Assembly: GCA_017510065.1 (NCBI GenBank)
Contig: JAFWOB010000207.1
Span: 1-46,886, forward strand
Length of the DNA: 46,886 bases
Origin: Parasporobacterium sp.
GTDB lineage: Bacteria; Bacillota; Clostridia; Lachnospirales; Lachnospiraceae
Direction of reading: 5' to 3'
Shown: positions 1 to 46,886 of the stretch, piece after piece
Layout: the number at the start of each line of letters is the position of its first letter
Position numbering within the stretch: position 1 is the stretch's first letter
Program-made: the position numbers and the translations under genes
Notes under the pieces: model-generated
Seen by the model: only the letters and a program-made list of their open reading frames with translations
What the model was told of the DNA's origin: nothing
Databases searched by the model: none

Positions 1-75
1 CTCATGATCAGTTTACTCATGTAACTTACTCTCTCCTGCTTTTTTGATTGTATCTGGCCGTTATCGTCCGCCCTG

Positions 76-951
76 TCAGCCCTTTACGGTCTGTACCAGC
101 TTTTCGATATAGGCCGGCGTGGTACCGCAGCAGCCTCCCACGATGCAGGCACCGGCTGCAACCAGCGCTTTCATATGCTCTGCGAAATCTTCCTCGCTCA
201 TATCATAGGTGACACTGCCGTCTGCCTGAGGAGTCGGAAGGCCCGCGTTTGGTTTGGCGATCAAAGGAAGATCCGTTGCCTTTCGCATGGCTTTTATAAG
301 GGGCAGGACCTTATCCGGTCCCGTGGAGCAGTTGATGCCCACCGCATCTGCGCCTTCTTCCGTCAGGACCTGGGCCGCATTTTCCGGCAGATCCCCGTAC
401 AGGGTCCTTCCGTTCGCTTCGAAGGATAAGGTTACCATAACAGGAAGATCGCAGATTTCCCGGATGGCGTGGACCGCTGCCCTGGCATCTTCCAGGCTGA
501 TCATGGTCTCTACCGCAAAAAGGTCCACTCCGGCATCCACCAGGATCTGGGCCTGCTCTTTGTATACGTCAACAGCTTCGTCAAAGCTCTCGTCATCATC
601 CGGATAGATGATCAGGCCTGTCATGGAGATATCGCCTGCCACCAGGGCCTTTCCGGCTGCTGCTTCTTTACTGGATTTTACATTTTCCGTATTGAGGGCT
701 GTGATCTCACCATCCTTATGGTATCCTTTCAGCCGCTCCCGGTTCGCTCCGAAGGTGGGCGCGATCAGGATCTGACTTCCGGCCTCCACATAGCCGCACT
801 GCAGTTCCTTCAATACGTCCGGATGATCCTTGATCCACTCTTCCGGACATACACCTTTCGGCATTCCGTGTGCCATCAGCCAGGAGCCGGTTGCACCGTC
901 ATAGATCGTAATGCCTTTTTCTGTCATTTGCCTGAATTCTTCTCTGGTCAT
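76..951 (-). CDS. homocysteine S-methyltransferase family protein
   Basis: A 291-residue zinc-dependent methyltransferase of the homocysteine-binding barrel family (as in BHMT and the N-terminal module of MetH). Zinc ligands are visible as Cys208 in GINCSTG and Cys274-Cys275 in GGCCGTTP, and the N-terminal YDGATGSWL motif is typical. It is a stand-alone barrel without the folate, cobalamin or activation modules of MetH, so the methyl donor cannot be read from the sequence. The expected product is methionine in the cytoplasm. The ATG is preceded by AGGAGAAAG at good spacing. It is the last gene before the left edge and is separated from the oxidoreductase operon by 215 bp holding a long inverted repeat. 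No SAM riboswitch was recognised upstream. The family call is firm; the methyl donor and physiological substrate are open. Confidence 0.88.
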   Translation of the reverse strand: MTREEFRQMTEKGITIYDGATGSWLMAHGMPKGVCPEEWIKDHPDVLKELQCGYVEAGSQILIAPTFGANRERLKGYHKDGEITALNTENVKSSKEAAAGKALVAGDISMTGLIIYPDDDESFDEAVDVYKEQAQILVDAGVDLFAVETMISLEDARAAVHAIREICDLPVMVTLSFEANGRTLYGDLPENAAQVLTEEGADAVGINCSTGPDKVLPLIKAMRKATDLPLIAKPNAGLPTPQADGSVTYDMSEEDFAEHMKALVAAGACIVGGCCGTTPAYIEKLVQTVKG

Positions 952-987
952 ATTCTTTCTCCTATCATTCTAGAATTCCGCAACAAT

Positions 988-1054
988 TTCGGTTACGCAG
1001 AGATTTTTAATCGTTGCTGACATGTATTATATCAAAAATCTTTGCGTAACCGAA
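988..1054. promoter_or_regulatory. 21-bp inverted repeat enclosing a TATAAT box
   Basis: Arms 988-1008 and 1034-1054 are complementary over 21 bp with one G-T mismatch and are separated by 25 bp. Read on the minus strand, the spacer carries TATAAT (1026-1031) about 75 bp upstream of the methyltransferase ATG, with no good -35 box. The arms therefore flank the probable -10 element. They may be an operator, or an RNA hairpin if transcribed from further upstream. A T-rich stretch follows the right arm on the plus strand. The repeat is seen directly; the regulatory role is inferred. Confidence 0.55.
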
Positions 1055-1116
1055 CCTGTTTTTTTCTGTCAGATTCCTATTGTGCAGATTTAGGCATCGG
1101 CCGGTAATTGTTTTAC

Positions 1117-1146
1117 GAGGCCGGAGCTTTTAAAAACCCCGGCCTC
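1117..1146 (-). terminator. GC-rich hairpin after the oxidoreductase gamma gene
   Basis: GAGGCCGG (1117-1124) pairs with CCGGCCTC (1139-1146) across a 14-nt loop, 20 bp beyond the gamma subunit stop codon. On the minus strand no T-run follows the stem directly, so this may be a weak or processed 3' end rather than a classical intrinsic terminator. Confidence 0.35.
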
Positions 1147-1166
1147 ATAGCTGAAAGATCGTAAGA

Positions 1167-1715
1167 TTATTTCTTCTGTGCCCTTCCGATCTCGATGCCC
1201 TTCTTGAAAGCATCTACGTTCGGCGGGATCAGTTTCGGTTTATTCTCGAATTTGTGCTCGATTCCCTTGATGATTACCTCTTCCGGAACCGCATCCGTGT
1301 ATCCTACATAAACGCCCAGCATAATGACATTCAATGCTCTGTCATTGCCCATATCAAGAGCCATCTGGGTTACAGGAGCGGAGATCACGTTGACATCGTC
1401 CCTGTCAATAGGATCGGTTACGATCGTGCTGTTGATGAACAGGTTTCCGCCCGGTTTGACATTCTTCAGGAATGCATGAAGGGACGGGCCGTTCATAACG
1501 ATCAGGTCTTCAACATTGTAGCAGACCGGAGCGCCGATCTCATCGTCAGAGATCACGACGAAGCAGTTTGCCGTGCCGCCGCGCATTGCAGCGCCGTAAG
1601 ACGGGAAGAAGGAAACCTTAAGGTCTGTTGCATCACAGGTTGCTTCCGCAAGAAGCTTACCCATAGTCATAACACCCTGGCCACCGAATCCGGCCATCAT
1701 AATATTTCTTTCCAT
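1167..1715 (-). CDS. 2-oxoacid:ferredoxin oxidoreductase gamma subunit
   Basis: A 182-residue protein of the pyruvate/2-ketoisovalerate ferredoxin oxidoreductase gamma family. The N-terminal glycine-rich motif GFGGQGVMTMGKLLAEA is diagnostic. In these complexes the gamma domain contacts coenzyme A and the alpha subunit. It is the last gene of the alpha-beta-gamma set: two bases separate its ATG from the beta stop, and the AGGAGG ribosome site lies inside the beta reading frame, suggesting translational coupling. Subunit order with a separate small ferredoxin is that of four-subunit VOR/KOR enzymes. The family is certain; substrate specificity is not. Confidence 0.92.
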   Translation of the reverse strand: MERNIMMAGFGGQGVMTMGKLLAEATCDATDLKVSFFPSYGAAMRGGTANCFVVISDDEIGAPVCYNVEDLIVMNGPSLHAFLKNVKPGGNLFINSTIVTDPIDRDDVNVISAPVTQMALDMGNDRALNVIMLGVYVGYTDAVPEEVIIKGIEHKFENKPKLIPPNVDAFKKGIEIGRAQKK

Positions 1716-1717
1716 GT

Positions 1718-2476
1718 TTAAGCCTCCTCTTTATCCTTGTCTCTGTATACACCCAGCGGGAATTCTTCAAACATCTTCTCTCTTAAGAAGGTCAGAGCTT
1801 CCTTCGCTGTATAACCCCAGTTGGTCGGGCAGGATGTTACGACTTCTACCAGAGAGAAGCCTTTGCCGTCGATCTGGTTCTGGAACGCCTGCTTGATGTA
1901 CTTACGGGTCTTGATAACATTCTGCGGGGTATCTACAGCCGTTCTTACCAGGAACTGCGGTGTCTTCAGCTGTGACAGCAGTTCGCAGACATGCATCGGA
2001 TATCCGTGCTCCTCTACCTTTCTTCCGAAAGGAGCTGTGGTAGCTTTCATACCGATCAGTGTGGTGGGAGCCATCTGGCCGCCGGTCATACCATAGATAC
2101 CGTTGTTGATGAAGATAACGGTAAAGTTCTCGCCTCTGTTGGCTGCGGAGACGGTCTCGTCGAGGCCGATGGAAGCCAGGTCACCGTCGCCCTGATAGGT
2201 GTAGACCAGGGATTCCGGAGAGCATCTCTTCACGCCGGTAGCTACCGCGCAGGCTCTGCCGTGGGCAGCGATGATAACATCGTGGGATACGAACTGCTGA
2301 CCCAGACCGCAGCAGCCGACACCTTCTACTCTGACCAGTTTGTCCAGCATACCAAGTTCCTGAACAACTTCGCCGACCAGCTTATGAACAGTACCATGCA
2401 TGCATCCCGGACAGAAACCGGAAATGACATCCGGCATTACGCCCAATGTTTTTTCATATACTTTTTTCTCAGCCAT
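1718..2476 (-). CDS. 2-oxoacid:ferredoxin oxidoreductase beta subunit (TPP-binding)
   Basis: A 252-residue thiamine-pyrophosphate subunit. The TPP/magnesium motif is visible as GDGDLASIG (97-105) followed by IFINNGIYGMTGGQ (about 121-134). Cysteines at 22 and 25 (FCPGC) and at 55-56 match positions that bind a 4Fe-4S cluster in this family. It decarboxylates the 2-oxoacid and passes electrons to ferredoxin. Its ATG overlaps the alpha stop by one base (TAATG), and the AAGGAGG site is inside the alpha gene, so the two are probably translationally coupled. A 2-ketoglutarate or pyruvate enzyme cannot be excluded, but the partner alpha subunit resembles VorB. Confidence 0.92.
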   Translation of the reverse strand: MAEKKVYEKTLGVMPDVISGFCPGCMHGTVHKLVGEVVQELGMLDKLVRVEGVGCCGLGQQFVSHDVIIAAHGRACAVATGVKRCSPESLVYTYQGDGDLASIGLDETVSAANRGENFTVIFINNGIYGMTGGQMAPTTLIGMKATTAPFGRKVEEHGYPMHVCELLSQLKTPQFLVRTAVDTPQNVIKTRKYIKQAFQNQIDGKGFSLVEVVTSCPTNWGYTAKEALTFLREKMFEEFPLGVYRDKDKEEA

Positions 2477-3555
2477 TACAGCACCTCCTTGATAAGCTGA
2501 CGGGCACCTTCCAGTACCTGTTCATTGGTCAACAGCTGTCCGCCGGATCTTCTGCATTCATTGATCGGGCATCTTCCCTGGACAGCGTGATCGATATCCC
2601 ATCTCATCTGAGCCGGGATAGACATTTCCACATCCAGGATACCCTTCACCTGATTGAAATCAAGACTGCTGAAGGCTTCATACGGGAACGGGGATACGGT
2701 GATCGGACGGATCATACCTGCCTTGATCCCTTCTGCTCTCAGCTGCTTCACAACCGCTCTGGAGATACGGGCAGAGATTCCATATGCCGCAAAGATGATC
2801 TCCGCATCATCTGTCAGATATTTCTCTACACGGACATCCTTATCCCATGTAGCATACATTTTTTCTGCTTCTTTGTTGGCGATCTCCTGGCCTGTTCCGA
2901 CACTGCCCGGGAAGCAGAAATGCTGCTTGCACGGCTCATGTCCGGTACATGCCTTGTCAGCGAATTTCGCCTTCATGGCCTTGATGTCCTCATCGGTCTT
3001 CATCGGAGGAAGCACAACAGGCTCCATCATGGTTCCGATCACGCCGTCGGTAAGGACCAGCACCGGGTTGTTGTCTCTCTGTGCCAGTTCGAAGGCTTCA
3101 TAAACCATATCCACGCACTCCTGGACAGTAGCCGGAGCCAGAACGATCATACGGAAGCCGCCGTTTCCGGATGCCTTGGTAGCCTGCAGATAGTCCTGCT
3201 GTGCAGGCTGGATCGCGCCGATACCCGGGCCGCCTCTCTGAACGTTGACATATACCACCGGCAGTCTTGCAGATGCGCAGTAGGAAACGCCTTCACTGTA
3301 AAGACTGATACCGCAGGAAGAGGAGGAACTCATCGCCGGTGTTCCGGTCGCTGCAGCTCCGTAAAGCATGTTGACAGAAGCAACTTCGCTCTCACCCTGT
3401 ACAAACACGCCGCCGACTTCCGGCATTCTTCTTGCAAAATATTCAGGAATCTCATTCTGCGGAGTAATAGGATAGCCCGCAAAGAAACGACATCCTGCTC
3501 TGACACCTGCTTCAGCGATCGCTTCGCAGCCTTTCATAAACACACGTTCTGCCAT
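2476..3555 (-). CDS. vorB: 2-oxoacid:ferredoxin oxidoreductase alpha subunit, VorB type
   Basis: A 359-residue alpha subunit of a 2-oxoacid:ferredoxin oxidoreductase. It begins with the pyrimidine-domain motif GYPITPQNEIPEY (about 28-40) and carries the EGESE-like GESEVASVNMLYGAAATG segment (about 54-71). Length and sequence fit the subunit commonly annotated as 3-methyl-2-oxobutanoate dehydrogenase VorB, which oxidises branched-chain 2-oxoacids to acyl-CoA. The ATG follows AAGGAGGAGG. The gene sits between a two-cluster ferredoxin and the beta subunit, giving the order delta-alpha-beta-gamma. Specificity for branched-chain substrates is inferred from family resemblance and agrees with the nearby butyrate kinase and branched-chain amino-acid transporter. 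Confidence 0.9.
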   Translation of the reverse strand: MAERVFMKGCEAIAEAGVRAGCRFFAGYPITPQNEIPEYFARRMPEVGGVFVQGESEVASVNMLYGAAATGTPAMSSSSSCGISLYSEGVSYCASARLPVVYVNVQRGGPGIGAIQPAQQDYLQATKASGNGGFRMIVLAPATVQECVDMVYEAFELAQRDNNPVLVLTDGVIGTMMEPVVLPPMKTDEDIKAMKAKFADKACTGHEPCKQHFCFPGSVGTGQEIANKEAEKMYATWDKDVRVEKYLTDDAEIIFAAYGISARISRAVVKQLRAEGIKAGMIRPITVSPFPYEAFSSLDFNQVKGILDVEMSIPAQMRWDIDHAVQGRCPINECRRSGGQLLTNEQVLEGARQLIKEVL

Positions 3556-3569
3556 TTTTTACCTCCTCC

Positions 3570-3782
3570 TTACTGTCTCCACACTTCAATTGCCGATTCC
3601 GGGCAGATCTGCGCGCACATTGCACAGCCGATGCAGTCTTCCGGATTGGCCGATACTACATACGGATAACCTTTTGAGTTAACCTTCTCGCCGACAGCGA
3701 GACAATTCTTGGGGCATGAAATTACACAGTATTCACAGGACTTGCAGAATTCTGTCGCAATTTCCACTCTTCCTTTCGCCAT
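3570..3782 (-). CDS. 2x[4Fe-4S] ferredoxin / oxidoreductase delta subunit
   Basis: A 70-residue bacterial-type ferredoxin with two CxxCxxCxxxC clusters: Cys13, 16, 19, 23 and Cys50, 53, 56, 60, the last followed by Pro. It most likely acts as the delta subunit that relays electrons from the TPP/FeS core of the adjacent oxidoreductase to free ferredoxin. The start is fixed by AAGGAGG eight bases upstream. Only 14 bp separate it from the alpha gene, and it follows the P-loop ATPase gene on the same strand. The small size and isolated reading frame argue against a longer iron-sulfur protein. Confidence 0.92.
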   Translation of the reverse strand: MAKGRVEIATEFCKSCEYCVISCPKNCLAVGEKVNSKGYPYVVSANPEDCIGCAMCAQICPESAIEVWRQ

Positions 3783-3821
3783 CTCACTTCCTCCTTAAGA
3801 TGATATAAAAATTGTCTTTAT

Positions 3822-4523
3822 TCAATCAACCCATTCATAGGTCAGATAAAGATTGATCGGGATCAGATGTTTGTCTGTCCTGTCCTTGACTGCTTCGTAA
3901 ATTCCCTTCCTTACGCAGGCGCTGTTCACGGTTGTGAGCCCGTCGAACAGTTCATCTATCTTATCCAGTCCCTGAATGAATTCATCTTCGGTTGTCATGT
4001 AACCCAGATTCGGGTTGCCGAGCACATAGATATGGTCCAGACGGATCGACTTCAGGATATGGGACATGGTCCCGTCAACACCCTCCAGGCTTCTGGTCCA
4101 TGGCCTGTAGGAATTGACGATATAGACAGGGACCGAATCTTCCTTTGCCAGAAGATCGCTGTAACTTCCCGCGAATTTCGCCGCCTGATGCCCGCCGCCG
4201 ATATCCAGCAGCGTATAGCCGTCTCCATAAAGAGAAGCCCGCACGCCGCCTACGGAAGTAGGAGCATCCTGGAACTGTTCCTGAAAATGAATGTCTACGC
4301 CGTCCCTGGCAAATGCTTCCTGCATATCCCTGGAACGAAACAGAGGCTTTGTCTGGTCCAGGTCAAAAAGGTCCACCTTCCGGCCGGTCCTTTCCGCCAG
4401 CATATGAGCAATATTCAAGATGATCTCACTCTTGCCGCTTCCCGCCTCACCGATGAAGACAAAGTTCTTCTTTTCCTTCATCAGCTGCTCAAACGTCTTA
4501 TCACTTTCGTAAAATAATTCCAT
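3822..4523 (-). CDS. P-loop ATPase of unknown role, first gene of the oxidoreductase operon
   Basis: A 233-residue nucleotide-binding protein. The Walker A motif GEAGSGKS is at 25-32, followed by a DLFDLDQTKP segment that resembles the start of deviant-Walker/SIMIBI-class ATPases, and LLDIGGGHQAAKF further on. The reading frame extends 19 codons upstream, but the ATG chosen here (4523) has AAGGAGT at good spacing and lies downstream of the promoter at 4552-4580. The gene is 39 bp upstream of the ferredoxin gene and is probably co-transcribed with the oxidoreductase. A role in cofactor insertion or maturation is possible but is only a guess from context. Confidence 0.75.
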   Translation of the reverse strand: MELFYESDKTFEQLMKEKKNFVFIGEAGSGKSEIILNIAHMLAERTGRKVDLFDLDQTKPLFRSRDMQEAFARDGVDIHFQEQFQDAPTSVGGVRASLYGDGYTLLDIGGGHQAAKFAGSYSDLLAKEDSVPVYIVNSYRPWTRSLEGVDGTMSHILKSIRLDHIYVLGNPNLGYMTTEDEFIQGLDKIDELFDGLTTVNSACVRKGIYEAVKDRTDKHLIPINLYLTYEWVD

Positions 4524-4551
4524 GTATCGGACTCCTTCATATAACTTAAAT

Positions 4552-4580
4552 ATTGTATCCCAAAAAATACAGTTTAACAA
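4552..4580 (-). promoter_or_regulatory. sigma-A-type promoter of the oxidoreductase operon
   Basis: Read on the minus strand: TTGTTA (4580-4575), a 17-bp spacer, TACAAT (4557-4552), about 28 bp before the ATPase ATG. A perfect 15-bp palindrome (4575-4589) overlaps the -35 box, suggesting control by a dimeric regulator. The region 4524-4833 holds no gene: only this promoter, the Rex-like site and a hairpin. Confidence 0.65.
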
Positions 4581-4583
4581 CTG

Positions 4584-4601
4584 TTGTTATGAGAATAACT
4601 A
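4584..4601. promoter_or_regulatory. candidate Rex operator upstream of the oxidoreductase operon
   Basis: TTGTTA-N6-TAACTA matches 11 of 12 defined positions of the clostridial Rex consensus TTGTTA-N6-TAACAA. It lies immediately upstream of the -35 box of the minus-strand promoter. Rex represses fermentation genes when NADH is low, which would suit a ferredoxin-reducing enzyme. No rex gene is in the window, so the link is inference. Confidence 0.45.
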
Positions 4602-4731
4602 TAACGTTTTTTTTAAAAGGTTGAAGAGATATGATGATTTTGACTATAAGAAAGTCCTGCAGATTGGACATATTGCATGATGAGCTTCTGTGCTGCGCAA
4701 AAAACTCTTTCGGATATATTTTTCTGCAGAC

Positions 4732-4776
4732 AGAGAATACACCGTCACACATGACTGTGCAGACGGTGCATTCTCT
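4732..4776 (-). terminator. hairpin downstream of the flavodoxin-like gene
   Basis: Two arms of 15 bases with one mismatch (4732-4746 and 4762-4776) enclose a 15-nt loop, 58 bp beyond the flavodoxin-like stop codon. No long T-run follows, so termination is plausible but not assured. It separates this gene from the next promoter on the same strand. Confidence 0.45.
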
Positions 4777-4833
4777 GGTTTCTTCACATTATATAGAAGG
4801 GAACTAGCCTCTCTTTGCCTCTTTTTGCTTTGC

Positions 4834-5778
4834 TCAGATCGTCGGGAACTTGATCTCTTTGTATTTGTTGATCGTCTCCTTGACTTCCGGTTCTTCCGCC
4901 ATTCTCTTCATGAAATCGATCCTGGTCGCCACGATCTCATCCAGATGGTAGCCTCTTGCCTCATCCTCGTTCCTGTCTCTGCAAAGTCCGTTCTCTACCA
5001 GAACAAACTTGCCGTCCTTCAGCTCCAGGCCGGCACCGCAGACTGCACATTCATACGGGAACTTGATGCCGTCCCAGTGAACATCGCCTCTGAAGACCAG
5101 GCCGCCATGGCAGTTCGGGCACAGACCGAAGTCCGGATCGCCCATCCATTTGCGCTCTTCCACCGGTGTCTTGATGCATTCCACGATATTCTGGCCCATC
5201 TTGCGGACTCTCTCGAGATGATCCGGACGGATCACAATATTGCCGGGACGTCCGACTCTGGTGACCATATACTGGTCAACAACCCGTACGGAAGTGGTAA
5301 ACATGGTAGCGCTCAGAGCTTCAAGGCTCAGGCCCTGCCAGTCATGGCAGGAACCGCCGACAGCGATCAGACCAGCAACCATGTGCGGATTCTCTTTGAC
5401 CTGTCCGATCTTGATGCGGAATGCCAGCTCATATGCCAGGAATCTCTGGGCAAATCTCAGATACAGGGAGGACGGCAGCAGATCGTAGGTCGGGCATCCG
5501 AGGATCAGACCATTGCAGCTCTGGAACACATCCATGATCCTGTCCATATCATCTTTGTTCTTCAATACACAGCCGGGATAATCCTCTCTCTTGCCCATCA
5601 TGACGTCGCCCATCATCATGGTGCAGGACTCGCATCCTGTACAGGGCAGAATGTTATAATCAAACAGATTGATAAAGATTACCTCTGCACCGGCTTCCTG
5701 ACATGCCAAAAGAGCTTCTTTTACAGCAATATCAGAGTTTCCGTTATGCCTGCCGGCACTGATTCCTAAAACTTTCAT
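4834..5778 (-). CDS. flavodoxin / NADPH-dependent FMN reductase family protein with zinc ribbon
   Basis: A 314-residue cytoplasmic flavoprotein. The N-terminus MKVLGISAGRHNGNSDI is the FMN phosphate-binding loop of the NADPH-dependent FMN reductase fold, and GCPTYDLLPSS (about 98-108) is the second flavin contact. A cysteine cluster LPCTGCESC follows the third strand, as in iron-sulfur flavoproteins. About residues 215-255 carry a CPNCHGG...CAVCGAG pair that looks like a rubredoxin- or zinc-ribbon-type knuckle. The ATG has GGAGAGGG upstream. It is monocistronic by appearance and adjoins ferredoxin-linked genes, so an electron-transfer role is reasonable. Substrate unknown. Confidence 0.75.
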   Translation of the reverse strand: MKVLGISAGRHNGNSDIAVKEALLACQEAGAEVIFINLFDYNILPCTGCESCTMMMGDVMMGKREDYPGCVLKNKDDMDRIMDVFQSCNGLILGCPTYDLLPSSLYLRFAQRFLAYELAFRIKIGQVKENPHMVAGLIAVGGSCHDWQGLSLEALSATMFTTSVRVVDQYMVTRVGRPGNIVIRPDHLERVRKMGQNIVECIKTPVEERKWMGDPDFGLCPNCHGGLVFRGDVHWDGIKFPYECAVCGAGLELKDGKFVLVENGLCRDRNEDEARGYHLDEIVATRIDFMKRMAEEPEVKETINKYKEIKFPTI

Positions 5779-5829
5779 ATATATCCCTCTCCTTACTTAA
5801 TAAACCTCATGATAGTGAAGCACGGACAC

Positions 5830-5858
5830 ATTGTACCATTGTATAAAACTTCATGCAA
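5830..5858 (-). promoter_or_regulatory. promoter of the flavodoxin-like gene
   Basis: On the minus strand TTGCAT (5858-5853), 17-bp spacer, TACAAT (5835-5830), about 52 bp upstream of the ATG. Spacing is ideal for the vegetative sigma factor. Confidence 0.6.
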
Positions 5859-5983
5859 TATTAATAATGTATTGAAGTATGTATTTTTGTTAGATTCTGT
5901 CAAATTATTACGATTCTGTTTCTTTCTGTCCTGCCGGCCGTCATGTTTCCTGCCCTGTTCCGCCCTGTATACAGCGCCGCTTC

Positions 5984-6012
5984 TTGAAAGCAGCCCCGAT
6001 CACTGTTATAGT
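5984..6012 (+). promoter_or_regulatory. promoter of the aldo/keto reductase gene
   Basis: TTGAAA (5984-5989), 17-bp spacer, TATAGT (6007-6012), about 41 bp upstream of the ATG. The -10 box is embedded in an 18-bp perfect dyad (6003-6020), so a bound repressor would block RNA polymerase. Confidence 0.65.
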
Positions 6013-6020
6013 TATAACAG
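6003..6020. promoter_or_regulatory. candidate Rex operator over the aldo/keto reductase -10 box
   Basis: CTGTTA-N6-TAACAG is a perfect 18-bp dyad and matches 10 of 12 defined positions of the Rex consensus TTGTTA-N6-TAACAA, with one symmetrical outer change per half. It covers the -10 box. It shares an 11-base stretch with the region around the site at 4584-4601. Confidence 0.5.
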
Positions 6021-6053
6021 CAATACAGATGATCATCACGGAAAGGAGTCCAT

Positions 6054-7079
6054 ATGCGATACATAAAGATGGGAAACACCGGGCTTACTGCCACTGCCCC
6101 TGCTCTCGGGTGCCTTCCTTTGCAGCGATGCACCACGGAAGATGCCGTGAAGTTGATCCGCAGGGCTTATGAAGGCGGCATCCGGTTTTATGATACAGCC
6201 AATGCCTATACCGACAGTGAATACAAGATCGGCCTGGCGCTTCATGACGTCCGTTCGGAGATCGTGATCGCCACCAAGAGCCAGACGACAGACAAAGAAG
6301 GGACCTGGAAAAATATCCGCAACAGCCTTAAGATGCTGCAGACAGATTATCTGGATCTGTTCCAGTTCCATTGTGTCAGCAAGATGCCTGACCGAAATGA
6401 TCCGAACGGTGCTTTCGCCGCTGCTCTGGAAGCTAAGGAACAGGGGCTTATCAGGCACATCGGCGTGACGGCACATCTGATCGAAGTGGCGGAACAATGC
6501 GTTGAAAGCGGCTGGTTCGAAACGCTCCAGTTTCCGTTCTCCTATATTTCCGCACAGCGGGATCTGGATCTTGCCAGAAAATGCGAAGAAAAAGGCATGG
6601 GCTTCATCGCCATGAAAGGCCTGGCCGGCGGACTGATCACCAACGTGGATGCCTGCCACGCCTTTATGAAACAGTACCCCAACGTAGTCCCGATCTGGGG
6701 AGTCCAGACGATGGAAGAGATGGAACAGTGGCTGGACGCAGACCGCAGGGATCCGGAAATGAACGAAGAACTCCGGGCACAGATCGAGGAGGACCGTAAA
6801 GCGCTGGCCGGCAATTTCTGCCGGGGATGCGGCTACTGTCTGCCCTGCCCCGTTGAAATTCCGATCAACAACGCCGCCCGCATGAACATGCTCCTTCGCC
6901 GCTCGCCTTATAAACCGTATATGTCCGACGAATGGCATGAAAAGATGAACCGCATCAACGACTGTCTGGAATGCGGCACCTGCGCTTCCCGGTGTCCTTA
7001 CCAGCTGGACACCCCGCAGCTGTTGAAATATATGCTGAAGGACTACAACGAATTCTACGAACTTCACAAAAATGACTGA
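6054..7079 (+). CDS. aldo/keto reductase with C-terminal [4Fe-4S] ferredoxin motifs
   Basis: A 341-residue protein with an N-terminal aldo/keto reductase barrel. The catalytic tetrad is recognisable as Asp47, Tyr52, Lys75 and His106. After about residue 250 come two cysteine clusters: Cys256, 259, 262, 265 and Cys304, 307, 310, 314, each followed by Pro or ending in CP. Such fusions occur in anaerobes and may couple the barrel to ferredoxin rather than, or as well as, NAD(P)H. The start has GAAAGGAG six bases upstream. It is followed after 64 bp by butyrate kinase with its own promoter. The physiological substrate cannot be told. Confidence 0.88.
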   Translation: MRYIKMGNTGLTATAPALGCLPLQRCTTEDAVKLIRRAYEGGIRFYDTANAYTDSEYKIGLALHDVRSEIVIATKSQTTDKEGTWKNIRNSLKMLQTDYLDLFQFHCVSKMPDRNDPNGAFAAALEAKEQGLIRHIGVTAHLIEVAEQCVESGWFETLQFPFSYISAQRDLDLARKCEEKGMGFIAMKGLAGGLITNVDACHAFMKQYPNVVPIWGVQTMEEMEQWLDADRRDPEMNEELRAQIEEDRKALAGNFCRGCGYCLPCPVEIPINNAARMNMLLRRSPYKPYMSDEWHEKMNRINDCLECGTCASRCPYQLDTPQLLKYMLKDYNEFYELHKND

Positions 7080-7104
7080 CAGCAAAAATAAAGTCTGTTA
7101 TAAT
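7076..7104 (+). promoter_or_regulatory. promoter of butyrate kinase
   Basis: CTGACA (7076-7081), 17-bp spacer, TATAAT (7099-7104) with a TGn extension before the -10 box. The -35 overlaps the stop codon of the preceding gene. A strong vegetative promoter by appearance. Confidence 0.7.
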
Positions 7105-7143
7105 TTTTCCGTAACTTAGGATCACATTATTTGGAGGGTAAAA

Positions 7144-8259
7144 ATGGGATACAAGATCTTCACACTGAGCCCCGGCTCAACATCTACGAAACTTGCCGTA
7201 TTTGACGGTGAGGAAAGACTCTTTAAGGCCAATGTGCAGCACGATGTTGCCAAACTAAAAACATTTGCCAGAGTTTCCGACCAGCTTCCCTACAGGGTGG
7301 AAACCATCCTGGAAGAGCTGAAGAAAAACAACATCAAGATCGAAGATATGGATGCATTTGCAGCCTATTCCGGCGGTCTCGAGTCCACCACCACCGGTAT
7401 CTTCCCGGTCAATGCCAAGATCCTGGAGGACTGCTCCTCCGGCAGACTGATGGAGCATCCGGCCATCTTAGGTGCCCAGATCATCGGCAGATTTGCAGCT
7501 GATACAGACAAACCGGCTTATCTGGTGAATCCGCCCGATGCGGACGAGTTCGATGATGTTTCCAGGATTTCCGGTATGAAGGGCATCCACAGGGAAAGCC
7601 ACATCCACGTCCTGAATCAGAAGGAAGTCGCCATCCGCGCTGCAAAACAGCTGGGCAAGAACTACAATGACTGCAATCTCATCGTCTGCCACGTCGGCGG
7701 CGGACTTTCCATCGCAGCCCACAAGCACGGCAAGATCGTGGACGGCAACGACGTGCTGAACGGCGACGGCCCCATCTCCCCGAACCGTACCGGTTATGTC
7801 CCGGTCCTTCCTATCGTGAAGATGTGCTACTCCGGCAAATACACCCTGGATGAGATGAAAGCAAAAGTCTCCAAGACCGGCGGTCTGTTAGGCCTTGTAG
7901 GAACAGACAACATGCTGGAGATCAAGGACCGCATCAAGAACGGCGATCAGTGGGCAGAACTGGTTTACCGGGCATTCGCCTACAACCTGGCCAAGTACAT
8001 CGGCTCCTACGCCTGTGTGCTGGAAGGCAAGGTTGACGCCATCGTCATGACCGGCGGCGTTTCCAACGATGTCGATTTCATCGCCAATGTCAAGAAATAT
8101 GCCGGCTGGATCGGTGAGTTCATCGTCCTCGCAGGCGATTTCGAGATGGAAGCCCTTGCAAGCGGCGCCATCCGTGCCTTGAACGGCGAAGAAGAGCTTC
8201 TGGAGTACACCGGTGTTCCGGTCTGGACACATTTCGACTTCGAACCGGCAGACGAGTAA
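7144..8259 (+). CDS. buk: butyrate kinase
   Basis: A 371-residue acyl kinase of the acetokinase/ASKHA superfamily. The phosphate-1 motif LSPGSTSTKLAVF (about 8-20) and HVGGGLSIAAH (about 187-197) are those of butyrate rather than acetate kinases, and the length fits. It makes ATP and butyrate (or isobutyrate/isovalerate in branched-chain kinases) from the acyl phosphate. GGAGGG lies upstream of the ATG. No phosphotransbutyrylase gene is in the window, although ptb and buk are usually adjacent. With the VorB-type complex nearby, a role in branched-chain fatty-acid formation is attractive but inferred. A strong terminator follows. Confidence 0.93.
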   Translation: MGYKIFTLSPGSTSTKLAVFDGEERLFKANVQHDVAKLKTFARVSDQLPYRVETILEELKKNNIKIEDMDAFAAYSGGLESTTTGIFPVNAKILEDCSSGRLMEHPAILGAQIIGRFAADTDKPAYLVNPPDADEFDDVSRISGMKGIHRESHIHVLNQKEVAIRAAKQLGKNYNDCNLIVCHVGGGLSIAAHKHGKIVDGNDVLNGDGPISPNRTGYVPVLPIVKMCYSGKYTLDEMKAKVSKTGGLLGLVGTDNMLEIKDRIKNGDQWAELVYRAFAYNLAKYIGSYACVLEGKVDAIVMTGGVSNDVDFIANVKKYAGWIGEFIVLAGDFEMEALASGAIRALNGEEELLEYTGVPVWTHFDFEPADE

Positions 8260-8289
8260 TTTCTTCTGCAAACTATATGGTTACAGCAG

Positions 8290-8322
8290 CCGGGCGGATC
8301 TTCGGATCCGCCCGGTTTTTTT
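8290..8322 (+). terminator. intrinsic terminator of butyrate kinase
   Basis: An 11-bp perfect stem (8290-8300 with 8305-8315), TTCG tetraloop and a run of seven T (8316-8322), 31 bp past the stop codon. Confidence 0.93.
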
Positions 8323-8466
8323 GTCACGCTTGCTGCCTGGTTCGTGTTTCTTCTGCACCTTGCATATCTTAAGTGTCTGCGCTATAGTATTCATGCACAT
8401 CAATCGATACATGATCCAATGGATCATTCTTTATTAATCCTGCCCGTTCGATGGCACAGTAGTTTT

Positions 8467-8707
8467 CATGTAAATCAGGAGGTTTTTTAGTTTTACATGA
8501 AGATTTGAAGCGGTTTTTCATGTAGATTTTTCTTTTTTGTTTTTTTACATGAAAATTTCTTTGTTTTTTTCATGTATTTTTTCGGAACTTGTTTTTTTAC
8601 ATGAAAATCAACCCGATTTTTTCATGTATTTTTACATTTCTTTTATTTTTACATGATTTTTACCCGAAATATATCATGTATTTTTTTAAAAACCTTTTTT
8701 CTACATG
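8467..8707. repeat. array 1: ten alternating CATGTA/TACATG sites, exact 27/25-bp spacing
   Basis: Sites start at 8467, 8494, 8519, 8546, 8571, 8598, 8623, 8650, 8675 and 8702, alternately CATGTA and TACATG. Intervals are 27, 25, 27, 25, 27, 25, 27, 25, 27. Each unit is 52 bp: site, 21-bp T-rich spacer, inverted site, 19-bp spacer. Flanking T4-6 and A3-4 let several pairs form stems of about 10 bp with a 21-nt U-rich loop. The gene-free stretch 8260-8763 holds only the buk terminator and this array. The last site is 56 bp before the ATG of the nuclease-like gene. It is not CRISPR: the repeats are six bases long, orientations alternate, and there are no cas genes. Confidence 0.9.
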
Positions 8708-8763
8708 ACTCACGACAAATCACTTAAAAAATGAAATTCATTCAAACAAGAACAGGAGGACAT

Positions 8764-9564
8764 ATGGCACAGGAGATAACATCAAAACTGATATCAGATA
8801 TGAAAACATGGAGTAAAGAGATGGATGCTATTGCAATGCGATTGAAAAATGCTCCGGAGGGATCGCTCAATATAAGCTATCAAAATAATCAGCCCATCTA
8901 TTACCATTTGACAAAGACAGGCGGCATGACACAAAGAACCTACATCCGGAAGAAGGACCTGGATCTGATCCGGAAGCTGGCACAGAAAAAATACGACCGT
9001 GCGCTCCGCCGGGTTCTTCTGAAACAGATCCGCGCCATTGACAGATTTCTGAAAGACTATGATCCCCCGGCGATCCGGGACATCTGCAAAAGAATGCCCG
9101 ATGACCTGCGGCAGATGATACGGACGCCATTTTGGGATGACGACACTTATGTCAGGCAATGGCTTTCTGTAACGTACCCTGCCGCCCCATTCAAGGAAGG
9201 AGCTCCCGAATACTATACCGCCCGGGGCGAGCGGGTCCGCTCCAAGACGGAAAAGATCATTGCCGATACACTCTATTATGCAGGGATCCCATACCGCTAC
9301 GAATATCCTCTGCAGTTGAAAGACGGAAGGATCTTCCGGCCGGATTTTATCATTCTCAACAAACGCACAAGGAAAGAATATATCCTGGAGCATTTCGGAA
9401 TGATGGACGATCCCGATTACTGCAGCAGCGCCATTGAGAAACTCTCCATCTATATGCAGAACGGCATTTTCCCCGGAGACCAGCTGGTACTGACCTTTGA
9501 AAGCAGCAGCCATCCGTTCTCCACAAACGATCTGTCAGGGCTGATCCCGCATTATTTTATGTAA
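8764..9564 (+). CDS. PD-(D/E)XK nuclease-fold protein of unknown function
   Basis: A 266-residue protein. The N-terminal half is basic and helical, with a KKYDRALRRVLLKQIRAIDRFLKDY segment spanning about 75-99. The C-terminal part has the order of a restriction-endonuclease-like core: RSKTEKIIADTL (Glu163), YRYEYPL (Glu180), FRPDFIIL (Asp194), then EYILEHFGMMDD (Glu209, His210) in the position of the (D/E)xK motif, with His for the usual Lys. It resembles a conserved hypothetical family I recall from gut Firmicutes; this could not be verified. The frame opens at 8731, but the ATG at 8764 has AGGAGGA at ideal distance. Array 1 ends just upstream. It converges with, and overlaps by 8 bp, the next small gene. 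Confidence 0.7.
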   Translation: MAQEITSKLISDMKTWSKEMDAIAMRLKNAPEGSLNISYQNNQPIYYHLTKTGGMTQRTYIRKKDLDLIRKLAQKKYDRALRRVLLKQIRAIDRFLKDYDPPAIRDICKRMPDDLRQMIRTPFWDDDTYVRQWLSVTYPAAPFKEGAPEYYTARGERVRSKTEKIIADTLYYAGIPYRYEYPLQLKDGRIFRPDFIILNKRTRKEYILEHFGMMDDPDYCSSAIEKLSIYMQNGIFPGDQLVLTFESSSHPFSTNDLSGLIPHYFM

Positions 9565-9787
9565 ACTGCGAAGAGCCTGCGCACAAACAGAAAACAGCAG
9601 GTCCTTCGGTCTCGAATTTCCTGCTGTTTCGTAGGTCTCTTTGTTTCAGTTTGTTTCGGTCGTACCCTTTTCCGTTTGGCTGCGTCCTCGTGGCCGGATT
9701 CAGTCCGTTCCAGGTACTGCGCTGCATGTCGTGAAATTTTTTCTGTTCCTTTTTGCTCTTCTTGTTGAGCGGCACATATCTGTCCAT
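9557..9787 (-). CDS. small basic conserved-type protein
   Basis: A 76-residue, very basic protein starting MDRYVPLNKKSKKEQK and continuing with SWNGLNPATRTQP and a Lys/Arg-rich tail. The ATG at 9787 has AAGGAG seven bases upstream, better than the start twelve codons earlier. It resembles short orphan proteins in clostridial genomes that I recall but cannot name. No membrane segment or known domain is visible. The last codons run through an 8-bp hairpin (about 9589-9626) followed on this strand by T-rich sequence, so its own terminator may lie within its coding end. Convergent 8-bp overlap with the nuclease-like gene. Confidence 0.6.
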   Translation of the reverse strand: MDRYVPLNKKSKKEQKKFHDMQRSTWNGLNPATRTQPNGKGYDRNKLKQRDLRNSRKFETEGPAVFCLCAGSSQFT

Positions 9788-9876
9788 TGGTCTTCTCCTT
9801 TCTGCTTTGAAATGTTTATGCAAATGATATTCCAGGCCTGCCGGACTGTCAATATCCTCGCCCTGTCACAAAGGTC

Positions 9877-10101
9877 TCAGCAGATCAGCATGGCACTTCC
9901 TGTTTTAAACAGCAGCAGTCCCAGCGGGATCAGCAGGATCGTGCAGCAGCAGACAACTCCTATCGCCCACATGACCAGCACGATCGGCAGCTTCAGGACC
10001 CAGAAGCAGGCTGTCAGCACAGCGCCTGTAATACTGAATGCCAGACCGAAAACAGCTCCTAATAAAAGAACAACGCCGATAATAATTAACATTGTGATCA
10101 T
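9877..10101 (-). CDS. small two-helix membrane protein
   Basis: A 74-residue, almost wholly hydrophobic protein with two probable transmembrane helices (about 3-28 and 36-66) and four cysteines, three of them consecutive (CCC at about 51-53). GGGGG lies nine bases before the ATG. No family recognised. Monocistronic by appearance; an AT-rich possible promoter lies upstream at about 10130-10140. The coding call rests on frame, start signal and a plausible membrane topology. Confidence 0.5.
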   Translation of the reverse strand: MITMLIIIGVVLLLGAVFGLAFSITGAVLTACFWVLKLPIVLVMWAIGVVCCCTILLIPLGLLLFKTGSAMLIC

Positions 10102-10221
10102 AGGTTTGTACCCCCTTTTTTCTTTCTGAGGGTATTATAATGCCGGACTGTCCCTGGAAAAAGGAGCAGTCCAGCCAATAAGCATGATGTATTATTCTGT
10201 TTTGGACAATTAACGCACCGG

Positions 10222-11034
10222 CTATCCGACGTATTCCACCCGGACATTCATATCCAGGTAAGTATCGCATCCATAAAGGTCTCCCCGGCTTGAATACTGC
10301 CACATATCAAATCCGTACTCCCTTCCGGGGGTGTCATTGTACTGCGCATACCAGATCTCGTAATCTGTCAGCCACGCCAGTTCCAGGTTCCGGCGGATCC
10401 AGTCGTTGGAAGCATAAACGCCGGCCCTCAGGCCATTTGCCTCGATCGTATCGCAGAATGCTTCCGCATTCAGGGTAAAGCTTCCTGTAGCCACCGGTTC
10501 CGTCCGGGCTTCGCCATAACCGGCTTCCTCCGTGTCAAAATAAACCGGAAGGCTGATATCATAACCGGCGATATGGGAAAGCACAAACTGGGCCTCTTCT
10601 ACAGCCTCATCTTCATCGATCGCCTGAGAAAAGAAATAGACCCCGATATCCAGACCGGCAGCCGAAGCGCCGTCCATATATTCGTAAAATCTGTCATCCA
10701 GGACGATCTCCCCGTTCTCATATCCCCGGAATCCGACACGGATAATGGCAAATTCCACGCCCTGCTCTTTCAGGGCAAACCAGTCAATGTCTCCGTTCCA
10801 TTTGGAAACGTCGACGCCGACCCGGGAAATAAACCCGTCTTCCTCATACCGGACGAAACTTCCGTCCCAGCTCCAGGATTCTTCCCGGAGATGATTGGAG
10901 ATATCGATCGCGCCGGGAGCGGCAATGCTCTCGGGATCACCTGCATACCGTTCTGCGTAGATCGTACCCGAACACAGAACAGCAGCGATCACAGCCAGGA
11001 TGATCAGCCCTGTTAACCAATGCGCTTTTGTCAC
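10222..11034 (-). CDS. membrane-anchored glycoside hydrolase family 25 muramidase
   Basis: A 270-residue lysozyme-type protein. Residues about 7-27 form one hydrophobic helix acting as signal anchor, with the rest outside the membrane. The GH25 domain starts at GVDVSKWNGDIDW with catalytic-type Asp75 and includes YFDTEE (166-170, the DxE motif of the family) and the C-terminal MWQYSS. It is expected to cleave the beta-1,4 bond between N-acetylmuramic acid and N-acetylglucosamine. The start is GTG with AAAGGAG seven bases upstream. It follows the phosphohexomutase gene by 21 bp and may be the last gene of cca-pgm-GH25. No cell-wall binding repeats are present. Confidence 0.88.
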   Translation of the reverse strand: MTKAHWLTGLIILAVIAAVLCSGTIYAERYAGDPESIAAPGAIDISNHLREESWSWDGSFVRYEEDGFISRVGVDVSKWNGDIDWFALKEQGVEFAIIRVGFRGYENGEIVLDDRFYEYMDGASAAGLDIGVYFFSQAIDEDEAVEEAQFVLSHIAGYDISLPVYFDTEEAGYGEARTEPVATGSFTLNAEAFCDTIEANGLRAGVYASNDWIRRNLELAWLTDYEIWYAQYNDTPGREYGFDMWQYSSRGDLYGCDTYLDMNVRVEYVG

Positions 11035-11055
11035 GGATGCTCCTTTTTGGGTACT

Positions 11056-12744
11056 TTAGCCGACCAAAAAGGTGCGGATCTCATCAACCATTTTCTGTGC
11101 ATTTTCCGGGCTGTCGGCGCGGACACCGATATAATACTTGATCTTCGGTTCCGTTCCGGAAGGTCTTACGCATACCCAGCCATTCTCCAGCGTATAGTAA
11201 AGGGCATTGGTCTTCGCAAATCCGGTCTCTTCCGGTTTGGTGAAATCCCTGAACTTCACAACCGGATACTCTGCGATCTTCTCGTAAGGCTCATTGCGGA
11301 GTTTGTCCATGATGCCGGCAATCTCCTTGAGTCCTTCCTGTCCCGCTCTGGTAATGGAAATGGTCTCCTCCTGTACAAATCCGTAACGTTTGTACATATC
11401 CTGGGCTACATCCCATAAGGACATGCCTTTGGATTTGTAGAAAATGCAGGCTTCACTCATGGACAGTGCAGCGCCGCAGGCGTCTTTGTCTCTTGCATAA
11501 GGACCTGCCAGATAACCGCAGCTCTCTTCAAAGCCGAAAATAAAGGTGCCCTTTCCTGTCTGCTCGGACTCCAGGATCTTTCTTCCGATCCACTTGAATC
11601 CTGTCAGAACTTCTTTCAGTTCTGCGCCGTAGGCAGCCGCCACCTGATCCGCCAGCTGGCTGGAAACGATGGATCTGACCACATAGCTGTCCGGAGCAAG
11701 ACGGCCGGATTCTTTCAGGCTTCTTAATTCATATTCACAGAGCATGCAGCCGATCAGGTTGCCGGTCAGGTTGCGGAAGTTTCCTTCATGGTCCTTGACC
11801 ATAACGCCCATACGGTCGGAGTCGGGATCGGTTCCGATCACAAGATCCGCATCGACCTTAACAGCCAGTTCATGAGCAAGCTTTAGAGCTTCCTTGACTT
11901 CCGGATTGGGATAAGCCACCGTCGGGAAAGCACCGTCCGGTTCTTCCTGTTCCTTAACGACATGGACATCGGTAAATCCGGCTTTCTTCAGAAGCTTCGG
12001 AACGATCTTGATGCCGGCGCCATGGAGCGGCGTGTAAACGATACGTACTTCCGAACCTCTTTCCTTAACCAGTTCCTTTTCTCTGACGGTCTCATAGACA
12101 GCGTCCATAAAGGCGTTGTCCACTTCTTCTCCGATCTGAACATACAGGCCCTTGTCGATGGCTTCCTGCTTGGGCATCAGCTTCGGGGAAAGCATATCTT
12201 CCACTTTATTGACACAGTCCATGATCTGCTGGTCAAAGGGCTCCGATACCTGGGCGCCGTCTTCCCAGTAAACCTTGTAGCCGTTGTATTCTGCCGGGTT
12301 ATGGCTTGCCGTCACATTGATGCCGGCGATACATTTCAGATACCGGATGGCAAAGCTCAGTTCCGGTGTCGGACGAAGGCTGTCAAATACATAGGCCTTG
12401 ATGCCGTTGGCATTCAGGACGGAAGCGCTGATATCAGCGAATTCCGGTGACATATGTCTGGAATCGTAAGCAATCGCGACAGCGTTGGCTGCATAACCTG
12501 CATTTTCCCTGCTGTTGATGTAGTCAGCCAGTCCCTGTGTTGCTTTGGCGACAGTATATATATTCATACGGTTTGTTCCGGCGCCAAGGATACCCCTGAG
12601 TCCTGCGGTACCGAACTCCAGCTCCCGGTAAAACCTCTCTTCAATCTCTTTCTCATCCCCGCTGATCGCTTCCAGTTCTTTTCTGATTCCTTCATCCAGC
12701 CCCGGATTGTTCAGCCAGCTTTCATAAATTGTTTTTGCACTCAT
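11056..12744 (-). CDS. phosphoglucomutase/phosphomannomutase
   Basis: A 562-residue alpha-D-phosphohexomutase. The phosphoserine loop TASHNPAEYNGYK is near residue 145, the magnesium loop GTDPDSDRMG near 305, the sugar-binding loop FGFEESCGYL near 405, and the phosphate-binding RPSGTEPKIKYY near the C-terminus. Length fits the PgcA/phosphoglucomutase type found in Bacillus. It interconverts glucose-1-phosphate and glucose-6-phosphate for cell-wall and glycogen precursors. GGAGGTGG precedes the ATG. The start overlaps the end of cca by 23 bp, an overlap that indicates one transcript. Confidence 0.92.
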   Translation of the reverse strand: MSAKTIYESWLNNPGLDEGIRKELEAISGDEKEIEERFYRELEFGTAGLRGILGAGTNRMNIYTVAKATQGLADYINSRENAGYAANAVAIAYDSRHMSPEFADISASVLNANGIKAYVFDSLRPTPELSFAIRYLKCIAGINVTASHNPAEYNGYKVYWEDGAQVSEPFDQQIMDCVNKVEDMLSPKLMPKQEAIDKGLYVQIGEEVDNAFMDAVYETVREKELVKERGSEVRIVYTPLHGAGIKIVPKLLKKAGFTDVHVVKEQEEPDGAFPTVAYPNPEVKEALKLAHELAVKVDADLVIGTDPDSDRMGVMVKDHEGNFRNLTGNLIGCMLCEYELRSLKESGRLAPDSYVVRSIVSSQLADQVAAAYGAELKEVLTGFKWIGRKILESEQTGKGTFIFGFEESCGYLAGPYARDKDACGAALSMSEACIFYKSKGMSLWDVAQDMYKRYGFVQEETISITRAGQEGLKEIAGIMDKLRNEPYEKIAEYPVVKFRDFTKPEETGFAKTNALYYTLENGWVCVRPSGTEPKIKYYIGVRADSPENAQKMVDEIRTFLVG

Positions 12745-14050
12745 ACTCCACCTCCGATAAAAACTTTGAATTACAAAGCACCTCTTTCCTGTTTAGTGTA
12801 GGAGATTGAATAACTTTCTGCAATATATTTTCAAGAAAATCTCCTATTTTCTTTCCGGGTGTGACCCCGGCTGCGATCAGGTCATTTCCGGTGACTGCCA
12901 GATGCGACAGCAGGAACGGCTCTTTCGTTTCCAGAATATCCTCCGCCGTCTTCCGGACAAGGTCCAGCAGCTCCGCAGACGCCCTCCCGGATACGGAAAT
13001 ATCTCTTTCTGTGCCGGAGGAAATCCTTGCTTCCTTCAGCTCCAGCACGGAAAAGAAGGTCTCTTCCCCCATGCGGTTCAGCTGCTGTTTGATCAGGATC
13101 CGGTCCTGTGCAAGCTCCGTATCCTGATATCTGAGGATCTGCACCACCGCCTGTCTGGTCTGGTTATCGTATTTCAGTCCCCGGAACGCCCGGTCCGCTT
13201 CTTCCGGCGTCAGGCTGCCGAAAAACGCTGCCATCAGGAGCCTTCGGCCGCGCTCTCCATCTTTTCCCTGCCTCCGAGCCTCTTTTCGTCTTTCGAAAAG
13301 GTCCAGAAGCAGCGGATCGTTGGCCGGATCAAAACATTTTTCCGCCTGCTCCTTTATAATGTAAGGGGCCATGTTAAGCTGCGCATACCGGTTGACCTGG
13401 CAAGGATGATCGGACAGCAGAGTCTTCTCCCACTCCACCCGGATCCGTTCCATGCTGATATCCGCCAGCTTGTCCGCATAGCACTGCGCCATCCGGGCGG
13501 TTTCCGGCTCGATCTCAAATCCCAGCTGCGCGGAAAAACGGACTGCCCGCATGATCCGCAAGGCATCTTCCTCAAACCGCTTTGCCGGAACCCCGACGCA
13601 GCGGATGATCCGGTTCTCCAGATCCGAGAGCCCGTCAAACCGGTCGATGAGACCGTTTTCATCCCAGGCAAATGCATTGATCGTAAAATCTCTGCGCTTC
13701 AGATCCTCATCCAGGGAGCGGGTAAAGGTCACACTGGACGGATGACGGCTGTCCATATATGGGCCGTCGATCCGGTAAGTCGTCACTTCATAGCCGGCGC
13801 CTTCCAGGATCACCATTACGGTTCCGTGCTGGATGCCGGTGTCCACGGTATTGCGAAACAGTTTCTTCACCTCCTGCGGAAGCGCGGAGGTCGTGATGTC
13901 CCAGTCTTCCGGAACCCGTCCCAGCAGGGCATCCCGAACACAGCCGCCTACGATATAGGCCTCGTAGCCGCTGGATTTGAGCACCTCCAGGATCTTAGAT
14001 ACCGGGTCCGGGACCATTAGCTTTAATTCAAGGATCTTACTGCTTTGCAT
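12722..14050 (-). CDS. cca: CCA tRNA nucleotidyltransferase, class II
   Basis: A 442-residue class II nucleotidyltransferase. GGCVRDALLGR and the catalytic DWDITTSA (DxD) lie at about 37-58, RRDFTINA follows near 118, and EEDALRIMRAVRFSAQLGF near 160 is the neck/body signature that selects C and A. It adds or repairs the 3'-CCA of tRNAs. The ribosome site (AGAAG) is weak but no better start is nearby. The gene is preceded by a 414-bp gene-free region that contains repeat array A and the proS terminator. Class II enzymes with either full CCA or A-only/poly(A) activity look alike, so exact activity is inferred. Confidence 0.9.
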   Translation of the reverse strand: MQSSKILELKLMVPDPVSKILEVLKSSGYEAYIVGGCVRDALLGRVPEDWDITTSALPQEVKKLFRNTVDTGIQHGTVMVILEGAGYEVTTYRIDGPYMDSRHPSSVTFTRSLDEDLKRRDFTINAFAWDENGLIDRFDGLSDLENRIIRCVGVPAKRFEEDALRIMRAVRFSAQLGFEIEPETARMAQCYADKLADISMERIRVEWEKTLLSDHPCQVNRYAQLNMAPYIIKEQAEKCFDPANDPLLLDLFERRKEARRQGKDGERGRRLLMAAFFGSLTPEEADRAFRGLKYDNQTRQAVVQILRYQDTELAQDRILIKQQLNRMGEETFFSVLELKEARISSGTERDISVSGRASAELLDLVRKTAEDILETKEPFLLSHLAVTGNDLIAAGVTPGKKIGDFLENILQKVIQSPTLNRKEVLCNSKFLSEVEYECKNNL

Positions 14051-14158
14051 GGTTCTTCTGCCTTTTTTACGATTCAGATACTTAACTATTGTAGTTTACC
14101 ATAAAATGCAGGAAACATCCTACTACAAAATGTTTTGGTATGCGCTGCAGCGGCACGA

Positions 14159-14340
14159 TGTATTGAAATCGAGGCTGTGCATGATTTTTCGAAAAAATGT
14201 GTAACAAAACAGACGCTATGCATGATTTTCAAAAATGCCGTGCAGCAAAATCGAGGGTATGCATGATTTTGACCCCTTTTCAGGAGCAGAAATCATGCAT
14301 ACCCTCGGATATTTTACAAAAAATCATGCACAGCTTCACA
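14159..14340. repeat. repeat family 2, array A: three direct and two inverted copies
   Basis: Direct copies share TGCATGATTTT starting at 14178, 14219 and 14260, exactly 41 bp apart. Two inverted copies (ATCATGCA at 14292 and 14323, 31 bp apart) face them. The innermost direct and inverted copies form a perfect 18-bp inverted repeat (14252-14269 with 14290-14307) around a 20-bp centre. Within copies, AAAATC and GATTTT can also pair locally. The region between cca and proS (14051-14464) holds nothing else except the proS terminator. Related to arrays at 24.8 and 45.2 kb. Confidence 0.85.
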
Positions 14341-14415
14341 TTTGATGCAGGTTCTCTTTCCCGGGATTTCAGACCCCCCCTTATTCACAGCATTTTCCAA
14401 AAACCCCAAAAGCTG

Positions 14416-14447
14416 TGCAAAAAAGGAGCTGCCGCAGCAGCTCCTTT
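14416..14447 (-). terminator. intrinsic terminator of proS
   Basis: An 11-bp perfect stem (14422-14432 with 14437-14447), 4-nt loop, then on the minus strand a run of six or more T (14416-14421), 18 bp past the proS stop. Confidence 0.9.
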
Positions 14448-14464
14448 CACAACACATTTTCTTT

Positions 14465-15904
14465 TTAATATGCCTTGCCCCAGTATACCAGGGTCTTTGC
14501 GGGTTTCCCGCAGCAGACACAGGTTTCGGCGATCCGGTGCTGCTCGAAGGGCATGCACCTGGAGGTTGCCGTGGTGTCTTCCTTGATCTTCAGCTCGCAG
14601 GCCTGATCACCGCACCACATAGCGCGGACGAATCCCGGCTTGTCGTTGATGATGTCTTTGAACTCCTCATAATCATGGGCATCGTAAGTATGCTCCTGGC
14701 GATGCTTCAGGGCACGGTTGTACATGTCATTCTGCATCTGCTCCATGATCTCGAAGATCCTTGCAGCAAGCTCGTCCAGGGAGACCGTAATCTTTTCCCT
14801 GGTATCGCGGCGCACCACGATGGCTTGATTGTTTTCCATATCCTTGGGGCCGATCTCTACACGCAGCGGGATTCCCTTGATCTCCTGCTCCGCGAACTTC
14901 CAGCCCGGCTTCTTGTCGGAGTCATCCAGCTGGACGCTGATCCCGGCTGCCTTCAGGGTATCGTACAGCTCGCGGGATTTTTCCAGAACGCCCTCTTTGT
15001 GCTGGGCGATCGGAACGACCATGACCTGTACCGGTGCGATCCTCGGCGGAAGCACCAGGCCGTCATCATCTCCGTGCACCATGATCAGGGCGCCGATGGT
15101 TCTGGTGGAAAGTCCCCAGGAAGTCTGATGGACATATTTCAGGGTGTTGTCTTTATCCGTAAACTGGATGCCGAAAGCACGGGCAAATCCATCGCCGAAA
15201 TTGTGGCTGGTTCCGCTCTGCAGGGCTTTTCCGTCATGCATCAGGGCTTCGATCGTGTAGGTCGCCTCTGCTCCGGCGAACTTTTCCTTGTCCGTCTTGC
15301 GGCCTTTGATCATGGGGATCGCCAGATATTTCTCGCAGAAATCCGCATAGACATTCAGCATCAGCTCTGTTCTTGCCTGCGCTTCTTCGGCACTGGCATG
15401 AACTGTGTGCCCTTCCTGCCACAGGAATTCGGAGGAACGAAGGAACGGTCTGGTGGTCTTTTCCCATCTGACCACGGAACACCACTGGTTGTACAGCTTG
15501 GGAAGATCCCTGTAGGACTGTACGATATTGGAATACAGCTCACAAAACAAGGTCTCGGAAGTAGGTCTTACGACCAGACGTTCTTCCAGCTCTTCTCCGC
15601 CGCCCATGGTAACCCAGGCACACTCCGGAGCGAATCCTTCTACATGGTCTTTTTCTTTTTCCAGCAGGCTTTCCGGGATGAACAAGGGCATATATACATT
15701 GGTTACCCCTGTTTCCTTGAACATGGCGTCCAGGTTCTTCTGGATGTTCTCCCAGATCGCATAGCCATTGGGAAGGATCATCATGCAGCCCTTAACGGAT
15801 GAATATCTCATAAGCTCTGCTTTTTTGACTACATCCGTATACCATTGGGCAAAATCCTCGCTCATCGGTGTAATGTCTTCAACTAATTTTTTATCATTTG
15901 CCAT
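14465..15904 (-). CDS. proS: prolyl-tRNA synthetase, archaeal/eukaryote-type short form
   Basis: A 479-residue class II aminoacyl-tRNA synthetase of the ProS type without the bacterial editing insertion. Motif 2 [14 protein letters not shown] is near residue 150, motif 3 lies in the [19 protein letters not shown] stretch near 265-285, and the C-terminal zinc-binding-like domain ends in CVCCGKPA...WGKAY with the C-terminal Tyr typical of this form. It charges tRNA-Pro. GGGAGGG lies twelve bases before the ATG. It is 32 bp downstream of metK on the same strand and has a strong terminator, suggesting metK-proS co-transcription. Confidence 0.93.
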
Positions 15905-15936
15905 AATCTTCTATCCCTCCCGGGTACTGCTGTATA

Positions 15937-17127
15937 TTACCTGAGTCCTGCAGCTTCTCTGAGCTCATCTGCCTTGTCATCCTTTTCCCAGCTCAGGCCT
16001 GCATCGCTCTTTCCGAAATGTCCGTAGTTGGTTGTTTTTCTGTAGATCGGCCGGCGAAGGTCCAGCATCCGGATGATCGCTGCCGGTCTCAGGTCAAAAT
16101 GTTCGCTCACGATCTGTTCCAGGACAGAGTCCGCAACGCGTCCTGTTCCGAAGGTATCTACCATGACAGAGGTAGGACGGGCTACGCCGATCGCATAGGA
16201 GATCTGGATCTCACACCGATCCGCAAGTCCTGCTGCCACAATGTTCCTGGCGATGTATCTGGCTGCATAGGAGGCGGAACGGTCCACCTTGGTGCAGTCT
16301 TTTCCGGAAAATGCGCCGCCGCCGTGACGGCCCATGCCGCCATAGGTGTCTACGATGATCTTGCGGCCTGTCAGGCCGGAATCCCCATGAGGTCCTCCGA
16401 CGATGAACTGACCGGTGGGATTGATGTAGTATCTGGTCTTTTCATCCACCAGTTCTGCCGGGAGCACTGCCTTGAAGAGCATTTCCTTAATATCCCTGTG
16501 AAGCTGCTCCTGGGTAACGCTTTCATCATGCTGTGTGGAACAGACGACGGTATCGATGCGGACCGGATGGTGCTCTTCATCGTATTCCACGGTCACCTGG
16601 GCTTTGCCGTCCGGACGAAGGTATGGCAGTACGCCGTCTTTTCTGAGCTGCGTCAGCTTCCGGGTCAGCTTGTGAGCCAGATAAATGGGAAGCGGCATAT
16701 AATCCGGGGTTTCATTGCAGGCAAATCCGAACATCAGTCCCTGATCACCGGCTCCTTCGCTGTCATCATCGGCACCGGCGCCGTCCCTGCTTTCCAGGGA
16801 GCGGTCTACGCCCATGGCGATATCCGGCGACTGCGTATCCAGCTTGATCAGTACCTGGCAGGTATCGGCGTCAAATCCGATGGAAGCATCCGTATATCCG
16901 ATCTCCCGGATGGTCTGCCTTACGATCTGTTCATAATCCACTTTTGCGGTTGTTGTGATCTCTCCCATCACCAGGACAAAGTCCGTGGTCGTGCAGACCT
17001 CACAGGCAACCCTTCCGCAGGGATCCTGCTCCATGATCGCATCCAGGATGCTGTCGGAAATCGTATCGCAGATCTTGTCCGGATGCCCTTCCGTCACGGA
17101 TTCCGAAGTAAATACTCTTTTGCTCAT
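15937..17127 (-). CDS. metK: S-adenosylmethionine synthetase
   Basis: A 396-residue methionine adenosyltransferase. [22 protein letters not shown] (about 8-29) is the first family signature, and [17 protein letters not shown] near 265-281 the phosphate-binding P-loop-like motif. It makes SAM from methionine and ATP as a cytoplasmic tetramer. GGAG precedes the ATG. Only 51 bp separate it from murA upstream, with a small hairpin in between. No SAM riboswitch fits in this space, so regulation by that route is not supported here. Confidence 0.95.
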
Positions 17128-17154
17128 TGATTCATCTCCATATCATCAGCAAAT

Positions 17155-17176
17155 CGAGTAGGATATCTCCTACTCG
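17155..17176 (-). terminator. short hairpin between murA and metK
   Basis: CGAGTAGGA (17155-17163) pairs perfectly with TCCTACTCG (17168-17176) around a 4-nt loop, three bases beyond the murA stop. Only a short T-run follows on the minus strand, so partial termination or mRNA processing is more likely than a full stop. Confidence 0.45.
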
Positions 17177-17178
17177 TT

Positions 17179-18477
17179 TCAGCTGCATTTTTGTTTGAAT
17201 TTATCGATCTCACTCTGGTTCTGCGGGTCGATCTTTCTGACGTCTCCGCCCAGACTCCTTAGCTTGACATCGAAGTCTTCATATCCTCGCTGAATGAACT
17301 CGATCCCGCCGACCTGCGTACAGCCTTCCGCTGCTAGACCGGCAATGGTGAGCGCTGCGCCGGCCCTGAGGTCCGGTGCGCTGACCTGAGCGCCTTTCAG
17401 TTTTTCCACGCCCGTAATGATCGCCGTGTTGGATTCAATCTTGATCCTGGCACCCATACGCGCAAGTTCGCCGGCATATTTGAACCGGTTTTCGAAAATG
17501 CTCTCCGTTACGGTACTGATCCCGTCTGCAAGAGTCAGCGCCACTGTCATCTGTGGCTGCATATCCGTCGGAAATCCCGGATACGGCAGTGTCTTGACCT
17601 GCGTCGACTGAAGACGGGTGCCCGCCACAACTCTGACGGCTTCATCGTACTCTTCGATAAAGCATCCCAGATCTTCCAGCTTTGCCGTAATGGACTCCAG
17701 ATGCTTCGGGATCACGTTGTTGACTGTCACATCGCCGCCCGTTGCAGCGCCTGCAAACAGGAAGGTCCCTGCTTCGATCTGGTCCGGGATCACGGTGTAC
17801 TCTGTCGCATGCAGAGACTTGACGCCCCTGATCCTGATCACATCCGTGCCCGCGCCTCTGACATGAGCTCCCATACTGTTGAGCATATTGGCAAGATCAA
17901 CCACATGAGGTTCCTTGGCAGGATTCTCAATGATCGTGCTGCCTTCCGCCAAAACGGCTGCCAGCATTACATTAATGGTAGCGCCGACGGTAACAACGTC
18001 AAAATAAATATGGCTGCCCACCAGTTCGTCCGCTTTCGCCTTGACCTGTCCGTCTTCAAGGTCCACCGTCGCGCCAAGGGCTTCAAATCCCTTGATGTGC
18101 TGGTCAATAGGTCTCGCCCCGATGACGCAGCCGCCCGGCATCGCCACTTCCGCTTTATGAAAGCGTCCTAAAAGACTTCCCAGAAGGTAATAGGAAGCAC
18201 GAATCTTGCTGATATATTCATAATTAAGGGTACAGGAATTAACAGTTGCCCCAATGATCTTAACGGTATGCCTGTCTATTCGTTCAACCACAGCTCCGAT
18301 CTGTGCGATCGCGTCCAGCAGCAGATTGATATCACTTACATCCGGCAGGTTGCTGATAATAACTGGTTCGCAGGTCAGGATCGATGCGGCGATCAGGGCA
18401 AGCGCGGCATTCTTGGCGCCGCAGATGTCCACTATGCCTCTCAGCGGTTTTCCGCCTCTGATGAAATACTGTTCCAT
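17179..18477 (-). CDS. murA: UDP-N-acetylglucosamine 1-carboxyvinyltransferase
   Basis: A 432-residue EPSP-synthase-fold enzyme that transfers enolpyruvate to UDP-GlcNAc, the first committed step of peptidoglycan synthesis. Lys22-Asn23 in GAKNAAL and the catalytic cysteine Cys117 in PGGCVIGARPID are both present, so it should be sensitive to fosfomycin by family knowledge. Length is normal. The ribosome site is poor (GGGG). Its own extended -10 promoter is at 18513-18541. The first of two classical Firmicute paralogues could not be distinguished from the other on sequence alone. Confidence 0.94.
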   Translation of the reverse strand: MEQYFIRGGKPLRGIVDICGAKNAALALIAASILTCEPVIISNLPDVSDINLLLDAIAQIGAVVERIDRHTVKIIGATVNSCTLNYEYISKIRASYYLLGSLLGRFHKAEVAMPGGCVIGARPIDQHIKGFEALGATVDLEDGQVKAKADELVGSHIYFDVVTVGATINVMLAAVLAEGSTIIENPAKEPHVVDLANMLNSMGAHVRGAGTDVIRIRGVKSLHATEYTVIPDQIEAGTFLFAGAATGGDVTVNNVIPKHLESITAKLEDLGCFIEEYDEAVRVVAGTRLQSTQVKTLPYPGFPTDMQPQMTVALTLADGISTVTESIFENRFKYAGELARMGARIKIESNTAIITGVEKLKGAQVSAPDLRAGAALTIAGLAAEGCTQVGGIEFIQRGYEDFDVKLRSLGGDVRKIDPQNQSEIDKFKQKCS

Positions 18478-18512
18478 AAAGTTCCCCGAAAAGTCAGTTT
18501 GTTAACCACAGC

Positions 18513-18541
18513 ATTATAGCATAATGTATTTTGTAATACAA
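18513..18541 (-). promoter_or_regulatory. extended -10 promoter of murA
   Basis: On the minus strand TTGTAT (18541-18536), 17-bp spacer, TGCTATAAT ending at 18513, 35 bp upstream of the murA ATG. The weak -35 is compensated by the TGn extension. Confidence 0.55.
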
Positions 18542-18577
18542 ATGCTTTCTATGAAATAGCCATACTGCAAAATGCCG

Positions 18578-18609
18578 AAAAAAAGGCGGTTCCCGCCGGG
18601 CGGAAACCG
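18578..18609 (-). terminator. bidirectional terminator after mscL
   Basis: A ten-base stem with one mismatch (18587-18596 with 18600-18609) and a 3-nt loop. On the minus strand a run of seven T follows (18578-18584), and the plus strand also has a T-run. It lies 47 bp past the mscL stop. Confidence 0.8.
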
Positions 18610-18656
18610 TCATTTTTTCACTTTTGCAGATATGGGGTCCTAACGTCCCGGACGCC

Positions 18657-19082
18657 TCAGTCTTTCAGTTCAGAAGTACAGTGCGGGCATCTGGTTGCAT
18701 CAATGGCAATCTCACTCTTGCAGAATGGGCAGACCTTTGTGGTCGGAGCTGCGGGAGCTTCTTCCACGGGTTTCTTGACTGCATTGCGGGCTTTGTTAAA
18801 TGCCTTGATAATGCAGAACAGCACAAGGGCAATGATAAAGAAGTTCAGGACTGACATGATGAAATTACCGTACATCAGTTCCGCCCCGTTAATGTTGACG
18901 GACAGATGAGAAAAGTCCATGTTGAAAATAGAACCGATCAGCGGAGAGATCAGATCGCCTACCAGCGAATCAACGATTGCCTTGAATGCAGCACCGATGA
19001 TAACGCCAACGGCCAGATCTATCACATTGCCACGGCTGATAAATTCTTTAAACTCCTGGATGATTCCCTTTTTCTCGCTCAT
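18657..19082 (-). CDS. mscL: large-conductance mechanosensitive channel with C-terminal zinc ribbon
   Basis: A 141-residue MscL. The N-terminal EFKEFISRGNVIDLAVGVIIGAAF motif spans the amphipathic helix and the start of TM1 (about 10-33); TM2 is about 73-95. It opens under membrane tension to release solutes during osmotic downshock. After a short linker the C-terminus carries CPFCKSEIAIDATRCPHC (about 118-135), a zinc-ribbon-like tail seen in some Firmicute MscL proteins in place of the usual helical bundle. AGGAGG precedes the ATG. Flanked by a strong terminator; probably monocistronic. Confidence 0.94.
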   Translation of the reverse strand: MSEKKGIIQEFKEFISRGNVIDLAVGVIIGAAFKAIVDSLVGDLISPLIGSIFNMDFSHLSVNINGAELMYGNFIMSVLNFFIIALVLFCIIKAFNKARNAVKKPVEEAPAAPTTKVCPFCKSEIAIDATRCPHCTSELKD

Positions 19083-19166
19083 AACACAACCTCCTGTATT
19101 TTGTTTACAACAAATTTATGTTCTGCTGATATGCTCTGCCTGTGATAAGGTGCAGGATATCAGATA

Positions 19167-19949
19167 TCAGCCTTCATTGATCACCGGGATCTCATAGCCG
19201 TGGGTCCCGATGTACTGTCCGGCGGAATTGAATTCCTCATCAGAAGAATAGGAAAATGTCTTCAGCCGGAAATTGCTGATCTGATCCGACTGCGGCGTAG
19301 GCCTTAACTTGATGGAAGTCATCAGTACTCCGTCCGCCATGTCCGCCTGGGTCAGATGGATATAGGTCCCGGTCTGGCCGATATCATTGTACACCCAGAC
19401 GCCCATATAGCCGGTCACCTCATCCTGTGCGGCATCTCCCATGAACAGGTCCGGATTGCCGGAAATGTCCCCGGGTTCCAGTATAGTATACACCTTTTCC
19501 TCGCCATTTACAGTAAATCTTAATTCATAGCCGATCTTATACTGGGTCTGCGTATCCACAGCGTTCCAGTAGGATTCATGGAGCATGTAGTAGTCATCAT
19601 AATAGATCGTCTGCTCGTCGGAATTGATCGCTTCGAAAATAGCGATATCCTCGTCCGGCGTCCATACGCTGCTGTAGGATGTGACCAGATCCATGACGCC
19701 GCCTCCGCCGATATAGAATCTTACTTCTTTCTCGTTCGGAAGGTCTACGGAAGTCGGTTCCGTTGTGGTTTCCACTTCCTGAGGCGCCTCGGTCGGCTCC
19801 TCAGTTGCTTTTTCCGTGATGATCGTCTCACCAAGCTCTTCCGGCGCCTTGATCACCGTATCCCTGGAAGCCAGGATCACAATGATCACGATGATCACGA
19901 TCAGGGCTACCGTCATGAGAGCCAGTGTTTTTTTGATTGTTCCGCTCAT
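19167..19949 (-). CDS. secreted, membrane-anchored protein of unknown function
   Basis: A 260-residue protein starting at the ATG at 19949, with GGAGAAG six bases upstream; a TTG start five codons earlier is less likely. One N-terminal helix (about 8-28) anchors it, followed by a Thr/Glu/Pro-rich linker (about 35-65) and a globular region rich in aromatic and acidic residues that reads like a beta-rich extracellular domain. No lipobox and no known domain were recognised. It is the last gene of the run tsaC, phosphatase-like, rpiB, dCMP deaminase, Sel1-like, and is 31 bp behind the Sel1-like gene. Confidence 0.65.
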   Translation of the reverse strand: MSGTIKKTLALMTVALIVIIVIIVILASRDTVIKAPEELGETIITEKATEEPTEAPQEVETTTEPTSVDLPNEKEVRFYIGGGGVMDLVTSYSSVWTPDEDIAIFEAINSDEQTIYYDDYYMLHESYWNAVDTQTQYKIGYELRFTVNGEEKVYTILEPGDISGNPDLFMGDAAQDEVTGYMGVWVYNDIGQTGTYIHLTQADMADGVLMTSIKLRPTPQSDQISNFRLKTFSYSSDEEFNSAGQYIGTHGYEIPVINEG

Positions 19950-19980
19950 AGTTTTCTTCTCCAAACCGGGCCGGTCCTTC

Positions 19981-21795
19981 TCAGACCAGCTCTCCGTTCA
20001 TTTTCATCAGCATCTTTTCTTTTGTTACATCGATCACGAACCATTTTGCCTCGACCGCAGCGATACATTCCCCGCCGGAGTAGAATTCAAGGGCATTGGT
20101 GTGGTCGTTTTTGGTAAATCCGTCCGCCAGGAATGTCTCCCCGCTCTCCGGGGTCTTCATGACGCCCACCTGCTCCAGGCGGAACGTAAGCTCCGACACC
20201 AGGCTGACATAAGACAGTTCGGGAAATGTTACCAGGAATTTGGGTTCTTCTCCCGGGATCAGGCGGAATCTGCCCATCTTCAGGAAAGGACCGCTCCTGC
20301 TTTTACCCAGCGTTACCCGGATCGGAAACTTGTCCTCAAAAATGTGACTGATGTAGATCGGGAAATCTGCCTTCAGGACGCTTCGGTCCCGGTCAGGCTT
20401 GTACTCTTCCCTGATCTCGCGCAGGGCCTGCTGGATCCTGTCCGCCGTGATATCATCCCGGAAAAATCCGCCTGCTTTCATGCGCTTTTTGATGGCAAAT
20501 CCCGCTTCCAGATAGAACTTATACGCATCCCGGACTCCCATCCCCAGGATCAGGTCTTCCCGGCAGATATTTCCCATCTCCAGGGCATAGTCCGCGAAGC
20601 GGTTGTCAAACTCTCCTTCACTGAACCGGTACATGGTATCCTTGTATCCGTCCACGATCAGGTTCATGCCGGTGTCGATGTTCTTCACCGTCCCGTACCC
20701 GTGGATCAGCATATCACCTGCATGATAGATCGATTCGTCGATCCCTGCAAGAGCCCCGTAGGAAAAATACCGGAACGCCTTCTCGTACTCCGGCTCCCCT
20801 TTTCCTGCCAAGCCTTCATAGCAGATGCATCCCAGAGCATTGGCCGCAAAAGGATCTCCGGTTTCCCGGTACAGCTTCTGCAGATGCTTTTCTGCCTGCC
20901 GGAAACTCTGCCGGTAGACAGGGCTTCCTTCCAGATAGCCCCAGGCCAGGATCTTCATCGCCTGGGTGTCGTTCTTTTCGGCAAGGTCTCTGACACATTC
21001 CCGATACAGGGCTTTGTCTGCCGGAGACGCTTGTTTTAATTCCTCGTCATTTTCATAGGAATTGATGATGTGCCGTTTCTGAGACAGACAGTAGATCCAC
21101 TCTTCCCGGGGCCTCTCCCGGTTGTATTCAAAGGTCCTTACCCTGCCGGCAATATCTTCGCAGACCGCTTTGTAAGCGGTCTCCTCCAGATTGGTACTGC
21201 CCAGCAGGCTGTCGTCCCAATGGGAATCATCATCAAACCGTACGATATATTTTTCAGAATCCTCCCGGGAAACAAACCGTTCCTCCAGCTTCCAGTAAAG
21301 CTTTTCCGTCAGGGAAAAGATCGTGGAAAACAGCTCGTCCTCCGTTTCCGGAGCGTCGGAAAAGATCTCTTCCTTATACCGTCTCTCGATATCCAGGTCC
21401 TGATAGAAAATATTCTGGATCAGCCAGAACCATTCCTTGAACCGTCCCAGGGGATCTTTGCTCCGGTTGATATTGCGCAGGGCCTGGGCGATATCCTCTG
21501 CCTGCAGCGGATACTCCTGCTCTGCCCGGATATTAAAGATCGGGAAAACATGGGTCGCGATGTCCCGGTACATGACCTGGGCCGTGACCAGCTTGATCAG
21601 TTCTTCCCGGTTGATCATCAAAGGCTCGATCAGTTCCAGGCTGGATCTGTCCAGGCTGATCATGGATCCCGGTTCCCCTTTTTTCGAATAGGGGATCACC
21701 ATGGCCGATCCATCTTTGTGAATCCCGGAAACCTTGCCGTAGCTTCCCTGGTATTCGCCGTATTTGATTGTTACCCAGTCACCCTGTCTGAACAT
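19981..21795 (-). CDS. large cytoplasmic protein with KOW-like N-terminus and Sel1-type repeats
   Basis: A 604-residue protein without signal peptide. The first about 50 residues (QGDWVTIKYGEYQGSYGKV) resemble a KOW/SH3-like barrel. Around residues 285-375 come tandem helical repeats of Sel1/TPR type, for example ILAWGYLEGSPVY, ANALGCICYEGLAGKGEPEY and HAGDMLIHGYGTVKN. The C-terminal 120 residues look beta-rich. Sel1 repeats usually mediate protein contacts. No enzyme motif was found. It follows the dCMP deaminase gene by 35 bp. Function unknown; a scaffold or regulatory role is only a guess. Confidence 0.7.
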   Translation of the reverse strand: MFRQGDWVTIKYGEYQGSYGKVSGIHKDGSAMVIPYSKKGEPGSMISLDRSSLELIEPLMINREELIKLVTAQVMYRDIATHVFPIFNIRAEQEYPLQAEDIAQALRNINRSKDPLGRFKEWFWLIQNIFYQDLDIERRYKEEIFSDAPETEDELFSTIFSLTEKLYWKLEERFVSREDSEKYIVRFDDDSHWDDSLLGSTNLEETAYKAVCEDIAGRVRTFEYNRERPREEWIYCLSQKRHIINSYENDEELKQASPADKALYRECVRDLAEKNDTQAMKILAWGYLEGSPVYRQSFRQAEKHLQKLYRETGDPFAANALGCICYEGLAGKGEPEYEKAFRYFSYGALAGIDESIYHAGDMLIHGYGTVKNIDTGMNLIVDGYKDTMYRFSEGEFDNRFADYALEMGNICREDLILGMGVRDAYKFYLEAGFAIKKRMKAGGFFRDDITADRIQQALREIREEYKPDRDRSVLKADFPIYISHIFEDKFPIRVTLGKSRSGPFLKMGRFRLIPGEEPKFLVTFPELSYVSLVSELTFRLEQVGVMKTPESGETFLADGFTKNDHTNALEFYSGGECIAAVEAKWFVIDVTKEKMLMKMNGELV

Positions 21796-21830
21796 CTGAT
21801 GCTTTCTTTCCGGCTGCTTTTCTGTTGCCG

Positions 21831-22319
21831 TTACAGATCCAGTGTGATCTGACGGCCGCTTTTCTGATACTGATGATAAGAAACTCCTGCTGCGTCCAGC
21901 ATTCTCTTGGACGCCACCACGCTGTCCGAGCCCGCGTATTTGTCGCTGTCATAGATCAGTGTCTTGATCCCGGACTGGATGATCGCCTTGGCGCATTCAT
22001 TGCAGGGGAACAGTGTCACGTACAGCTTGGTTCCTTCCAGACTTCCGCCCCGGTAATTCAGGATCGCGTTCAGCTCACTGTGTGTGGAATACAGGTATTT
22101 ATTATGGTCCGGGGATGTATCGGTCTTCTCCCAGGGGAAGTCATCATCGGAGCATCCGATGGGAAAGCCGTTGTATCCGATGGAAAGGATCTTGTTGTCG
22201 CGGCTGACAATGCAGGCCCCCACCTGGGTGGAAGGATCCTTGGACCTTTTGGCAGCCAGCATGGCAACGCCCATAAAATACTCATCCCAGTTGATATAAT
22301 CCAGTCTCTTGTTGCTCAT
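21831..22319 (-). CDS. deoxycytidylate (dCMP) deaminase
   Basis: A 162-residue zinc-dependent deaminase. The zinc site is His80-Ser-Glu82 with PCNEC (Cys106, Cys109), and STQVGACIVSRDNKILSIGYNGFP (about 30-53) is typical of dCMP deaminases including ComEB. It converts dCMP to dUMP for thymidylate synthesis. The frame is open 41 codons further upstream, but the ATG at 22319 has GGAGG eight bases before it and overlaps the rpiB stop by four bases (ATGA), which fixes the start. The neighbouring genes are otherwise housekeeping. Confidence 0.92.
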   Translation of the reverse strand: MSNKRLDYINWDEYFMGVAMLAAKRSKDPSTQVGACIVSRDNKILSIGYNGFPIGCSDDDFPWEKTDTSPDHNKYLYSTHSELNAILNYRGGSLEGTKLYVTLFPCNECAKAIIQSGIKTLIYDSDKYAGSDSVVASKRMLDAAGVSYHQYQKSGRQITLDL

Positions 22320-22750
22320 CTTGCATCCTCCAGCTTGCCGATCCTTCTGATATGATTTGCCCCTTCGGAGAAAGGCGTGTCCAGGAAAATGTCCAGCAGC
22401 TTCACTGCCCGGTCTGTATCCAGCACTCTCGCACCGAGACACAGTACATTGGCGTCATTGTGCTCTCTGGTCGCCTGGGCGGAAAACTCATCCGACAGCA
22501 CCGCTGCCCGGATGCCCCGGACTTTGTTGGCGGCCATGCTCATCCCGATCCCGGTGCCGCAGACCAGAAGCCCCTTCTCTGCCCGGCCGGACACGACCTC
22601 CTCACAGACTTTCTTCGCATAGTCCGGATAGTCACAGGATTCTGTACTGTACGTTCCCAGATCCTCGACCTCAAATCCTCTGTCCTTAAGATGCCTGATC
22701 AGCTCATTTTTCAACTCATACCCTGCATGATCACATCCGACCGCTATCAT
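22316..22750 (-). CDS. rpiB: ribose-5-phosphate isomerase B
   Basis: A 144-residue RpiB/LacAB-family isomerase. GCDHAGYELK at the N-terminus and the catalytic cysteine in LLVCGTGIGMSMAANK (about 66-81) are present, as is HNDANVLCLGARV. It interconverts ribose-5-phosphate and ribulose-5-phosphate. AAAGGAGAAGG precedes the ATG. The order TsaC/YwlC, phosphatase YwlE-like, RpiB/YwlF is that of Bacillus subtilis, supporting orthology. Confidence 0.94.
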   Translation of the reverse strand: MIAVGCDHAGYELKNELIRHLKDRGFEVEDLGTYSTESCDYPDYAKKVCEEVVSGRAEKGLLVCGTGIGMSMAANKVRGIRAAVLSDEFSAQATREHNDANVLCLGARVLDTDRAVKLLDIFLDTPFSEGANHIRRIGKLEDAR

Positions 22751-22762
22751 TTCCTTCTCCTT

Positions 22763-23233
22763 TCAGGTGGTTTCCTCTGACCGGGTCAGCCTCTCCAGCA
22801 GTCTGTCCGTGACCCGGTCCACCACCGCACAAACCGCATCATATTCTTCGATACTGCCTCCCAGGGGAAGCGTGATATCGCCTGTTTCCCCTACAAATTC
22901 CCGCAGCATATAGACATTGGCTGCCTTGGGGAAACTGTCATAGACCTTCTGCTTGCTGTCCGCATTGAAGGTCAAAATCAGCGTACTCTCGGAAAACTCC
23001 GTATCCTGAAGGGCGCTGGCAGTATACTCGTCCAGGGACAGACCCTTCATCCTGGCCAGCTCTGCGATCTTCTGGTTGGCCGGTTCGGGAAATAACACGA
23101 TATTGCCCCTGGATGTCACCGAGATCTCCTCGATCTGCCGTTCCTTCAGCTTTCTGTCAAACAGGACCTCTGCATAAGGGCTGAGGCCTGTTCCTTCTTC
23201 ATCCAAAAAAATAATCTTTTTAAATTTTGTCAT
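22763..23233 (-). CDS. low-molecular-weight phosphotyrosine phosphatase-like protein lacking catalytic residues
   Basis: A 156-residue protein that aligns by eye to LMW protein tyrosine/arginine phosphatases. Where the family has the loop CTGNxCRSPMAE, this protein has DEEGTGLSPYAE (11-22): Cys is replaced by Asp11 and Arg by Leu17. A C-terminal loop Asp of the family is not clearly present. Its gene position, one base after tsaC and 12 bp before rpiB, is the ywlE position of Bacillus, so it is probably a decayed or repurposed YwlE. It should not act as a phosphatase; a binding role is possible. Confidence 0.75.
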   Translation of the reverse strand: MTKFKKIIFLDEEGTGLSPYAEVLFDRKLKERQIEEISVTSRGNIVLFPEPANQKIAELARMKGLSLDEYTASALQDTEFSESTLILTFNADSKQKVYDSFPKAANVYMLREFVGETGDITLPLGGSIEEYDAVCAVVDRVTDRLLERLTRSEETT

Positions 23234-23234
23234 A

Positions 23235-23894
23235 TTACTGATCCGGCCTGCTGCCGGTTATCTCCTCTATCATATCCGCGGTCACGGTGCCTTCCCGAAG
23301 GATCCGCATCTTCTGCCCGCTCATATCGATCACGGTGGAAGAAACCCCTACCGGGCATTCCCCATTGTCTATGATCAGGTCAACCCTGCCGAACAGGTCT
23401 TCGATCACGTCCTTTCCGCAGGCGGCACTTCTTTTGCCGGACAGATTGGCCGACGGCGCTGCCAGCGGAGCGTTTGCCTGTTCGATAATGCGGATCGTCA
23501 GATCACAGTCCGGCATCCGGACCCCGATGGTATCCCCGCCTGCCGTTACTTCTTCCGGAATGTCAGCAGACATTTTCTTCCGGAAAATGAGGGTCAGTGC
23601 CCCAGGCCAGAACTGTTTCATCAGCTTCTTCGCCTCTTCGCTGACATCCTCTGCCAGAAGATCCACCTGCCCGCGATCTGCCACCAGGATACTTAGCGGT
23701 TTATTCTCCGGACGTCCCTTCGCTTCAAAAATCTTCCGGATCGCTTCCCGGTCGGAATAAACAGCTCCCAGACCGTACACGGTATCCGTAGGAAAGGCGG
23801 CGATCCCGCCGCTTTTCAGCACCTCTCCCGCCGCACGGGCAGCAGCCTCTTCCGAGCCTATTTCCTGATTGATTGCAATGATCCTGGTTTTCAT
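23235..23894 (-). CDS. tsaC: L-threonylcarbamoyladenylate synthase
   Basis: A 219-residue YrdC-domain protein without the C-terminal Sua5 extension. GGIAAFPTDTVYGLG and KGRPENKPLSI form the nucleotide/threonine site, and APLAAPSANLSGK is the family signature. It makes threonylcarbamoyl-AMP for the t6A37 modification of ANN-reading tRNAs. The frame runs 13 codons further upstream, but the ATG at 23894 is chosen: the TATAAT box at 23904-23909 lies only nine bases before it, so the transcript would start at or next to the ATG and the mRNA may be leaderless. Confidence 0.9.
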   Translation of the reverse strand: MKTRIIAINQEIGSEEAAARAAGEVLKSGGIAAFPTDTVYGLGAVYSDREAIRKIFEAKGRPENKPLSILVADRGQVDLLAEDVSEEAKKLMKQFWPGALTLIFRKKMSADIPEEVTAGGDTIGVRMPDCDLTIRIIEQANAPLAAPSANLSGKRSAACGKDVIEDLFGRVDLIIDNGECPVGVSSTVIDMSGQKMRILREGTVTADMIEEITGSRPDQ

Positions 23895-23903
23895 TTGTCC
23901 GCC

Positions 23904-23933
23904 ATTATAGCACACTTTTTCGCGCCCTTGCAA
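23904..23933 (-). promoter_or_regulatory. promoter of tsaC, sharing its -35 with the divergent gene
   Basis: On the minus strand TTGCAA (23933-23928), 18-bp spacer, TGCTATAAT with TATAAT at 23909-23904. The expected transcription start, about seven bases on, falls within three bases of the tsaC ATG. Confidence 0.6.
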
Positions 23934-23956
23934 TGAATTGGCGATTTTGTTATAGT
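23928..23956 (+). promoter_or_regulatory. promoter of the Lgt-like gene, sharing its -35 with tsaC
   Basis: TTGCAA (23928-23933) is self-complementary and serves both strands. On the plus strand a 17-bp spacer leads to TATAGT (23951-23956). The expected start, seven bases on, is the A of the ATG at 23963. Confidence 0.6.
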
Positions 23957-23962
23957 ACCTTC

Positions 23963-24769
23963 ATGCTTGCAAAACTGTCTGATCCTTATATCATCTGTGC
24001 CGCAGCCGGACTCCTGGGCTGTTTACTGGTCGTCTTCTTTGTCGGGACCAGAAGACCCCATGACAGGGTCCGTATGTTCGTCTGCTGCCTGTTCGCCCTG
24101 TTCTTCATGTTCATCGGCGCCCATCTGCTGTTTTTCCTGGTGGGGCTTCCGCATTTCGCGGAAAACTACGGCTCTTCCATCTATGATATCCAGAGCTTTT
24201 TCACAGCCGTCTTCAATGCCGCTTCCGGTATGGTCTTTTACGGCGGTCTGTTTGGAGCGTTTCTGGGCGTTGTGATCTTCTGCCGGATCAATCATGAAAA
24301 TACCCGTTCCTACCTGAATGCCGCCTGCTGCGGATTTCCTATGATGCATGCCTTCGGGCGGCTGGGATGTACCCTGGGAGGGTGCTGCTACGGTATCGAA
24401 TATCATGGGATCCTGGCCATTCAGTATACACAGGAGCACATCAATCCGGGGATCAGCGACCACATCGCAGATGTTCCCCGTTTTCCCGTACAGCCTATGG
24501 AAGCGGTGCTGGAAGTTGCCATCTGCGTCCTGCTGGTGGTGATCTACATCAGGAACGGCGATCGGTATTCCATTCCGGCTATTTATCTGTTTGTCTATGG
24601 GATTGTTCGTTTTTCAGATGAGTTTCTGCGAGGCGATACCATCCGGGGATTGTGGGGGCCCTTCTCCACCAGCCAGTGGATTGCCCTGTGCTGTGTGATC
24701 GGGGTTTTGATCTACGCCCTGGTAAGACGCCAGAGAACATCTTCCTCTTCTTCAGGGCATACTCTTTGA
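23963..24769 (+). CDS. prolipoprotein diacylglyceryl transferase-like membrane protein
   Basis: A 268-residue polytopic protein with about seven hydrophobic segments. The segment HAFGRLGCTLGGCCYG (129-144) corresponds to the Lgt signature HxxGRxGNFxNxE, keeping His and Gly-Arg-x-Gly but replacing the Asn region with a cysteine-rich stretch. Late segments RYSIPAIYLFVYGIVRFSDEFLRG resemble the Lgt C-terminal Arg loop. Such variants are usually annotated as Lgt family, but lipid transfer is unproven. The start at 23963 (not 23933) is chosen because it follows the -10 box by six bases and begins the first hydrophobic segment. No ribosome site is visible, consistent with a leaderless mRNA. Confidence 0.72.
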   Translation: MLAKLSDPYIICAAAGLLGCLLVVFFVGTRRPHDRVRMFVCCLFALFFMFIGAHLLFFLVGLPHFAENYGSSIYDIQSFFTAVFNAASGMVFYGGLFGAFLGVVIFCRINHENTRSYLNAACCGFPMMHAFGRLGCTLGGCCYGIEYHGILAIQYTQEHINPGISDHIADVPRFPVQPMEAVLEVAICVLLVVIYIRNGDRYSIPAIYLFVYGIVRFSDEFLRGDTIRGLWGPFSTSQWIALCCVIGVLIYALVRRQRTSSSSSGHTL

Positions 24770-24772
24770 AAA

Positions 24773-24893
24773 TGCAATGATTTTTCGGCTGTGAACAATT
24801 TTCTGCCAATTATCGGCAATAAAAACGTGCATACCCGTAAAATCGTTGCAAGGGGTACCGCAAAATCGCGCATACCCGTAAATCGTTGCAGAT
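24773..24893. repeat. repeat family 2, array B: two inverted copies and one degenerate opposite copy
   Basis: Two copies of GCATACCCGTAAAATCGTTGCA-type sequence have their CGTG/CGCGCATACCCGT cores at 24826 and 24867, again 41 bp apart. A degenerate copy in the other orientation begins TGCAATGATT at 24773. The array fills the space between the convergent Lgt-like and ksgA genes. The copies are almost identical to those at 45.26 kb. Confidence 0.85.
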
Positions 24894-24900
24894 ATCTGTC

Positions 24901-25770
24901 TCAGCCCAGAAGATCCGACAGCCGGGAAAACTGCTCCAGCGTCAGGGCTTCTCCCCGGACCGTCTCTGACAGCTGCATTTCCCGAAGGGCGGAAACGATC
25001 TCCTCACGGCTAAAGCCTAAGGAAGCGTCGTGGGAAACCGCGTTGGCCAGGGTTTTTCTCCGCTGGTTAAAGGCGGCGCGGATGATCCGGAACATTTTCT
25101 CCTGATCCTTCGGCTTCACCGGGCGCTCCTCTTCTTCATAAAGATCCAGCCGGATCACGGCAGAATCCACATCCGGCCTGGGAAGAAAACAATTCCTGCT
25201 TACCGTCATGATATAGCGCGGCAGCGCATAATACTGCACCGCCAGGGATAAGGCGCCGTAGCTTTTGCTGCCCGGTCCTTCCTGCATCCTTTCCGCCACT
25301 TCTTTCTGCACCATCACAGTAATGCTCTTGATAAATCTGCTCTTATCCAGAAGCTGAAGGATCACCGGCGTGGTGATGTAATAAGGAAGATTGGCCACAA
25401 CCCTGGCTTTTTCCAGGGAAATGCCGTCTTCCTCCGACAGAAGTTCCGAAAGATCCACTTTCAGGATATCTTCGTTGATGACCGTCAGATTGTCATACTC
25501 CCCCAATGACTCCTTGAGAATGGGGATCAGCAGTTTGTCCACTTCTACCGCGATCACCCTGCCCTGCGTCGCCGCCCGGCACAAAACACCCGTCAGGGCT
25601 CCCAGACCTGGGCCGATCTCCAGAACCGTGTCCGTTTCCGAAACCTGCGCAGCGCGGACGATCCCCTCCAGGATGTTGTCATCTACCAGAAAATTCTGTC
25701 CGTACTTTTTCTGGATGGGAAAGTTGTATTTCTTCAGCAATTCAATGGTTGTTGTATTTGCTCCTGCCAT
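24901..25770 (-). CDS. rsmA: 16S rRNA dimethyladenosine transferase
   Basis: A 289-residue KsgA/RsmA. KKYGQNFLVDDNIL (about 21-34), the SAM-binding loop LEIGPGLGALTG (about 50-61) and the catalytic NLPYYITTPVI (about 125-135) are all present. It dimethylates A1518 and A1519 (Escherichia coli numbering) late in 30S assembly. AAAGGAAA precedes the ATG. It follows tatD by 41 bp, giving the common metG-tatD-ksgA order of Firmicutes, here without an rnmV gene between tatD and ksgA. Length is normal. Confidence 0.94.
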   Translation of the reverse strand: MAGANTTTIELLKKYNFPIQKKYGQNFLVDDNILEGIVRAAQVSETDTVLEIGPGLGALTGVLCRAATQGRVIAVEVDKLLIPILKESLGEYDNLTVINEDILKVDLSELLSEEDGISLEKARVVANLPYYITTPVILQLLDKSRFIKSITVMVQKEVAERMQEGPGSKSYGALSLAVQYYALPRYIMTVSRNCFLPRPDVDSAVIRLDLYEEEERPVKPKDQEKMFRIIRAAFNQRRKTLANAVSHDASLGFSREEIVSALREMQLSETVRGEALTLEQFSRLSDLLG

Positions 25771-25811
25771 AGCGGTTTTCCTTTTTCTGCCGGATCAGTA
25801 CCGGATCGTTT

Positions 25812-26708
25812 TCATTTGCGGATGCCGTATACCCGGCACGCATTTTCCTCGGTGATCTGTATGACCTCCTCTGCCGAAAGCCCCTTGATCTGCGCCAGGA
25901 CTTCCGCCACATAACACAGCAGGGAAGAATCATTCCTCTTGCCCCGGAAGGGAGACGGCGCCAGGTAAGGGCAGTCGGTTTCCAGAACGATATGGTCCAT
26001 GGGCACATAAGCTGCCACTTCCTTCAGCTTCTTCGCATTTTTATAGGTCAGAACGCCGCCGATCCCGATCAGAAATCCAAGATCCACATATTCCCGGGCC
26101 ATCTCTTTGCTGTAGGAAAAGCAGTGGATGATGCCGCCTGCTTCCTGCGCTTTTTCCGCCCGGATCATGTCCAGGGTATCGGCTGCCGCGTCCCGGCTGT
26201 GCACAAAGATCGGCCGGTGAAACTCCCGGGCAATGGCAATCTGACGGGCGAACCAGTCCTTCTGTACATCTTTCTGGGTATCCTCATAATGATAATCCAG
26301 GCCGATCTCGCCGACAGCCATGATCTTAGGCTCTGCAAGCATCGCCCGGATCAGCTGTTCCTCCCGGTCTCCGGCTCTCCAGTCCGGCGTAATGATCTCC
26401 TTTTCGTCATAAAGTTCCAGCGCGGCAAACATCTGAGGGCCAAAGGAGCTTTCAGAGGATTTTCTTTTTATCATCACGGGCTTTCCCGCATTGTCGCCGC
26501 TTTGATAGGCTTCGCAGGGATGGATCCCCGCTGAGCCGTAGACGAACTCATATCGCTTTGTCAGCTCCAGGATGAAGGGCATGTTCCGGACCGCGGCGGA
26601 AGCGTCCATAACGCAGCCAACTCCATTTTCAAAAAGACCGGAAAGAAGTTCTTCCCGGTCTTCATCAAATGCCTGATCATCATAGTGTGCATGTGTATCA
26701 AAGATCAT
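25812..26708 (-). CDS. TatD-family metal-dependent hydrolase with an internal insertion
   Basis: A 298-residue TatD-type DNase. The N-terminal HAHYDD (His-x-His metal ligands, 5-7), GEIGLDYHY (Glu near 137), FVHSRDA and ETDCPYLAP motifs are intact, so 3'-5' DNase or related activity is expected. Typical members have about 255 residues. The extra length lies mainly at about 75-110, a polar segment with KRKSSESSFGP. The ATG overlaps the metG stop by four bases (ATGA), so the two are translationally coupled. Confidence 0.92.
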   Translation of the reverse strand: MIFDTHAHYDDQAFDEDREELLSGLFENGVGCVMDASAAVRNMPFILELTKRYEFVYGSAGIHPCEAYQSGDNAGKPVMIKRKSSESSFGPQMFAALELYDEKEIITPDWRAGDREEQLIRAMLAEPKIMAVGEIGLDYHYEDTQKDVQKDWFARQIAIAREFHRPIFVHSRDAAADTLDMIRAEKAQEAGGIIHCFSYSKEMAREYVDLGFLIGIGGVLTYKNAKKLKEVAAYVPMDHIVLETDCPYLAPSPFRGKRNDSSLLCYVAEVLAQIKGLSAEEVIQITEENACRVYGIRK

Positions 26709-28318
26709 AAATTATCCACCTGTGCCAGCACTTCCTTCAGATCCCTGCGGGCAAACAGGATCTGCGGCTTCTCCGTTACCTTGTTGCCGGAGGGGTACAG
26801 TCCGAAGGTGTCAAGCTGGTCGAAGCTCCTTAAGCTGGTATTTAACTGGGCCGCGATGTTTTCCGCTGTTTCCGGCATAAAGGGCTGGATCAGGGAAGTA
26901 CAGATCATGATGCCTTCGATCAGATTGTACAGGACAGTGGCCAGACGGTCTTTCCGATCTTCCTGTTTTGCCAGAACCCAGGGTTCTGTCTCGTCAATGT
27001 ATTTGTTGCACCTCTTGTAGAGATTCCAGATCTCTGTCATGGCATCCGCTACATGAAGGTCGGTCATCATGTAAGCCACCTTGTCCCGGAGCCCGGCGAG
27101 GCCAGCCTTGAACCCTGCATCCAGAGCCTTGATCTCTTCGCTCTCATTCTCATTGCCTTTGTCTTCCACGACGCCGCCGAAGTACTTGTTGGACATGGAG
27201 ATGGTACGGTTGACCAGGTTGCCCAGGGTATTGGCCAGATCGGAATTGACCCGCTCTACCATCAGTTCCCAGGAGATCGTGCCGTCATTGTCAAACGGCA
27301 TCTCATGCAGCACAAAATACCGGACTGCGTCCACGCCGAAGATCTTGACCAGATCGTCCGCATAGATCACGTTGCCGCGGGATTTGCTCATCTTGACAGG
27401 CGCATCCTCATCAGCCTGGTTGTCCTTCTTCGCAAGCAGCAGCCAGGGATGTCCGAAGATCTGTTTCGGAAGCGGAACATCAAGGGCCATCAGCATGATG
27501 GGCCAGTAAATGGTATGGAACCTTAAGATATCCTTTCCGATCAGGTGAAGGTCTGCCGGCCAGTACTTTTTGTACAGCTCACCGCAGTTTCCGTCCGCAT
27601 CGTATCCCAGGCCGGTGATGTAGTTGGACAGTGCGTCGATCCACACATAAACTACGTGATCCGGATCAAAATCCACCGGGATGCCCCATTTGAAGGAGGT
27701 CCTGGACACGCACAGATCCTGCAGACCCGGCTTCAGGAAGTTATTCATCATCTCGTTCTTGCGGGATTCCGGCTGAATGAATTCCGGATGGGTCTCGATA
27801 TGCTCGATCAGACGGTCGGCGTATTTGCTCATACGGAAGAAATATGCCTCTTCCTTGGCCGGATGCACTTCCATGTTGCACTCCGGGCAGCGGCCGTCCT
27901 TTAACTGGCTCTGGGTATAGAAGGCTTCGCACTCCTTGCAGTACATGCCCTCATAAGCGCCTTTATAGATATCGCCTTTCTCATACAGCCTGCGGAAGAT
28001 CTTCTGGATCTGTACTTCATGATCGGGATCCGTTGTCCGGATGAAACGGTCATAGGAAGTATTCATCAGATCCCAGATGCGCTTCACTTCCGCCGCTGTG
28101 GTGTCGACGAATTCCTTCGGGGAAACTCCGGCCGCTGTGGCCCTGTCTTCGATCTTCTGTCCATGTTCATCGGTTCCTGTCTGGAAACGGACATCATAGC
28201 CTTCCAGCCTGCGAAATCTGGCGATGGCATCTGCCAGCACGATCTCGTAGGTATTGCCAATGTGAGGTTTGCCTGATGTGTAGGCAATCGCAGTAGTAAT
28301 GTAAAAAGGTGTTTTCAT
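26705..28318 (-). CDS. metG: methionyl-tRNA synthetase
   Basis: A 537-residue class I synthetase. The HIGH motif appears as PHIGNTYEIV (about 18-27), the zinc knuckle as CKECEAFYTQ...CPEC (about 127-146) and the KMSKS motif as VKMSKSRGN near 310. It lacks the C-terminal tRNA-binding dimerisation domain found in longer bacterial forms. It charges tRNA-Met, including the initiator. GAAAGAGAA precedes the ATG. First gene of metG-tatD-ksgA. MetK and a homocysteine methyltransferase elsewhere in the window are not in this transcript. Confidence 0.95.
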   Translation of the reverse strand: MKTPFYITTAIAYTSGKPHIGNTYEIVLADAIARFRRLEGYDVRFQTGTDEHGQKIEDRATAAGVSPKEFVDTTAAEVKRIWDLMNTSYDRFIRTTDPDHEVQIQKIFRRLYEKGDIYKGAYEGMYCKECEAFYTQSQLKDGRCPECNMEVHPAKEEAYFFRMSKYADRLIEHIETHPEFIQPESRKNEMMNNFLKPGLQDLCVSRTSFKWGIPVDFDPDHVVYVWIDALSNYITGLGYDADGNCGELYKKYWPADLHLIGKDILRFHTIYWPIMLMALDVPLPKQIFGHPWLLLAKKDNQADEDAPVKMSKSRGNVIYADDLVKIFGVDAVRYFVLHEMPFDNDGTISWELMVERVNSDLANTLGNLVNRTISMSNKYFGGVVEDKGNENESEEIKALDAGFKAGLAGLRDKVAYMMTDLHVADAMTEIWNLYKRCNKYIDETEPWVLAKQEDRKDRLATVLYNLIEGIMICTSLIQPFMPETAENIAAQLNTSLRSFDQLDTFGLYPSGNKVTEKPQILFARRDLKEVLAQVDNL

Positions 28319-28350
28319 ATCGTTCTCTTTCTATCTTAAATATTTGATGA

Positions 28351-28989
28351 TCAGTAACTCATATACCGAAGCCCCAGGCCCTTGTAGATCTGCACGGCGC
28401 TGGGAAGGTTCGGCATCAAACCGCATACAACCGTGTTGTAAACGATATCCGCGACGCACAGAAATCCGATGATATACCAGATCGTAACAAACACACTGTT
28501 TCTGACCCGGCATGCCATGCGGAATAAAAGCGGCACGACGACATAGATGATCAGAATGGCCAGTACGGCAAATTCAATGGCGGATCTGACGCAGATAAAA
28601 CCGCCCAGGCTGCCAAAGTTCAGGATCTCCAGATTGTAGTTCCATAAGCGGATGCCGTCACACAGATAGTACAGCAGAAGGCCGATCCCCAGCTGGACGG
28701 CGCATCCCAGAAACGCACTCAGCAGGATCACGAACCAGGGCTGCCGGCGAAGTCTGTAAAACAGCAGGAAAAACAGGAGTGCTACGATGCAGTACACATC
28801 GATCCAGGGACCGAAGGTATTGCCTCTGATATAAAATGCTGCTCTTCCCGAATTGAACCAGTAAAATATGATTTCATACAGAAACCGCAGGAATCCGCCG
28901 ATCGTAAACACAGCCAGGCCGATGCCAAACCAGGTGGACTTGTAAAAATCATATGGCTCTGTCAGGTAATATTTGTAATCTTCAAACAT
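28351..28989 (-). CDS. CmpB-like polytopic membrane protein
   Basis: A 212-residue protein with about five or six transmembrane segments and no ATP-binding domain. The pattern GNTFGPWIDVYCIVALLFFLL, a following loop and helix, and the later IRLWNYN...NFGSLGGFICVRSAIEF correspond to the family annotated as putative ABC-transporter type IV (CmpB), in which GP-xx-P-xYG, W-D-Y and NxxGxI positions recur. Function of this family is unclear. GAGAGGA precedes the ATG. It is divergent from the PucR-type regulator across 188 bp and lies 32 bp upstream of metG on the same strand. Confidence 0.65.
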   Translation of the reverse strand: MFEDYKYYLTEPYDFYKSTWFGIGLAVFTIGGFLRFLYEIIFYWFNSGRAAFYIRGNTFGPWIDVYCIVALLFFLLFYRLRRQPWFVILLSAFLGCAVQLGIGLLLYYLCDGIRLWNYNLEILNFGSLGGFICVRSAIEFAVLAILIIYVVVPLLFRMACRVRNSVFVTIWYIIGFLCVADIVYNTVVCGLMPNLPSAVQIYKGLGLRYMSY

Positions 28990-29134
28990 GTCTGTCCTCT
29001 CGATACTTGCTAATGATTTTGTACAAAAGAGCCTCCTTAAAGAAGCCTTTTACCTTAACTGGATTATCATAATAAATTCATTGCGCTTTGGCAACTGTTT
29101 TCTGATACAAATAGGAGCACAGACGGAAGATCTA

Positions 29135-29143
29135 TGCTATAAT
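29135..29143 (+). promoter_or_regulatory. extended -10 element of the PucR-type gene
   Basis: TGCTATAAT (29135-29143), 34 bp upstream of the ATG, without a clear -35 box. A weak -35 combined with an extended -10 is common where an activator is needed. Confidence 0.45.
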
Positions 29144-29177
29144 AACGGCATGATCCGGGAAAGGAGAAAGCCCCTTT

Positions 29178-30635
29178 ATGAAGCTGTCCCTTAAAATGAT
29201 CGCCGAAAGGCTGGAGCAAAAGAGCGCCGTCCTGAAATTCAAGGACATCTACAGTACCCTGAGGCTGGAGAAGCCTTTGTTTCTGAACGACGAGACAGTG
29301 CTTGCCGCCGATACGCTCTATATCGCCTCTCCCGATGATCTTGACCGCATCACGCAGTTCCATAACGGCTGTGCCCTGGTGATCCCCGGTTCGGAAGAAA
29401 CGAATATCAGAAACTGTCCCGCCGTCATCGTAACGGACAAAACACTGGACACCCTGCAGCTGTACGATGAGATCGGAGAAATCTTTCAGACCTTCCTGGA
29501 CTGGGAAGAAGCGCTGAAAAATGCTTCTGCCCCGGATCATCCCGGCAATGCGCTTTTCGATCTGCTCCACGCTTCCGAACCCCTTTTCCAAAACCCTGTG
29601 CTTTTGTGCAATTCCGAAGGTCCTCTCCTCAAGATTGAGACCGCAGCGCGGCAGCAGGAAACAGACGATACGGAAACGCAAAAGCTCCTTACCGCGCTTT
29701 CTTCCGACCGAAGGCTTACTACCGAACGGGAAGTGTTTCTGTTTATGCAGAAAACCTCTTCCCAAAAAGCACTAATCCGGAATCTCTTTGCCGGTGACGC
29801 CGTGATCTATCATCTGATGGTTATAGGCACGGATCGGGATCTTCGGGAAACAGATTTTCAGTTTCTGGAATTCCTGGCAGAATACGCAGAAACGGTCCTT
29901 CGCCGGGAATACGGGATCTACTCCCGTGATACCTCCACTTTGTCGGAGCTGTTCGGCGCCATGCTGTCAGGCGCCCAGTGGGACAAGGCGGTTCTGTCCT
30001 CGGAGCTGAACCGGATCCGTTGGACGGAAGAAGAGGAATACGCAGTCCTTTTCTGTGACGCGTCACCTTCGGATTTTCGTACTTATCCCGAAATACTCGC
30101 CTTCGTCCATGACGGGAAAACGCTGATGATCGCCAATATAAGCCGCAGTCCGGAGATCCTGACAGAACTGGACCGGATCTTCCGGGACAGAGGCTTTTTT
30201 GCCGGCATTTCCAATCCTTTCACCGGTCTTTCCCGGCTGAAGCGGTTCTATGGGCAGGCACATACCGCCTTTCTGCTTTGCTCCGAACAAAAAGAATGCG
30301 GCTCATTATCCTTCAGCGACTGCGTCCTGACCTGCCTGATCGATTCTGCCTTCCGGGAATATGAACCGGAAGACCTTCTTTCTCCCGTGTATCTCCGGCT
30401 GAAGGACCATGACCGGCAGAACCGGACCGAATACCTGAAGACCCTGGAAGAATATCTGCTGCACAACGGCAACGCCGTACAGACCGCTGCCGCTTTATTT
30501 ACCCACCGTGCCACGATCATCTACCGGATCAGAAGGATCTGTGAGATTGGACACACGGATTTAAAAAAGCCAGATGAATTGCTTCATCTGACTTTATCTT
30601 TCCGGATCGACCGGTTGATCAAAAACCGCTCTTAA
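29178..30635 (+). CDS. PucR-family transcriptional regulator
   Basis: A 485-residue regulator. The C-terminal 70 residues hold the PucR/CdaR-type helix-turn-helix: TLEEYLLHNGNAVQTAAAL, then HRATIIYRIRRICEIG, then a terminal dimer helix with LTLSFRIDRL. The N-terminal 150 residues resemble a PucR_1-type sensing module, and a GAF/GGDEF-like middle region follows. Such proteins control purine, glycerate or amino-acid catabolism genes. AAAGGAG lies ten bases before the ATG. The gene is divergent from the CmpB-like gene and converges with the E2-like gene with a 4-bp overlap. Its target cannot be read from sequence; the divergent membrane protein is the first candidate. Confidence 0.82.
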   Translation: MKLSLKMIAERLEQKSAVLKFKDIYSTLRLEKPLFLNDETVLAADTLYIASPDDLDRITQFHNGCALVIPGSEETNIRNCPAVIVTDKTLDTLQLYDEIGEIFQTFLDWEEALKNASAPDHPGNALFDLLHASEPLFQNPVLLCNSEGPLLKIETAARQQETDDTETQKLLTALSSDRRLTTEREVFLFMQKTSSQKALIRNLFAGDAVIYHLMVIGTDRDLRETDFQFLEFLAEYAETVLRREYGIYSRDTSTLSELFGAMLSGAQWDKAVLSSELNRIRWTEEEEYAVLFCDASPSDFRTYPEILAFVHDGKTLMIANISRSPEILTELDRIFRDRGFFAGISNPFTGLSRLKRFYGQAHTAFLLCSEQKECGSLSFSDCVLTCLIDSAFREYEPEDLLSPVYLRLKDHDRQNRTEYLKTLEEYLLHNGNAVQTAAALFTHRATIIYRIRRICEIGHTDLKKPDELLHLTLSFRIDRLIKNRS

Positions 30636-31510
30636 TAATCCACTTCCGCATTCATCGGAAGCTCCAGCAGTTCCGGGTTGGCCAGGATCTTCTTGAGGAG
30701 TCTTAAGGACTTGGCATAATAATATCCGTCTGCCAGTCTTTCATCTACCGTCAGGCCTACGTCCACGGTCTCATGATATCCCATGGTCCCGTCTTCCTTC
30801 TGGTACGGCGTATCCTTGATCTCACCCATGATGGCAAACAAAGAGCAGGTGCCCCAGTTGGTAAGGTGATGATATCCCACGTTCAGCTTTAATGATCCCA
30901 GATTGGACAGGACCACGCTCTGGTAATAGGGATCCGTCGCGATCAGGGAGTAAGGACATTTTCCGATCCTGTCCAGGAAGCAGATGAATTCGCAGAACAG
31001 CCTCGTCATACGTCTCGGCATGCGGCTTACGATGTCCATGCTCTCGGAAGATTTGTCCACCACATCGCTGCGGCTGGTGGCAATTTGCTGGTACAGCTTG
31101 TGATGCAGCGTTACCAGCGTATCATTCTCCGCCGCCTTGATCAGGGCAAGGGCTTCCGCGCCGTTGTCAGTGAACAGTTTCTTCACAACGAAAGACGCAG
31201 TGACTTCATTTCTCTGATACATCAGTTTGTTGGCCACAAACCGGTTGAGCCTGGGTCTCAGGGTCAGTACCTTAAGCACGGCCGTTACAAGGATATGAAA
31301 CGGCGTATAGGGGAAATCCGTTTCATTCTGATTGATCTTTTCCAGATACGCCCTGATCGGCGCCATTTCGAAACGCTCCAGGAAATATGCTTCATTATCA
31401 CAGCGGTTCGGATAAAGGATTGGTGTGATCACATGCATCGGATCCAGGTCCCGGATCAGCTTGCCGTCACGCCTGTCACCAAAACGTCTGTGTTGTTTCT
31501 TCTTAGCCAT
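30632..31510 (-). CDS. E2-like (2-oxoacid dehydrogenase acyltransferase core) protein, His-less motif
   Basis: A 292-residue protein with the chloramphenicol acetyltransferase/E2 core fold but no lipoyl or subunit-binding domain. Conserved features include NRFVANKLMYQRNEV (about 90-104) and SVVLSNLGSL (about 195-204). The catalytic HxxxDG of E2 appears as VDERLADG (255-262), with Glu257 in place of His. I recall the same substitution in clostridial homologues, so it is probably a family trait rather than damage. Acyl transfer by the classical mechanism is therefore doubtful. It lies 92 bp downstream of the acyl-CoA ligase gene on the same strand, suggesting a role with acyl-CoA or acyl carriers. 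Confidence 0.8.
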   Translation of the reverse strand: MAKKKQHRRFGDRRDGKLIRDLDPMHVITPILYPNRCDNEAYFLERFEMAPIRAYLEKINQNETDFPYTPFHILVTAVLKVLTLRPRLNRFVANKLMYQRNEVTASFVVKKLFTDNGAEALALIKAAENDTLVTLHHKLYQQIATSRSDVVDKSSESMDIVSRMPRRMTRLFCEFICFLDRIGKCPYSLIATDPYYQSVVLSNLGSLKLNVGYHHLTNWGTCSLFAIMGEIKDTPYQKEDGTMGYHETVDVGLTVDERLADGYYYAKSLRLLKKILANPELLELPMNAEVDY

Positions 31511-31602
31511 TTGTTCTTGTCCCCCCGGTTGATTCTGTTACTGTGTTTTACACATAGTTGAAAATATTATACATCATACCGCATCTGAAAGGAAACAGGT
31601 TT

Positions 31603-33495
31603 TTACTCTTCCTTTTCTTTCTTTGCGTCTTCCATCACCGGAATGTCATCCTCTTCCAGCTGCGCTGCCATAAGGGAGATCTCTTCCTTTCTGGCGGTTC
31701 CGGGATCTACAGCATTTCTCTTTTCTTCGCTGAGGGCCGCAATCTTCGCCAGTTCCTCTTCCTCCAGGATCCTGTAGGCAACCTTGCCTACCAGGGTCTT
31801 CGGAAGGGAATCCCGGAATTCGATATCACATGGCATCGCGTATTTGGCCACGTGCTTCTTGCAGTAAGCCATCAGTTTCAGCCAGATCTCATCGGACGGT
31901 TCATAGCCGGGCTTCAGAACCACAAAGGCTTTGACCTTCTGCATCTTGTAGGAATCCGGAAGACCTATGACGCAGCTCATATGCACCATTTCATTACCGT
32001 CCAGGATATTTTCCATCTGGGCCGGATAGACATTGTAGCCGGAGCTGATGATCATTCTCTTGGCGCGGCCGCGGAAATAGACGAAGCCTTCCCGATCCAT
32101 AGTGCCGAGGTCGCCGGTATATACCCAGGTCAGACCGTCCGCATGCTTTCTCAGGGTTGCCGCGGTCTCTTCTTCATTGTTCATATAGCCCTTCATGACC
32201 GTCGGTCCCGCCAGCAGGATCTCACCTTCCTCACCGTAAGGCAGTTCTTCCTCCGTTCCGGGCTTTACGATCTTAATAAAAGTATCCGGGAACGGCACGC
32301 CGATGCTGCCCTCCTTGTGCATGGTCGGCGGGGTCAGACAGCAGGCTGTAACGGTCTCTGTGGTGCCATACCCTTCCCGGACCTGGATGGAAGCGTTGTG
32401 ATCATATAAGAACTTGTCGAATTTCTTTTTCAGCTCGACAGACAGAGAATCTCCGCCGGAGAAAACGCCTTTCAGGCTGCTTAGGTCGGCATTTTCCATG
32501 CTGTCCAGCCGAAGCATTGCCTCGTACAGGGTCGGTACGCCGGCAATAAAATTACATTTGTATTTTGTAATCTGTTTTGCGTAGCTCTTGGGAGTAAACC
32601 GCGGGATCAGGATACATCTTCCGCCGTTAAACAGCATGGAGTGGATGCAGACACCCAGTCCGAATCCGTGGAAGACCGGCATAGCTGCCAGCATCTTATC
32701 CCCAGGGATGAACATGGGATTGACACCCGTGATCTGCGCTGCCAGGGCGTTGAAGTTCCGGTTGGACAGCTCGATTCCCTTGGTCGTGCCTGTGGTTCCG
32801 CCGGAATACAAGATCACGGCGGTATCGTTGGCATCCTTGTGCTGCTCATAATCCCAGAAGCAGGCTTTGCCGATGTTCATGAACTCGTTCCACCTGATCA
32901 CCGGCGCATCCTTCGGAATCTTCTTGACCTTGCGGCCTTCCGTCAGCATATAACCGGCTCTCACCGGTTTGGACAGCTCATCCTTGATGGAAGCAATGAC
33001 CACGTTGACCAGTTTGGTGTTCTGGCGGATCGCTTCAATCTTGTTATAAAACTGATCCAGGGTGATCACCGTGATGCTGTTGGAAATGTTGATATAGAAT
33101 TCCAGTTCCTTTTCCGCAGAAAGAGGATGGACCATGTTGGCAATGGCTCCGATACAGTTCAGGGCATAGAACGCGAAGATCGCCTGCGGACAGTTCGGCA
33201 GGGCGATGGTCACATGGTCGCCTTCCCGGATCCCAAGGGTCCGGAAGGATCTGGCGCATTTCTGGATCTGCTCCAGCATTTTCCGATAAGTTGTGGAACG
33301 CCCCATAAAATCAAACGCAACGTAGTTCGGATACTTCTCCGCCGCCGCTTTGACGCCTTCATACAAGGTTCCATCATAATAATTCAAATGAAAAGGCAGA
33401 TCCCCCAGAAACTCTTTCCAGGGTGTTTTCGCTGTGATCGGATCCGTGGCCGTTTCCGCATTGACATATCTGGCCTGCAGTTCGCTATTTTCCAT
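31603..33495 (-). CDS. AMP-dependent acyl-CoA synthetase/ligase
   Basis: A 630-residue member of the ANL superfamily. The phosphate loop YSGGTTGTTKGIELSN is near residue 230, GYGTTETVTACCLT near 375, YTGDLGTMDREGFVYFRGR near 460 and the catalytic lysine region LPKTLVGKVAYR near 580. These fit long- or medium-chain fatty-acid-CoA ligases, although substrate length cannot be predicted. No transmembrane segment is evident. The acidic C-terminal 40 residues extend beyond the usual end. AGGAGAGAGG precedes the ATG, with a good promoter at 33580-33609 and a small leader hairpin (33523-33541). Probably co-transcribed with the E2-like gene. Confidence 0.9.
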   Translation of the reverse strand: MENSELQARYVNAETATDPITAKTPWKEFLGDLPFHLNYYDGTLYEGVKAAAEKYPNYVAFDFMGRSTTYRKMLEQIQKCARSFRTLGIREGDHVTIALPNCPQAIFAFYALNCIGAIANMVHPLSAEKELEFYINISNSITVITLDQFYNKIEAIRQNTKLVNVVIASIKDELSKPVRAGYMLTEGRKVKKIPKDAPVIRWNEFMNIGKACFWDYEQHKDANDTAVILYSGGTTGTTKGIELSNRNFNALAAQITGVNPMFIPGDKMLAAMPVFHGFGLGVCIHSMLFNGGRCILIPRFTPKSYAKQITKYKCNFIAGVPTLYEAMLRLDSMENADLSSLKGVFSGGDSLSVELKKKFDKFLYDHNASIQVREGYGTTETVTACCLTPPTMHKEGSIGVPFPDTFIKIVKPGTEEELPYGEEGEILLAGPTVMKGYMNNEEETAATLRKHADGLTWVYTGDLGTMDREGFVYFRGRAKRMIISSGYNVYPAQMENILDGNEMVHMSCVIGLPDSYKMQKVKAFVVLKPGYEPSDEIWLKLMAYCKKHVAKYAMPCDIEFRDSLPKTLVGKVAYRILEEEELAKIAALSEEKRNAVDPGTARKEEISLMAAQLEEDDIPVMEDAKKEKEE

Positions 33496-33579
33496 TCCTC
33501 TCTCCTGTTCTTTCCGTCAGATCCTGCCATCCATGGGCAGGAAAACTGGTTTTATCATACGTTTAAAAAAGCAGAGAAT

Positions 33580-33609
33580 ATTGTACATGAAGTGTTCATT
33601 TCCAGTCAA
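33580..33609 (-). promoter_or_regulatory. promoter of the acyl-CoA ligase gene
   Basis: On the minus strand TTGACT (33609-33604), 18-bp spacer, TACAAT (33585-33580). It lies about 90 bp from the nearest site of array 2. Confidence 0.65.
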
Positions 33610-33698
33610 TCAGCGGATCCGATGTTTATACAAAGTGTAAAAAGAGAGCCTTGATTTTCCTTTTTTATCTGAGGTGAAAGGTCTGCCTCCTTCCTATT

Positions 33699-33939
33699 CA
33701 TGCGAAAAACATAGTGACTGATTTTCGCATGATTGTTTTTGCTGAATTTTCATGCGTATTTTGTTTTTTTATTATTTCGCACTATTTTTTAGGCGGTTTT
33801 TTCATGCGTTTTTTACATTTCTGTTTTTTCGCATGAAAAAAACAGATAAATTATCATGTGAAATATTAGTTTTTTATTTTTCACATGAAAAAATGCTTCC
33901 AATTATCATGTGAAAATTACATTTTTGCTTTTTCGCATG
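33699..33939. repeat. array 2: ten alternating CATGCG/CATGTG-type sites, same 27/25-bp spacing
   Basis: Sites start at 33699, 33726, 33751, 33778, 33803, 33830, 33855, 33882, 33907 and 33934: intervals 27, 25, 27, 25... exactly as in array 1, and the same number of sites and total length (241 bp). Forward sites are CATGCG (three) then CATGTG (two). Inverted sites are CGCATG, CGCACT (degenerate), CGCATG, CACATG and CGCATG. The last pair CATGTG/CGCATG is compatible only through a G-U pair. The gene-free stretch 33496-34059 holds this array, the ligase promoter and leader hairpin, and the liv terminator. There is no nuclease-like gene here. Confidence 0.9.
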
Positions 33940-34000
33940 AAAACAGCCGTAATCTTTACCTTCTATCCAGCAACAAATCGGAAATAATCGGACAGTATGA

Positions 34001-34031
34001 AAGGGGACGTGCTATAAAATCACGTCCCCTT
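34001..34031 (-). terminator. terminator of the branched-chain amino-acid transporter operon
   Basis: An 11-bp perfect stem (34001-34011 with 34021-34031) and 9-nt loop, 29 bp past the livM stop. The T-run on the minus strand is short. Confidence 0.65.
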
Positions 34032-34059
34032 CTTAACCACATTAAACTGGTGCTTTTTG

Positions 34060-35094
34060 TTATGCCTGCATCTGGGCTTTGGTCTTGAGATCCTTCTTCG
34101 GTGCGGAGAATCTCTTCTGTGAGAAGAGTTCGAAATGAAGCTTCTTCTGCAGGGTTCCCATGATGCCGTCCGGCAGGAAGATGATGACCAGGATCGCGAT
34201 CGCGCCCAGGATGATGTTGGACCATCCGGGAAGTTTGGCCAGGATCTCGCTCAGCAGAACGTAGATGATCGCGCCGACCACCGGGCCTGATACGGTGCCG
34301 ATACCGCCGATGATAACGATAAATACCATGGATACAGTCCAGCTGATATCAAATCCGGAGCTCGGATAGATCGTCTGCTTGTTGACAAAGAACACAGCGC
34401 CTGCAAGGGCTGTAAAGATAGCTGCGATCACGTAGACCAGGAGTTTGGATTTGAAAATGTTAACGCCGACGGAGGATGATGCATCTGCATCGTCTCTCAT
34501 GGCAGTCAGTCCAAGACCCGTCTTGGTCCTGAGCAGTGCATACACAACGACCATGGCGATCACGCACAATGTCAGTGCCATCAGATAGATCTCCGGTACT
34601 CTCGGGTACGGCTTAGCCCTGATGGACATACCGCCGCCCTGGTTTACGAATTTCCAGCTGAGGAACCAGGTGCAGATGGCTTCCGCCACAACCCATGTCG
34701 CAATGGCGAAATACATACCTCTCATACGGAACAGTACGAAAGATAAAAGAAGTGACACCACCAGTGCGATGACGACAGCGACCAGGATACCAACCCAGAT
34801 AGACATCTTATAGGTGGAGGTCATGACTGCTACCGAGAAGCCTGCCAGACCGATAAAGGTCTGGTTGCCCAGGCTGGTCATGCCGGTGAAGCCTGACAGC
34901 AGGTTCCACATTTCGCCCAACGTGATATAAAGGAAAATATTCATCAGGTAACGCATCAGGTTGCTGGAGAATATTCCTGTAATACCTAAGATATATAATG
35001 CTGCTACTACAATGATGCATACGATCAGCATCGGTATGCCGTCCAGTACTTTGATAGGCTTATGAGCTGATGCTAAAGTTTTGTTGTCTCCCAT
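34060..35094 (-). CDS. livM: branched-chain amino-acid ABC transporter permease LivM
   Basis: A 344-residue permease with about eight to ten hydrophobic segments. The family stretch TSLGNQTFIGLAGFSVAVMTS (LivM/LivH signature loop near 70-90), the EAA-like DDADASSSVGVNIFKSKLLVYVIAA loop near 200-225 that contacts the ATPase, and VIIGGIGTVSGPVVGAI near 270 are all present. It forms the heterodimeric channel with LivH. GGAGGATG lies before the ATG, 13 bp after livH. It is the last gene of the operon. Confidence 0.93.
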   Translation of the reverse strand: MGDNKTLASAHKPIKVLDGIPMLIVCIIVVAALYILGITGIFSSNLMRYLMNIFLYITLGEMWNLLSGFTGMTSLGNQTFIGLAGFSVAVMTSTYKMSIWVGILVAVVIALVVSLLLSFVLFRMRGMYFAIATWVVAEAICTWFLSWKFVNQGGGMSIRAKPYPRVPEIYLMALTLCVIAMVVVYALLRTKTGLGLTAMRDDADASSSVGVNIFKSKLLVYVIAAIFTALAGAVFFVNKQTIYPSSGFDISWTVSMVFIVIIGGIGTVSGPVVGAIIYVLLSEILAKLPGWSNIILGAIAILVIIFLPDGIMGTLQKKLHFELFSQKRFSAPKKDLKTKAQMQA

Positions 35095-35107
35095 AACATC
35101 CTCCTTC

Positions 35108-35950
35108 CTACTTACTGAACAAGCCCTGCGGTCTTACGGCAAGCATGATGATCAGCAGGATGTAGCTTACGAGAAGTCCGTAGTTCGCTCCGCCGATAAC
35201 CTGTGCCAGGCCGAACACCAGGCCGGCGACCAGGGTACCCGGAATGGAACCCATGCCGCCGATAACGACAACACCAAATGCGATCAGCAGGTAGCTGCCG
35301 CCGGAAGATGCGTAGAACGTCCATTTAAGGCCGATGCAAAGTCCCGCAACTGCTGCTGTTGCCAGAGCAATACCCATTGCAATGGCGTAGGTTTTCCTGA
35401 CACTGACACCCATCAGGGAAGCTGCCTGTGTATCATCAGAGGTAGCCCGGATGGAACGTCCCATGTAAGTTTTGTTCAGGAACATGGTAAGGATCAGGAT
35501 CGTCACCAGAGAGATCACCAGCAGGATGATGTCCAGGAGCGCGATATTGATCCCGCCGATCTTGAGGATCGTGGAACTGTAAGCGGCGCCTGCATGGCGG
35601 GCATCCGCGGTGAACAGCAGGAGCATAGCATCCTGCAGAATGATGGAAAGACCGAAGGTGACCAGAAGGGCCGGCTCCGAGCCTTTCAGCATAACCCGGT
35701 TGATCAGTCCCGTCTGCAGTCCCATACCGATCAGGAACATGCAGGGAACTGTTACGATCAGGGTAAGGATGGGATCTACTCCCAGTGCCTGTGCCAGAAG
35801 CGTGGAGCCGTATGCGCCCAGGATAACAAATTCACCATGGGCCAGGTTGGTCAGCTTCACGATACCGAAGATCATGGTCATTCCGACACCCAGGACTGCG
35901 TAGATACCACCCAGCAAAATACCGTTAATGATAAGCTGTATTACGTGCAT
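35108..35950 (-). CDS. livH: branched-chain amino-acid ABC transporter permease LivH
   Basis: A 280-residue permease. LINGILLGGIYAVLGVGMTMIFG at the N-terminus is characteristic of LivH, as are NLAHGEFVILGAYG and the coupling loop RATSDDTQAASLMGVSVRKTYAIA near 170-193. VVIGGMGSIPGTLVAGLVFG near 230-249 is also typical. It pairs with LivM in the membrane. AAGGAGGT precedes the ATG. Only 15 bp separate it from livF and 13 bp from livM. Confidence 0.93.
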   Translation of the reverse strand: MHVIQLIINGILLGGIYAVLGVGMTMIFGIVKLTNLAHGEFVILGAYGSTLLAQALGVDPILTLIVTVPCMFLIGMGLQTGLINRVMLKGSEPALLVTFGLSIILQDAMLLLFTADARHAGAAYSSTILKIGGINIALLDIILLVISLVTILILTMFLNKTYMGRSIRATSDDTQAASLMGVSVRKTYAIAMGIALATAAVAGLCIGLKWTFYASSGGSYLLIAFGVVVIGGMGSIPGTLVAGLVFGLAQVIGGANYGLLVSYILLIIMLAVRPQGLFSK

Positions 35951-35965
35951 TATTCTACCTCCTTC

Positions 35966-36682
35966 CTAGATACCGAAATATGCCTTCTTGATCTCGTCAT
36001 CACCGAGTTCCTTCGGCGGTCCGGAAAGGACCACTTCGCCCTTCAGCATGACGTGGCACAGTTCGCCGGTCTTCATAGCTCTCTGGGTATCCTGCTCTAC
36101 CAGAAGGACTGTGATGCCGGTTTCTTTGTTCAGTCTCTTGATCGTGGCGTAAATGTCCTTGATGACCGTAGGCGCAAGACCTAAGGAGATCTCATCGAAC
36201 AGGACCAGTTCAGGATCCGTCATCAGCGCACGACCGACTGCGACCATCTGCCGCTGTCCGCCGGAAAGAGAGCCGGATGCATCGTTTCTCTTTTCCTTCA
36301 GGACCGGGAACAGATTATATACTTTTTCCAGATTGTCTTTTGCTTTGGCTCTTACGCCCTTGGGGAAGCTTCCCATGATGAGGTTGTCCTCTACGGACAT
36401 ACGAATGAAGCAGCGGCTTCCCTGAGGAACCAGGCTCAGGCCTCTGGTTACGATCTTTTCTGCCGGAAGACCGGTAATGTCTTCCCCTTTAAAAAATACT
36501 TTGCCGGCACTGGGCCTGTGAAGCCCGGCCACGGTATCCATCAGAGTAGACTTGCCTGCTCCGTTGGATCCGATGAGGGAAACGATCTTTCCCTCGGGTA
36601 CATCCAGGGTTGCGGAATGAACAGCGATGAAATCGCCATATTTCGCCTGGATCCCTTCCACTTTCAAAATAGGCTCACTCAT
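35966..36682 (-). CDS. livF: branched-chain amino-acid ABC transporter ATP-binding protein LivF
   Basis: A 238-residue ATPase. Walker A is GSNGAGKST near 38, the LivF Q-loop lies in LVPQGSRCF, the ABC signature is LSGGQRQM near 135 and Walker B LVLFDEISLGLAP near 156. The frame extends 25 codons further upstream, but the ATG at 36682 has GGAGG eight bases before it and overlaps the livG stop by 8 bp, which fixes the start and suggests translational coupling. It energises uptake together with LivG. Confidence 0.93.
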   Translation of the reverse strand: MSEPILKVEGIQAKYGDFIAVHSATLDVPEGKIVSLIGSNGAGKSTLMDTVAGLHRPSAGKVFFKGEDITGLPAEKIVTRGLSLVPQGSRCFIRMSVEDNLIMGSFPKGVRAKAKDNLEKVYNLFPVLKEKRNDASGSLSGGQRQMVAVGRALMTDPELVLFDEISLGLAPTVIKDIYATIKRLNKETGITVLLVEQDTQRAMKTGELCHVMLKGEVVLSGPPKELGDDEIKKAYFGI

Positions 36683-37415
36683 CTTCGATATCCTCCTCTT
36701 CCACTCCCAGATAAACGGCTTCCACTTCTTTGGATTCCATGACAGGTCTCGGTTCACCGATCAGGAGCTGATGGCCTTCTGCCATACACATCAGATGGTC
36801 CGTGGACTCCACCATGGTCTGGATCACATGCTCGATCCAGATAATGGAATAGCCGGCTGCCTTCAGATCTGCCACCATCTTCATGACATCCTGTACTTCC
36901 GCCTCGGTAAGGCCGGCAGCAACTTCGTCAAGAAGCAGGAGCTTCGGCTGGGTGCCTAAAGCTCTGGCGATCTCCAGACGCTTTCTGTCAAGCAGTGTCA
37001 GTTCCCCAGCGGGGATCTCTCTCTTCTCATAAAGATCTGTCAGCTTCAGTGATTCCAGGGCAACCCCTCTGCCCTCATGCTCGGAATGTCCGGCACCGTG
37101 TACAGCGGCCACCAGTACGTTCTCAAAGACGCTCATTCCTTCGAAGGGGCGGGGTACCTGATAGGTACGGCCAATGCCCATGTGGCATCTTGCGGCAGGT
37201 TTCACCTTGGTCACGTCCTGGCCGTTGAAAGTGATCTTTCCTTTGGTGGGAATGATCAGGCCGATCAGGGCATTGAACATAGTCGTCTTTCCGCAGCCAT
37301 TAGGTCCGATTACGCCGTATACCTCTCCCTCTTCCACTGAAAATGACAGATCATGCAGGATCTGGACGCGGCCGTATCCTGCATCGACATTTTCAAATGT
37401 TAAAATATTTCCCAT
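36675..37415 (-). CDS. livG: branched-chain amino-acid ABC transporter ATP-binding protein LivG
   Basis: A 246-residue ATPase. Walker A GPNGCGKTT near 37, GIGRTYQVPRPF near 85 (the LivG-type Q-loop), a modified signature ELTLLDRKRLEIARAL in place of LSxGQ, and Walker B LLLLDEVAAGL near 163 are visible. In LivG proteins the signature is often L-S-Y-G-x-Q; here the segment reads GELTLLDRKR, which lacks the SGG core and is worth a check. It starts 134 bp after the binding-protein gene, beyond a hairpin that may reduce transcription into the membrane and ATPase genes. The order binding protein, G, F, H, M differs from the J-H-M-G-F order of Escherichia coli. Confidence 0.9.
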   Translation of the reverse strand: MGNILTFENVDAGYGRVQILHDLSFSVEEGEVYGVIGPNGCGKTTMFNALIGLIIPTKGKITFNGQDVTKVKPAARCHMGIGRTYQVPRPFEGMSVFENVLVAAVHGAGHSEHEGRGVALESLKLTDLYEKREIPAGELTLLDRKRLEIARALGTQPKLLLLDEVAAGLTEAEVQDVMKMVADLKAAGYSIIWIEHVIQTMVESTDHLMCMAEGHQLLIGEPRPVMESKEVEAVYLGVEEEDIEDE

Positions 37416-37455
37416 AGCAATCCCTCTAAGCTTTCTGTGGAATCTTCACAAAATC

Positions 37456-37489
37456 GGGCAACGGATGCCGAAACCGGCATCCATCGCCC
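37456..37489 (-). terminator. attenuator-like hairpin between the binding-protein gene and livG
   Basis: Stem GGATGCC (37463-37469) with GGCATCC (37476-37482) extended by GGGC/GCCC (37456-37459 with 37486-37489) across a 3x3 internal loop. TTTT follows within a few bases on the minus strand. Placed here it would favour excess binding protein over the transporter subunits. Confidence 0.55.
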
Positions 37490-37548
37490 TCAGAGCACTA
37501 TTCAGAACGGGCTCTTATGTATTGTTCCAAACAGCAGTTTTCAGTTAA

Positions 37549-38835
37549 TTATTTCTTGGTTGCGTTCGCAGGAACAAACTCGCCTTCGATCGCAATGCCG
37601 TCATAAACGGTGTTGTCGATAACAACGAGCTTCTCTGTGCCGTCTTCCTGCAGCTGCCACTGGCCGCCTGCAAGAACGGTATCGCCATAGTGAAGTCCCA
37701 TCATTTCCTTATCGTACTTGATCGGTCCAACGATGGTGTCAAGATCGGTAGCTGCAAGAGCTTCACGGATCGCATCCGGATCGGTGGAGCCTGCTCTTGT
37801 CAGAGCGTCAACTGCGATCTCGAGAGATGCATAAGCATATCCTGCCGGCTGCGGCATCTCACGTCCGTCATTGTCTGCGGAGTAAGCAGCGCCGAGTTCT
37901 GCAGAAGAAATGCCTGTGGTTGCGGATGAGAACGGATAGTTCGGTGTCCACCAAACTTCTGTCATGATGCCCTGTGCCAGACCCTTGGTGTCGTTTTCAA
38001 GAACGGAAACGTCGCCAGGAAGCAGGCAGCACTTGCCCATGGTGATACATCCGACTTCAACGCCTGCTGCGAGGCAAGCCTTGAATACGTTCAGGAAATC
38101 AGGAGGAATGTTGGTTCCTGCAAGGATGTCGATTCCTTCTGCCTTGAAGGTGTTGGCAAGAGATGTGAAGTCATTGGATCCTGACGGATACTGGCCGGGA
38201 TCTACACATACATAGCCGTCTTCCGGAAGTTTCTCAACAAAAATGTCATGCCATGCGGTACCGTCAGCATCGGAAGCAAAGGTGATACCAACTTTGTAGC
38301 CTTCGCCCGGGCCGTAGCCTGCTGCTGTCCAGAGAGCCTTGTGGCACTCATAAACGTTCTCAATGGTCCAGAATGCATGATATACCCATTCGCACTCAAA
38401 TCCGCCTGCTACGTTGGCAGCAACCGGGTTTACAGGAGCCTGGATGGATACACAGGGAACGCCGTAACGCTCAGCTGTGGAAGCGACCGGGATAACTGTC
38501 TCCGGTGTCTGGATCGCGATCATCATGTCGACCTGATTCTCTTCGATCAGCTTCTGTGCCATTTCGGAGCACTTTGCTGAGTCAGACTCAGAGTCATAAA
38601 GGATCACTTCGATAGGTTTCTTTTCGCCGTCTACTTCAATGCCGCCCTGTTCATCGACCCACTTGGTAATCTGATCGATAACCCACTGTGCACCTTCACC
38701 GTTGCCGGCAAGAGGGCCCGTTGACGGGTTTACATAACCGATCTTGATGGTGTCTGCTGCTGATGCTGTCATGGCTCCGAAGATGCCAACTGCCAGAGTC
38801 AGAGCAAGAACAACTGCCAATACTCTCTTTTTCAT
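37549..38835 (-). CDS. livJ: branched-chain amino-acid ABC transporter substrate-binding protein
   Basis: A 428-residue periplasmic-binding-fold protein of the LivJ/LivK type: KIGYVNPSTGPLAGNGEGA near 30, a central PVASTAERYGVPCVSIQAP near 128, and VGPIKYDKEMMGLHYGDT near the C-terminus. A signal peptide MKKRVLAVVLALTLAVGIFG ends in TASA|ADT with no cysteine, so it is not a lipoprotein, unlike most Gram-positive binding proteins. The frame is open 23 codons earlier, but the ATG at 38835 has AAAGGAG at ideal spacing. Its promoter is at 38895-38923. The bound ligand (leucine, isoleucine, valine or another amide) is inferred from family. Confidence 0.9.
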   Translation of the reverse strand: MKKRVLAVVLALTLAVGIFGAMTASAADTIKIGYVNPSTGPLAGNGEGAQWVIDQITKWVDEQGGIEVDGEKKPIEVILYDSESDSAKCSEMAQKLIEENQVDMMIAIQTPETVIPVASTAERYGVPCVSIQAPVNPVAANVAGGFECEWVYHAFWTIENVYECHKALWTAAGYGPGEGYKVGITFASDADGTAWHDIFVEKLPEDGYVCVDPGQYPSGSNDFTSLANTFKAEGIDILAGTNIPPDFLNVFKACLAAGVEVGCITMGKCCLLPGDVSVLENDTKGLAQGIMTEVWWTPNYPFSSATTGISSAELGAAYSADNDGREMPQPAGYAYASLEIAVDALTRAGSTDPDAIREALAATDLDTIVGPIKYDKEMMGLHYGDTVLAGGQWQLQEDGTEKLVVIDNTVYDGIAIEGEFVPANATKK

Positions 38836-38864
38836 TGTTTTCTCCTTTCGAGTTTCAAAAATCC

Positions 38865-38877
38865 ATATCAGTGATAT
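38865..38877. promoter_or_regulatory. 13-bp palindrome in the livJ leader
   Basis: ATATCA-G-TGATAT is a perfect palindrome 30 bp upstream of the livJ ATG and downstream of the predicted start site. A possible operator for a regulator of branched-chain amino-acid uptake; the regulator is unknown. Confidence 0.35.
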
Positions 38878-38894
38878 ACTGACACTTTGTATAC

Positions 38895-38923
38895 ATTTTA
38901 ACATTCAGGGGGTGATTATTCAA
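38895..38923 (-). promoter_or_regulatory. promoter of the liv operon
   Basis: On the minus strand TTGAAT (38923-38918), 17-bp spacer, TAAAAT (38900-38895), about 60 bp upstream of the livJ ATG. The gene-free stretch 38836-39160 also holds the palindrome above, a 10-bp inverted repeat (38976-38985 with 39005-39014) and repeat family 3. Confidence 0.55.
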
Positions 38924-39050
38924 TTCGTTTCAAGGAGCTCGGGTGTGCAAAATTCGTGCTGATGTTTGTACATTTTTTCTATAATCCGGGGGCTTTTTTT
39001 ATCTATTATAGAAATGCCTGTTTCGAACTGTGATAAGGTGTTTTGAAGAG

Positions 39051-39132
39051 TTACCCTCCAAAAAAATCGAAAATCTGCAAAAAAATGGATGGTAACATAT
39101 GAAAACACCGTGTTTTTCACATATTACCATCC
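39051..39132 (-). terminator. repeat family 3 doubling as terminator of the substrate-binding-like gene
   Basis: Three alternating copies of a TTACC(A/C)TCC element at 39051-39059, 39087-39095 (inverted) and 39124-39132, about 36-37 bp apart. The second and third form a stem of about 20 bp (39087-39107 with 39111-39132, one bulge) closed by a 3-nt loop. On the minus strand it is followed by A and seven T, a strong intrinsic terminator 29 bp past the stop of the large gene. Confidence 0.75.
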
Positions 39133-39160
39133 AAAATCCATGATCGAATTTCAGATAGGA

Positions 39161-41935
39161 TCAATCTCCCAGATCAAACAGTCCATCCTCTTGTGCCGGC
39201 TCAGAGGACTCTTCCGCAGAAGAATCGGTCTCATTTTCCTCTGCCTCAATTCCCTCTGATTCTTCTTCTGCAGGCTGCGTTTCGGATTCCTGCAGATAAG
39301 CGCTCACGATCGCATTGCCCCAGGTGATATTGTCAGCGATCGCATACCCCTTCAGATCGGCTGTATAAAAATCAAAATACACGTTGGAATAGATGGGGAT
39401 CATCGGAAGATGTTCATTGATCAGTTCCTGGAACAGAACCCATTTCTGCATGTATTCCAGTACTTCGCCGGGCTTCGTTTCCCGCATATCCATTGCCTGC
39501 ACATAAATGCTGCCGTAATCCCGGTAAAGCTCGATGAAACTGTTGTAAATATCTATGTAGCTGTTGATCATCTGCAGGCGGAGCATCTCCGGATCCGGCT
39601 CCTCCGCATTGTCTGATTCTTCAGGATCTTCCTCTTCCGGAGCATAGATCCTGACCATGGCAGCTTCTGTGAGCTCCCTTATGATCTGCTCTGTTTCCGA
39701 AACAACTTCTTCCGTCTCTGCAGCTGCGGGATCCTGTAACTCCTGTGGTTCCAGCCACGCCTTTACATAGGCATTGGCATTGCTTTCTGTATGAGATGCT
39801 GCCAGGGACAGTTCCTGCTCCAGCAAAGATGCGGCTTCCGCTGACCTGGTTCCCTTGAGCTTAGAACGGTCAAGGAAAACAAAGCCGCCTGAAATAGCTG
39901 CACTGCTCAGTTCTGTCTGCCGGGGAGCATATTCCGCAAACAGGCCTTCCGGCTCGAAAAGAACATCAAAGTTGCTTCCCAGATAGAACATGTCGACATC
40001 TTCCGGACGAACGTGCTCCCAATCAGCGTCTTCGGGCGCAGCATTTTCCGGCTCGGTTTCTTCTTCAGCAATCTCCGGCTCGGTTTCTTCCTCTGCAGCA
40101 ATCTCCGGAAGGCTGTCGGTTTCGGATTCCTCCGCTTCCTCTTCGTCATCATCCCCTGTTTCCAGCTGCTCATAATACAGCTCCAGCAGCTTTTCCATGG
40201 GAAGAGGAAGCAATGTCATGTGAATGCCCACCTTCTCCAGGTTGGGGATCAGCAGTTCTTCGAACGTTTTCTGCATACGGTTTCCTGCCGGATAAGCCAT
40301 GGTAAGATCCAGCACGACGCCGTTTCGCTCCCGGATCCCGTCTTCATTGAGGGTCCAGCCGTCTTCTTCCAGCAGGGTACGCGCATATTCAAGATTCAGA
40401 TTATACTCCGTCAGATTATCCAGATTGACCTTTTCCCATGCAGCCTGCTCTGCTTCATCGGCCGCCTGGGCTGCAGCATCATCCTCTGCTTCCGGGGTGT
40501 TCTTTCTGGGGGGCTCCAGATTCCGGATGGCCAGTCTGTACATCCACTGTCCGATTCCATAATATCCGTCAGTACGCAGACCGAAATTGCCGGTATAATC
40601 CTCCATGACCTCGTCCCGGTTCATGCACCAGGCGATGGCTTTCCTTACAGATGCGCAGGCTGACGTCTCCCGGATCCTGGAGAAACTGATAAATGTCTGT
40701 CCGGTGCGGGCATAGTTGCTGTAGCTGATCTTCCTGTCAGCTACCCGCTCCAGTCCGTCCTGAATGGTTTCCGAATCCGTTACCTTATTCAGAAGGCCGG
40801 TGTCGCCATTTTCCAGTTCATCCATCATGTCCTCATTGGCCAGACAATGATAGGTCAGTGTTTCCAGTACCAGAGAACGTTCCGGATCATAGCCTTTATA
40901 ATAGATGTTTCTCTCAAATTCCGCTGCTTCCCCGTCCCAGGATGTGAGAACATAAGGGCCGCTCACAACAGATGGATGGGACAGGTAGCCGGTTTCCGGA
41001 TCCAGTATGGTTTCGGCAAGCAGCTGCGTGGTAAAGCGGGGCTCTTCGTCCAGCGGGTTCTGCGGTTCTGCAGCTGTTCCCGGAAGTTCCGCTTCTGTTT
41101 CTGCTTCCGCAAGCTCCGCTTCTGCTTCCCCGGGTTCCTGCTCTTCAGACTCTTCTTCAGATTCTTCCGGCTCTTCCCAGTCAGGATCATTGGCCAGGTA
41201 TACGCCATAGCCGTCATCAAACACCCGAACCCCCGGAGCGATCTGGCGGATTGGGAAAGGAACGCAGCTTAAAAGTCCCATTTCGTAGAAGAACGGCAGG
41301 GCATCGTGCTTTACGATCACCATCATGGAATCGTCCGTCAGCACCCTCAGTCCGGTCAGATACGGAAGCTCACCGTCCTTGTATTCCGGGAATCCTGCGA
41401 TCCAGCTTAGATCCATCGGCGTCACTCCCAGGCCTCCGATCTCCTCGGAACACAGGAGCAGCCAGGTAAATGCATAATCCCAGGCGGTGATCCGGGTTCC
41501 GTCGGAAAAATACAGATCGTCATACAGATTCAGCAGATAGGTCCGGTCGCCTTCTTCATTTTCCATGACCGAAATGCCGCTTACCACGGATGGATCCGTA
41601 ACGAACATTCCTTCCGATTCGTTCCAGGTAACCAGGTTGCAGCCCTGCAGCAGAGCCTGCACATCCAGATCGCTGGTGTTGCGGCCAAACAGGTCCGCAA
41701 AGAAATTACCGGAAAGATGGGTGGTAGAAGCGACTGTAAGATGCTGAGGGATTTCCTCAGCATCTTCCTGTGCGTCTTCCTGGGCCTCTTCCGGCTGCCC
41801 CTGCGTATCTGACAGCTGCGGTTCCTCCGAAAAAGCGATTTCCTCCGAAGGCTCGCCGGCGGCAGTCATCACAAAAGAGGCGGCCAGCATCATGATCATA
41901 AACACTGTAGAGAGTATTCTGATTTTCTTTTTCAT
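39161..41935 (-). CDS. large SBP_bac_5-like extracellular protein with acidic insertions
   Basis: A 924-residue protein with an N-terminal signal peptide (MKKKIRILSTVFMIMMLAAS, cleavage near 26) and no lipobox cysteine. The body resembles the peptide/nickel family of binding proteins (SBP_bac_5): LLNLYDDLYFSDGTRITAWDYAFTW near 130-155, GPYVLTSWDG near 315, ASVRKAIAWCMNRDEVM near 430 and a late VYFDFYTADLKGYAI. It is interrupted by at least three Glu-rich low-complexity stretches (about 45-62, 255-285, 615-655) and ends in an acidic tail, and is far longer than the usual 500-600 residues. It is 32 bp behind the sortase-fusion gene and probably in the pilus operon. Ligand unknown. Confidence 0.72.
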   Translation of the reverse strand: MKKKIRILSTVFMIMMLAASFVMTAAGEPSEEIAFSEEPQLSDTQGQPEEAQEDAQEDAEEIPQHLTVASTTHLSGNFFADLFGRNTSDLDVQALLQGCNLVTWNESEGMFVTDPSVVSGISVMENEEGDRTYLLNLYDDLYFSDGTRITAWDYAFTWLLLCSEEIGGLGVTPMDLSWIAGFPEYKDGELPYLTGLRVLTDDSMMVIVKHDALPFFYEMGLLSCVPFPIRQIAPGVRVFDDGYGVYLANDPDWEEPEESEEESEEQEPGEAEAELAEAETEAELPGTAAEPQNPLDEEPRFTTQLLAETILDPETGYLSHPSVVSGPYVLTSWDGEAAEFERNIYYKGYDPERSLVLETLTYHCLANEDMMDELENGDTGLLNKVTDSETIQDGLERVADRKISYSNYARTGQTFISFSRIRETSACASVRKAIAWCMNRDEVMEDYTGNFGLRTDGYYGIGQWMYRLAIRNLEPPRKNTPEAEDDAAAQAADEAEQAAWEKVNLDNLTEYNLNLEYARTLLEEDGWTLNEDGIRERNGVVLDLTMAYPAGNRMQKTFEELLIPNLEKVGIHMTLLPLPMEKLLELYYEQLETGDDDEEEAEESETDSLPEIAAEEETEPEIAEEETEPENAAPEDADWEHVRPEDVDMFYLGSNFDVLFEPEGLFAEYAPRQTELSSAAISGGFVFLDRSKLKGTRSAEAASLLEQELSLAASHTESNANAYVKAWLEPQELQDPAAAETEEVVSETEQIIRELTEAAMVRIYAPEEEDPEESDNAEEPDPEMLRLQMINSYIDIYNSFIELYRDYGSIYVQAMDMRETKPGEVLEYMQKWVLFQELINEHLPMIPIYSNVYFDFYTADLKGYAIADNITWGNAIVSAYLQESETQPAEEESEGIEAEENETDSSAEESSEPAQEDGLFDLGD

Positions 41936-41967
41936 AGTTTCTGTCCTTTTATCTGCCGGGCCGGCTG

Positions 41968-44205
41968 TTACTCGAAGCAGTCACCGATATTCGTGTATAC
42001 CGTTCCCAGGCCAAGCGGGGTCTGGTAGTCTTCCAGCATAATGGTCATATCCGGAATGATCGCGCTTGCAGGTGTTCCCGGAGCTGCCGGGATAGGCACT
42101 GCCGATCCGGCCGGGATATAGATAACTGTATACTCCACATTCTGTCCGGGCATGATTCCCGTGACCCTTACGATCGAGGCGGTATAGCCCTGTATTACCG
42201 GGGATGTGACATCATATCCTGCCCCCTGGGCCAGTACTGCGGTATAGGATGCAGCTGCCGGTGTTCCATCAAGATAACGGTAGTTAATGGTCAGGGTATA
42301 GGAAAGGGTTGTCGGTTCATCCTGGATCCTTGTGTTGGTGATGGTCGTTACATCGCCTTCTGTCCTGCGGCTTCCGGTATATCCCGCTACAGCAGGCTCC
42401 GACCAGGTATAGGTGATCTCATTGCCGGCTGCGTCATACCTGGGCATCGTAACGGTTGCTGTCCAGTTATTCCCTGCTCCTAATGAGACGGTACGGGCCT
42501 GCCCGCCGCCGGAAAGCACCATGTAGAGCTGTGCCGGGCGGATGCCGTCTGCATTGTTGTTGTCATTCCATACCTTCAGCACGGTCAGGTTCACCTGATC
42601 CTGCGGTACGGGGTTCGCGTAAACGATCAGCATGGCGGTTGCATAGGCTGTCGTGTAATTCGGATTGGTTGCCCTTACATATACCGGGATCTGTCCTGGC
42701 TCTATGATATAAGGCACTTCCGTGCTCCAGGTACGGCCGCCGTCCGTGCTGTACTCCACGGTGGTTCCTTCCGTAATGTTGACTGAGGATCCTGCATAAT
42801 GAGGCTCTCCGTCATATAATCCGATATAACCGGTTGCTGTGACGGCAAGCGTTCCTGCAGAAGTGATCACCAGATTGCCGGGTACATAGGTCACAATGTA
42901 GTTGCCCTGGATCTGATCGCCGCTTGGCGTAATGGGATAGGTTCCCGCATTCTCGCCGGGCTCTCTGCCTGTGGTATAGCTGATCACATCATCGCCGAGT
43001 GTTCCCTCTACAGAGGTGACCCATGAAGGATCCGGATCGCCGTACATCTTAAAGGCATTGTCCGCAGTAACCGTAACAGGTCTCGGATGGACTATCAGAG
43101 TTGCCGTTGCTTCGGCTACACCTGCAGAATCATTTTCTGCCCGGATCAGGACCTCTATCTCTCCTACATTGGTAATCGACGGGATCTCATCGGTCCAGGT
43201 TTTTCCGCCGTCAATACTGTAGGTAATGGTTGTTCCCTCTTCAATGCTGACCACAGCTTCGATGCTGTGGGACTGTGCATCGTAGATTCCCTCATAACCA
43301 ATGGCATCGATCACCAGGATATTGCGCTTGATCATTTTGCCGAATACGATCAGCCTTCCATTGGTGGATGCAGATGCACAGGTGGAAAGGGCGATGATCT
43401 TGTCTGCACCGGCCGCTGCCGCTTCATCAAAGATCAATACCTCTGTCCGGATGGTAGGGCTGGTTCCGTCAATGCCCTCTCCGCCTCCGGTGGTTCCGCC
43501 GGATCTCAGATAACTAAGAACTTCTTCTGCCCGGTCTCCTACGGAATAGATGGCGTTTTCATAGGCATCTCCCGTTGCAACTGCAAAGAATTCGATATCG
43601 TAGATTCCGCTGTTGCCGATGATCAGGCCTTCCCGATGGGAATTGAAATAACTTTCGTCCTTGAAAAGATCCAGTCCGCCGAACATGGCTTTATTGTCCA
43701 TATGATGTCCGTAGACCAGATTATAGGAATCCCTCAGATACGGGTCGTTATCTGCCGCCAGATAAATGGCTCCTGTCAGGGAAGTGTTGCCGTAAATGTC
43801 ATGGGACGCATAATACAGATCGTTGTCCGCCTGAAGAACAGGATAATCGATGTTGGTATCAAATACCGTCAGCCATGCCCGGTAATCATCATTGATGGAC
43901 CTGAGCATATCGCCGCCTGACATAGGAGTTGCTCCATCATCGATGATCTCCGGTTTGTATTCCAGCAGATCCCAGGTGTCGGAAAATGCATGACTCATCG
44001 TAAAGAAAGAGTCATACAGCACATAACCCGAATACAGGATCAGAACAGCTGCCAAAAGTCCTGCAAGGATTGACACGACGGAACTGCCTGCCTTGATCGC
44101 CGCTCCGAACACTGCATCCGACGCTGCCTTCTTGGAACCCTTTTTGATGGTATGAGGAACAGGATTCTGAAGTTCGTCTGGTATAGGTCTTTCTACTTTA
44201 GCCAT
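41968..44205 (-). CDS. class B-type sortase fused to MBG, Cna-B and MucBP-like adhesin modules
   Basis: A 745-residue type II membrane protein. One helix at about 41-64 is followed by a sortase domain (about 80-295) with catalytic His167/168 in VYGHHMD, Cys276 in LSTCASAS and Arg284 in NGRLIVFG. Beyond 300 come two similar modules (YEGIYDAQSHS and YIGLYDGEPHY) flanking an MBG-like domain (VTVTADNAFKMYGDPDPSW), then a Cna-B domain (LTVLKVWNDNNNADGIRPAQ, with Lys, Glu and Asn placed for an isopeptide bond), then a MucBP-like module (LTINYRYLDGT). No sorting signal is visible at the C-terminus. AAAGGAG precedes the ATG. Sortase fused to surface domains is unusual; the adjacent pilin is the likely substrate. 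Confidence 0.85.
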   Translation of the reverse strand: MAKVERPIPDELQNPVPHTIKKGSKKAASDAVFGAAIKAGSSVVSILAGLLAAVLILYSGYVLYDSFFTMSHAFSDTWDLLEYKPEIIDDGATPMSGGDMLRSINDDYRAWLTVFDTNIDYPVLQADNDLYYASHDIYGNTSLTGAIYLAADNDPYLRDSYNLVYGHHMDNKAMFGGLDLFKDESYFNSHREGLIIGNSGIYDIEFFAVATGDAYENAIYSVGDRAEEVLSYLRSGGTTGGGEGIDGTSPTIRTEVLIFDEAAAAGADKIIALSTCASASTNGRLIVFGKMIKRNILVIDAIGYEGIYDAQSHSIEAVVSIEEGTTITYSIDGGKTWTDEIPSITNVGEIEVLIRAENDSAGVAEATATLIVHPRPVTVTADNAFKMYGDPDPSWVTSVEGTLGDDVISYTTGREPGENAGTYPITPSGDQIQGNYIVTYVPGNLVITSAGTLAVTATGYIGLYDGEPHYAGSSVNITEGTTVEYSTDGGRTWSTEVPYIIEPGQIPVYVRATNPNYTTAYATAMLIVYANPVPQDQVNLTVLKVWNDNNNADGIRPAQLYMVLSGGGQARTVSLGAGNNWTATVTMPRYDAAGNEITYTWSEPAVAGYTGSRRTEGDVTTITNTRIQDEPTTLSYTLTINYRYLDGTPAAASYTAVLAQGAGYDVTSPVIQGYTASIVRVTGIMPGQNVEYTVIYIPAGSAVPIPAAPGTPASAIIPDMTIMLEDYQTPLGLGTVYTNIGDCFE

Positions 44206-44236
44206 AGTTGTCGGGCTCCTTTGCCCCTTTTATTAT

Positions 44237-44902
44237 TTACAGATTATTTCGCCTCAGAATAGTGATTACGGTACCTTTGATCTCATTTACGCTGACAGGT
44301 CCGAAGAACCGGCTGTCCGCACCGCCCTGCCTGGAGTCCGCCAGTACAAAGCATTCTCCTTCCTTCAGTGTCACCGGATACTCGGTGTATCCCCGGTAAG
44401 GATAGGTGCTGTAAAAAATTCCTGACTCGATCATGGTGCTTCCGTTAATCACCAGGTTGCCGTTTTCTGTCACTTCCACGGTATCACCGGCTACTGCCAC
44501 CACACGGCTGACAAAAAGCTCTGTTCCGGTGGTCCTCACATTTACCGGCATGGCGCTGTAGGCGGAGCTTCCTGCTCCCTGCAGTCCTGCATCGCTCATG
44601 ACCGCATTCATGTCTTTTTCAAAAACGATGATATCCTGCGCCTTCACATCCTTGTCCAGCCTGTAGTAGAGTACCAGATCTCCGGCATCCACTCTGGGAT
44701 ACATATCCCCGCTGGGCATTATGGTCACGCCGATAATAATAAAAAACAGTGCATAGATTACGGCTGCCAGTATCAGAAGTTTCACTAACAGTCCAATGAC
44801 CGCTTTGCGGCGGCGTTTACGCTTTTTCTGCTTGGTGCTCTCGTCTTTTGCTGTCGTTTCCTTTATATTCTGAGATGTTTTCTGTTGCTTGATCTCTGTC
44901 AT
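44237..44902 (-). CDS. signal-peptidase-I-like protein without catalytic Ser and Lys (SipA-like)
   Basis: A 221-residue protein with a basic N-terminus, one transmembrane helix (about 34-58) and a signal peptidase fold outside. The box usually reading PSxSMxP is PSGDMYPRVDAGDLVLYYRL (63-82), with Asp66 for the nucleophile Ser. The lysine box (VKRV in active enzymes) is FVSRVVAVAGD, with Ser132. Streptococcus pyogenes SipA, a pilus assembly factor, likewise lacks both residues and has Asp for Ser. The frame opens at 45025, but the ATG at 44902 has AGGAAGAG nearby and precedes the basic region. It lies between pilin and sortase genes, so a pilin chaperone role is likely. Confidence 0.8.
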   Translation of the reverse strand: MTEIKQQKTSQNIKETTAKDESTKQKKRKRRRKAVIGLLVKLLILAAVIYALFFIIIGVTIMPSGDMYPRVDAGDLVLYYRLDKDVKAQDIIVFEKDMNAVMSDAGLQGAGSSAYSAMPVNVRTTGTELFVSRVVAVAGDTVEVTENGNLVINGSTMIESGIFYSTYPYRGYTEYPVTLKEGECFVLADSRQGGADSRFFGPVSVNEIKGTVITILRRNNL

Positions 44903-45166
44903 GTTCTCTTCCTGTCCGGGATACCGACTTTGCCTGTTGTTTCCTTCTGATGTGATCATTATAGAAGAAAAACAGTCAATAAACCCGTCAAATAATGAAT
45001 TTTCGTTTAATTTCTTTGACTGCAATTGTAAAAAACATTACATGTTATTTTACCATGTGAAGCCGTGATTGTACATTTTTTCCTACGTTTTTTCTTTTCC
45101 GGCGGCAATCCGGATTCGCTTCTCATGTTTGGCATTTGCAGGAAATGCTGCCGATCGGCCCAGTAT

Positions 45167-45327
45167 GCAACGATTTGACAGGTATGAATGATTTTCCGCC
45201 TAGGGGGCGCAACGATTTTTCGGGTATGAATGATTTTTCGGCCATTTCCAGCCCAAAAATCGCGCATACCCGTAAAATCGTTGCAAGGGGGTTCTGCAAT
45301 ATCATGCATCCCCGCCAAATCGTTGCA
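45167..45327. repeat. repeat family 2, array C: two direct and two inverted copies
   Basis: Direct copies begin GCAACGA at 45167 and 45209, and inverted copies end TCGTTGCA at 45278-45285 and 45320-45327. Both pairs are 42 bp apart. The two inner copies can form one long hairpin around 45240-45255. CGCGCATACCCGTAAAATCG is shared almost base for base with array B. The gene-free stretch 44903-45477 holds only this array and the hairpin at 45355-45386. Confidence 0.85.
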
Positions 45328-45354
45328 TCAGACAGAAAGAAGAGGGCTGTACAG

Positions 45355-45386
45355 TCAGAAGAGACTGCCGAAGCAGTCTCTTCTGA
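45355..45386 (-). terminator. perfect hairpin downstream of the pilin gene
   Basis: A 14-bp perfect stem (45355-45368 with 45373-45386) and 4-nt loop, 91 bp past the pilin stop. Only scattered T follow on the minus strand, so it may attenuate or stabilise the pilin mRNA rather than fully terminate. Confidence 0.6.
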
Positions 45387-45477
45387 TGCTGGTTTGAAGT
45401 GTATATCAAATCTATCTGATTTGCTATCTTGTTTTTTTCATCCTAAACCTTTTCCGGATGAGTGTTCGTATTGCTGA

Positions 45478-46872
45478 TCAGTCTTCGTCGTCTTCTCTTT
45501 TCACTTTGCGCTTCATGGCCACTACCATCAGGACCATGCCCGCTGCCAGGATCAGAGCGTAGGGAGCGAATCTCATGACCACGCCGGTGGGAGAGATCAC
45601 TTCCATGTTGTTGGTGAAGGTGACGGTAGAGTCTGCTGTGCCAATAGCTTCTTTTGTGGTGTTGTTGCTGATTGCTTCGGTTGCCTTTGCGGCTGTCATC
45701 GATGCCACGTTTTCTTTGTCATAGGTGAAAGCTTTGTTGTTTTCTTTATCTGCTGCTACAGCTGCGCTGTATACGTCGTAGGTGTTGTTGAACTCGTTCA
45801 CGGTTGCGGTAGTTCCTGCGGGGATCCCGTAGAAGGTAACAAAGTCTTCGTCATCGAGTTTCAGGACAGAGCCGGTTTCCGCAAGCGTTCCGATGGTGCT
45901 TTCTGCTTTGTCTTTGCTGATGGTGGCCAGAACTGCATCCTGTGTCATACCATCCTTGTTCCAGATGTAGTCGATGGCAGCGCTGCTGTTATTTACTCCG
46001 TTGAAAACTACCTGGAAGGGGAATTCGTTGTTGGCATTGGCCAGGGTTCCGGTGATCTGCTTCTCAACCTTCAGGTTGTAGGTGTTGTAATAATCAACGT
46101 CTTCGTTGCTGCCTGCTTCTTTCTGGACATAGCCGTTGGATTTCGCAGTAGCCGGAGTGATCGATGTACCTGCACCGCCTTCGAACATGACGTAGCCGTA
46201 GATCACCCGTGTGGAAGTATTATTATCATTATCATATTCATCTCTTACATACACATCCAGGATCCTGGTTGCCTGATATACAGCTCCTTCATTTTCATCG
46301 GTGTTATGGGTGACGCCGGCGTTTGCGCGGCTAAGCGTGGAGTCTTCCGTTTCTGTGATCAGGTATCTGTAGATGCCCGCATGGGAGAATACGGAAGGGT
46401 TAAAGTCCAGGGTCAGGGTTCTGGAAGCTACCGCGCCTGCTGTGTTTACATTTTCGATCTTGAATTCAGATGAGAATTCGGCCTCATATGTCGTGAAATT
46501 AACCGCTTTTACAACGCCATTATAGACAACCGCGGTGACAGCTGTTTTGCTTTCTTCATGATCTTCTTCCCGGTCTGTCACGGTGACGTTGTCCAGTTTT
46601 GCTTCTGCTGCTGCATTTGCATCAACCGGAGCGATGGAATAGGTATAGGTGACATTCGGCTCATGGACGGTGACGCCTGCTTCTGACGTATTATAGATCA
46701 CCAGTTCTTTCTGGAAGCTGATGGAGTTTCCGATCTTTGTGCCAAGTGTTTCATGTTCAGAAACACCTGCTGTAAATGTATTGGGTGCTTCTTCTGCGAA
46801 CGCGGATCCCGCGATCCCTGCGATCATTAAGGTTGCTAATGTGATGCCTGCGATTTTCTTTAATGTCTTCAT
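45478..46872 (-). CDS. pilin-type surface protein with Spy0128/Cna-like domains and sorting signal
   Basis: A 464-residue secreted protein. The signal peptide ends GSAFA|EEA (about 26). The first domain has ISFQKELVIYN (possible isopeptide Lys) and the HAGIYRYLITE motif of streptococcal Spy0128/FctA pilins, with Glu as likely catalytic residue. A second Cna-like domain begins YNTYNLKVEKQITG near 265. The C-terminus ISPTGVVMRFAPYALILAAG, then a hydrophobic helix and KRKVKREDDED, is a sorting signal in which SPTG replaces LPxTG. GAAAGGAG precedes the ATG, close to the window's right edge. It is the first visible gene of the pilus locus and the probable sortase substrate. Confidence 0.88.
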   Translation of the reverse strand: MKTLKKIAGITLATLMIAGIAGSAFAEEAPNTFTAGVSEHETLGTKIGNSISFQKELVIYNTSEAGVTVHEPNVTYTYSIAPVDANAAAEAKLDNVTVTDREEDHEESKTAVTAVVYNGVVKAVNFTTYEAEFSSEFKIENVNTAGAVASRTLTLDFNPSVFSHAGIYRYLITETEDSTLSRANAGVTHNTDENEGAVYQATRILDVYVRDEYDNDNNTSTRVIYGYVMFEGGAGTSITPATAKSNGYVQKEAGSNEDVDYYNTYNLKVEKQITGTLANANNEFPFQVVFNGVNNSSAAIDYIWNKDGMTQDAVLATISKDKAESTIGTLAETGSVLKLDDEDFVTFYGIPAGTTATVNEFNNTYDVYSAAVAADKENNKAFTYDKENVASMTAAKATEAISNNTTKEAIGTADSTVTFTNNMEVISPTGVVMRFAPYALILAAGMVLMVVAMKRKVKREDDED

Positions 46873-46886
46873 ATGGTACTCCTTTC

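Follow-up and report, generated by a model that had tools for sequence, protein, structure and literature searches.

The BOX elements of streptococci are modular intergenic arrays in which the number of units varies. The REP elements, with their REPIN and BIME arrangements, go together with a protein: the RAYT gene stands beside inverted repeats of its own core, copies of these repeats are dispersed, and the presence of a core tracks that of the gene (PMC2817692). The REP palindromes measure 20–40 bp (PMC3733652). In TIGR-Tas systems, a single effector gene is accompanied upstream and/or downstream by an array of two alternating repeats, which differ between loci, with diverse 9-nt spacers (PMC12045711).

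The locus considered here lies in a stretch of 46,886 nucleotides (the window, i.e., the whole of the DNA analysed) from Parasporobacterium sp., a genus placed in the Lachnospiraceae. Like BOX elements, its arrays are modular, intergenic and variable in unit number; unlike them, they show no constant ends that could be established, and their link with a protein family is new. With REP-RAYT they share the dispersed copies and the alternating orientation, and apparently also the position of the array beside a gene with its own core and the tracking of the gene by the core. They differ from it in the protein, which is here PD-(D/E)XK-like and there a Y1 HUH enzyme, in the several paralogs per genome, and in the sites, which are about 7 bp long and stand in units of nearly whole DNA turns, where REP has its palindromes. 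With TIGR-Tas they have in common the single gene with its upstream and/or downstream array, the two alternating repeats and the variation of the repeats between loci, whereas the alternating sites are here reverse complements and the spacers are AT-rich or nearly identical between units. The Nop model matched 0/15 family members in a search with sequence profiles only (Pfam families listed at E 0.1), so the proteins do not belong with TIGR-Tas by this measure. CRISPR was rejected because the sites alternate in orientation and the spacers are AT-rich or near-identical; no cas model was matched among the 24 Pfam-scanned proteins that neighbor the arrays of the window's own genome.

The array under study and its sister array

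The array under study (array 2, Table 1) consists of sites starting at 33699, 33726, 33751, 33778, 33803, 33830, 33855, 33882, 33907 and 33934, the last hexamer ending at 33939. The hexamers start 27 and 25 bp apart in alternation, the CATG cores are 29 and 23 bp apart, and the unit is 52 bp. The fourth site (33778, CGCACT) is degenerate, with the phase kept. The arm classes are, unit by unit, CG/CG, CG/CG, CG/CG, TG/TG and TG/CG. These readings confirm in the sequence what the earlier note had reported of this array, i.e., the ten sites, the alternation of 27 and 25, the in-phase degenerate site and the mirrored arm changes with one G-U-compatible pair, which are present in the per-unit classes. 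The sister array that it mentioned, with the identical 27/25 ruler and another site sequence, is array 1 (8467–8707), in which every site is TCATGTA.

Table 1. Positions in the window of the two arrays and of the features adjoining array 1
Feature	Position	Strand	Description
Terminator-like hairpin	8288..8317	+	ahead of array 1
Array 1 (sister array)	8466..8708	.	five 52-bp units, ten TCATGTA / TACATGA sites; between terminator-like hairpin and family gene
Array-linked protein gene, 266 aa	8764-9564	+	N-terminal part predicted as a helix, three strands and a long helix; PD-(D/E)XK-like domain at the C-terminus, including E163, D194, E209-H210
Array 2 (array under study)	33698..33940	.	ten sites in five units of 52 bp, TCATGYR alternating with YRCATGA; CG/TG class

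Array 2 is intergenic, flanked by the genes of a branched-chain amino-acid permease and of an AMP-binding enzyme, and has no family gene directly beside it. It is upstream of the sole promoter-like site on the strand of the downstream gene, such sites being no commoner than in shuffles. Its counterpart in the related genome G012 differs from it at 2/173 spacer positions and at 0 site positions. At the permease/AMP-binding locus of another relative, G001, the array is absent. The intergenic region there contains in its place another repeat of about 34 bp, in two copies by eye (L083, about 1210–1400).

Concerning array 1, it ends 55 bp from the gene of the array-linked protein; it is preceded by the terminator-like hairpin and therefore falls within the start region of that gene. 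The encoded protein is proposed to be the reader of TCATGYR arrays.

Distribution and movement of the arrays

The window's own genome (G000) comprises 3.47 Mb in 242 contigs, and G001 and G012 are congeneric Parasporobacterium MAGs. Most of the genomes used are draft MAGs, G012 being 79% complete. A total of 13 arrays, including array 2, was found in G000, and about 30 further arrays were read in G001 and G012. The number of arrays read per genome ranged from 7 to 23, with G001 as the richest; the consensus site was TCATGYR, with A/T-rich tracts around it and AT-rich spacers. The ten sites noted at first correspond to the commonest number in G000, where 10/13 arrays have five units, but they are no rule, as arrays of 2–8 units occur over the three genomes.

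When the 3.47 Mb of G000 were searched for a pattern of four cores with up to 2 mismatches, 49 forward matches were obtained versus 1 for the reversed control; among the 49, one (C22) resembles a chance match inside coding sequence. A chance origin of the array pattern is excluded. The four-site pattern occurred in 3/61 genomes searched, the window's own included, all three of one genus, and was not found in 11/14 congeneric genomes; lone single units were seen once each in G008, G010 and G013. A scan of a genome contig collection, outside which the window's own genome may lie, gave 30 stretches with the exact four-site pattern, all of them from the Parasporobacterium MAGs RGIG4354 and RGIG2565. 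A phage origin of the arrays was considered and discarded: the one exact three-site match in a viral contig, at a locus without an array of at least two units, was taken as chance.

Counting duplicates and split arrays, there are 45 array entries; both neighbors were called for 32 of them, of which 18 are in tandem, 8 in convergent and 6 in divergent settings. A Pfam scan of the 24 proteins neighboring the arrays of G000 revealed no common theme, with gyrA, carB, an amidohydrolase, transporters and kinases among them. The idea that particular arm types could go with particular genes found no correspondence in these neighbors, the family gene itself being the exception.

The gyrB-gyrA interval contains an array in G000 and G012 and none in G001, where the two genes are 11 nt apart. 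Four arrays of G001 are homologous unit by unit, with differing flanks, and two of them have about 50 bp in common on one side. A BOX-like element with common ends was suggested by some array ends of G001; it was rejected, no consistent ends being established. The array L031 of G000 and the array L069 of G012 have right flanks 97% identical over 605 bp and left flanks 96% identical over 85 bp and 76% further left. All ten sites change class between them (TA versus CG): YR differs at 20/20 positions, CATG at 0/40 and the spacers at 60/173. As their spacer identity of 65% exceeds the maximum of 60% among 45 pairs of other G000 arrays, the two arrays look homologous, but diverged far beyond their flanks.

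Arm classes and covariation

The arm classes were tallied in 43 arrays over the three genomes, with the duplicates L062 and L065 left out. The YR class was mixed in 27/43 arrays, so the CG and TA classes do not amount to cleanly separated specificities. TA-class sites were 37/122 in G000 and 114/208 in G001, and in each of these two genomes a TA array adjoins a family gene. In G012 they were 0/70 (seven arrays counted), and no close match to the family gene of the TA array was found in this 79% complete genome.

In the 27 mixed arrays, the arms matched within 70/131 units, versus 69.0 ± 3.9 expected from shuffling the sites within each array, and between adjacent units in 51/104 pairs, versus 55.5 expected. 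On the other hand, 16 arrays were pure (9 TA and 7 CG) versus 0.4 expected, which means a strong agreement within arrays. The two arms of a unit thus agree only as often as chance within the array predicts, which speaks against covariation inside units, and the mirrored changes seen in array 2 are accounted for by the strong class agreement within arrays. The resemblance to covariation of paired arms, to which the earlier note had drawn attention, disappears in this larger set once array composition is allowed for; this is the outcome by which the note itself would give up the hairpin or dyad reading, and the suggestion of arrays evolving as paired RNA stems is not supported.

The protein family

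The family proteins have about 265 aa, occur in Lachnospiraceae and have a predicted N-terminal alpha-beta-alpha part and a C-terminal PD-(D/E)XK-like nuclease domain. The family is undescribed. It was matched in 125/397 sampled genomes of Lachnospiraceae, often with several paralogs per genome. No convincing Pfam match was obtained for 15 members (listing at E 0.1; best E 0.0037, in one member), nor any convincing PDB relative by sequence. All 15/15 members matched the C-terminus of PADLOC PDC-S68, and 7/15 matched PADLOC HEAT_CxxC_PD-DEXK (best 1.6e-7; window protein 7.6e-7), so there is sequence homology to described members of the PD-(D/E)XK nuclease superfamily. Residues E163, D194 and E209 are invariant in the 15 members. 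E209 is followed by a nearly invariant H210, and the canonical (D/E)XK lysine, two residues after E209, is absent, for which reason the domain is named PD-(D/E)XK-like. Variants of this superfamily without the canonical lysine exist. By its homology and conserved acidic residues, the C-terminus appears to be a nuclease-like domain.

In PDC-S68 and in plasmid homologs, whose annotation is AAA ATPase or RecD/RecQ-like helicase, the homologous domain sits at the C-terminus of larger proteins, whereas the family described here is stand-alone, of about 265 aa, with its own N-terminal part and often an adjacent array. A 1206-aa helicase-like protein of a viral contig (L169, 1–7313) ends in the same nuclease-like domain and adjoins, by eye, a gene like that of a restriction-enzyme R subunit. 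A family homolog in a phage record had no array. In two distant genomes (L188 and L189, of G207 and G384), the match covers only the N-terminal part (residues 5–100), in short frames with one stop each. In the family gene that adjoins a CG array in G001 (L071, 1087–1812), the C-terminus fails to align with the family; the gene is possibly broken or an assembly error.

Cores and unit lengths beside family genes

Among 70 loci, 60 had readable upstream stretches. A 7-mer present at least six times (both strands) within 500 bp upstream was found in 23/60 family genes versus 3/111 tiles located 0.9–1.4 kb away (Fisher p 1.4e-9), and in 6/67 downstream stretches (p 0.083). A second tile control gave 0/320 with at least 7 copies and 3 with 6. 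The control formed by sequences upstream of other ORFs was set aside in favor of the tiles, many of the loci having been chosen for their arrays (20/255 with at least 7 copies). Many family genes show no array by this 7-mer method. The same core occurs on both sides of the gene in L138, L151, L156 and L161, and upstream only in L135 and the window gene. Other cores were read in the upstream sequences of 30 family loci: TGGTCAT (25/27), CATGGCA (27/27), CCATGTA (27/27), GGCCCGA (23/29), TAGTCCA (29/35) and more. Two paralogs of G001 adjoin arrays of different class, TA for one and CG for the other. The proposal that the arrays form a family, with a separate factor reading each of them, agrees with a paralogous family whose members often have their own core with a fixed ruler beside the gene, a support given by association.

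The unit length was measured automatically in 40/44 stretches with at least 5 sites, and this set was relied on, not a by-eye list of 37. The values gather at 41–42, 52–54, 62–64, 73–75 and 83 bp, with four elsewhere (30, 36, 45 and 86). Taken together, all 40 concentrate around multiples of 10.5 bp (R 0.83), and the distinct lengths around multiples of 10.3–10.7 bp (p 0.001 against uniform). Because R is equally high at 11, the unit lengths do not fix the turn length; lying near whole DNA turns, they point to double-stranded DNA. The correlation of core similarity with protein identity was weak and came mainly from pairs of at least 50% identity, with Mantel r 0.128 (p 0.007, n 39) for automatic cores and 0.175 (p 0.0002, n 40) for hand-assigned cores, the latter including one 98%-identical ortholog pair. 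In the protein tree, L136 (core CATGGC) falls, with weak support, among the TCATG proteins.

Should every core go with a particular protein, another core ought likewise to be dispersed in the genomes that have its gene. A search for TGGTCAT arrays with the ruler of the array beside the G002 gene gave four contigs each in G002 and G005, one contig per genome being supported by a single match; the remaining 12 of the 14 genomes of the genus gave none. The family proteins of G002 and G005 are tree sisters (100/100); the G005 gene is at a contig end, and its own array is therefore not visible. TCATGYR arrays occur in 3/14 genomes of the genus, with a close family gene seen in 2/3, the third (G012) being an incomplete MAG. 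As shown by sequence comparison, for two cores the array is also dispersed in genomes that carry the gene.

Interpretation and alternatives

The array is probably a set of double-stranded-DNA binding sites for a PD-(D/E)XK-like protein of about 265 aa of Lachnospiraceae, and copies of the array would have spread. Each protein would occupy its cognate sites in a co-operative manner, on a single face of the double helix, and through the array next to its gene would regulate that gene. The arrays would be copied in blocks, possibly when the protein cuts the DNA and the break is repaired from a further copy. Array 2 would be such a copy and would not serve the genes that flank it. Arrays and proteins constitute a linked system that resembles REP-RAYT in behavior, without its defining enzyme.

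An ordinary regulatory role, with the arrays as operators from which the protein regulates neighboring genes, would fit the autoregulation suggested by their mainly upstream position at the family gene (23/60 versus 6/67 downstream). It is nevertheless unlikely, given that the dispersed arrays of G000 flank unrelated genes, that 8/32 arrays with both neighbors called are convergent, and that the single promoter-like site on the downstream gene's strand lies downstream of array 2. Arrays transcribed into RNA hairpins, with a guide, antitoxin or attenuator function, would be in line with the mirrored look of the arm changes in array 2 and with the folding of both strands of array 2 and the + strand of array 1, far better than that of shuffles (z −7.8 to −8.0), which is nonetheless expected of any inverted-repeat array. 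The lack of within-unit covariation beyond composition, the unit lengths near whole DNA turns, the finding of convergent, tandem and divergent settings, and the lack of Rfam matches in the window at gathering scores make such RNAs quite improbable.

The phased sites, the 7 to 23 arrays per genome and the AT-rich spacers could also be those of a nucleoid or chromosome-organisation system, in which the protein would bridge or wrap dispersed arrays. This seems improbable for a pattern that, unlike an essential system, is absent from 11/14 congeneric genomes, is missing at single loci in a relative and goes with a protein that keeps its acidic nuclease residues. As for BIME/REP arrays moved by a Y1 (HUH) transposase, the alternating inverted, intergenic and dispersed sites would agree with them, and G000 has a RAYT-like gene (L131, 1123–1866, contig C199; by eye and by a weak PF01797 match). 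However, this gene was seen in 1/14 genomes of the genus, not in the array-richest G001, and its locus has one short inverted TCATG pair and no array, on account of which RAYT was rejected as the mover. PF01797 was found in 5/14 genomes of the genus and not in G012 (an incomplete MAG), and did not go with the repeats. This explanation is largely refuted and can hardly be credited.

Returning to binding sites of a nuclease-like protein, a broader proposal can be made tentatively, and is rather to be doubted than relied upon: a new class of bacterial repeat system, in which every PD-(D/E)XK-like protein would have a helically phased array of inverted sites as its partner and would seed copies of it over the chromosome by cleavage and repair, and in which the specificities of protein and array may change together, including the concerted switch of ten sites at one locus. 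Among the matches listed in a search of open PMC papers, no title or abstract presents such a system. If true, there would be a second origin of dispersed intergenic repeats besides RAYT, unrelated to it in enzyme, together with an extensive natural collection of paralogous DNA-binding proteins, each encoded next to its own sites, whose sequence specificity could be read from genomes alone. The arrays of these gut bacteria and the nuclease-like family would possibly represent a new kind of partnership of protein and repeat.

Elsewhere in the window, 27-bp tandem repeats occur at 40038–40108 and 41066–41125, within a 924-aa ORF of the minus strand (39161–41935).
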